In this document: positions 1 through 27,718 of the stretch, one piece after another | Position numbering within the stretch: the stretch's first letter is position 1 | Layout: the number at the start of each line of letters is the position of its first letter | From: a virus | Virus record (IMG/VR): IMGVR_UViG_3300043467_000479 | Location: 1-27,718 of that record | DNA length: 27,718 bases | Reading direction: 5' to 3' (one strand) | Notes under the pieces: generated by a model | Told to the model about the DNA's origin: nothing | Database searches by the model: none | The model's input: only the letters and a program-made list of their open reading frames with translations | Program-made: the position numbers and the translations under genes

Positions 1-353
1 TAAGACACTGACTGCGCCCCCCATGCTCGCCAGCGATCGAGTTCAATCGTCAAGTTGTGTTCTTTTGCGAACTTCTCGCAACGTGCTTTGTTGGGTTTTG
101 TCACGTCATTTGCTTTGCGTGTGGGGCGAACAGGCTTCACGTATGGAATGAACAGGGTGCAACGGTCAATGTCGGTGCAGGCGAACCAACGTTTGCTTCC
201 TACCCTGCGACCCTTGACCAATCCGTTGCCACGTTCGTTGAGTTGAAACCAGCCCTCGGCTTTCGCCTCATGATGGTCCAAGCCGTAGGTCCAGTAGAGC
301 GTCCCGCGGACTTCTCCGTTCATCGTGATGAGTTGTAATGAGTTGCCCTTCAT
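1..353 (-). CDS. Hypothetical protein, 3' end cut by window edge
   Basis: An open frame reads leftward from an ATG at 353 and runs off the window at base 1 without a stop, giving at least 117 residues. The start follows the stop of the upstream gene by one base (TGA-A-ATG), the same junction seen several times in this genome, and GCAGG lies about 9 bases upstream as a weak ribosome binding site. The protein starts MKGNSLQLITMNGEVRGTLY and is basic, with many Trp, Arg and Lys residues (for example KGRRVGSKRWFACTDIDRC near residues 47-65). I do not recognise a family. It is the most distal visible gene of the minus-strand operon that starts at 1405. Confidence 0.7.
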   Translation of the reverse strand, partial: MKGNSLQLITMNGEVRGTLYWTYGLDHHEAKAEGWFQLNERGNGLVKGRRVGSKRWFACTDIDRCTLFIPYVKPVRPTRKANDVTKPNKARCEKFAKEHNLTIELDRWRAWGAQSVS

Positions 354-354
354 T

Positions 355-570
355 TCAGTTACCTGCTCTCGTGACCAATTCGGCGTACGTTACGCCTGAG
401 GCTGCGGCACTACGTTCGATCAAACGAATGACGTCTTCGTAGTAGTCGTTGGCTTCTTGCATCGGCTTACGCCCTGCGTCTGATTCACGGACTAACCATG
501 CGACGGTGTCCATGAGGTGCTTGATTGTGGTGTCGGACAGGATGTCCTCGTTGTTGGTTGTGGTTGTCAT
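355..570 (-). CDS. Small hypothetical protein, distant paralogue of the 1169-1405 gene
   Basis: 71 residues, acidic and apparently helical, starting MTTTTNNEDILSDTTIKHLM. I chose the ATG at 570 because it follows the preceding stop by one base (TGA-A-ATG) and has GAAGG about 9 bases upstream. A longer in-frame start at 654 would overlap the upstream gene by 83 bases. The pattern ILSDxT followed by a roughly 45-residue helical stretch with alternating Ala and acidic residues resembles the protein encoded at 1169-1405 (ILSDSTFRTMWKAAADISYG), which suggests an old duplication inside this operon. Function unknown. Such small acidic helical proteins in phage early operons often bind host proteins, but nothing in the sequence proves that here. 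Confidence 0.7.
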   Translation of the reverse strand: MTTTTNNEDILSDTTIKHLMDTVAWLVRESDAGRKPMQEANDYYEDVIRLIERSAAASGVTYAELVTRAGN

Positions 571-571
571 T

Positions 572-985
572 TCAGTTGCCTTCTTTCGTGGTGTAGTTGT
601 TGAGGTGTTCAATTGCTTGTGAGAAGTTGTTGCCGCCCCATCGTTCGCACTCATGGGCTGTGAGGGTCATAACACGAACGAACTCTTCAGCGGCTATGTC
701 TTTGACTGACTGAATGGCTTTCACCTTTGTGTACGAGCCGCCAGTTGAGCCGTCGAACGCGGGGTGCTTGATGTCGTGAAGCACGTCGAACATCTCACCG
801 AACTCCATTGATGTCATGCCAGCGATCTTGACTGTGGCACCCCAACGCTTCGCCTGTGTGATTGGCTCGTGGGCGCGACGCTGTTGGGCGGTCTGTTGTT
901 TGTCGACCATCACGAACGTGGGGGTGACTTCGATGACTCGCTCGGCGAGTTCAACGAGTTGTGCGTTCAGGGCTGTGGTGTTCAT
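572..985 (-). CDS. Hypothetical protein (137 aa)
   Basis: 137 residues starting MNTTALNAQLVELAERVIEV. The start ATG overlaps the stop of the gene upstream by four bases (ATGA at 982-985), showing translational coupling. There is a basic stretch QQTAQQRRAHEP near residues 31-42, then a mixed region containing GEMFDVLHDIKHPAF (63-77) and a C-terminal helix with two Cys/Trp-containing turns (HECERWGGNNF). No signal peptide or membrane segment. The product is not recognised. It belongs to the minus-strand operon expressed from the leaderless promoter near 1412-1441. Confidence 0.7.
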   Translation of the reverse strand: MNTTALNAQLVELAERVIEVTPTFVMVDKQQTAQQRRAHEPITQAKRWGATVKIAGMTSMEFGEMFDVLHDIKHPAFDGSTGGSYTKVKAIQSVKDIAAEEFVRVMTLTAHECERWGGNNFSQAIEHLNNYTTKEGN

Positions 986-1167
986 TTGACTGCCTTCACT
1001 TCCAGTGAGTACGTGCCGAACGGGGTGACTTCACGAAGAACCCAAACGAGGTCATCGTCCGCGAGGCCTTCGAGTGCTTGCTTCTCGGGTGTGGTCAAGA
1101 ACGCTTGCTTGGCTTTGTAAACCTTGACCGTCTCGATTACTTCTTTGAGGTTGCGGTTGCTGCTCAT
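982..1167 (-). CDS. Small hypothetical protein (61 aa)
   Basis: 61 residues starting MSSNRNLKEVIETVKVYKAK. The ATG at 1167 follows the upstream stop by one base (TGA-G-ATG), and the gene's own stop overlaps the next start by four bases. The N-terminal half is a basic amphipathic helix and the C-terminal half carries DDDLVWVLREVTPFGTYSLE, which looks like beta strands. The layout is helix, turn, then strands, with no cysteines or membrane segments. Function unknown. Tight packing on both sides supports it as a real gene. Confidence 0.65.
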   Translation of the reverse strand: MSSNRNLKEVIETVKVYKAKQAFLTTPEKQALEGLADDDLVWVLREVTPFGTYSLEVKAVK

Positions 1168-1168
1168 C

Positions 1169-1405
1169 TCAGAAGCCTGCTTCCTGTGCTGCGATGAACA
1201 ATGCGTTGGCGCGCTTGACCATGGCGAGCATGGAGTCTGCTTCTGCTTGTGTGCATTCGCCTGTGAGCACGCCGTACGAGATGTCGGCTGCTGCCTTCCA
1301 CATTGTGCGGAACGTCGAGTCGGACAGGATGTGCTTGGCGGTAAGGACTACGTCCTCGCCGTTGTAGTTGAACGTGATTGGTTGGGCTGTCGTGGTGTTT
1401 GTCAT
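1169..1405 (-). CDS. Small hypothetical protein, first gene of minus-strand operon, leaderless start
   Basis: 78 residues starting MTNTTTAQPITFNYNGEDVV. The start ATG at 1405 lies six bases after a TAGTGT -10 box (1412-1417), so the transcript probably begins at the A of the ATG and has no 5' leader. The first residues (PITF) and the underlying bases CCAATCACGTTCA recur at the start of the 15041-15838 gene, which has the same kind of promoter. The remaining 50 residues are helical, Ala-rich and contain HILSDSTF, similar to the product of 355-570. A competing frame starting at 1424 in another phase has a strongly Arg/His-rich translation and looks like a shadow. Function unknown. Confidence 0.75.
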   Translation of the reverse strand: MTNTTTAQPITFNYNGEDVVLTAKHILSDSTFRTMWKAAADISYGVLTGECTQAEADSMLAMVKRANALFIAAQEAGF

Positions 1406-1411
1406 ACCCCC

Positions 1412-1441
1412 ACACTACAAGCACCCTTTGACGAGAATCAA
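1412..1441 (-). promoter_or_regulatory. Leaderless promoter for the minus-strand operon
   Basis: On the minus strand the -35 box is TTGATT (1436-1441), the spacer is 18 bases, and the -10 box is TAGTGT (1412-1417). Six bases (GGGGGT) separate the -10 from the ATG at 1405. That spacing puts the transcription start on or next to the start codon. The same boxes and spacing occur at 26848-26877 and 15918-15947, which makes chance unlikely. Confidence 0.75.
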
Positions 1442-1464
1442 CTACCCAATCAAAGTTTCTATAT

Positions 1465-1478
1465 CCCCTGCATAGGGG
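1465..1478. promoter_or_regulatory. Palindromic operator-like site, copy A
   Basis: CCCCTGCATAGGGG is a near-perfect inverted repeat (CCCCT and AGGGG around GCAT), flanked by AT-rich arms (ATAT before, CTATAT after). A related sequence containing CCCTGCATAG is found at 15887-15900 and 26817-26826. All three sit within about 25-60 bases of a promoter. The position upstream of the -35 box suggests an activator or repressor site. The protein that binds it is not identified. Confidence 0.55.
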
Positions 1479-1654
1479 CTATATTTGACACGCGTTTTCG
1501 GGGCTTGCCCTGTAAGGCTCGCCCGTAGCCCGTGACTTACAACGTGCCACTCGCAGTGCCTGATACAGTCCGTTCACAGAAGTGCGCTCGTCGCCATAGG
1601 TGTCCGTGTGACCGTCTTGCGACTGTCATTCGGCGTTGACTCAAAAGGACTTCA

Positions 1655-1858
1655 ATGCGATACAGAGTGACAGGTGGAACAGATGGCGTCAGCGGTATTG
1701 ACGTTGCTTCTAAGCGTTACGAAGCAGGCGACGAAGTTGAACTCACAGCGAAGCAGTCCGAGTGGTTGCTTGAGCAAGGTTATGTCGAGGTCTTAGACGC
1801 CAAGAAGACCAAGGCCACACCTGTTGAAGAACCCACGACCGAACCTGAGGTGGTTTGA
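1655..1858 (+). CDS. Small conserved phage protein at the head of the tail module
   Basis: 67 residues starting MRYRVTGGTDGVSGIDVASK. AAAAGGAC ends five bases before the ATG and is a good ribosome binding site. Residues 1-48 look like a small beta-rich fold with the phrase YEAGDEVELTAKQSEWLLEQ, a pattern I recall in many small actinophage proteins, in which a pH/KOW-like fold is followed by a helix. Residues 50-67 form a charged Pro/Glu/Thr tail. It immediately precedes the first tube protein and overlaps its start by one base (TGATG), so it is probably structural or an assembly factor. The exact role is unknown. Confidence 0.7.
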   Translation: MRYRVTGGTDGVSGIDVASKRYEAGDEVELTAKQSEWLLEQGYVEVLDAKKTKATPVEEPTTEPEVV

Positions 1859-2613
1859 TGCCTACATTCATTCACGGTAAGTCCACTGGTGTATTCGTTG
1901 ACGCTTACGACCTGTCGACGTATTTCAACTCCGCGGACTACGCTTCAACGATTGACACTGCCGAGGTCACCTCGTTCGGTTCTTCCGCTAAGTCTTACAT
2001 CACAGGTCTCAACGACGCAACGTTGAGTCTGTCGGGTATGTACTCGCAAGACGCTGGCGGCTCGGACGTCGTTCTCAGCACACTGCTTGGTCAAGCCACT
2101 AGCCCTGCCGTCACTGTCGTATTCAATACAGGAACTATCGGTAACCGTTGCATCGTCGGACAAGCACACGAGACGTCGTATTCAATCTCAAACCCCGTAG
2201 CCGACGTATCAACTGTCTCTGCTGACTTCAACGCCACCGCTGGTGCTGTTGCTGATCAGGTGTACGGACTTCACGGCGGTGTTGTTCTCACTACGGGTAC
2301 GTCAATTGCTTTCGGTGCTCTCGGCAACCTCGCAAGCGTTGACAACGCCGCATCGTCAGCCGCTGGTTCGCTTGCGACTCTTCATGTCACAGCAAACTCG
2401 ATCGCAGGCGGAGACACCACGATCAAAGTACAGCACTCTGTTGACAACTCAACGTTCGCTGACTTGATTACGTTCAACGCAGTACCAGCGAGCACAACAC
2501 TCGGCGTATCCCAAGCAAGCACAGGTACAGTCAATCGTTACGTCAGAGTCACAGCAAGCACAGCAGGTTCTTCAGGTTCAATCACTTTCAACGTCGGGTT
2601 CGCCCGCAACTAA
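1858..2613 (+). CDS. Major tail (tube) protein, long paralogue with C-terminal extension
   Basis: 251 residues. The ATG at 1858 gives MPTFIHGKST, matching the start of the next gene, so I prefer it to the TTG one codon earlier. Residues 1-140 align with the whole of the 2627-3037 product, including TAEVTSFGSSAKSYITGLND and SYSISNPVADV. This is the pattern of phage tail tube proteins that polymerise around the tape measure. Residues 145-251 are an added Ser/Thr/Ala/Gly-rich domain of apparent beta strands (TTIKVQHSVDNSTFADLITF, RYVRVTASTAG), probably an exposed immunoglobulin-like or carbohydrate-binding decoration. Position directly before the G/GT frameshift genes and tape measure supports the tail role. 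Confidence 0.8.
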   Translation: MPTFIHGKSTGVFVDAYDLSTYFNSADYASTIDTAEVTSFGSSAKSYITGLNDATLSLSGMYSQDAGGSDVVLSTLLGQATSPAVTVVFNTGTIGNRCIVGQAHETSYSISNPVADVSTVSADFNATAGAVADQVYGLHGGVVLTTGTSIAFGALGNLASVDNAASSAAGSLATLHVTANSIAGGDTTIKVQHSVDNSTFADLITFNAVPASTTLGVSQASTGTVNRYVRVTASTAGSSGSITFNVGFARN

Positions 2614-2626
2614 TTAGGAGACAGTC

Positions 2627-3037
2627 ATGCCCACATTCGTTCACGGTAAGAGTACAGACTTCGCACTCGATGACACCAGCGGTACGTCACGCAACCTCAG
2701 CAACACCATCACAAGTGTTGACTTCCCTGAAACTCTTGACACCGCTGAGACCACTGCGTTCGGTTCAAGCGCAAAGTCATACATTCCCGGTCTCACCGAC
2801 GCAACGATCAGCATCTCAGGTATTTGGGACGCCACCGTAGACGGCTACATCGCTGGCGGCGCCGAGCCTGCTTCACGTTCTTTCATCTTTGGCCCCGCTG
2901 GTTCAACTGCCAGCAATGTCAAGTACACGGGTGAAGCGATCGTGACTTCGTTCTCAATCTCGAACCCTGTTGGCGACGTGGTAACTTACAGCCTTGACCT
3001 TCAGGTCACTGGCGCAATTACTCGTGGCACGTACTGA
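2627..3037 (+). CDS. Major tail (tube) protein, short paralogue
   Basis: 136 residues starting MPTFVHGKSTDFALDDTSGT. TTAGGAGA lies seven bases before the ATG. It shares with the upstream protein the opening MPTF(V/I)HGKST, the segment AETTAFGSSAKSYIPGLTDA (residues 42-61) and SFSISNPVGDV. It lacks the C-terminal extension and so corresponds to the bare tube fold. Two tube-like proteins in tandem suggest either a mixed tube with a decorated minority subunit, or one tube protein and one tube terminator or initiator that arose by duplication. Both calls rest on position and general pattern. I cannot tell which is the more abundant. Confidence 0.8.
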   Translation: MPTFVHGKSTDFALDDTSGTSRNLSNTITSVDFPETLDTAETTAFGSSAKSYIPGLTDATISISGIWDATVDGYIAGGAEPASRSFIFGPAGSTASNVKYTGEAIVTSFSISNPVGDVVTYSLDLQVTGAITRGTY

Positions 3038-3076
3038 TCTCAATAACCAACCAACCAACATAGGAGTGTGACCACT

Positions 3077-3490
3077 GTGTCCATCAAAGACAAGATTCGT
3101 TCAGCGCAAGACCTCGACCGTGAGGTCATTGCTGTTCCCGAGTGGGACGTATCCATTGAGGTACGTTCAATGACTGTTCGTCAGCGTGCTTCGTTCGTCG
3201 CCGCTAGTCAAGACACGTCGGACAACGGAGACAAGATTGAGAACGTCTACGGACAGATCCTTGTCACGTGTTGCCTAGACCCCGAAGACGGTACACCTGT
3301 GTTCACTGAGGACGACTTGTCGTGGCTCATGACAGAGAAGTCGGGTGCGGTCATTGACCGTCTCGTGACAAGTTGTCTTGAAGTTTCAGGCTTGAAAGAA
3401 AAGGCAATCGATGAAGCGGGAAAGTCTTACTCGGCTTCCCCGACCGTTTCGGACGAAGCCAACCTGAAAGACGATCGTACTTCCATCTAG
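3077..3490 (+). CDS. Tail assembly chaperone, short (gpG-like) product
   Basis: 137 residues starting at GTG 3077 (MSIKDKIRSAQDLDREVIAV). AGGAG at 3062-3066 is ten bases upstream of this GTG and only one base upstream of the in-frame GTG at 3068, so 3077 is the better start. The composition (acidic, helical, VPEWDVSIEVRSMTVRQRAS near the N terminus) and the position between the tube genes and tape measure are typical of the siphovirus gpG family, which holds tape measure protein in a soluble form during tail assembly. A slippery heptamer at 3418-3424 allows part of the ribosomes to continue into the T frame. Confidence 0.85.
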   Translation: MSIKDKIRSAQDLDREVIAVPEWDVSIEVRSMTVRQRASFVAASQDTSDNGDKIENVYGQILVTCCLDPEDGTPVFTEDDLSWLMTEKSGAVIDRLVTSCLEVSGLKEKAIDEAGKSYSASPTVSDEANLKDDRTSI

Positions 3491-3630
3491 CACGAGAACT
3501 CGGTATGACAGTCGGTGAACTCATGGACAAGATGAGCAGTTCAGAGTTCGTTGAGTGGTGTGCTTTGTTCAAGATTGAAGCGAGCGAAAGAGAACAAGCA
3601 CAACAACGAGCGAAGTCAAGGAAGAGATAG
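3077..3630 (+). CDS. Tail assembly chaperone, frameshifted (gpGT-like) fusion
   Basis: The minus-one frame is open from 3415 to the TAG at 3628-3630. Slippage on GGGAAAG (3418-3424) joins codons up to 3424 to a frame restarting at 3424, producing about 184 residues from the GTG at 3077. The added part includes FHLARELGMTVGELMDKMSS and SEFVEWCALFKIE, the pattern of phage gpT-type extensions, and ends in a basic tail (QQRAKSRKR). There is no good independent ribosome binding site before the ATG at 3505, which fits translation by frameshift only. By the lambda model, the GT form links gpG chaperones on the tape measure to the tube subunits. Confidence 0.85.
3418..3424 (+). other. Programmed -1 ribosomal frameshift site
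   Basis: GGGAAAG is positioned as G-GGA-AAG in the gpG frame (XXXYYYZ rule), after codon GCG and before TCT. It is the same heptamer used by phage lambda for G/GT. The zero frame stops at 3488-3490, 64 bases later, and the minus-one frame runs on to 3630. Confidence 0.85.
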
Positions 3631-3633
3631 AAC

Positions 3634-6600
3634 GTGGCACAATCAGTCGGAAGTCTCAATGTAGAACTCAGTGCTGATGCCTCGAAACTCAAACAAGGCG
3701 TCGCTCAGGCCGTCAAAACAATTGACCAACTCGGTGAGAAGTTCGATGAGGTAGGTCGAGACGCAACTGCTGGTATGGCGAAAGCCGAGCGAGCGGTCAC
3801 AAAGGTTGCCCAAGAGACCAAACAATCTCTCAGCAAAGTTCAACAAGCGTACGCGAAAGCGTCTTACGGTGTCGACGAGTTCAGTCTTGCTTATCATCAG
3901 ATGGCGCAGAAGGTTGCTAGAGACTCTAAGAAGATTGAGCAAGCCAGTGACAGTGCTTCTCGTGTAGGTAACAAGTTCACCGACATGGGTAGCAAGATGA
4001 CTTCTGTCGGCACGAAGATGTCGATGGCTTTGACTGCACCTATGTTGCTCGCGGGTGGTCAAGCGATAAAGACAGCGAACGACTTTGAGTTCTCGATGCA
4101 GTCAATCGTGGCGATGGTCGGTTTGTCTGAAGACAAAGTTGCTGACATGGGTATCGCCGCTCGTGAAATGGCGAAGCAATACGGTGGCAGTGCTACTCAA
4201 GCCGCTGATGCTTTGTACTTCGTTGCGTCAGCAGGTATCGACGGTGCGACAGCGATGCAAGTTCTTGAGCAGTCGTTGAAAGCGACAGCGATTGGTATGG
4301 GCGATACGAGCATTATTGCTGACACTGTGTCGTCTGCGTTGAACGCTTACGGTATCGAGAACTTGTCTGCGGCTCAAGCAACAGACTTGATGGTTGCGGC
4401 TGTTCGTGAAGGCAAGATGGAAGCAGATCAGTTGGCTGGGGCGTTGCCTAGAGTTCTGCCGATTGCGTCAGCGATGGGTGTTTCGTTCAACGAAGTCGGT
4501 GCGGCTTTTGCGGCGATGAGTCGTAACGGTACAGATGCAAGCGAAGCGGCAACTCAGATACGTGGAATCTTGGGTTCTTTGTTGACACCAACTAAAGAAG
4601 CAGAAGAGACGATGAACAGTCTCGGTCTGAGCAGTCAAGGCTTACGTCAACAGATCAAAGAGAAGGGCTTGCTGTCAGCGTTGCAGACACTGACACAAGC
4701 GTTCGGTGATAACGAACAAGCACAAGGACTCGTCTTCGGCAACGTTCGTGCGTTGACAGGTATCATGAGTATGTTCGGTGCGGCAACAGAGAGCACGACA
4801 AAGATATTCAACAACCTTGCTGACAACACAGGCGACGCAGACAAAGCGTTCCAAGCAATGTCATCGACAGGTGCTTTCAAGATGAAGCAAGTCATGGCAG
4901 AAGTGAAAGACGCTTTCATAAGCCTTGGTCAAGTGCTCGTGCCAATCGTTGTGCCTGCATTGAAGTTGCTTGCAACAGCCTTCGAGAAGGTCATGACGGC
5001 TATCAACGCTCTACCGAACTTCATGAAGACGATCATCGTTGTGTTCGCTGGTCTTGTTGCCGTCGGTGGTCCGTTGTTGATCACGCTCGGTTCGTTAGTG
5101 AAAGCGTGGGCCGCATTGAAAGCCGCTATGGCGACGACAGCGTTCACGAGTGCGATCGCACAGTTTGCGGCGGCTGGACCAATCATTGCTGGTGTTGCTG
5201 TAGCGGTAGTCGCTGTAGCGGCAGTGTGGTACACGTTCAGTCAGAACGCACAAGAAGCCAAAGAAAGACAAGAGCGATTGACTGACGCGTTCAAGTCAGC
5301 AGGTGAACCGACCGCTGTACTTCACGAGCAAGTCAAGGCTCTCGTCGATGAATACATTAAGTTGCAAGGAACTTTGCCTGCTACTACTAATGCGGCTGAA
5401 AGTGTTGCTGAGGCTTTTGCAACGGCTGAAGCGATGACGATGGGTATCAACGATGAGATCGGTGACCTGAATCTAACAATGTCAGAAGTCAGTCAAGTAT
5501 TAGCGACAGGCACTGATGCCTTCGGTGACCTTGGTGACGTGTTGTTAGGACTGTCGTACGATCAACTTGTTCAGACAGGCGAAGCCGCAATAGGAGTCAC
5601 GTCTGCTTTGCAAAGTGCCGCTGATGCTGGCACACCCTTTGCGGGTGCGATGCTTGAAGCAGTGAGGGCTGGAGAGATGACGGGCGAACAGGTGAAGAAC
5701 TTGTTGTACGACCTGCATGATCTGTCTAACGCTTTCGATGACAACAGAGAAGCGTTGAACAATGAGAACAAGGCCTTGCTAGAGAACGCTGACACCGCCA
5801 AGTATTTCTCTTCAATACTTGGTAGCGACCTTTACAATGCAATTCTCGGCTCAAGTGGGGCTATGGCTGTAGCCGCTGGTCGCACTGATGTCTATACGTA
5901 CACCGTTGAAGAATTGACTCGTCGAACAGTTAGCGCAACAGCGGCGCAGAACGCTTACTTAGGAGGGTTCGCTGGTGTGTTCCCTGAAGTAATAACTACA
6001 GCAGGCAAAGTTGTACAAGAACTATCTGTTATATACGGCGAGTTAGCAAGTGAAAGCGACAAGGGTACAGTCGCTCAAGATAGGTTCTTGGCGAAGATTG
6101 GTTTGCTCGACGAGATGCTTGCTAACGAATTAGTCGTCAGCACGCAAGACGCAATCGACAAGAACATCAAACTCGCAGACACTCTTGGCGACTCACAGGG
6201 TTCTGCACTTGATCTCAGTTCTGCTTATCGTAACCAAGCGAAAGAGATCACGACACTGTTGCTGAAGACGGCTCAGTACGGTGGTTCTAACAAAGACGCA
6301 ATGCAATCAGTCGCACTTATGGTTCTTCGGTTGGGTGATGCCGCACGTGCGGCTGGGTACACCGATGAGCAGGTACGTGGACTCATTGACTCGATGGGGA
6401 TACTCGACGGACTTGAGGCACAGTTCGGTGTGAACTTTGCTATCAACACCGCTGACCTCGATAAGCAGATCGCAAACATAGAAGCCGCTATCGGCAATAT
6501 GTTGTGGTTCGCTGGTGCGGCAACAGGTGACACCACTTCCAAACTAAGTAAGACTCTTGCAGACTTGAAAGCAATCAAGTCTGCGATAGGTAGTTCAAGC

Positions 6601-8535
6601 GGTTCTAGCGGTGGCGGTCGTGGTGGCGGTGGCTCTTCTAAAGCCCAACCTGAGGACCCATTCGCTTGGGTTGAAGGTTGGGTCGACGACATAGCGAGTT
6701 ATGCGAACGAACTGATCTCAACAGACTTCCGTGACGCTCTGCTATCAGGTTCATCGAAAGACATCGCAAAAGCATTACAAGCAACACTCGAAGAAGCAAC
6801 CCGCCTTGGTTTGCAAAACTTGCCACAGTTTGCAGGGTTTATCGACAAGATCAAAGAGCAGTTCGCTCGTCTTGGCGACCTCGCTGATCTAAGAGATTCG
6901 CTGACAACACAACTCGCCGAAGCAACTAAGTCGCTAGACAAGTTGAAGTCAACGTTAGATAACACAGCCGAAGCCGCTGGAAGGTTTGATTCAACCATTG
7001 CTGGCAGTCAAGCACCATTGACGACGTTGCTCGACCAAGCGTTAGCGGCTCAGGCGACTCTTGATGATCTCAAGTCAACACTTGACAACACAGCACAAGC
7101 CGCAGGCAGGTTTGACTCAACCATTACGGGCAGTGAGAAACCACTAACCACCTTACTCGACCAAGCGTTAGCGGCACAGGAAACTCTTGATGGTCTTAAG
7201 TTAAAACTAGATGAGACAGCACAAGCCGCAGGCTTATTTGATTCTAGTATCTCAGGCAGTCAAGCACCGTCGAATACATTGCTCGACCAAGCATTAGCGG
7301 CACAAAAGAAATACGACGAACTGTTCTCGAAGAGTGAGTCGCTTAAGCAACAGCAGAGTGAACTTGCTAGGAGTGTTTCAGATTCTGTATTGCAACCCAT
7401 TACCGCACGCAGTCCACTAGGTAATACTCGCAAACTGTTACAGCAAGCCACGACGTTCCGTGACAACTTGTCTGCGTTACGAGACAAGGGTTTTGGTCCT
7501 GACATTATTGGTCAAGTTGCTCAAGCGGGTATTCTTGAAGGCAACAAGATCGCAAAGAGTCTGCTCAACTTGTCATCAGGTGATATCGCTGAACTGACAC
7601 AGATGCGTACGGACATCGCCGCTATTGGTGCTCAGGCTGGTGAGATTGCTGGCAGTGTTATCTTTGGCGCAGACATTGCGAACGCAAACGGTGAACTAGA
7701 TGCTCAGCGTTCTCTTGTTCGTCAGTTGTTCACTGACGCTATCGCTGAGGCGAAAGCACAAGCCGACGCTCAACGTGCTCTCACTGGTACGTTGTTCACT
7801 GATGCTGTCGCTGAGGCAAGAGCACAGTTCGACGCTCAACGTGCTCTCGCTCGCTCGTTGTTCACTGATGCTGTCGCTGAGGCACAAGCCAAATATGATC
7901 TACAGAAGACTCTCGTAGACGGGCTTGAAGCAAGCCTCGCTACAGCGAACACTCAAATGGCTAATCTCGTGTACGCAATTCAAGTTGATCTGTACAACAC
8001 GATGTTCGGTTTCTTGGCAGGGTTCAATGGTGGTATCGACAAACTTAAGGGCGCACCAACACACGCTGACCCTGTTATGTCAATACCAAAACCACCAACG
8101 ATTCCGTCTGCACCTGCACCCGTAGTATCTGCACCTGCTATGCCTAATCTACCTATCAACATCGACTTCGGTGCGATTGGTGAAACTATGGCACAGAAGA
8201 TCAAGAAGTTGAAGCCGGGTCAGTTTGTCGGCTGGAATGACGGACCGTTACCGAACGGCGGTGCAATCGTTGGTGGTTACTACTTGCCACCGGGTCTTGA
8301 CTTCAGTGGATTCCATGCTGAGGGTGGTGTGACTACTCGTGCGTCGCTCGGCGTCATCGGAGAGAACGGGCCTGAGGCGATCATTCCTCTGTCACGTATG
8401 GGCGAATTCGGTGGTGGCGACACGTACATCACTGTGAATGTTTCAGGCACTGTTACGAGTGAGCGTGATCTTGTTGAGCAGATTCGTCAGGGTCTTATTC
8501 GTTCGCAGAAGAGTGGCAAGGCGTTGATCGTATGA
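3634..8535 (+). CDS. Tail tape measure protein
   Basis: 1633 residues starting at GTG 3634 (AGGAAGAG upstream). Residues about 150-350 match the TP901-type tape measure core (FEFSMQSIVAMVGLSEDKVA, then YGGSATQAADALYFVASAGI). Two hydrophobic stretches at about 466-492 and 513-536 are the membrane-spanning parts expected for genome injection. A Gly/Ser-rich hinge lies near 987-1003. Residues 1101-1226 are three tandem 42-residue repeats, and 1356-1421 are three 22-residue repeats. Near 1576-1586 is GENGPEAIIPL, a common C-terminal motif of this family. With the usual 0.15 nm per residue, the predicted tail is about 245 nm. It is preceded by the chaperone genes and overlaps the next gene by four bases (ATGA). 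Confidence 0.95.
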   Translation: MAQSVGSLNVELSADASKLKQGVAQAVKTIDQLGEKFDEVGRDATAGMAKAERAVTKVAQETKQSLSKVQQAYAKASYGVDEFSLAYHQMAQKVARDSKKIEQASDSASRVGNKFTDMGSKMTSVGTKMSMALTAPMLLAGGQAIKTANDFEFSMQSIVAMVGLSEDKVADMGIAAREMAKQYGGSATQAADALYFVASAGIDGATAMQVLEQSLKATAIGMGDTSIIADTVSSALNAYGIENLSAAQATDLMVAAVREGKMEADQLAGALPRVLPIASAMGVSFNEVGAAFAAMSRNGTDASEAATQIRGILGSLLTPTKEAEETMNSLGLSSQGLRQQIKEKGLLSALQTLTQAFGDNEQAQGLVFGNVRALTGIMSMFGAATESTTKIFNNLADNTGDADKAFQAMSSTGAFKMKQVMAEVKDAFISLGQVLVPIVVPALKLLATAFEKVMTAINALPNFMKTIIVVFAGLVAVGGPLLITLGSLVKAWAALKAAMATTAFTSAIAQFAAAGPIIAGVAVAVVAVAAVWYTFSQNAQEAKERQERLTDAFKSAGEPTAVLHEQVKALVDEYIKLQGTLPATTNAAESVAEAFATAEAMTMGINDEIGDLNLTMSEVSQVLATGTDAFGDLGDVLLGLSYDQLVQTGEAAIGVTSALQSAADAGTPFAGAMLEAVRAGEMTGEQVKNLLYDLHDLSNAFDDNREALNNENKALLENADTAKYFSSILGSDLYNAILGSSGAMAVAAGRTDVYTYTVEELTRRTVSATAAQNAYLGGFAGVFPEVITTAGKVVQELSVIYGELASESDKGTVAQDRFLAKIGLLDEMLANELVVSTQDAIDKNIKLADTLGDSQGSALDLSSAYRNQAKEITTLLLKTAQYGGSNKDAMQSVALMVLRLGDAARAAGYTDEQVRGLIDSMGILDGLEAQFGVNFAINTADLDKQIANIEAAIGNMLWFAGAATGDTTSKLSKTLADLKAIKSAIGSSSGSSGGGRGGGGSSKAQPEDPFAWVEGWVDDIASYANELISTDFRDALLSGSSKDIAKALQATLEEATRLGLQNLPQFAGFIDKIKEQFARLGDLADLRDSLTTQLAEATKSLDKLKSTLDNTAEAAGRFDSTIAGSQAPLTTLLDQALAAQATLDDLKSTLDNTAQAAGRFDSTITGSEKPLTTLLDQALAAQETLDGLKLKLDETAQAAGLFDSSISGSQAPSNTLLDQALAAQKKYDELFSKSESLKQQQSELARSVSDSVLQPITARSPLGNTRKLLQQATTFRDNLSALRDKGFGPDIIGQVAQAGILEGNKIAKSLLNLSSGDIAELTQMRTDIAAIGAQAGEIAGSVIFGADIANANGELDAQRSLVRQLFTDAIAEAKAQADAQRALTGTLFTDAVAEARAQFDAQRALARSLFTDAVAEAQAKYDLQKTLVDGLEASLATANTQMANLVYAIQVDLYNTMFGFLAGFNGGIDKLKGAPTHADPVMSIPKPPTIPSAPAPVVSAPAMPNLPINIDFGAIGETMAQKIKKLKPGQFVGWNDGPLPNGGAIVGGYYLPPGLDFSGFHAEGGVTTRASLGVIGENGPEAIIPLSRMGEFGGGDTYITVNVSGTVTSERDLVEQIRQGLIRSQKSGKALIV
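6934..7311 (+). repeat. Three tandem 126-base coding repeats in the tape measure gene
   Basis: Units at 6934-7059, 7060-7185 and 7186-7311 are exactly 126 bases long and encode 42 residues each. Each contains an LDNTAxAAGxFDS-like segment and a TLLDQALAAQ segment. The first two units are close in DNA sequence and the third has diverged more. Confidence 0.9.
7699..7896 (+). repeat. Three tandem 66-base coding repeats in the tape measure gene
   Basis: Units at 7699-7764, 7765-7830 and 7831-7896 are 66 bases long and encode 22 residues each, with the shared pattern DAQRxL...LFTDA(V/I)AEA. The 22-residue period fits an amphipathic helix or coiled coil. DNA identity between units 2 and 3 is high. 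Confidence 0.9.
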
Positions 8536-10445
8536 GCGGCGTTGTAGCGGCAACAACTTACGTGAAGATATCGAATAATAACGGGTTCTCTTTTGGTGAC
8601 TTCATGGTTATCGGTGAAGGGATTGTTGGTGAAGCAGTTGTCGGTGATGACGGCTCAGTCAGTACAACTTTCTCGAATCCGGTTGCGGTCGATATTCGTA
8701 GAGGTCGAGAACTTATACTTGACACCTACAACACGGGCAGTGCATCAGTAACTGTTCAAGACTTCAGTACGTGGAATCCACTAACCATCACTGGCGTTTG
8801 GGCTGACAAGGTTGTGCCGGGTATTCAGATGCAGATCAAGGCTGAGTATCCGACGACAGTTCTTACTTGTGAAATTGGTGGTACGTCTACACCGTATGTC
8901 GCTGGTGCTTACGTTCCATCAACGGCTAACGAGTCGCTAGATGTTCGTCTTGCTTTTGTTGTAACAGACGGGCTTGACGGTCAAGTAGCGTCGCTTGCTG
9001 ATGTCGGTACAAGTGGCGACGTTGCTTGGTTGTTCTACATAAACTACGGCACGTTGAATGTCTATCTCTCAGTCGACGGTACAAACTATTTCAACTTTGC
9101 GAGTACAGCGTTGCCTCAGTTTAAGGTCGGTACGAGTGTTGCTTTGCGATTCTTCTTCAGCGGTCAGACAGAGGAAGTGAGTTTCTATTATTGGGAGACC
9201 GAACCCGCTTTTGCTTTTGATGTTGTCAACAGCGATATCACGTGGAACTTAATCAACACCGCTACGAACGGTTCGCTGAACGCCCCGTTCGCGGCTAACG
9301 GCTACAAGTTGCGTCAGTCAACAAGCGCACTCAGAATTGCTAAAAGCAACTTCTTCTCGTCAGGCAAGTTCAATCTACTTGCGTTCTGTCTCAAAACTAT
9401 GGTCGCTATCGGCAACATATACACAACGAGAAGTTCTTTTGACATGACAGACGGAACGAAGACTCTCGGAGCGGGAACGTTCACAGATGTTGAATCTCAT
9501 ACATGGACGAACGTAATATCGACTGCTACCTCTGTCACTTACTCGTACCCGCTATTCGCTGGATACATCTCGTCGTTCGACTACTCATGGGTCAAAGGTG
9601 TTGTGGGTTCTAACTTCGTTACGTTCAACGCTGAAGACGCTTTCAGGCCGTTGAACATGGTTGAAGTCGAAACTGTTACGGGTGCAAACATAAACGACTT
9701 ACCCGGTCCTCGTATCACCCAAGTTCTCAACACTGTTTCATACCCCACGTCAGGTCTTTCTATAGCCACTGGAGACACACAACTTCAAGACGACGACGGT
9801 ACTGTGCGTAATGTTCTGCCGTTGTTGCAAGCAATCGCAGAGTCCGACTTGGGTGATCTGTATGTTGAGAAGACAGGGTTCCTGAAGTTCGAGGACCGTT
9901 CTACTATCCAAAAGAAATACAACGCTACGCCTCTCTATTTCTCTGATGTTCCAGCAGTAGACGGCTACGACTATCAAGACTTCAATGTTGTATACGACGA
10001 CTCTCAGATCATCAACGATGTCAGTATTGACAACGGTGGAGATGTTCAACAAGTAACAAACTCGACAAGCATCGCAAAATACTTCAAGCGTTCACTATCA
10101 AAGACTGGTCTCTTAATGGAGTACGACGCTGACGCTCTTCTAATGGCACAAACAATTTTGGCTAACCGCAAAGACCCAACGGTTCGTATAACAAACATTG
10201 GTTTAGACATAACGAAAGCGTCAAACGTTGAAGGTGAGAGATTGCTTTCGTCAGTGCTTGGTATCGGATTCGGTCACCCGTTGAGTGTAACGAAGAACTG
10301 GTATCAGACTGACCCCGACTTGATTGGCTTCAACCCCACGACGCTGAGTGACTTGCTTACTGTTCAGAGTATTAGTCATACGATTCGACCTGACCGTTGG
10401 GTCGTTGAGTTCGATACTGCTCTGCCGCTGATTGGTAAGAATTAG
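8532..10445 (+). CDS. Minor tail protein with an inserted lectin-like domain
   Basis: 637 residues. The start overlaps the tape measure stop (ATGA). The N-terminal part has VDIRRGRELILDTYNTGSAS around residues 55-74, the pattern of actinophage minor tail proteins that follow the tape measure and form the distal tail and baseplate. A segment of about 90 residues (roughly 136-230, RLAFVVTDGLDGQV to FYYWETEPAF) reads as a beta sandwich of the laminin-G/concanavalin type, possibly for sugar binding. The C-terminal third (LYVEKTGFLKFEDRSTI, then a strand-rich end closing RWVVEFDTALPL) fits the hub or baseplate domain of this family. The inserted domain is an inference from strand pattern only. Confidence 0.8.
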   Translation: MSGVVAATTYVKISNNNGFSFGDFMVIGEGIVGEAVVGDDGSVSTTFSNPVAVDIRRGRELILDTYNTGSASVTVQDFSTWNPLTITGVWADKVVPGIQMQIKAEYPTTVLTCEIGGTSTPYVAGAYVPSTANESLDVRLAFVVTDGLDGQVASLADVGTSGDVAWLFYINYGTLNVYLSVDGTNYFNFASTALPQFKVGTSVALRFFFSGQTEEVSFYYWETEPAFAFDVVNSDITWNLINTATNGSLNAPFAANGYKLRQSTSALRIAKSNFFSSGKFNLLAFCLKTMVAIGNIYTTRSSFDMTDGTKTLGAGTFTDVESHTWTNVISTATSVTYSYPLFAGYISSFDYSWVKGVVGSNFVTFNAEDAFRPLNMVEVETVTGANINDLPGPRITQVLNTVSYPTSGLSIATGDTQLQDDDGTVRNVLPLLQAIAESDLGDLYVEKTGFLKFEDRSTIQKKYNATPLYFSDVPAVDGYDYQDFNVVYDDSQIINDVSIDNGGDVQQVTNSTSIAKYFKRSLSKTGLLMEYDADALLMAQTILANRKDPTVRITNIGLDITKASNVEGERLLSSVLGIGFGHPLSVTKNWYQTDPDLIGFNPTTLSDLLTVQSISHTIRPDRWVVEFDTALPLIGKN

Positions 10446-10492
10446 TGTTTACGATTACTGCATTCAACTTCTTCAACTCATAAAGGACTCTC

Positions 10493-10960
10493 ATGCCCTC
10501 GACAACACCTAACACAGACTTCTTCACCGGGTATACGCTAACAGCGACACAACTGAACCGCTTCCCCCGTGGGGTGATGGCTTTTAATACTGCAACTACA
10601 TCAGATTCAACGATCACAGGAGAAGAGGTACAGATCACAGGCTCTTCGTTCACAGCAGTTGCAAACCGCTATTACAAGATTACCTACTCTGAGCCTGCTA
10701 TGAATTTTGCGTCAGGCTCTACGGGTAACATCATTGCTCGCATTAGGCTTACAAACCTTGCAGGCGTAGTTCAACAGCAAGCATATTCGTGGGTATTCGC
10801 TTCTTCATATGACGATATGTCTTGTGTTGCGGTAACCACTCTGACTGCTGGCACAACAAACTTTATTGCCACGCTTCAATCACCATCAGGCACGATGCAA
10901 GCGGCTCGTAGTGCAACGCAATATGCGTTTCTGCTTGTTGAAGACATCGGGCCTGCCTGA
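10493..10960 (+). CDS. Small tail-associated structural protein
   Basis: 155 residues starting MPSTTPNTDFFTGYTLTATQ. ATAAAGGAC lies six bases before the ATG. The protein is rich in Thr, Ser, Ala and Asn and seems all beta, with NRYYKITYSEPAMNFASGST (residues 58-77) and a later IARIRLTNLAGVVQQQ. The pattern of short alternating strands resembles small receptor-binding or fibre-associated proteins in actinophage tail modules. It ends one base into the fibre gene (TGATG). No enzyme motif is visible. The role as a tail tip or fibre partner is inferred from position. Confidence 0.65.
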   Translation: MPSTTPNTDFFTGYTLTATQLNRFPRGVMAFNTATTSDSTITGEEVQITGSSFTAVANRYYKITYSEPAMNFASGSTGNIIARIRLTNLAGVVQQQAYSWVFASSYDDMSCVAVTTLTAGTTNFIATLQSPSGTMQAARSATQYAFLLVEDIGPA

Positions 10961-12795
10961 TGACAAGTTTCGGTGCGACGACACCTATCACTTCTCGAAC
11001 GTTGAACACAGCGTTCCTGCAACTCGAATCGCTTATAAGTTCACCGAACGCTAATAGTCTTTCAGGTACAACACTTGCCGCTAATGTGGTGAACTCGTCA
11101 CTCACCTCTGTTGGTACTCTTGTGAGCGGTTCTATCCCAGCAACATTGCTAACAGGCTTTGTCGCTTCTGCCCGACTAAGTGGTTCATACACGGGCATCA
11201 CAGGATTAGGGACTCTCACTTCGTTAACAGTTGATGGTGCTAACTCTCCTGCGATAACTATTGGTGATTGGTCAGGTAGTTCTAGCAACTCTGCTATTGC
11301 ATCAAATAGTGGTCATTTAATTCTTGGGACAGTTGATGGTGCTGTTTATCTTCGTACAAATAATACAGGCGCCGTTTATATTGGGGCCAACGGTACGAAC
11401 ACTCTTACCGTTGGTAACGCCGTGGTAACAGTTGCAGGCTCAATGAACGCAACAACCTTCAGCGGGTCGGGTGCATCTCTAACATCTTTGCCTGCGGCTC
11501 AATTAACAGGTACGGTCTCTTCTCTACAACTGAGTGGTTCATATTCGGGTATCACAGGTTTAGGAACTTTGACTACCTTAACTATTGGTGGAGCAGGGGC
11601 GAACAGGGTTATCACTATCAACGCCCCTACTGGCTTCTACGCAATTCAATACTTCCAAATCGGTGGTGTTTTCAAGTGGCATTACGAAGTCAACCCTGCT
11701 GGCGACAGGTGGTCTTTAGTTCAGACGGGTGTGGCTGAACGAATTGGTGTCGATAGTGCGAGGTTAGCGTTTGATGGTGCTGGCTCTCCCTCTATTCAGA
11801 TGGGCGACTGGTCTTCCGACTCTTCGTATTCGGCGATTCAGACCAGTAGAGGCTATTTGCTTCTTGGTCGTGCTTCGGCTGATGACGGCATATACTTGCG
11901 TTCTAGTGGCGCAAGTCCCGTACACATTGGTCAAGGCGGGCAAAATGCGCTTATAGTTGGTACTGCTGATATAACAATTGCTGGTGCTTTAAGATTGCCT
12001 GTTGCTAACTCGGCTATTTATTCTGTTGATGCACCGGGTGGTTTACCTTGGTCTAACGGTCCTGTTGTCCAAGGTACAAATGGTTGGGCTTTTTATTCTA
12101 CTCAGGCTGCTTCATATCGTATGGGTTTTCGTGGCAGTACAGGTGGCACTCGATATATGTGGTGTGCTGACAACGCTTTGATTGGCGCACAACCTAATGA
12201 TGCGTCTGTGACAACGACATTTAATGTCATTGGTAATATGCGTACCACGACAGGTTATTACGGATCGATCACTTATGGTTCGTATGGGTCATTAACAATA
12301 CGAGGAACAAATAATGGCTATGCGGGTATTGCAACTCCTGATGTAACATCAGCAGTCATGTGGCAAAATGGTGTTTTTGGTGCTATTTTCGGTCATTACA
12401 TAAATGATAATGCGTGGAACTTCTATGTTATTAACGGAACATACACCCCATCAGACGCAAGATACAAACGAGACATTCAACCGTTAGAACACGGAATGAA
12501 CTTTATAAGAGAAATTGTGCCTGTCACTTACGACCCGTTGACGCAAAATCCTAACGATGACCCTGATGCAACTGTTGGTAGAACTCATTACGGGTTTACA
12601 ACACAAAACATTTTGCAGGCACTCACAAATGCTGGCGAGACAAGAGATGTAGCGATAGTAGATATTGGTGGCCCTGATAGTGCTAGTGCTATGGGTAGCG
12701 ATAGGCAATACTTAAACCATTCGGGACTTATCGCCCCTATAGTGAAAGCGATACAAGAGTTAGATTTACGACTACAACAATTGGAGACAGTATGA
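10960..12795 (+). CDS. Tail fibre with C-terminal intramolecular chaperone (peptidase S74)
   Basis: 611 residues. From about residue 498 to the end the protein shows the S74 chaperone pattern (SDARYKRDIQPLEHGMNFI), a domain that guides trimerisation of phage fibres and is usually cut off by itself afterwards. The shaft is a Gly/Ser/Thr-rich beta structure with duplicated modules: SGSYTGITGLGTLTSLTV near 73 recurs near 191, and GDWSxxSxxSAI near 103 recurs near 282. The end (AIQELDLRLQQLETV) is the coiled coil common behind this domain. It is translationally coupled to the gene before it. Likely host receptor binding. The receptor cannot be read from sequence. Confidence 0.88.
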   Translation: MTSFGATTPITSRTLNTAFLQLESLISSPNANSLSGTTLAANVVNSSLTSVGTLVSGSIPATLLTGFVASARLSGSYTGITGLGTLTSLTVDGANSPAITIGDWSGSSSNSAIASNSGHLILGTVDGAVYLRTNNTGAVYIGANGTNTLTVGNAVVTVAGSMNATTFSGSGASLTSLPAAQLTGTVSSLQLSGSYSGITGLGTLTTLTIGGAGANRVITINAPTGFYAIQYFQIGGVFKWHYEVNPAGDRWSLVQTGVAERIGVDSARLAFDGAGSPSIQMGDWSSDSSYSAIQTSRGYLLLGRASADDGIYLRSSGASPVHIGQGGQNALIVGTADITIAGALRLPVANSAIYSVDAPGGLPWSNGPVVQGTNGWAFYSTQAASYRMGFRGSTGGTRYMWCADNALIGAQPNDASVTTTFNVIGNMRTTTGYYGSITYGSYGSLTIRGTNNGYAGIATPDVTSAVMWQNGVFGAIFGHYINDNAWNFYVINGTYTPSDARYKRDIQPLEHGMNFIREIVPVTYDPLTQNPNDDPDATVGRTHYGFTTQNILQALTNAGETRDVAIVDIGGPDSASAMGSDRQYLNHSGLIAPIVKAIQELDLRLQQLETV

Positions 12796-12944
12796 ATGAG
12801 CAACCACAGGTAGATGCAAACAAAGTTATTGAATCTTTGCTACGACAGGTAGCGGAGTACGCTCAGAAGGTCGCTTTGTTAGAAGCGCACATTGCGGGGC
12901 AACAACCTGTCACAGAACCAGCCGTCGACGAATCAGTGAAGTAG
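12792..12944 (+). CDS. Small coiled-coil protein (50 aa)
   Basis: 50 residues starting MNEQPQVDANKVIESLLRQV and ending at TAG 12942. The start overlaps the fibre stop (ATGA, 12792-12795), which is the main support. Residues 9-36 form one amphipathic helix with heptad-spaced Leu, Val and Ile, followed by a Pro/Glu/Val tail. This resembles the small coiled-coil proteins that follow fibre genes in several actinophages. Function unknown. A fibre partner or chaperone is possible. Confidence 0.65.
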   Translation: MNEQPQVDANKVIESLLRQVAEYAQKVALLEAHIAGQQPVTEPAVDESVK

Positions 12945-12956
12945 TACGAACGTCTC

Positions 12957-13091
12957 GTGAACCGCAGAAGTAGGGTCGTTATGGTTTGCTGGTGGCTCGC
13001 TGTCATTGCTGTGCTTGTAAGCCTCGGCAAGTGCGACACTTCCAACGAGAACACGTTGCTACCCGCTAAGGTTGCCCGCTATGACCGCTAA
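12957..13091 (+). CDS. Small single-span membrane protein of the lysis module
   Basis: A 44-residue frame from GTG 12957 (or an internal ATG at 12981) to TAA 13089-13091. The start MNRRSRVV is positively charged, followed by a strongly hydrophobic stretch (VCWWLAVIAVLVSL, residues 10-23) and then GKCDTSNENTLLPAK, which would lie outside the membrane. The Cys at residue 26 suggests a weak lipobox, but the residue before it is Lys, so lipidation is uncertain. It overlaps the holin start by 11 bases. Its location and topology suggest a lysis accessory or spanin-like protein. The ribosome binding site is poor, so confidence is moderate. Confidence 0.5.
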   Translation: MNRRSRVVMVCWWLAVIAVLVSLGKCDTSNENTLLPAKVARYDR

Positions 13092-13494
13092 AACCCCATT
13101 GGTGCGAAGTGTTCAGGACGTTCTTGAACGTGCCGTCGCAACGTACGTTCAAGTGTTTGCTGGCCTGCTAGTAGCCGCCAACACAGGTTTCACTGAGGTT
13201 GCCGACCTATCCGTCTTGAAGACGTGTGCTTTGTCCGCTTTACCCGCTGCTCTGTCAGTGGTGAAAAGCCTTGCGGCTATCAACCTTCCTGTCGGTGACT
13301 CGTCTGCTTCTGTACTACGTGTCGGCTACGAACGTGTCAAGCGTGTTGTCGAACGTGTTGAGGTTCCATTTGAGGTACGCGTTGTCGAACCAGCACCGAC
13401 ACAGAAACGACCTGTCAAGAAGATCTCCACTACCCCTGTGACGGCTACCAAGAAGCCAGCAGTGAAGAAGCAGTCCGCAAAGAAAGATAAATAA
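13081..13494 (+). CDS. Holin, r1t-like family
   Basis: 137 residues from ATG 13081 (a TTG three codons upstream in frame is less likely). Residues 7-66 follow the r1t-type holin pattern: RSVQDVLERAVATYVQVFAG, a short break, then LKTCALSALPAALSVVKSLA. This gives two membrane helices at about 18-34 and 47-66. The C-terminal 40 residues are very rich in Lys, Pro and Thr (KKPAVKKQSAKKDK), a charged cytoplasmic tail typical of holins. The holin would permeabilise the membrane and time the release of the endolysin encoded directly downstream. Confidence 0.8.
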   Translation: MTAKTPLVRSVQDVLERAVATYVQVFAGLLVAANTGFTEVADLSVLKTCALSALPAALSVVKSLAAINLPVGDSSASVLRVGYERVKRVVERVEVPFEVRVVEPAPTQKRPVKKISTTPVTATKKPAVKKQSAKKDK

Positions 13495-13495
13495 C

Positions 13496-14254
13496 ATGGC
13501 TCGCAAATATACAGGCTGGGACAAAGACGCATCAGGTAAGCGCAAAGGCACAGAGAAACTCGTGCAACTCTTGTGCGCTCACTTCAACGGTGCGATCTGT
13601 AATAACGGAACATGGAACGTTCGACCGTCACGTGGTTCAGGTCGACCGTCAGTTCACGGAACAGGTCGTGCGGCAGACGTGTCGTGGCGACGCCAAGCAA
13701 GTGGCAAGGGCTACGGCAACTACAAGGCCGCTTTAGAAGTGCTCGACTTTCTTGTTGCGTACGCTGACGTGTTGTTCATTGAGGAACTTCATGACTACCA
13801 CCTAGCACCTCACGGTCGAGGTTGGAAGTGCGACCGTATGTCTTGGAAGGTTTACGACAAGCCAACCATCGGAACTCCGGGTGGCGACTGGTGGCATCTT
13901 GAGATCGCTAACGACCACGCTGACGACCCTGCGTACTACGAGCAAGTCTTTGCTGGCATCAAAGCAGGAACGATTCAACCGAACTCAGTAGCACCAGCCG
14001 CTACACCCGCAGCAGCGCCCGCTGCACCAGCACCAGTAGGCGGTTTGTCGTTTGCGTATCCGGGTAAAGCCGTCAAGGTTGGTAGCAAAGGTGACGCAGT
14101 GAAACTTGTGCAAGCAATGGTCGGTGTTACCGCTGACGGCAACTTCGGTCCTAAGACCGCTAACGCTGTCAAGGCTTGGCAGACATCGAAGAACGTTGCG
14201 CCTGCTGACGGCATTGTTGGCAAGCAAACTTGGTCAGTGATGTTTGGTGCGTGA
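13496..14254 (+). CDS. Endolysin: M15-type peptidase with peptidoglycan-binding domain
   Basis: 252 residues. The N-terminal domain has the zinc-peptidase (LAS/M15) signature: SVHGTGRAADVSW at residues 52-64 provides His54 and Asp61, and GGDWWHLEI at 129-137 provides His134. It should cut peptide cross-bridges in the host cell wall. Residues 164-181 are an Ala/Pro linker (ATPAAAPAAPAP). Residues 190-252 form a peptidoglycan-binding (PG_binding_1) repeat with VKVGSKGDAVKLVQAMVGVT, ADGNFGPKTANAVKAWQ and ADGIVGKQTW. There is no signal peptide, so export depends on the holin. Start ATG 13496 lies one base after the holin stop, with only a weak upstream AAAGA. Confidence 0.9.
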   Translation: MARKYTGWDKDASGKRKGTEKLVQLLCAHFNGAICNNGTWNVRPSRGSGRPSVHGTGRAADVSWRRQASGKGYGNYKAALEVLDFLVAYADVLFIEELHDYHLAPHGRGWKCDRMSWKVYDKPTIGTPGGDWWHLEIANDHADDPAYYEQVFAGIKAGTIQPNSVAPAATPAAAPAAPAPVGGLSFAYPGKAVKVGSKGDAVKLVQAMVGVTADGNFGPKTANAVKAWQTSKNVAPADGIVGKQTWSVMFGA

Positions 14255-14482
14255 GTGGTGGCTCAGTGGGTTGCAATCGTCGTTGCCTTCGTAGGCGCAG
14301 GCGGTCCACTCACTGTCGTTCTCACAAGGCTTGAACGACGCAACACTGACCAGCATGAACGTTCTTTGCGTCAGCAAGAACGTGTGTTCGCTGAGGTGTC
14401 TCTAGCACGTCAGGACATTGGTGTCGTTCAACAACGGCTCGACAGGCATCTTGAGTTCCACGCCACGACCATCACTCACTGA
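14255..14482 (+). CDS. Small membrane protein, second holin-like or lysis accessory
   Basis: 75 residues from GTG 14255, directly after the endolysin stop (the next codon is also GTG and may be the true start). Residues 3-25 (AQWVAIVVAFVGAGGPLTVV) form one membrane helix, followed by TRLERRN and a long charged helix (QHERSLRQQERVFAEVSLAR) likely to be a coiled coil. One membrane span plus a cytoplasmic coiled coil is common for the second small protein in actinophage lysis modules, where it may act as a holin partner. No direct sequence match can be claimed. Confidence 0.7.
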   Translation: MVAQWVAIVVAFVGAGGPLTVVLTRLERRNTDQHERSLRQQERVFAEVSLARQDIGVVQQRLDRHLEFHATTITH

Positions 14483-14636
14483 CCTTCATTGTCAGTCTTG
14501 TGACGTCACGTGGGCAGTGGAAGCGTTTGCCGATTGTTGGTACTGCTCGCAGCGGGGAACTCAATGGCGGCAAGTGTTCCATACGTCCGAGGACGTAGCG
14601 CAATCCCGTATTGATGCCCTAGTACGCGGGCTGTAG
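14418..14636 (+). CDS. Small zinc-ribbon protein
   Basis: 72 residues if started at TTG 14418. GTG 14421 and TTG 14451 are equally possible, so the N terminus is uncertain and part or all of the overlap with the previous gene may not be translated. The core is HCQSCDVTW followed 13 residues later by CWYCSQRG, two CxxC pairs that should bind one zinc. The rest (TQWRQVFHTSEDVAQSRIDA) is a short helix. Actinophages often have such single-ribbon proteins of unknown role. It is the last rightward gene before convergent minus-strand genes. Confidence 0.6.
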   Translation: MVSFNNGSTGILSSTPRPSLTDLHCQSCDVTWAVEAFADCWYCSQRGTQWRQVFHTSEDVAQSRIDALVRGL

Positions 14637-14654
14637 TCCCGTCGTATCCCGCGT
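14624..14654. terminator. Weak hairpin between convergent transcription units
   Basis: ACGCGGG (14624-14630) pairs with CCCGCGT (14648-14654) around a 17-base loop. It sits at the junction of the rightward tail and lysis operon and the leftward 14724-15838 genes, where termination is needed. There is no T-tract on either side. The call as a terminator is by position only, and the stem overlaps the zinc-ribbon gene's stop codon. Confidence 0.3.
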
Positions 14655-14678
14655 TGTCGTGCGCTGTGGGGCGCAATC
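14642..14678 (+). repeat. 37-base dispersed repeat, copy 1
   Basis: Begins TCGTATCCCGCG and ends GCGCTGTGGGGCGCAATC. It matches 26692-26728 at 31 of 37 positions without gaps. Both copies lie in a spacer just after an operon end and are followed directly by a run of five G or C. Confidence 0.7.
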
Positions 14679-14723
14679 GGGGGCTAGCCCTACCCTTATG
14701 AGGGGCAAATCGTGTACGCGATT

Positions 14724-15044
14724 CTAACGAGGAGTCCATACTGCGAGAACTCCAGCCGCCAGCCCGACCCGCTTTGGGGCGTGTCCGGGTTTCAAAGGCC
14801 AGCCGTCGATCTCGTGCTTGAGTCCGTCCTCTGTACGGCACTTCACGACGACGAGGTTGGTGTCGCAAGTTGTCCACTCACTGAAGCACCATTGGTCTTT
14901 GACGATGACTGTCAGTTCGTCAATTGCTTCGTCGCTCAACTCCATTGCTTCAATGACTGAGTAGTGCGTAAGTGAATAGTCGTTGAAGTGTTCGACGTAA
15001 GTGATTGGGTTTCGTGTGTCGTTGATCGTGCTCATGGTTCTCAT
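14724..15044 (-). CDS. Hypothetical protein (106 aa)
   Basis: 106 residues starting MRTMSTINDTRNPITYVEHF. Its start overlaps the stop of the 15041-15838 gene by four bases (ATGA), so the two are co-translated. An internal Met at position 4 is an alternative start. It contains DELTVIVKDQWCFSEWTTCD (residues 43-62) and CRTEDGLKHEIDGWPLKPGH (69-88), then LAAGVLAVWTPR at the end. The pattern suggests a small alpha/beta protein with several Trp and Cys residues, with no motif I can assign. Function unknown. Confidence 0.7.
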   Translation of the reverse strand: MRTMSTINDTRNPITYVEHFNDYSLTHYSVIEAMELSDEAIDELTVIVKDQWCFSEWTTCDTNLVVVKCRTEDGLKHEIDGWPLKPGHAPKRVGLAAGVLAVWTPR

Positions 15045-15838
15045 CGTCCTACGTGCTTCGCTGGTTCTGTTTCAGTTCCCAACCAAATGACATGGACATC
15101 GTAGAGTGACCAATCGTTGTCCCATTCGTAGATGTACACGTGAACGAAACTGCCTTGTCGCCTCATGTCTTTGTTCGTGCCACAGAACGAGCCGCTCACA
15201 GTGTCGTTGTCCTCTAGGTCGTCACAGGCGTTGATCACGTTCTCCATGTAGTCGCCGTTGTACCAATCGAGCATCTCGTCGGTCGTGCCAGCGAAGCACC
15301 ACTGGTGTTGGTAAGTGCGGCTACCGATTTCGATCTTGCGTCGGCTTGGCAAGTCTTTGATCTGCTTGAGTCCATCAGTGACTCGAGCCTTGGCTTGGTT
15401 CTGTGTAAACCATTTGCCGTTCCATGTTGGCTCGACAAACTTGCTCACTGCTTCGTCGTGTGCGATGCGAGCGGCTTCACGTCGCGCTGCCATGAGTGCT
15501 TTGGATTCTTCGTCCTTGCGTTGTAACTCTTGTGCGTAAGTGACGTCGGTGATCAAACGGAACTTGTGTTCGTTGCGTTCAGTGGTCTTTACCCATAGTG
15601 CATTGATTGCGTCACCGAAGTCGTCGCTGCCACCCTCTTCGCGAACGTCAGCGCAACGCCACGTGTACTTGTCGAGGTACTCACTCTTGTTCTTGATGAT
15701 GATGCCGACCATCACAAGGTTGCCCGTCGAGATGTCGTTGGCACGAACCACCTCTCCGAAGCCGTACATAGTCATCTCTTCTTTCAAAGTGAACGTGATT
15801 GGTGGTGTGGTGTTTGTGGTATATGTCTTGGTTGTCAT
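15041..15838 (-). CDS. Hypothetical protein (265 aa), leaderless start
   Basis: 265 residues. The ATG at 15838 lies six bases after a TACAAT -10 box, so the mRNA likely starts at the ATG. An internal ATG at 15772 (MTMYGFGEVV) preceded by AAAGAAGAG is a possible second start. The middle is a charged helix (AQELQRKDEESKALMAARRE, about 111-130). The later part has FTQNQAKARVTDGLKQIKDL and a C-terminal strand-rich half with SFVHVYIYEWDNDWSLYDVH. The opening bases resemble those of the 1169-1405 gene. I do not recognise a family. It heads a two-gene leftward operon that faces the lysis genes. Confidence 0.75.
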   Translation of the reverse strand: MTTKTYTTNTTPPITFTLKEEMTMYGFGEVVRANDISTGNLVMVGIIIKNKSEYLDKYTWRCADVREEGGSDDFGDAINALWVKTTERNEHKFRLITDVTYAQELQRKDEESKALMAARREAARIAHDEAVSKFVEPTWNGKWFTQNQAKARVTDGLKQIKDLPSRRKIEIGSRTYQHQWCFAGTTDEMLDWYNGDYMENVINACDDLEDNDTVSGSFCGTNKDMRRQGSFVHVYIYEWDNDWSLYDVHVIWLGTETEPAKHVGR

Positions 15839-15844
15839 ACCCCC

Positions 15845-15872
15845 ATTGTAACCGCTAGCGAGCGCAGGTCAC
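15845..15872 (-). promoter_or_regulatory. Leaderless promoter of the 15838 gene
   Basis: On the minus strand the -10 box is TACAAT (15845-15850), followed by GGGGGT and the ATG at 15838. This is the same six-base junction as at 1405 and 26884. A -35 candidate GTGACC (15867-15872) has a 16-base spacer, weaker than the other promoters. Confidence 0.65.
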
Positions 15873-15886
15873 GCCATTGACATAAG

Positions 15887-15900
15887 CCCTGCATAGAGGG
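15887..15900. promoter_or_regulatory. Operator-like site, copy B, in a divergent promoter hub
   Basis: CCCTGCATAGAGGG is a near-palindrome. The surrounding 18 bases GACATAAGCCCTGCATAG (15879-15896) are identical to 26809-26826. It lies between the leftward promoter (15845-15872) and the rightward promoter (15918-15947), so one bound protein could control both directions. From the end of the shared core to the rightward -35 is 21 bases, the same distance as at copy C. Confidence 0.65.
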
Positions 15901-15917
15901 TGTTTTTGAAGCATAGG

Positions 15918-15947
15918 TTGATCATTGTCAAACTATGGTTGTAGTGT
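15918..15947 (+). promoter_or_regulatory. Promoter for the rightward early operon
   Basis: TTGATC (15918-15923), an 18-base spacer and TAGTGT (15942-15947). The -10 is preceded by TTG as in the other copies. Transcription should start near 15954, giving a leader of about 38 bases that ends in the AAGGAG ribosome binding site. Unlike the sister promoters it is not leaderless. Confidence 0.75.
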
Positions 15948-15991
15948 GTCAGTTGTAAGCAATTCAACCACCACAACAAGGAGTTCCTGAA

Positions 15992-16570
15992 ATGAACATC
16001 AAAGAAGCACAAGCCCTTATCCTCGAAGCGAATGTCGCAAACGGATGGAATGGTTTTCGTACCGTCAAGTTCCAAGGTCGCAACGGTCACGCTGAGTTGA
16101 TTCCCGTAGCACTCGAAAAGAAGGACGTGCAAGTCCGTGGCACTTACGGCGCTCGCGCTCGTTACCGTTCAATCAATGTTTTCGTTTGCCGCACCTTGAC
16201 CATCGACACAGCGAACGGTCTGTACACAGTGAGTGACAGCACTCAGTTGATTCCCATCACCGAATTGACCGAGCGTGGCACTGTTGCCGACGAAGTGAAG
16301 TGGGCGACCAAGCGAGCACAGGACGCCGCTTATAAGGCCGACGCCAAAGCACGCGTCATGGGCGTTGGCGACGATGCAGAGTTCAACGAGCGTTGGGCAG
16401 CACGTAAGCAAGTTGTCGAGAACGTCCGCGAAGCACTTGGTCTCCAAGCAGAAGTCCACATGAACTTCAGTGACTACGACTACGCACCCCACGGCACACG
16501 CGAAGGCGTCACCATCACCCTGACGTTCGCACAGATCGACGCACTCCTTAACATGAAGGTCGGTGCCTGA
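15992..16570 (+). CDS. Hypothetical protein (192 aa), first gene of the early operon
   Basis: 192 residues starting MNIKEAQALILEANVANGWN. AAGGAG lies nine bases before the ATG. The N-terminal half is strand-rich and basic (FRTVKFQGRNGHAELIPVAL, then VRGTYGARARYRSINVFVCR). The middle is a charged helix (EVKWATKRAQDAAYKADAKA) and the end is VTITLTFAQIDALLNMKVGA. There are no cysteine clusters or membrane segments. Basic residues suggest nucleic-acid contact, but no family is recognised. As the first gene after a regulated promoter it is likely expressed early. Confidence 0.75.
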   Translation: MNIKEAQALILEANVANGWNGFRTVKFQGRNGHAELIPVALEKKDVQVRGTYGARARYRSINVFVCRTLTIDTANGLYTVSDSTQLIPITELTERGTVADEVKWATKRAQDAAYKADAKARVMGVGDDAEFNERWAARKQVVENVREALGLQAEVHMNFSDYDYAPHGTREGVTITLTFAQIDALLNMKVGA

Positions 16571-16613
16571 AATGAATCTCACAATTACAACAACAACAGA
16601 ACAGGAGATAGCC

Positions 16614-17207
16614 ATGCAGCCAATTAAAGAAGCAGGTCAGGAGGTCAAGCAGTTCAGCGTTCCGGGTATGGTGCGCGACTTGATCGTCGACTACTTGCAC
16701 GCCTTGAAAGAGTCAGCCCCGACGGTATGGGCAATGAGTGTCGATAAGGCTTCGCGCCAACTCGTCACCGTGTACAGCCGTGAACAGGCAGAGGAGTTAG
16801 CCGAGTTCATCGTGGGCGTTCGGGAGTGGGCATCGCTCGCAGGCGTGTTCGCCGATGCCGCTCGCAAGAGCAACAGCCTTCGCCATTCACTTCGTATCGC
16901 CAACGAGTTAGCCGAATACGCTGGAGTCGAACTGAAGCAGCCTGTGAAGGCGACGCGAGCCGACGGTACAGCCACTCGGGACGAACTGCCCACTGAAGCC
17001 GTCGTCGGACTTGAGATTGGTACAGAGATCATGGTCGTGCGCCACGTGACTCGTTACGGGCTTGACTTGATTGAGAAGTTCCCAGCCAAGGTCAAAGGCG
17101 TAGCCGCCAACGGCGACTACTGGCTCACAAGCCTTAGAGACGGTACGTGCCGTGCCTGTCGCCCCACCGAAGTCGTCGTGACGAACAACAAGAAAGTGAA
17201 GGTGTGA
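16614..17207 (+). CDS. Hypothetical protein (197 aa)
   Basis: 197 residues from ATG 16614, which has ACAGGAGA six bases upstream. An in-frame ATG at 16572 lies one base after the preceding stop (TGA-A-ATG) and would add 14 residues rich in Thr. The CAA-rich leader in between resembles those before 17931, 18854 and 27233, so I prefer the inner start. The protein is helical up to about residue 110, containing MVRDLIVDYLHALKESAPTV and REQAEELAEFIVGVREWASL. The C-terminal part (TEIMVVRHVTRYGLDLIEKF, then CRACRPTEVVVTNN) looks like a small beta barrel. Function unknown. Confidence 0.7.
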   Translation: MQPIKEAGQEVKQFSVPGMVRDLIVDYLHALKESAPTVWAMSVDKASRQLVTVYSREQAEELAEFIVGVREWASLAGVFADAARKSNSLRHSLRIANELAEYAGVELKQPVKATRADGTATRDELPTEAVVGLEIGTEIMVVRHVTRYGLDLIEKFPAKVKGVAANGDYWLTSLRDGTCRACRPTEVVVTNNKKVKV

Positions 17208-17208
17208 A

Positions 17209-17475
17209 ATGACAATCGACCGAAACAATCCGTCCACGTGGCCTGACGCAATCCATTTCACGGCGTCGGGAATGATCATGACTGATCACTTGATCGAGTC
17301 CTTCACTGAAGAGTGGGACGAGTGCAGCCCCGAGGGTCGTAAGGGTTTGTTCAATGAGTTCAAGCGACTCGTCCTTGAGGACATCGAGGAACAACTCTTT
17401 CAAGCCGAGTACAAACTCGTCTTGACGGACGACGATAACAACGTGTTGCCCTTCCCGAAGGAGTCGGGCGAATGA
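17209..17475 (+). CDS. Small acidic hypothetical protein (88 aa)
   Basis: 88 residues starting MTIDRNNPSTWPDAIHFTAS. It begins one base after the upstream stop (TGA-A-ATG) with GAAGG nearby. It is strongly acidic and helical (HLIESFTEEWDECSPEGRKG, then NEFKRLVLEDIEEQLFQAEY). It ends with a four-base overlap into the next gene. Acidic small early proteins of this type can mimic DNA or bind host enzymes. That is only a possibility. No family recognised. Confidence 0.65.
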   Translation: MTIDRNNPSTWPDAIHFTASGMIMTDHLIESFTEEWDECSPEGRKGLFNEFKRLVLEDIEEQLFQAEYKLVLTDDDNNVLPFPKESGE

Positions 17476-17837
17476 GGAACGACCGCAAACTTCCCAACAC
17501 TCGGCAACTCGAAGCCATGCCCACACTTGTCGTCGCGCACACGTGCGACCTCAAGTTCGACGATGGAGAGGTACGCCTACTCCTGTCACGTTGCGACAGC
17601 GCCGACGGTGAACCCTTCGACAACACTGCGTACATCGAAATCAAAGACGACTCAGGACGTTGGATTGACCAAGGCTATTACGACGCAGACTGCCCACCCG
17701 AGGCTCTACCCGGAGTCACTGGCACGTACTTCCTCGACTTCAAGGTCGACGCCGAGCGAGTCATTGACATCGCCGAACAAGAGGACCGTGGTGCGTTGCA
17801 GGCTTTGACCAACTTCATCGTCCTAGGGAACGGATAA
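17472..17837 (+). CDS. Hypothetical protein (121 aa)
   Basis: 121 residues starting MRNDRKLPNTRQLEAMPTLV. The start overlaps the preceding stop (ATGA), and GAAGGAG lies about ten bases upstream. An internal Met at residue 16 could also start a shorter product. The sequence after residue 16 alternates strands (TLVVAHTCDLKFDDGEVRLL, then AYIEIKDDSGRWIDQGYYDA) and ends with a helix (VDAERVIDIAEQEDRGALQA), an acidic beta-sandwich-like layout. Function unknown. It ends the short operon before a spacer of 93 bases with a new promoter candidate. Confidence 0.65.
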   Translation: MRNDRKLPNTRQLEAMPTLVVAHTCDLKFDDGEVRLLLSRCDSADGEPFDNTAYIEIKDDSGRWIDQGYYDADCPPEALPGVTGTYFLDFKVDAERVIDIAEQEDRGALQALTNFIVLGNG

Positions 17838-17886
17838 GGCTTAGATGAATACACTCCCTGTCCCGATAAGTCTTACACCCCCGCAG

Positions 17887-17892
17887 TACAAT
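17887..17892 (+). promoter_or_regulatory. Candidate -10 box upstream of the recombination genes
   Basis: TACAAT at 17887-17892, 39 bases before the 17931 start, in the only sizeable gap of this operon. No convincing -35 box is seen at 16-18 bases. The leader is rich in CAA and ends in AACAGGAGA. Confidence 0.35.
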
Positions 17893-17930
17893 CAACACAT
17901 CAACCCGACAACACAAACAGGAGAACAGAA

Positions 17931-18857
17931 ATGACAAGCACTAACTCATTGACTGTGTACGCCGACTCATCGTCCGCGTTCACACTCATGGTGAAACAAG
18001 CGGACGTACTCGCTCAATCACGAATCATTCCACGTGCCTACCAAGGCAAGCACTACGACATCATCGCGGCTGGCCTTGCTGGACAGTCCTTTGGTTGGGA
18101 CATCATGACCTCGATGCGTAACTACCACGTGATCGAAGGCTCGGCGTCGTTACGTCCCGAAGCCATGCTCGGTCTAGTACGGCAACACGGACACTCCGTA
18201 AGCGTTTCAACCTTTGACGGCGTTCGAGATAACCAGCCGTGCCGTATCGCTAAGGCTGTTGGTCATCGTAAGGACAACGGAGACGAGCACATCGCGGAGT
18301 TCACAACCCTTGACGCCAAGCGCGCTGGACTCGCTGGCAAAACGAACTGGAAGAACTACGAGGACGCGATGCTCACGTGGCGTTCCGTGTCGGCTTTGTG
18401 CCGAGTCCTGTTCCCCGACGTCGTACTTGGTGCGGGCTACGTTCCTGAGGAACTTGGTGCCATCGTCAATGAGACAGGCGAGATGGTTGAGGACGACCCG
18501 TTTGCAGTGCCTATGCTCAGTGCCATTGCCGCTAAGACGGAACTGCTTGAGTGCTGTGAAGGTAACAAGACCCTCGCGAAAGAACTGTGGGGTGAGCGTG
18601 GCTCGAACCCTGTAGCCCGTGAAGAACTAGATGCCATGATGCGTGAAGCATTGTTGTCTCTTGAAACAGTTGCCATCGAAACGAGTACCGAATACGTCGA
18701 ACAAATCTTTGACGCCGAAGTCGTACAAGACATTGACCTCGGCGCACACGAAAGCGTCGTCGCCATGCGCGCCGCTCTCGATGAAATGAAACCAAAGCGT
18801 GCAACGCTTGGAAGCAAATCACAAACAACCACAACACAACAGGAGAATGAATCATGA
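17931..18857 (+). CDS. RecT-like single-strand DNA annealing protein
   Basis: 308 residues. ACAGGAGA precedes the ATG. Residues 30-180 follow the pattern of RecT-type phage proteins: IIPRAYQGKHYDIIAAGLAG, then SASLRPEAMLGLVRQHGHSV, then NWKNYEDAMLTWRSVSALCR with FPDVVLGAGYVPEELG. Such proteins pair complementary single strands in phage recombination and in the handling of replication ends. The acidic C-terminal third (AVEIET... to SLETVAIETSTEY, then QIFDAEVVQDIDL) and a final Gln/Thr tail are like the partner-binding tails of this group. No paired exonuclease gene is seen next to it. It overlaps the next gene by four bases. Confidence 0.78.
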   Translation: MTSTNSLTVYADSSSAFTLMVKQADVLAQSRIIPRAYQGKHYDIIAAGLAGQSFGWDIMTSMRNYHVIEGSASLRPEAMLGLVRQHGHSVSVSTFDGVRDNQPCRIAKAVGHRKDNGDEHIAEFTTLDAKRAGLAGKTNWKNYEDAMLTWRSVSALCRVLFPDVVLGAGYVPEELGAIVNETGEMVEDDPFAVPMLSAIAAKTELLECCEGNKTLAKELWGERGSNPVAREELDAMMREALLSLETVAIETSTEYVEQIFDAEVVQDIDLGAHESVVAMRAALDEMKPKRATLGSKSQTTTTQQENES

Positions 18858-19852
18858 TTACCGCAGAAGAACGTCAGCCAGCATGGAGTCGACGAGGCTC
18901 GAACATTCAAGGCTTAGGCATTAGTGAGGCGATGGCTACGGCAGGTATTGACTTTGAGGTCGGTATCTACCCGTTACACGCATCAGTACCTACCCTGTAC
19001 ACGTCGCCCGATGAGGACCCGATCTGTATGAGTGAGAAGGTTGGCAACTATCAACTCACCTACCGCAAGGACACACTGACACCGATCGCACCTGTTGGCG
19101 CTCGCTATCACGTGGTACAAACACGTGAAGCAGTATCAATGATCGAAGCAATGAGCCTCACAGGTTGGTCGCCCGAGTTTGGTGGAGTGTTACGCCGTGG
19201 CGCAGCAGTGTTCATGGCAGGCAAACTCGATGTCGAATTGCAGACAGGTGAGATCGACCCGTACCTGTGCTTCGTCAACTCGTTTGATGGTTCAAGTGGA
19301 GTCAAGTTTGCCTGTACGCCACTACGCCCACACTGCACCAACCAAGTACGAGCCATCTTTACCAAGCGCGGCAAGAACAGTGAACGCCCTGTGGTCTCAT
19401 TGCGTCACACGTCGAAGGTGATGGACCGTGTTGATTACGTTGCGTCCATTCTTGGATTGACCTCGGCGTACTACAAGTTCCTCGATACTCAAATCGACAA
19501 ACTCTTGAACACTGAACTCACAGCCGAACGTACCGAACAAGTCTTGGACGTCATCGCACCGCTCACTGTAAAGGGTCGTGAACTTGAAGGTCGAGCACTT
19601 GAGGGTCGTCAAGAGAAGCGTGCTCAAGTGTTGGTGAACTTACAGAACTCCAAGACAATCCCGAACACTCAACGTTCAACTGCTTGGGGCTTGTACAACT
19701 CAATCACTGAACTCGAACAGTGGGGTCGTGACATTTACCCAACGGCGCAACAGTCCGAACAGTTACTTGGTTCGCACTTGTCCATCATGCCCGTAACAAT
19801 GACGAGCGACCGCGTGTACCGTGTGATGGATCGCTGGCTACAGCCCGCGTGA
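18854..19852 (+). CDS. DUF932 (phage/plasmid-like TIGR03299) protein
   Basis: 332 residues from ATG 18854, which overlaps the preceding stop, with CAGGAGAA upstream. The pattern WSRRGSNIQGLGISEAMATA, YQLTYRKDTLTPIAPVGARYHVVQ, FVNSFDGSSGVKFACTPLRP and CTNQVRAIFTKRG identifies the DUF932 family, found in many phages and plasmids beside recombination or replication genes. Its biochemical role is not established as far as I know. Here it is coupled to the RecT-like gene, supporting a part in recombination or single-strand DNA handling. A strong hairpin follows its stop. Confidence 0.85.
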   Translation: MITAEERQPAWSRRGSNIQGLGISEAMATAGIDFEVGIYPLHASVPTLYTSPDEDPICMSEKVGNYQLTYRKDTLTPIAPVGARYHVVQTREAVSMIEAMSLTGWSPEFGGVLRRGAAVFMAGKLDVELQTGEIDPYLCFVNSFDGSSGVKFACTPLRPHCTNQVRAIFTKRGKNSERPVVSLRHTSKVMDRVDYVASILGLTSAYYKFLDTQIDKLLNTELTAERTEQVLDVIAPLTVKGRELEGRALEGRQEKRAQVLVNLQNSKTIPNTQRSTAWGLYNSITELEQWGRDIYPTAQQSEQLLGSHLSIMPVTMTSDRVYRVMDRWLQPA

Positions 19853-19858
19853 AATAAC

Positions 19859-19898
19859 GAAGGCAGGCCACGAGTCCCGACGAACGTGGCCTGCCTTC
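19859..19898 (+). terminator. Perfect 14-bp hairpin after the DUF932 gene
   Basis: GAAGGCAGGCCACG (19859-19872) pairs perfectly with CGTGGCCTGCCTTC (19885-19898) around a 12-base loop, six bases after the upstream stop codon. There is no T-tract, so it would be an I-type terminator, an attenuator or an RNA-processing and stability element. Its right arm ends nine bases before the AGGAG of the next gene. Confidence 0.65.
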
Positions 19899-19916
19899 TC
19901 ACAGACAGGAGAGTCA

Positions 19917-20708
19917 GTGGTAAGCAAAGCATATCAAAGAGATCAAGTTGTTAGCGATACAGGTCCGTTCTCAATCATTCCTGAATGGGTCATTGTTGCT
20001 GAGGTGAGTCATGGTGCTGTCAGGTTGTATGCGTTGATCTCAAGGTACGCGGACTACGCAACAGGTGAAGCGTTCCCTAGTCGAGCAACACTTGGTTCAA
20101 GACTTAGAGTGTCGACTGATACGGTCGACAGATTCATTAAAGAACTCGTCGGGATAGGTGCGCTCACTGTTGTTCGTCGTCGTGACGGAGTGGTGTGGCA
20201 ATCCAATTTGTACATCGTTCGTCGTACACAGGACAATGCACAGGGTAGCCGCACGCTTGCGGGTACTGGTCTCACAGGTGCGACTACCCCTACCCGCACA
20301 GATGCCCCGACCCCTACCCGCACAGATGCCGAACTAACTAGAACCAATAAACAAGACCCAATTGAACAAGAGTTCTTCGTAAGTGATGTGCGGCTTGTGT
20401 ACAACGAATGGATTGAGTGCAGTGGTCGTCAAGCGAAACGAACCAAACTTGATGACAAGCGTCGTGAACGGATTGAGTGGGCGTTAGACAACTACTCGCT
20501 GGACGATGTACTTGACGCTGTTCGTGGTTGGCAGAGGTCGCCGTGGCATTGTGGGCATAACGAATCGAATAAGGTTTACAACGACGTCACGTTGCTGTTG
20601 AGGGACTGTGAGCGTCTTGAATACTTCCGTGACTGTTTTAGAAACCCAACATCAGCAACGACGTCTACGTTGCGATTACTACGTGAGAAAGCAAATAAGA
20701 AACAATGA
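19917..20708 (+). CDS. Replication initiator-like protein, winged helix plus C-terminal domain
   Basis: 263 residues from GTG 19917 (ACAGGAGAG upstream). Residues 33-100 form a winged helix of the HTH_36 type (GAVRLYALISRYADYATGEA, then SRATLGSRLRVSTDTVDRFI). Residues 110-145 are a Pro/Thr/Arg linker containing two copies of PTRTDA. Residues 150-263 contain a helical domain with WIECSGRQAKRTKLDDKRRE and LDDVLDAVRGWQRSPWH, like the C-terminal part of phage replisome organisers that bind a helicase or its loader. DNA repeats lie in the linker (20259-20330), as origins do in lambda O-type genes. The next gene overlaps by four bases and may be the loader. Confidence 0.7.
   Translation: MVSKAYQRDQVVSDTGPFSIIPEWVIVAEVSHGAVRLYALISRYADYATGEAFPSRATLGSRLRVSTDTVDRFIKELVGIGALTVVRRRDGVVWQSNLYIVRRTQDNAQGSRTLAGTGLTGATTPTRTDAPTPTRTDAELTRTNKQDPIEQEFFVSDVRLVYNEWIECSGRQAKRTKLDDKRRERIEWALDNYSLDDVLDAVRGWQRSPWHCGHNESNKVYNDVTLLLRDCERLEYFRDCFRNPTSATTSTLRLLREKANKKQ
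20259..20330. repeat. Repeat cluster in the initiator linker, possible origin
   Basis: A perfect 21-base unit containing CTACCCGCACAGATGCC occurs at 20286-20306 and 20310-20330 (24-base period). The inverted form of TACCCGC, GCGGGTA, is at 20259-20265, and TACCCGC is at 20291-20297 and 20315-20321. The arrangement of direct and inverted copies inside an initiator gene resembles phage origin iterons. A simple coding repeat in a linker is the alternative. Confidence 0.45.
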
Positions 20709-20974
20709 GTCGAGAACAAGCGTTCATCGCGTTAGAAACGATGCTAGGTATCTATCACAGGGAACTAAGCGTGGTCGAGATGGACACGTACATTGAGGCA
20801 TGGAGTTCGTTAGATGAGAACGATCTCATGAATGCAATGGTGTGGCACGCCGTATACCGACGACACTTCCCGACTGTCAAACAGATCAGTGAACACGCGT
20901 TAGCATTGCCTCATGAAAGAACGCAAACCTATTGCGCGAAACACTCCGCTCAAACGCGGCGAGCCACCTCGTAA
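20705..20974 (+). CDS. Short replication protein, possible helicase loader
   Basis: 89 residues starting MSREQAFIALETMLGIYHRE. The start overlaps the initiator stop (ATGA). The protein is helical with YIEAWSSLDENDLMNAMVWH and RRHFPTVKQISEHALALPHE (residues 52-71). The phrase FPTVKQI and the length and place resemble phage helicase loader/inhibitor proteins of the G40P/G39P type, where an N-terminal helical domain binds the host helicase. The match is by pattern and context, so confidence is moderate. The last 62 bases overlap the HNH gene. Confidence 0.5.
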   Translation: MSREQAFIALETMLGIYHRELSVVEMDTYIEAWSSLDENDLMNAMVWHAVYRRHFPTVKQISEHALALPHERTQTYCAKHSAQTRRATS

Positions 20975-21254
20975 GGTTTCAAAGAAGCGCGCCAAAGAAA
21001 ACAGGGTGCGAACCAAGGTCGTCAAAGACGTTATGAGTTCAAGACTTACGTGTGAGGCGGGTCGGTTGATAGCGGTAGTCGACAGAGAACACAGGTGCTC
21101 GGGTGAAGCACACGACGTTCACGAACCATTGACACGTGCTCGCGGTGGGTCAATCACCGATGCGAACAACATGGTCGTCGTATGTCGGTGGTGTCACAAC
21201 TGGATTCACGCGAGGCCATCTTTGGCTTCGTCGGTAGGGTTACTCCTGTCCTAG
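20913..21254 (+). CDS. HNH endonuclease
   Basis: 113 residues starting MKERKPIARNTPLKRGEPPR, an opening common in phage HNH proteins, which justifies the 62-base overlap with the gene before. The catalytic pattern is DVHEPLTRARGG (His70), NN at 85-86, and CRWCHNWIH (Cys91, Cys94, His95, His99), giving a Cys-His zinc-binding HNH nuclease of the phage recombination type. N-terminal Arg/Lys residues 2-35 should bind DNA. In the neighbourhood of RusA and the RecT-like protein it may process replication intermediates. Packaging-type HNH proteins normally sit by the terminase, which is not near. Confidence 0.8.
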   Translation: MKERKPIARNTPLKRGEPPRKVSKKRAKENRVRTKVVKDVMSSRLTCEAGRLIAVVDREHRCSGEAHDVHEPLTRARGGSITDANNMVVVCRWCHNWIHARPSLASSVGLLLS

Positions 21255-21278
21255 TTCAACAGGGGCTATGCTCCTGAC

Positions 21279-21644
21279 ATGGTTCGGTATTCGATAGAGG
21301 ACACGGTTCGTCCGTGGACAACTAACGCCGAACGAACATGGCATCATCACAAGCGTGCGCGAATGATTAAAGACACACGTGAGCGATGGTTGATCTTGGC
21401 AAGGCAAGCGGGCGTACCGAAACTCAAGAAGATACGAGTAGACGTAATCCCATTAGCAAAAGACAAACGGTGGCGACCCGACGTTGGTGCTTGTTATCCA
21501 GCCGTGAAAGCGGCAATAGATGGCATCGTCGACTCAGGCGTTATCAAAGACGACAATCCCGAATACCTATCGTCAATAACCTTTCACGCTGTGCAAGTGT
21601 GCGGACGAGACGGACTTCGGCTCATAGTGACCGAGGAAGAATGA
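21279..21644 (+). CDS. RusA-like Holliday junction resolvase
   Basis: 121 residues starting MVRYSIEDTVRPWTTNAERT. The C-terminal half carries the family pattern RPDVGACYPAVKAAIDGIVD followed by SGVIKDDNPEYL: Asp68, Lys77, Asp81 and the Asp91-Asp92 pair. The second Asp of the classical D-x-D is Gly70, as I recall in other actinophage RusA-like proteins (DVGACxPAVKAAIDGLVD). It would cleave branched DNA made during replication and recombination before packaging. The start has a weak upstream AGGGG at longer spacing. Its stop overlaps the next start by four bases. Confidence 0.75.
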   Translation: MVRYSIEDTVRPWTTNAERTWHHHKRARMIKDTRERWLILARQAGVPKLKKIRVDVIPLAKDKRWRPDVGACYPAVKAAIDGIVDSGVIKDDNPEYLSSITFHAVQVCGRDGLRLIVTEEE

Positions 21645-21979
21645 ACAACATATCTCAAATGGATCTTGAAGCAGAGATGCTTCGAATCTGTACACGCATG
21701 GAAACCGACATTGAGTTACTACTGCAACTCTCTACGGAACGAGCCGAAGCGGAGTCGTCCTACCGTTACAAACACGCCCGAGCAATCTTCGAACAAGAAG
21801 GCAAAATACCTGTCGCAACCAAAGACGCCGTGGCACACCTTCGGGCTGCGGACGAGTTTCGACAATGGCAACTGCTCACGGGCCGTGAGAAAGCAACTCA
21901 ACAATCACTCATCGCTTCTCGCTCAAGGCTTGACGCAATGAGAACAATATGCGCCAACGTGCGCGCCGTAGGAGGCTGA
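21641..21979 (+). CDS. Coiled-coil hypothetical protein (112 aa)
   Basis: 112 residues from ATG 21641, overlapping the RusA stop (ATGA), with GAGGAAG upstream. An in-frame earlier ATG at 21386 would run through the RusA gene in another phase and is rejected. The protein is almost all helix with long charged runs (ELLLQLSTERAEAESSYRYK, then AVAHLRAADEFRQWQLLTGR). Function unknown. It is placed between the resolvase and the HTH gene and may be a scaffold or recombination accessory. Confidence 0.7.
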   Translation: MNNISQMDLEAEMLRICTRMETDIELLLQLSTERAEAESSYRYKHARAIFEQEGKIPVATKDAVAHLRAADEFRQWQLLTGREKATQQSLIASRSRLDAMRTICANVRAVGG

Positions 21980-21980
21980 C

Positions 21981-22229
21981 ATGACAGACATAACCACAAC
22001 CGAACCAATGAACGACAAACTCAATGAGGCTCGCCGCCTCACAGGACAGATGCGTGAACTCGAACAAGAGATCATGAATCTCAATAATCAACGTAGAAAC
22101 CTGATACGGTCATCATGGAAGGACGATGGACTTCCCCAACGTCAAATCGCAAACGCTCTCGGCCTGACCAATCAAACGGTATGGAATGAGATCCACCGAA
22201 AGGACAGCAATGACTCTTCTACCAAGTGA
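21981..22229 (+). CDS. Small helix-turn-helix protein
   Basis: 82 residues with AGGAGG before ATG 21981. Residues 1-45 form a coiled coil (ARRLTGQMRELEQEIMNLNN), and residues 50-74 contain DDGLPQRQIANALGLTNQTV, a resolvase/sigma-like helix-turn-helix (GLTNQTVWNEI as recognition helix). It overlaps the ParB-like gene by 20 bases. It is the only clear HTH regulator-like protein in the window apart from the initiator, so it is a candidate to bind the palindromes at 1465, 15887 and 26811, or to guide the modification enzymes. Both uses are inference. Confidence 0.75.
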   Translation: MTDITTTEPMNDKLNEARRLTGQMRELEQEIMNLNNQRRNLIRSSWKDDGLPQRQIANALGLTNQTVWNEIHRKDSNDSSTK

Positions 22230-22812
22230 CTACGAACTGGTCGACGCAACAACACTGACACTCCACCCTGACAACGCACGACGAGGCAACGTCGAACGCT
22301 TAGAAGAATCAATCCGTACCAACGGCTTCTATGGTGCGCTTGTAGTACAGAAGGCAACACGCCACATCGTCGTCGGCAACCATCGCTATCAGGCTGCGGT
22401 CAATGTAGGCATCGAACAGATACCAGTGCTATGGGTAGACGTTGATGATCAGCAGGCTCGCAAACTACTTCTCGTAGACAACCGTTCAAACGATGTTGCG
22501 TCATACGACGACGACCTGTTGATCGACCTACTACGCCTCACACAAGCCGAAGGCGGGCTAGAGGGTTCGGGCTACAACGACATTGACCTTGAAGACTTAG
22601 AACGACTCTTGACCCCACCCAACCTCGACGACCTCATCAAGAACATTGGTGCTCACGACGACGACTCAGTGTTCAACCCCACCATCTCAATCAAGGTCGA
22701 ACCCGAAACCAATGCACGCTGGCAACGGGTGTTCGCAACAGTAGAAGGCAAAGACGATGACGAGCGAATCAACACACTCCTCGACTACGCCGACCCTCTC
22801 ATCAACGAATAA
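22210..22812 (+). CDS. ParB-like (ParB/sulfiredoxin-fold) protein next to DpdA
   Basis: 200 residues from ATG 22210. AAAGGA lies five to six bases upstream, so I prefer it to the ATG at 22186. Residues 9-100 show the ParB N-terminal fold: LHPDNARRGNVERLEESIRT, then VVGNHRYQAAVNVGIEQIPV, with the GNHRYQAA nucleotide-binding box at 56-63. There is no DNA-binding HTH of a true partition ParB, and no parA or parS is nearby. From memory, bacterial 7-deazaguanine insertion systems use DpdB, an ATPase related to ParB/sulfiredoxin folds, together with DpdA. This gene directly precedes DpdA, so a DpdB-like helper is plausible. The C-terminal half (ISIKVEPETNARWQRVFATV) has no assigned motif. Confidence 0.75.
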   Translation: MTLLPSDYELVDATTLTLHPDNARRGNVERLEESIRTNGFYGALVVQKATRHIVVGNHRYQAAVNVGIEQIPVLWVDVDDQQARKLLLVDNRSNDVASYDDDLLIDLLRLTQAEGGLEGSGYNDIDLEDLERLLTPPNLDDLIKNIGAHDDDSVFNPTISIKVEPETNARWQRVFATVEGKDDDERINTLLDYADPLINE

Positions 22813-22813
22813 C

Positions 22814-22891
22814 GGACCTCACGTTTACCTTGTAACGATGACCCATGAAGCCGACGCAATCACCAAAACAGGTCCGCACGTATACCTTGTA
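22814..22891 (+). repeat. Imperfect 21-base duplication around the DpdA start
   Basis: GGACCTCACGTTTACC... at 22814-22834 and GGTCCGCACGTATACC... at 22871-22891 match at 18 of 21 positions, 57 bases apart (19 codons, in frame). Both translate as GPHVYLV in the DpdA frame. The first copy is upstream of the preferred ATG. Confidence 0.7.
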
Positions 22892-23908
22892 CTTAGTGCT
22901 CTCAACAGCGTCGCGCCTATCGCAGAGGCAGATATGAAAGAACATACAGAAGGACTCAACCTTCATCTAGCCCTGAGCGGAGAAGAGAAACAACTGCCGA
23001 TCGTACCGACAACACAAGCACAACCCTTCAAGATGTTGATCTCATATCACTACTACAAGAAGGTCGACATCGCGGCAGTGCTAGCAAAGTTCCCAACACG
23101 CCCAATGGTGTTCGCCGATTCGGGTGCGTTCAGTGCTTACTCACAGGGTGCTGATGTAAAGGTTGCCGACTACGCGGCTTGGTTGAAACAATGGGAATCA
23201 CTGTTCACGACATACGTAAACCTTGACGTCATTAGAGATGCAAAAGCGACAGCCATCAACCAACGCTACTTAGAGAACCAAGGCTTGAATCCAATCCCTG
23301 TCGTGCATACAGGTACTGATCTCAAAGTTCTTGATGACATGGCAAAGAATTACGGCTACATCGCCCTCGGTGGAATGGTTGGCGTACCCGGCCCAACAGC
23401 GTTGAAGTGGACAGCGACGTGCTTCAAACGAGTTGAGGGTAAGGACACAGTGTTTCACGGCTTCGGTCAAACACGCAACGACATCATTCAAGCGTTACCT
23501 TGGTTCAGTGTTGACTCATCATCATGGGGAATGGGACATCGCTTCGGTCGACTAGCAGTGTGGACAGGACGTAAGTTCGAAACCTGTGGAGTCGGTGACG
23601 CGCAGTCTGTTTACAAGGTCGCGTCGTTCATTCGTAAGTACGGTGGTGACCCTGAAGACCTAGCCGACCGCTCGCGCTATCACAGAACAAAGATCATTCC
23701 CGTAGCCGCTAACTCTTGGAGAGCATACGAGCAGTTCCTAAGAAAGAAACATGGTGCGGTGCCATTACCAACACGTGCAAACAAACTGCATCACTACCGT
23801 GGCGCTATTGATGACATAGCATCACAAGGCGACAAAGGTTTACACCTACACCTCGCCGAAGGGTCAATAGAAAACCTACTCACAGCAGCCAAAGGAGAAA
23901 CAGAATGA
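22838..23908 (+). CDS. dpdA: DpdA-like DNA guanine transglycosylase (preQ0 insertion)
   Basis: 356 residues from ATG 22838; a longer frame from 22757 would overlap the ParB-like gene. The fold is the tRNA-guanine transglycosylase type: MVFADSGAFSAYSQG (Asp94, matching DSGGF of TGT), YVNLDVI (Asp130), YIALGGMVG (176-182), FHGFGQ (206-211) and FSVDSSSWGMG (Asp226, near the expected nucleophile region). ISYHYYKK at 68-75 is another phrase I recall from phage DpdA proteins. It should replace guanine in DNA with a 7-deazaguanine base. The four preQ0 genes follow at once, overlapping by four bases at QueC, which is strong context. A cellular tRNA TGT would not sit in such a cassette. Confidence 0.85.
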   Translation: MTHEADAITKTGPHVYLVLSALNSVAPIAEADMKEHTEGLNLHLALSGEEKQLPIVPTTQAQPFKMLISYHYYKKVDIAAVLAKFPTRPMVFADSGAFSAYSQGADVKVADYAAWLKQWESLFTTYVNLDVIRDAKATAINQRYLENQGLNPIPVVHTGTDLKVLDDMAKNYGYIALGGMVGVPGPTALKWTATCFKRVEGKDTVFHGFGQTRNDIIQALPWFSVDSSSWGMGHRFGRLAVWTGRKFETCGVGDAQSVYKVASFIRKYGGDPEDLADRSRYHRTKIIPVAANSWRAYEQFLRKKHGAVPLPTRANKLHHYRGAIDDIASQGDKGLHLHLAEGSIENLLTAAKGETE

Positions 23909-24594
23909 AAGCGTTAGCAATCGTCAGCGGCGGTATGGACTCAACAGTTCTCACCTACGACCTAGTCAATAAGGGTTACGACGTTCATCTCATGTCGTTC
24001 AACTACGGACAACGACACAAGAAAGAACTTGACTACGCCAAGATCACATCAGGCAAACTCCGTCTCAACCACACCATTGTCGACATCACACACCTCACAG
24101 GACTCATCAGTAAGTCCACACTGACCAGCGACGCACCCGTACCCGACGGTCACTACGCCGAAGACAACATGAGAAAGACGGTCGTACCGAACCGCAACAG
24201 CATCATGCTCAACATCGCTGCGGGATACGCCGTCACTATGGGCGCGAACGTTCTCGCTACTGCTGTCCACTCAGGCGACCACTACATCTACCCTGACTGC
24301 CGACCACAGTTCATTGACGCCCTACAGAACCTGCTTCACGTAGCCAACGAGGGTTTCATTGAAGAGGACTTCAAAGTGTTCGCTCCGTATGTACAAATCC
24401 CCAAAGATGGAATCTGTAGCATTGGCAACGACCTCAACGTACCGTGGCTCGACACTTGGTCGTGCTACAAGGGCAACGACATTCACTGCGGTTCGTGTGG
24501 TACTTGCTTTGAGCGTCGCGAGGCGTTTGAATTAGCAGGAGTAGAAGACCCAACCGAATACCTAGCGAGGCCACACTATGACGACCCAAGATGA
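23905..24594 (+). CDS. queC: 7-cyano-7-deazaguanine (preQ0) synthase
   Basis: 229 residues, normal length for QueC. SGGMDST (residues 8-14) is the ATP-binding loop. NYGQRHKKEL (33-42) and VPNRNS (94-99) are conserved substrate-region phrases. Cys187, Cys195, Cys198 and Cys201 (WSCYKGN, then HCGSCGTC) form the zinc site. It turns 7-carboxy-7-deazaguanine into preQ0 with ATP and ammonia. No amidotransferase (GAT) domain is fused, so archaeosine-type products are not expected from this protein. AAGGAGAA lies upstream, and its start overlaps the DpdA stop (ATGA). Confidence 0.95.
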   Translation: MKALAIVSGGMDSTVLTYDLVNKGYDVHLMSFNYGQRHKKELDYAKITSGKLRLNHTIVDITHLTGLISKSTLTSDAPVPDGHYAEDNMRKTVVPNRNSIMLNIAAGYAVTMGANVLATAVHSGDHYIYPDCRPQFIDALQNLLHVANEGFIEEDFKVFAPYVQIPKDGICSIGNDLNVPWLDTWSCYKGNDIHCGSCGTCFERREAFELAGVEDPTEYLARPHYDDPR

Positions 24595-25021
24595 AACCCT
24601 AAGAGTGATCAAACGCTTCGGCGGCTTCCCATGCTGTCACCGCCAATGGCGCGATCGTGGTCACTGCCATTACCTACACGGGTACGACCGCTGGGTCGAA
24701 GTTGAATGGGAAGGTACACGAGACGAACGAGGTTGGGTAGTTGACTTCGCCGACCTCAAAATCTTACGTGACGCTCTTGAGTATCAATTCGATCACACTG
24801 TGCTAGTGAGCGAGGACGACCCGTGCCTAGAACAGATCCAATACCTCGGCGCTGCGGACGCTTTAGACCTTCGCATCATGGACCCAACAATGGAAGGCAT
24901 GGTCAATTGGGTACGTGACCAAGCAGTTACATTGACCAACACAAGATTCCCGAACGCCAAGGTCATTCGAGTGACGTGTTGGGAGAACGAAAAGAACGCC
25001 GCGTCGTGGCAGGCGAGTTGA
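24578..25021 (+). CDS. queD: 6-carboxy-5,6,7,8-tetrahydropterin synthase-like, variant zinc site
   Basis: 147 residues, overlapping QueC by 17 bases. Pattern: RFGGFPCCHRQW (His21 zinc ligand), then GHCHYLHGYDRWVEV where Cys30 is the catalytic Cys and His34 a zinc ligand. The usual motif is CxxxHGH, but position 36 is Tyr instead of His. His31 is nearby and may take over. Further matches are GWVVDFADLK (52-61), FDHTVL (Asp72-His73) and Glu136. Action: dihydroneopterin triphosphate to 6-carboxytetrahydropterin, the second step to preQ0. The genome context makes this the QueD of the set despite the altered ligand. Confidence 0.9.
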   Translation: MTTQDETLRVIKRFGGFPCCHRQWRDRGHCHYLHGYDRWVEVEWEGTRDERGWVVDFADLKILRDALEYQFDHTVLVSEDDPCLEQIQYLGAADALDLRIMDPTMEGMVNWVRDQAVTLTNTRFPNAKVIRVTCWENEKNAASWQAS

Positions 25022-25764
25022 TGACCGACTACTACGTGATACAGAACGGACGCTCACTAAGTGTTGCTGAGAAGTTCGGTCCTACGTTGCAAGGCGAAGG
25101 ACCATCACTCGGTAAGCCAGCCATGTTCTTACGCTTGGGTCTTTGCAACCTTGACTGCTCGTGGTGTGACACACCCTTCACATGGGATTGGACTGGTAAG
25201 AACGGAGTCAAGTACGACAAGGCCGAACAACTGTCACGCGTAACACTTGAAGAGATTGTCGATTGGTTTGTGGCAAGCGGTACTAACCGACTCGTCATTA
25301 CTGGTGGCGAGCCGTTGGTACAGAAGGCTGGACTGGTCAAACTGGTACACCTGTTGCTCGACGTGAACCCCGACTACCGCATTGAGATCGAAACCAACGG
25401 AACGATTGAACCGCCGTTAGCAATCTTTGAACTCGTGCAGTGGAACATCTCACCGAAACTCGCGTCGTCGGGAGTTCACATTGCGAAGCGTTACATACCG
25501 AACGCTCTTGAACGTTTCACGGAATGTCCACAACACTCATTCAAGTTTGTTATCTGCGACCCTGTACGTGACCTACTTGAGATCAAAGAGATGGTTCGTC
25601 TCCACGGCCTGTCTATGCAAGACGTCTACTTGATGCCCGAAGGCCGAAGCGCAGACGAGATCAACGCTCGCCTACCCGAACTCTTTGACATCGCCACAAC
25701 AGAAGGCACTAATGTCACCACACGCCTTCACGTCCTAGCCTTCGGTGACCGCAGAGGAGTATGA
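25021..25764 (+). CDS. queE: 7-carboxy-7-deazaguanine synthase (radical SAM)
   Basis: 247 residues from ATG 25021, overlapping the QueD stop by one base. The earlier in-frame ATG at 24976 lies inside QueD. The radical-SAM cluster motif is CNLDCSWC at residues 42-49 (CxxxCxxC). GPTLQGEGPSLGKPAMFLRL (20-39) is the typical QueE opening and VITGGEPLVQ (92-101) the SAM-binding GGE motif. IEIETNGTIEPP and WNISPKLASSG are also typical. It rearranges 6-carboxytetrahydropterin to 7-carboxy-7-deazaguanine. Length is in the usual range for the longer QueE form. Confidence 0.95.
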   Translation: MTDYYVIQNGRSLSVAEKFGPTLQGEGPSLGKPAMFLRLGLCNLDCSWCDTPFTWDWTGKNGVKYDKAEQLSRVTLEEIVDWFVASGTNRLVITGGEPLVQKAGLVKLVHLLLDVNPDYRIEIETNGTIEPPLAIFELVQWNISPKLASSGVHIAKRYIPNALERFTECPQHSFKFVICDPVRDLLEIKEMVRLHGLSMQDVYLMPEGRSADEINARLPELFDIATTEGTNVTTRLHVLAFGDRRGV

Positions 25765-25765
25765 A

Positions 25766-26671
25766 ATGACAACCACCCTGACTCTCACTTGGAACGACAT
25801 CAACGAACAGGTCGACAAACTTTGTTTGCGTGTACGTAACAACCCGACAGGCGTTTACGGCATACCAACTGGCGGTGCGGTCGTCGCAGCACTGGTTGCA
25901 AACAAACTCGGCTTGCCACTACGTGAAACAGCCGACGACCCCCACACGCTCATCGTTGACGACCTCATCGACACAGGGCGCACAATGAAACAGGTGCGAC
26001 CCGACGGTGGAATCCATGTTGAAACTTTGTACCGCAAGCCGTGGTCGCCCGCAATGTATTCACCGAACGCAACCACGACCGACCGTTGGCTCGCGTTTCC
26101 GTGGGAGAAAGAAGACGGCGACCCTGTCGATGCAGTTATTCGTTTGCTTCAACACGTCGGCGAAGACCCCACACGTGACGGCTTACTCGAAACACCACGG
26201 CGCGTCACGAAGGCTTGGCGTGAACTGACTAAGGGTTACGGCGACAACCCAGCAGTGATTCTCAGTAAGACATTTGATGTGAAGTACGACGAGATGGTCG
26301 TTGTTCGCCAACTGCCATTCACGTCACTGTGCGAGCACCACATCCTTCCGTTCATCGGTCATGCGACGATCGCTTACATCCCGACGTCACGTGTTGTCGG
26401 TTTGTCGAAGTTGGCTCGCCTGCTTGACTGCTACGCAAACAGGTTGCAGGTTCAAGAGCGCCTCACTGGACAACTCGCAGACGCCATCGAGGAACACTTG
26501 CAACCGAAGGGCGTCGGCATTGTCGTGTCGGCACAGCACACGTGCATGAGTATGCGTGGCATCAAGAAGAGTGGCGACACAGTGACGAGTGCCATGCGTG
26601 GAGTGTTCAGGACCAACCCCGAAGCCCGAGCCGAGTTGCTGTCCCTGCATCAAACACCTGTCAAGCCCTGA
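25766..26671 (+). CDS. folE: Fusion of short phosphoribosyltransferase and GTP cyclohydrolase I
   Basis: 301 residues from ATG 25766 (AGAGGAG upstream; TGA-A-ATG after QueE). Residues 1-115 are a small type I phosphoribosyltransferase: VYGIPTGGAVVAALVANKLG (30-49) is the pyrophosphate loop region and LIVDDLIDTGRT (62-73) the PRPP-binding motif. The gap between them is about 30 residues, shorter than in usual enzymes, so the flexible catalytic loop seems reduced. Residues about 120-295 are a full GTP cyclohydrolase I: GLLETPRRV (139-147), SLCEHHILPF with Cys189 and His192, and SAQHTCMSMRG with Cys260, the three zinc ligands. It makes dihydroneopterin triphosphate, the first step to preQ0. The attached domain may supply or recycle purine nucleotides. 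Confidence 0.93.
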   Translation: MTTTLTLTWNDINEQVDKLCLRVRNNPTGVYGIPTGGAVVAALVANKLGLPLRETADDPHTLIVDDLIDTGRTMKQVRPDGGIHVETLYRKPWSPAMYSPNATTTDRWLAFPWEKEDGDPVDAVIRLLQHVGEDPTRDGLLETPRRVTKAWRELTKGYGDNPAVILSKTFDVKYDEMVVVRQLPFTSLCEHHILPFIGHATIAYIPTSRVVGLSKLARLLDCYANRLQVQERLTGQLADAIEEHLQPKGVGIVVSAQHTCMSMRGIKKSGDTVTSAMRGVFRTNPEARAELLSLHQTPVKP

Positions 26672-26691
26672 CGCACACAGCCACACGTCGC

Positions 26692-26728
26692 TCGTATCAC
26701 GCGCTGTGGCGCGCTGTAAGGCGCAATC
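26692..26728 (+). repeat. 37-base dispersed repeat, copy 2
   Basis: Begins TCGTATCACGCG and ends GCGCTGTAAGGCGCAATC. It matches 14642-14678 at 31 of 37 positions and is followed by CCCCC. A weaker related stretch with CCTGTAAGGC lies at about 1508-1525. All are in spacers at operon boundaries. The 26672-26883 spacer holds this repeat, operator copy C and the next promoter, and no gene I can support. Confidence 0.7.
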
Positions 26729-26808
26729 CCCCACAAGACGGACAAAGTCCCCGTTCGGACAGCCCGTCCCAACACGGCGCAAATAAACGCCCGCTCCCCT
26801 TATTCGAG

Positions 26809-26826
26809 GACATAAGCCCTGCATAG
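26809..26826. promoter_or_regulatory. Operator-like site, copy C
   Basis: GACATAAGCCCTGCATAG, identical in all 18 bases to 15879-15896. From the end of this core to the -35 box is 21 bases, exactly as in copy B. The right half of the palindrome is degraded here (CGCG in place of GAGGG). Confidence 0.6.
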
Positions 26827-26847
26827 CGCGTCTTTTTGCGGTATTCG

Positions 26848-26877
26848 TTGTTCCCTGTACCACCCTGCTTGTAGTGT
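26848..26877 (+). promoter_or_regulatory. Leaderless promoter of the 26884 gene
   Basis: TTGTTC (26848-26853), an 18-base spacer and TAGTGT (26872-26877), then GGGGGT and ATG at 26884. The 18 bases CTTGTAGTGTGGGGGTAT are identical to the sequence before the 1405 start on the minus strand. Confidence 0.78.
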
Positions 26878-26883
26878 GGGGGT

Positions 26884-27198
26884 ATGAGCAACACCACCGC
26901 ACAGCAAATAGCAGCCGAGTTCGAACTCGAATTCACAGGACGCAACGTCACCTTGTACCTCGATGGCCCCAGCGCACCTCGCGTGTGGGCGCAGCACTTG
27001 ATGACCCGCGACTGTGGCGCAGTCGTCACGATGAGCAACCCCACCAAGCACGGCCTTCGCCTCGCTTCGTGGGACGAGTGCTTCCAAGACGAAATCGAAG
27101 ACGCCCTCGTGTACGCAATCGACGAGTGCGGCAACAAGGCAATCGCCAAGTCGTTGAGCGCAATGTTGGCTCGCGTGATGATGAAGGCAGGCAAGTGA
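26884..27198 (+). CDS. Hypothetical protein (104 aa), leaderless start
   Basis: 104 residues starting MSNTTAQQIAAEFELEFTGR. The start is fixed by the promoter six bases upstream. The protein has a strand-like N-terminal half (GRNVTLYLDGPSAPRVWAQH) and a helical, partly acidic C-terminal half (DECFQDEIEDALVYAIDECG, then AIAKSLSAMLARVMMKAG). It contains several Cys residues, but without a metal-binding spacing. Function unknown. Several long frames on the opposite strand here have Cys/Arg-rich translations and are taken as shadows. It opens another rightward operon. Confidence 0.75.
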   Translation: MSNTTAQQIAAEFELEFTGRNVTLYLDGPSAPRVWAQHLMTRDCGAVVTMSNPTKHGLRLASWDECFQDEIEDALVYAIDECGNKAIAKSLSAMLARVMMKAGK

Positions 27199-27232
27199 AA
27201 TGACAACCACCACAAACACAACAGGAGAAGCC

Positions 27233-27577
27233 ATGACATACCACACCAACTACAACACAGAAGCGTTCCCGCCACGAACGACGGGAATGCTTACCGCAGT
27301 CGTCCCACAGAAGCGAGGCGATGACTACACGATTCGCATTTACGCGACGAACGTAGACCTGCGTCCCGACGGCTCGATTGCTTACAACGAAGTCAAGATG
27401 TACGAGTCGTCACGCGGCGAGTACGCACCCCGTGTTCACACGCAGTTGTTACGAGCACTCCCTGAGACTGTTAAGGCTTACGGCTGGCTGTTCACACCCG
27501 TGTACGTCGACCCAAGACTGTCGGAGAACTTCGTGTCACGCCACGACTGGACATCAACCATCAGCGAGTGTGACTGA
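27233..27577 (+). CDS. Hypothetical protein (114 aa)
   Basis: 114 residues from ATG 27233, with ACAGGAGA seven bases upstream. An in-frame ATG at 27200, one base after the previous stop, would add MTTTTNTTGEA. The CAA-rich leader followed by CAGGAGA is the same as before 17931 and 18854, favouring the inner start. The protein has strands in YTIRIYATNVDLRPDGSIAY and a later helix (HTQLLRALPETVKAYGWLFT). No known family recognised. Confidence 0.7.
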   Translation: MTYHTNYNTEAFPPRTTGMLTAVVPQKRGDDYTIRIYATNVDLRPDGSIAYNEVKMYESSRGEYAPRVHTQLLRALPETVKAYGWLFTPVYVDPRLSENFVSRHDWTSTISECD

Positions 27578-27578
27578 C

Positions 27579-27718
27579 ATGGGACAGATGCTCACGAAGC
27601 GCGTACGACAGACAGGCACGCTCGTCACGATCGTGTCGGCTGTGGACCTTGAACTGGACGACTGCGACGGTACATACAACTGGTTCACGATCTGCGAAGA
27701 GCACGGCACAGCCATCGC
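27579..27718 (+). CDS. Hypothetical protein, cut by right window edge
   Basis: Starts at ATG 27579, one base after the preceding stop (TGA-C-ATG), and is open to the window end (46 codons). The visible part reads MGQMLTKRVRQTGTLVTIVS then AVDLELDDCDGTYNWFTICE. The mix of strands and two Cys residues gives no clear family. The C terminus and any motif there are outside the window. Confidence 0.6.
   Translation, partial: MGQMLTKRVRQTGTLVTIVSAVDLELDDCDGTYNWFTICEEHGTAI

Follow-up and report, generated by a model that had tools for sequence, protein, structure and literature searches.

A Gpt-like phosphoribosyltransferase domain fused to GTP cyclohydrolase I in a predicted phage DNA 7-deazaguanine cassette

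Introduction

A minimal set of preQ0 synthesis genes together with DpdA is known experimentally to yield dPreQ0 (PMC6884629). The sets of Mycobacterium phage Rosebush and Escherichia phage CAjan consist of FolE, QueD, QueE, QueC, and DpdA without an amidotransferase (PMC6884629). In HPRT-type phosphoribosyltransferases (PRTs), loop II is a flexible cover of the active site; HPRT lacking loop II residues 70 to 76 still binds pppGpp, at the PRPP motif EDIIDSGLT, and one longer engineered loop II deletion strongly weakens this binding (PMC6783271). In Bacillus PurR, PRPP and (p)ppGpp control a PRT domain that has no catalytic function (PMC8789054).

Here, we describe a cassette in a viral DNA fragment of 27,718 nucleotides (IMG/VR record IMGVR_UViG_3300043467_000479; hereafter, the window, meaning the whole stretch analyzed). 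The cassette by itself is a further example of the known type, and the new part is a PRT domain fused to its FolE.

Organization of the cassette

The genes for DpdA, QueC, QueD, QueE, and FolE form a tightly packed rightward run that is preceded by genes for an HTH protein and a ParB-like protein (Table 1). The stop codon of the ParB-like gene (22812) and the ATG of DpdA (22838) are separated by a 25-base gap. DpdA and QueC overlap by 4 bases, QueC and QueD by 17, and QueD and QueE by 1 (ATG at 25021), and the QueE stop at 25764 is followed by the ATG of the FolE open reading frame (ORF) at 25766, which has GAGGAG six bases upstream. A first-pass annotation had described the four preQ0 enzymes and DpdA as one such run, and the ORFs, coordinates, overlaps, and family matches all agree with it. 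Its assignment of the range 21981 to 26671 to a preQ0/DpdA cassette needs an amendment, in that the two opening genes encode no preQ0 enzymes. The HTH protein probably has a regulatory role, and the ParB-like protein is a possible DNA-targeting partner; ParB is present in 30/67 loci with the fused cassette and also precedes DpdA in phages Cracklewink and Finch.

Table 1. Features of the cassette in the window
Feature	Coordinates	Strand	Support and remarks
HTH DNA-binding protein, small, 82 aa, first gene of run	21981..22229	+	HTH_38 2e-4, HTH_24 5e-4, phrog_686 8e-5
ParB-like protein, directly upstream of DpdA	22186..22812	+	PF02195 1e-8, phrog_723 3e-35
DpdA-type DNA guanine transglycosylase, 356 aa; longer ORF begins 22757	22838..23908	+	phrog_7068 2e-48
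QueC	23905..24594	+	TIGR00364 1.6e-56 (above cut-off), PF06508 4e-61; SGGMDS loop and four-Cys cluster seen in sequence
QueD, zinc site a HC..LHGY variant	24578..25021	+	PF01242 1e-22, phrog_2389 2e-33, residue comparison
QueE radical SAM enzyme (CxxxCxxC)	25021..25764	+	phrog_2076 3e-51, TIGR03365 6e-29; motif CNLDCSWC
PRT-FolE fusion protein, 301 aa; alternative GTG start 25745	25766..26671	+	both domains share one open frame
Gpt-like PRT domain without loop II, residues 1-115	25766..26110	+	phrog_8995 2e-13, NF006613 9e-12, PF00156 1e-6
PRPP-binding loop LIVDDLIDTGRT	25949..25984	+	three Asp, Gly, Thr invariant in 70/70 distinct fused copies
GTP cyclohydrolase I (FolE) domain	26129..26659	+	TIGR00063 1e-65 (above cut-off), PF01227 6e-70

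The family matches are far beyond chance. FolE, QueD, QueE, and QueC, the genes required of the group 2 phage preQ0-DpdA set (PMC6884629), were all found, and the gene order is repeated in related contigs and in actinobacteriophages. Hedgerow (Rosebushvirus) shares the order DpdA-QueC-QueD-QueE-FolE, as does Finch, with ParB in front, although the DpdAs of the window and Hedgerow are only ∼31% identical. Similarity of the cassette DNA to phage records is limited to short stretches (3 to 4% of the query) of ∼70% identity, and a scan for close relatives of DpdA identified just three contigs. A promoter and terminator scan yielded nothing informative. The run from 22186 to 26671 is very probably a phage DNA 7-deazaguanine cassette. 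Judging from the chemistry of the families, FolE, QueD, QueE, and QueC would make preQ0 from GTP, and DpdA would exchange guanine in phage DNA for preQ0.

DpdA and the predicted base

The DpdA protein had no DpdA or TGT match in Pfam, NCBIfam, or PDB sequence searches, and fold comparison was therefore needed. Structure models were built from alignments without rows from phage records. In structural comparison, the DpdA model aligned with archaeosine TGT (Z 15.9, rmsd 3.0 over 235), and the best 50 rows were all TGTs; plain Foldseek returned one match under 1e-3, a TGT. The protein is thus inside the TGT fold, and its earlier reading as a DpdA-type transglycosylase withstood this comparison. 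Residues D94 and D226, which we take to be the TGT catalytic Asp pair from motif context, are invariant in a 51-row alignment. A tblastn search found homologues in 230 phage records.

The window is a fragment, and statements of absence are drawn from a circularly matching 53.9-kb close relative (G001), which also encodes an N4/N6 DNA methyltransferase. No glutamine amidotransferase (GATase_6) was found in this relative, and the QueF model matched its FolE domain only, below cut-off. These weak matches were rejected as a QueF domain, as they fall inside FolE, which shares the T-fold. Among the proteins scanned, there was no model match to DpdB or DpdC, which together with a bacterial DpdA make up the bacterial dpd defense cluster, and the PADLOC DpdA match was only 0.0044. 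The first-pass statement that no preQ0-changing gene is visible is borne out within this scope. By comparison with the preQ0 sets of Rosebush and CAjan, it is a sound prediction that the phage DNA carries dPreQ0.

The PRT-FolE fusion

The first-pass claim of a complete preQ0 set with DpdA stands, but its description of the ORF from 25745 to 26671 as FolE alone does not, because a PRT domain is fused at the N terminus. We regard the identification of this ORF as a PRT-FolE fusion as practically certain. The model of the fusion protein has a pLDDT of 92.9. Sequence searches matched the PRT domain to PDB 1vdm (4e-9) and to E. coli XGPRT (6e-6), and the domain model aligns with 4jls (Z 15.8) and 1vdm (Z 15.2, rmsd 2.3 over 113). 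The FolE domain model aligns with human GCH1 (Z 24.9, 48% identity), and the CEHH and HxC motifs, which contain the zinc Cys/His and catalytic His residues, are invariant in 58 copies. Pfam detects the PRT in only 19/60 fusions; a chance origin of the PRT signal was rejected on the basis of the PDB sequence matches, the model fold, and the residues conserved in 70/70 copies. No mention of a PRT with a phage FolE was found in the papers searched, and the fused or neighboring PRT is best read as an undescribed FolE partner within a known cassette. The fusion alters what the cassette may need from the host.

The PRT domain has the same fold as E. coli Gpt (XGPRT) and the archaeal purine PRTs 1vdm and 4z1o, and the PRPP loop and the residues of the purine pocket are likewise shared, but the ∼20-residue loop II is missing and the domain is fused to FolE. 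Residues D72, D73, D76, G78, T80, and W115 (308-aa numbering) occur in 70/70 distinct fused copies, K98 in 63/70, and E121 in 69/70; D76 is the Asp that faces N7 in purine PRTs, and W115 is the purine-stacking Trp. Both the PRPP-binding loop and the purine pocket residues of the active Gpt/HPRT type are therefore present. Where the pattern was readable, the spacing from the GG to the PRPP motif was mostly 19 to 33 in fused copies (14 in one) and 25 to 36 in separate-gene copies, compared with 47 in E. coli Gpt. None of the PRT copies that could be measured, whether fused or separate, has loop II. The PRT part is under selection, like FolE, with dN/dS values of 0.07 and 0.06, respectively, against a 95% relative.

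Distribution among phages

In total, 84 fused PRT-FolE ORFs were found. Another pathway gene was present in 65/67 distinct fused loci and DpdA in 62/67. When the PRT by itself served as the search seed, FolE lay within 1 kb of a separate loop-less PRT gene in 63/76 other phage loci, and DpdA or a DpdA3-like gene was present in 25/32 separate-gene loci with full flanks. With fused and separate copies combined, the loop-less PRT accompanies FolE at well over 100 phage loci. The fusion was absent from the 80 best bacterial matches of a search seeded on FolE.

The PRT accompanies FolE even in cultured phages annotated with a plain GTP cyclohydrolase. VpKK5, NP1, MMDA13, and Bhz54 (Queuovirinae and related phages) encode the same fusion under this annotation, although their order, QueE-QueC-QueD-FolE-DpdA-clamp-polymerase, is unlike that of the window, and in some of them another base is expected (Gat-QueC or QueF-like). 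Fusions co-occur with Gat-QueC in NP1, a QueF-like gene in MMDA13, and plain QueC in the window. Flavobacterium phage immuto and ∼75 IMG/VR relatives have the same loop-less PRT adjoining FolE, with QueD and QueE, but as separate genes, with a distinct FolE lineage and, in many, a DpdA3-like transglycosylase. The FolEs of Hedgerow (191 aa) and Finch (187 aa) have no PRT, in contrast to the 301-aa protein of the window. In a tree, unfused phage FolEs nest within the fused group (6 changes), and the PRT domain is therefore dispensable in some phages. Not quite all phage FolE-PRT neighbors come from 7-deazaguanine phages: in Brevundimonas phages MaInes and StAshley, FolE adjoins a full-loop PRT, and the regions inspected carry no gene annotated for preQ0 synthesis.

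Function of the PRT domain

We consider the PRT most likely to be a regulator of FolE because the loop-less PRT is a dedicated phage FolE partner, whether fused or encoded by a neighboring gene. It would bind guanine nucleotide, PRPP, or (p)ppGpp as a sensory domain and modulate FolE, so that the flux from GTP would follow the purine status of the infected cell. We give sensing rather than catalysis an even chance, and both the ligand and the regulation are what we infer. Pocket conservation, loop II loss, selection on the PRT, and association with FolE all count for sensing; retention of D76 and the pocket Lys and Trp also fits catalysis and counts against it. As precedents for sensing, loop II-deleted HPRT binds pppGpp, and the PurR effector domain likewise keeps the PRT fold as a binding domain joined to another function (PMC8789054), although PurR, unlike the fusion, is a DNA-binding repressor, and we make no claim of PurR family membership. 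The dispensability of the PRT in some phages and the weakened pppGpp binding of HPRT with the longer loop II deletion (PMC6783271) stand against sensing. A more specific proposal, which we offer tentatively and consider somewhat improbable in full, is that 7-deazaguanine phages use a captured, catalytically silenced Gpt domain, as a fused or separate subunit, for allosteric control of FolE via host PRPP, guanine nucleotide, or (p)ppGpp. If so, host nucleotide signaling would tune a phage DNA-modification pathway.

The main alternative, which we judge unlikely, is that the PRT is an active guanine phosphoribosyltransferase in a salvage loop. DpdA frees one guanine per modified base, which the PRT would convert to GMP and host kinases to GTP for the fused FolE and preQ0 synthesis, with FolE or another subunit closing the active site instead of loop II. 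This is consistent with the fully kept purine pocket and PRPP residues, with the closest solved relatives being purine salvage enzymes, and with the DpdA or DpdA3-like genes at most fused and fully flanked separate-gene loci. Ordinary salvage would, however, favor retention of loop II, and the two fused activities would not be consecutive, because two kinase steps lie between GMP and FolE. In addition, hosts usually possess their own salvage PRTs. If the PRT either senses or recycles guanine, it would show how phages afford guanine modification without draining GTP for replication, and its function is a simple, testable question at the protein level.

Action of the PRT on a 7-deazaguanine or pterin intermediate (e.g., preQ0 nucleotide synthesis or the holding of preQ0 for DpdA) is very improbable. 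The PRT does belong to 7-deazaguanine cassettes independently of the final base (NP1, MMDA13, and the window), but the Asp of purine PRTs, kept in 70/70 copies, pairs with the purine N7 that 7-deazapurines lack, the DpdA substrate is a free base, and the PRT is constantly paired with FolE, which uses GTP in the first step. Alternatively, the PRT could serve the FolE decamer as a structural spacer or in assembly, its pocket being a mere relic. This would suit the nesting of unfused among fused FolEs and the phage 9g FolE, which is functional in E. coli (PMC6884629) and has no PRT, but it is very doubtful given that conservation within the domain is highest in the pocket residues and that the dN/dS of the domain is as low as that of FolE.

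A zinc-site variant of QueD

The QueD of the window keeps the catalytic Cys C27, the Asp-His pair D70/H71, and the pterin-binding Glu E110 (E. coli numbering) but does not have the full set of three zinc His residues (16, 31, and 33), with H33 replaced by Tyr. From the sequence comparison, the His that precedes the Cys is likely a relocated zinc ligand: a His at this position was found in 15/15 copies with Tyr33, compared with 2/62 copies with His33.

A phosphoribosyltransferase domain hidden in the FolE ORF

The FolE ORF of the cassette had been read in the first-pass annotation as FolE; that assignment stands, with a strong family match, but the protein is not a single-domain enzyme, as its first 115 residues match phosphoribosyltransferases (PRTs). 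The PRT part was recovered by family models (phrog_8995, 2e-13; NCBIfam xanthine PRT, 9e-12; Pfam Pribosyltran, 1e-6) and by a PDB sequence search (Pyrococcus purine PRT 1vdm, 4e-9; E. coli XGPRT, 6e-6). The whole fusion protein was modeled with a mean pLDDT of 92.9. Its N-terminal part matched E. coli XGPRT (Z 15.8) and 1vdm (Z 15.2; rmsd 2.3 over 113), and its C-terminal part matched GTP cyclohydrolase I (Z 24.9). When 60 fusions were compared with Pfam, 19 gave a PRT match, which in part explains why the domain is unannotated in FolE fusions.

The ligand pocket is kept, and loop II is missing

PRPP-loop residues D72, D73, D76, G78, and T80, together with W115, are invariant in 70 distinct fused copies, and K98 and E121 are kept in 63 and 69 of them, respectively (308-residue numbering). 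Approximately 20 residues are missing between the diphosphate and PRPP loops, the position of loop II, the flexible loop that covers the active site of purine PRTs. The loop spacing is mostly 19 to 33 in fused copies (14 in one copy; unreadable in seven) and 25 to 36 in separate-gene PRTs, compared to 47 in Gpt. The Gpt reference sequence used here agrees with the PDB alignment. Full-loop PRTs were seen solely in other contexts, namely, MaInes, StAshley, and phiST. In MaInes and StAshley, which are Brevundimonas phages, the FolE/PRT pair lies beside ribonucleotide reductase and nucleotide kinase genes, and no preQ0 genes are annotated in the parts read. The PRT domain is under purifying selection (dN/dS against a 95% relative, 0.07; FolE, 0.06).

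Association of the PRT with FolE

A viral-contig scan seeded with five fusions yielded 80 loci, and our own profile searches, with matches taken at a permissive threshold of 1e-3, picked out 84 ORFs in which the two domains are fused, their PRT parts comprising 70 distinct sequences; every tally here is one of contigs and should not be taken as a number of independent events. Another pathway gene was present in 65/67 distinct fused loci, the other two being short contigs (4.0 and 5.1 kb), and DpdA was present in 62/67. Members of this set were ordered by how closely they resemble the fusion; the link to FolE is tested with less bias by a second scan, which started from the PRT. That scan gave 76 distinct loci with a separate PRT gene, 63 with FolE at most 1 kb away and 63 with another pathway gene. 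FolE itself is rare among phage records (392/50,697). In bacteria, none of the top 80 FolE matches carries the PRT. The fusion occurs in cultured phages such as VpKK5, NP1, PaMx25, MMDA13, and Bhz54; plain FolE occurs in 9g, Hedgerow, Cracklewink, RHEph04, MiCath, Finch, pVco-14, and Me-ZS1.

In the FolE tree, the fused copies fall within one weakly supported group of 54 rows, 8 of them unfused FolEs nested inside it (6 changes). One old fusion followed by several losses would fit. FolEs adjoining a separate PRT belong to another lineage. In the PRT tree, built on few columns, fused and separate copies need one change each (support, 59 and 92).

Possible role of the PRT domain

The retained ligand pocket, the lost catalytic cover, and the steady link to FolE suggest that the PRT may act as a sensor tied to FolE, a reading to which we give about even chances. 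As precedents, the PRT domain of PurR is a nonenzymatic binding domain that responds to PRPP and (p)ppGpp (PMC8789054), and HPRT binds (p)ppGpp at its PRPP motif EDIIDSGLT; HPRT lacking loop II residues 70 to 76 still binds pppGpp, whereas a longer deletion weakened binding (PMC6783271). Guanine salvage, in which the PRT would make GMP from guanine freed by DpdA, returning through GTP to FolE, is the main rival, though less likely than sensing. Each exchange by DpdA sets one guanine free, and catalysis would be allowed by the retained base pocket and the Asp that faces N7, but loop II is missing from every copy that could be measured and two kinase steps lie between GMP and FolE.

Cassette content and the expected base

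The tight gene run described in the first-pass annotation is real, with neighbors overlapping or at most 25 bases apart.

Features of the cassette and of related phage loci
Feature	Location	Strand	Remark
ParB-like	22186-22812		upstream of DpdA
DpdA	22838-23908		clear match in phage library, phrog_7068 2e-48
QueC	23905-24594		strong family match
QueD	24578-25021		strong family match
QueE	25021-25764		strong family match
FolE ORF	ATG 25766 (or GTG 25745) to 26671		strong family match
MaInes FolE + Gpt-like PRT	L004:5322-6477		full-loop PRT
StAshley FolE + Gpt-like PRT	L017:2157-3474		full-loop PRT
Campylobacter phage CP220 PRT	L006:5998-6411		separate gene matched by window domain
Cellulophaga phage phiST PRT	L007:5980-6408		separate gene matched by window domain
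N4/N6 DNA (amino-)methyltransferase, G001	L177:8585-9430	minus	PF01555 2.7e-48

The window spans the whole of an IMG/VR virus record (27,718 bases) and is itself a fragment. Its close relative G001 has 53,864 bases and matches it at 75 to 92% identity where alignable. G001 is circular or nearly so, because the alignment runs around its ends (window 6334 joins its base 1, and window 6320 its last base); no terminal repeat was found at the lengths tested. It encodes a terminase, portal, Mu-F-like protein, protease, and major head protein. The proposed lack of a QueF-like, amidotransferase, or DpdC-type gene was borne out: in G001, the QueF model matched inside FolE alone, below the cutoff, and no GATase_6 domain was found, and the DpdB and DpdC models had no match among the proteins scanned. 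From sequence, the natural prediction is that the phage DNA would carry dPreQ0, because the same minimal set, FolE-QueD-QueE-QueC-DpdA, yields dPreQ0 in Rosebush and CAjan (PMC6884629). The methyltransferase gene of G001 lies downstream of the cassette, beyond where the window ends.

DpdA had no convincing match by Pfam or PDB sequence search, and its fold was therefore compared via an AlphaFold2 model (51-row alignment; mean pLDDT, 80.5; first 59 residues of low confidence). All 50 top structural matches were tRNA-guanine transglycosylases (TGTs), the best with a Z of 15.9 and an rmsd of 3.0 over 235 residues. D94 and D226, invariant in the alignment, lie where we take the TGT catalytic Asp pair to be expected. 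The structure comparison that might have placed this protein outside the TGT fold therefore left the DpdA assignment intact.

In QueD, Tyr replaces the third zinc His, and a His stands directly before the catalytic Cys; both changes go together in 15/77 phage QueDs, which suggests that the zinc ligand has been relocated. The ParB-like gene is similar to the ParB portion of proteins in which ParB is fused to a methyltransferase (phrog_498, PDLC03229), and phage CmoX cytosine modification genes are also accompanied by ParBc proteins (PMC12783734). The frame of DpdA stays open upstream of its ATG (window 22757-22890), where the peptide GPHVYLV occurs twice within approximately 25 residues, perhaps a small duplication around the DpdA start.

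Follow-up and report, generated by a model that had tools for sequence, protein, structure and literature searches.

Why should the GTP cyclohydrolase I (FolE) of a phage carry a phosphoribosyltransferase (PRT) domain ahead of its own? The question is raised by one 27.7 kb contig of an uncultured phage (IMG/VR virus record IMGVR_UViG_3300043467_000479, positions 1 to 27,718; this whole stretch of 27,718 nucleotides is called the window below), in which positions 25766-26671 of the plus strand encode a protein of 301 residues consisting of a type I PRT core (residues 1-116) and a complete FolE (residues 122-296). The open reading frame (ORF) starts with an ATG at 25766, 6 nt 3' of GAGGAG and 1 nt past the QueE stop codon, and an alternative in-frame GTG is found upstream, at 25745. 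It ends a row of genes in the order DpdA, QueC, QueD, QueE and then PRT-FolE, all on one strand, with ends that overlap or nearly touch:

22757-23908, plus strand: DpdA, phage-type DNA guanine transglycosylase (phrog_7068, 2.1e-48; phrog_887, 3.5e-47); longest frame, whose true start may be downstream
23905-24594, plus strand: QueC, 229 residues, in which no extra domain was found (PF06508, 4.2e-61; TIGR00364, 1.6e-56)
24578-25021, plus strand: QueD (PF01242, 1e-22; phrog_2389, 1.7e-33)
24976-25764, plus strand: QueE-like radical SAM protein (phrog_2076, 3.1e-51; TIGR03365, 5.9e-29, under the equivalog cut-off); likelier start ATG 25021
25766-26119, plus strand: minimal PRT domain (residues 1-118) of the PRT-FolE fusion, from the profile and fold matches given below
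25859-25876, plus strand: GIPTGG, PRT loop I (residues 32-37), by motif; T35 here, R in most relatives
25955-25984, plus strand: VDDLIDTGRT, PRPP-binding motif (residues 64-73); D69 corresponds by motif to HGPRT Asp137
26096-26107, plus strand: FPWE (residues 111-114), end of the purine site; PWE or PWD in solved relatives
26129-26671, plus strand: FolE domain (residues 122-301) and stop codon (PF01227, 5.6e-70); invariant C189, E190, H191, H192, H258 and C260

A ParB-like gene (22186-22812) lies ahead of the modification operon and runs into the 5' end of the longest DpdA frame, at 22757. The DpdA of the window scores 13.6 bits against the NCBI equivalog model NF041059, which is below its cut-off of 200. 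Passages of PMC6884629 describe such a gene set of phage 7-deazaguanine clusters as leading to dPreQ0.

The observation from which the sequence-only reading set out, GIPTGG and VDDLIDTGRT close together and followed by a complete FolE, is real: 26 residues lie between the motifs, and both profiles and fold support the assignment. Profile matches, fold match and conservation led us to reject a chance pair of motifs. An assembly join or a frameshift artefact was also rejected as the origin of the fusion, because the intact ORF recurs in other contigs, with 100% identity in L002 and 96% in L003 (53.9 kb), and partly (residues 1-134) in L004. The FolE half exceeds the equivalog cut-off of TIGR00063 (220.6 bits against 181.6), and all 50 matches listed in its PDB fold search are GTP cyclohydrolase I. 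Its CEHH and HxC residues, presumably the active-site and zinc residues, are invariant in 78 fused sequences.

The PRT half is matched by PF00156 just above the cut-off (28.2 against 26.3 bits), by phrog_8995 (2.3e-13) and by the NCBIfam XPRT model NF006613 (3e-11, 43.1 bits, short of the equivalog cut-off of 138). The AlphaFold2 model of this half alone has a pLDDT of 92.2 (75-row alignment), and that of the whole fused protein 94.9 (78-row alignment). Among the 50 PDB entries listed, the best fold match of the PRT model is E. coli XGPRT (4jls_I, Z 15.6, rmsd 2.6), spanning 116 of the 118 residues; structure prediction, which the sequence-only reading had proposed as a check, thus gave a confident XGPRT-like model. 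XGPRT with bound Mg:cPRPP and guanine (1a95) follows at Z 14.9, and the 6-oxopurine PRTs of Pyrococcus and Sulfolobus at 15.1 and 14.2, with the Helicobacter enzyme at 13.6. More distant folds are 5vog (Z 12.3), Sulfolobus APRT (11.6), PyrR (10.6) and yeast HGPRT (10.5), and the remaining APRT and OPRT entries among the matches listed reach at most 10.0.

E. coli XGPRT (Gpt; 1a95, 4jls) and the archaeal 6-oxopurine PRTs (1vdm, 5bqp; Z 14.2-15.6 for the whole group) share with the window PRT the type I core, loop I, the DDxxD[TS]G motif, a Lys at the O6 place and the ending W....PW[ED]. Unlike XGPRT, the window PRT has lost the loop-II stretch, has FolE attached, carries T for R in loop I and falls below the equivalog cut-off of NF006613. 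In a phmmer alignment with XGPRT chain 1a98, residues 6-52 of the window protein pair with XGPRT 6-54 and residues 53-114 with XGPRT 76-140, which leaves 21 XGPRT residues (55-75) without a partner; by its position, we take this gap to be where the flexible catalytic loop II would sit. In the AlphaFold2 model of the PRT, strand 61-68 follows helix 36-48 with no hairpin between them. The earlier remark that usual parts of the fold are missing was therefore correct, and the part concerned appears to be loop II. According to passages of PMC6783271, loop II is common to all HPRTs and covers the active site in catalysis. Judged from alignment and model, the PRT half has an XGPRT-like type I core fold without loop II.

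The ligand site is retained. The PRPP motif, two acidic residues with D[TS]GxT, is present as VDDLIDTGRT. In 138 non-identical PRTs from the matches listed, most of which were collected with search patterns that already contained some of the counted letters, D65, D66 and G37 are found in all 138, D69 in 137, K91 in 119, W108 in 135 and E114 in 135, with D at this place in 3. A less biased recount used 26 distinct PRTs (23 fused and 3 separate) at loci reached via FolE motifs, the PRT then being found by profile: G36, G37, D65, G71, T73, P112, W113 and E114 were kept in 26/26, D66 in 25, W108 in 24, and D69 and K91 in 22 each. Position 35 of loop I, T in the window, is R in 76 of 104 fused relatives. 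Table 2 of PMC2228302 has HGPRT Glu133 and Asp134 binding the ribose, Asp137 N7 and Lys165 O6. D69 and K91 of the window correspond to Asp137 and Lys165 by motif, not by a superposed ligand; their expected places near N7 and O6 suggest that the ligand is a 6-oxopurine whose N7 side is free. The ending FPWE, which the sequence-only reading linked with small actinophage PRTs, is not special to them, since FPWE-like endings are common to the wider XGPRT-like family.

Selection acts on both halves. Between the window and L003, dN/dS is 0.064 for the PRT and 0.052 for FolE, and the PRT ratio, computable for 8 of 10 pairs, ranges from 0 to 0.29. PRT dN is above FolE dN in 8 of the 10 pairs (in one by only 0.003) and below it in 2. 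Since dN/dS is low and PRT dN mostly the higher, the PRT is under purifying selection but less constrained than FolE. Conservation and purifying selection also led us to reject a degenerate PRT as far as the ligand site is concerned, whereas the loss of loop II stands.

How common the fusion is, the sequence-only reading could not say; it recurs in at least 118 non-identical loci from IMG/VR and named phages, PaMx25 and VpKK5 included. The 206 non-identical loci listed comprise 118 fused, 26 with separate PRT and FolE, 11 with PRT only and 51 with FolE only; such counts are not frequencies in nature, because the IMG/VR scans took the best 80 matches each. Duplicates, defined by the same last 100 residues, were dropped from these sets (171 to 145 loci, 250 to 206 loci) and kept in an 80-locus tally used below. 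Among named phages, tblastn matched some part of PRT-FolE in 392 records, 39 of them with at least 80% coverage at one place, and the VpKK5 PRT half as query matched 43 records. A regular expression, which gave no value for 22 of 138 PRTs, matched 89 fused cases, and in 84 of these the GG-to-DD spacing is 20-40. Short PRT forms are also present among the separate PRTs, and long versions in the group around L119, in phiST and in MaInes. The fused state switches about 16 times on a tree of 197 FolE sequences, against an average of 60.9 for shuffled labels, which indicates that it is also inherited in blocks.

The fusion was confirmed in PaMx25, Bhz54, MMDA13, VpKK5, Vibrio phage 1.207.B and VPv64, while NP1 and others are candidates from tblastn rows alone. 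All six have the domain order of the window at 41-49% identity and a DpdA profile match (6/6), and QueC/D/E-type genes adjoin the fusion in the five that are annotated, the VPv64 record being without annotation. They differ from the window in gene order, in an annotation that gives FolE only or is split, and, in MMDA13, in a QueF-like gene. In PaMx25 (L012:5865-6795) the annotation has gp38 and gp37, with gp38 in another frame, whereas one open frame of 297 residues (5902-6792) covers both PRT and FolE. The stand-alone PRTs of Campylobacter phage CP220, Flavobacterium phage immuto and Cellulophaga phage phiST align with the fused domain but are not fused; that of immuto is of the short kind and has FolE and a DpdA-like gene as neighbours. 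The PRTs of phiST and MaInes, unlike that of the window, retain a long loop-II region.

Does the PRT follow DpdA? Where 3.3 kb was visible on both sides, a limit chosen from the observed DpdA distances, DpdA was present in 58/58 fused, 36/36 FolE-only, 15/20 separate and 3/6 PRT-only loci among the matches listed. In 99 of the 100 listed fused loci whose piece includes DpdA, the distance to it is at most 3.3 kb; over all 100, DpdA lies upstream in 50 and downstream in 50. A Que gene lies no more than 700 nt upstream in 110 of the 118 listed. Whole records gave a DpdA match in 89/103 fused (window excluded), 19/23 separate, 7/11 PRT-only and 4/7 FolE-only cases. Thirteen of the 14 fused records without a match extend less than 2 kb beyond the gene on one side; in the fourteenth, L129, the search of the whole record was negative and that of the piece positive, the DpdA profile being borderline there. 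The expected co-occurrence of PRT-FolE with DpdA therefore holds in so far as fusions are not frequent, in this sample, in phages without DpdA, but FolE without PRT behaves in the same way, as it does in the FolE-motif set (47/52 without PRT against 27/28 with it; best 80 loci, 18 of them duplicates). For this reason the link with DpdA does not single out guanine recycling, and co-occurrence was rejected as proof of it.

The DpdA profile used, A4, joins two groups, A7 (phage DpdA proper) and A8 (phrog_19058). Their kinship is weak (profile comparison E 0.001, probability 22%), so the name DpdA is tentative in CP220, immuto and records of the L113, L121 and L148 type. CP220 gp056 (L252:2676-3449; NC_027997 54675-55451) is a phrog_19058 'hypothetical protein', weakly DpdA-like over its length, and its A4 match of 2e-37 is to be read knowing that A4 itself includes phrog_19058 members. 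By sequence, gp056 is a candidate dADG-inserting enzyme for the DNA of CP220, whose genome also has a PRT. Four records (L066, L168, L044 and L061) have two DpdA-like matches each, perhaps for two target motifs or as a two-subunit enzyme. In Brevundimonas phage MaInes (L016, L251), FolE and a full-length PRT come after ribonucleotide reductase (RNR) and a dNMP kinase; a hypothetical gene of this phage (57861-58661), one small gene from QueE, matches the DpdA profile at 2.3e-4 and no PHROG.

Phage operons can lack the PRT. Iggy, linked with dPreQ0 in passages of PMC11008142, shares with PaMx25 and VpKK5 the order QueE-QueC-QueD-FolE-DpdA-polymerase, with a FolE of 207 residues, and MiCath has an Iggy-like operon with a FolE of 186. 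A PRT profile search over the whole records found none in Iggy or MiCath and was positive for PaMx25 and VpKK5. The PRT is therefore accessory and not needed for the PaMx25-type pathway.

The fusion also occurs in cells. In a scan of cellular genome contigs we found at least eight relatives, one of them fused with FolE among the matches listed. This one, in Candidatus Peribacteria MFXT01000023 (L254:7863-8834), has as neighbours frames that by eye resemble SecD/F, DHFR and thymidylate synthase; in its genome (completeness not given) we found no A4 DpdA and no QueC, in a search run with no positive control alongside, and at least four PRT sites among the matches listed. In its class 94 of 192 genomes match, but this is the sole genome where a single piece spans the fusion at full length, which suggests capture from a phage; G308, of the same class, has PRT-like (5e-5) and FolE-like pieces 1.2 kb apart. 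Plasmid pSchITTGS70c of Sinorhizobium chiapasense has a QueD, PRT-FolE, QueE, QueC cluster (fusion at L278:5911-6804), annotated as plain FolE, with N at the place of D69, and A4 had no match in its 442.6 kb, again with no positive control alongside. These copies indicate that the domain can serve a purpose even in settings with no known DpdA. tRNA transglycosylation likewise frees guanine.

What, then, might the domain do? We favour, tentatively and at slightly less than even chances, that it is a minimal 6-oxopurine (guanine) salvage domain that feeds FolE and removes the by-product of DpdA. DpdA would exchange DNA guanine for 7-deazaguanine, the product of FolE, QueD, QueE and QueC, and would be the main source of free guanine, from which the PRT, with PRPP, would form GMP and PPi. 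Uptake of guanine would remove a product able to compete in the transglycosylase exchange, and GMP, after two host kinase steps, would become GTP for FolE. Through the fusion, the salvage domain would be tied in place and dosage to the enzyme that consumes GTP, with no closed channel. The cycle closed inside one protein, as first proposed, was overstated, because GMP needs two kinase steps elsewhere.

Part of the recycling idea stands: fold of the guanine type, retained PRPP and purine residues, purifying selection, place in the operon and DpdA nearby are all observed, and separate PRTs sit in the same clusters as DpdA (a profile match in the 19/23 records above, that of MaInes being only the 2.3e-4 one). 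For salvage the domain would also have to be active, take PRPP and guanine, release GMP, work in this direction and bring a benefit. What speaks most strongly against catalysis is the missing loop II. Against salvage are also the equal frequency of DpdA without PRT, the operons of Iggy and MiCath, the cellular fusions with no DpdA detected and the faster evolution of the PRT relative to FolE. Hosts, moreover, usually have guanine PRTs of their own. In a wider form of the salvage reading, which we consider possible but doubtful, an active type I PRT without loop II, carried on FolE, would retake guanine, whether released by DpdA or in tRNA transglycosylation, for the synthesis of 7-deazaguanine, as a module gained and lost across phage lineages and sometimes kept as a separate gene of the cluster.

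The loss of loop II with the ligand site kept is also what a regulator that only binds would display, and for this reason we retain this alternative, although as an unlikely one. The PRT core would bind PRPP, GMP or (p)ppGpp and, with no catalysis, tune the FolE oligomer (or, where unfused, another enzyme) to purine supply. PRT-fold regulators exist, and PyrR and the ppGpp-bound PRT-fold protein 5vog are among the fold matches given above. In passages of PMC6783271, B. subtilis HPRT with residues 70-76 deleted binds pppGpp like the wild type, whereas a longer deletion (69-77) loses binding. The retention of K91 and W108 on the base side argues against a regulator, as does the existence of unfused PRTs of this family, some of them long forms, in at least the 26 non-identical loci where PRT and FolE are separate.

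It is improbable that the fused domain converts preQ0 or its derivatives to a nucleotide for the polymerase, as a second route beside DpdA. Such a route would agree with phiST, which has no A4 match and encodes ribonucleotide reductase and MazG, with MaInes, where RNR, dNMP kinase, FolE and PRT are in a row and the best DpdA match is the poor one already mentioned, and with L112, a record of 166 kb with a short separate PRT and no A4 match. The PRTs of phiST and MaInes bear loop II, and the route suits these two phages better than the window. Against it, the presence of DpdA in every full-context fused locus among the matches listed makes it needless there, and a 7-cyano group would be expected to sit where D69, the Asp near N7 in HGPRT, is kept in most of the recounted PRTs. 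Less probable still is that FolE has retained a former PRT as a module for oligomerisation or folding. The repeated changes of the fused state and the higher dN of the PRT would allow this, but a mere spacer would not keep ligand-site residues as the most conserved positions (26/26).

All parts of the protein belong to known families, and the fusion is present, unremarked, in named phages, where it is annotated as FolE or wrongly split. In the literature searched, outside of which most subscription journals lie, we found no published description of a PRT-FolE fusion or of guanine recycling, and the string 'phosphoribosyl' is absent from PMC6884629, PMC7472734 and PMC8306585. In that literature, work on 7-deazaguanine DNA traces the making and insertion of the base, not the fate of the guanine displaced. 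A salvage domain on the entry enzyme, if true, makes this fate testable, and PRT-FolE would test whether a type I PRT works when the loop over its active site is lacking. Whatever its role, a second domain has been overlooked in many FolE-annotated genes of cultivable phage isolates.
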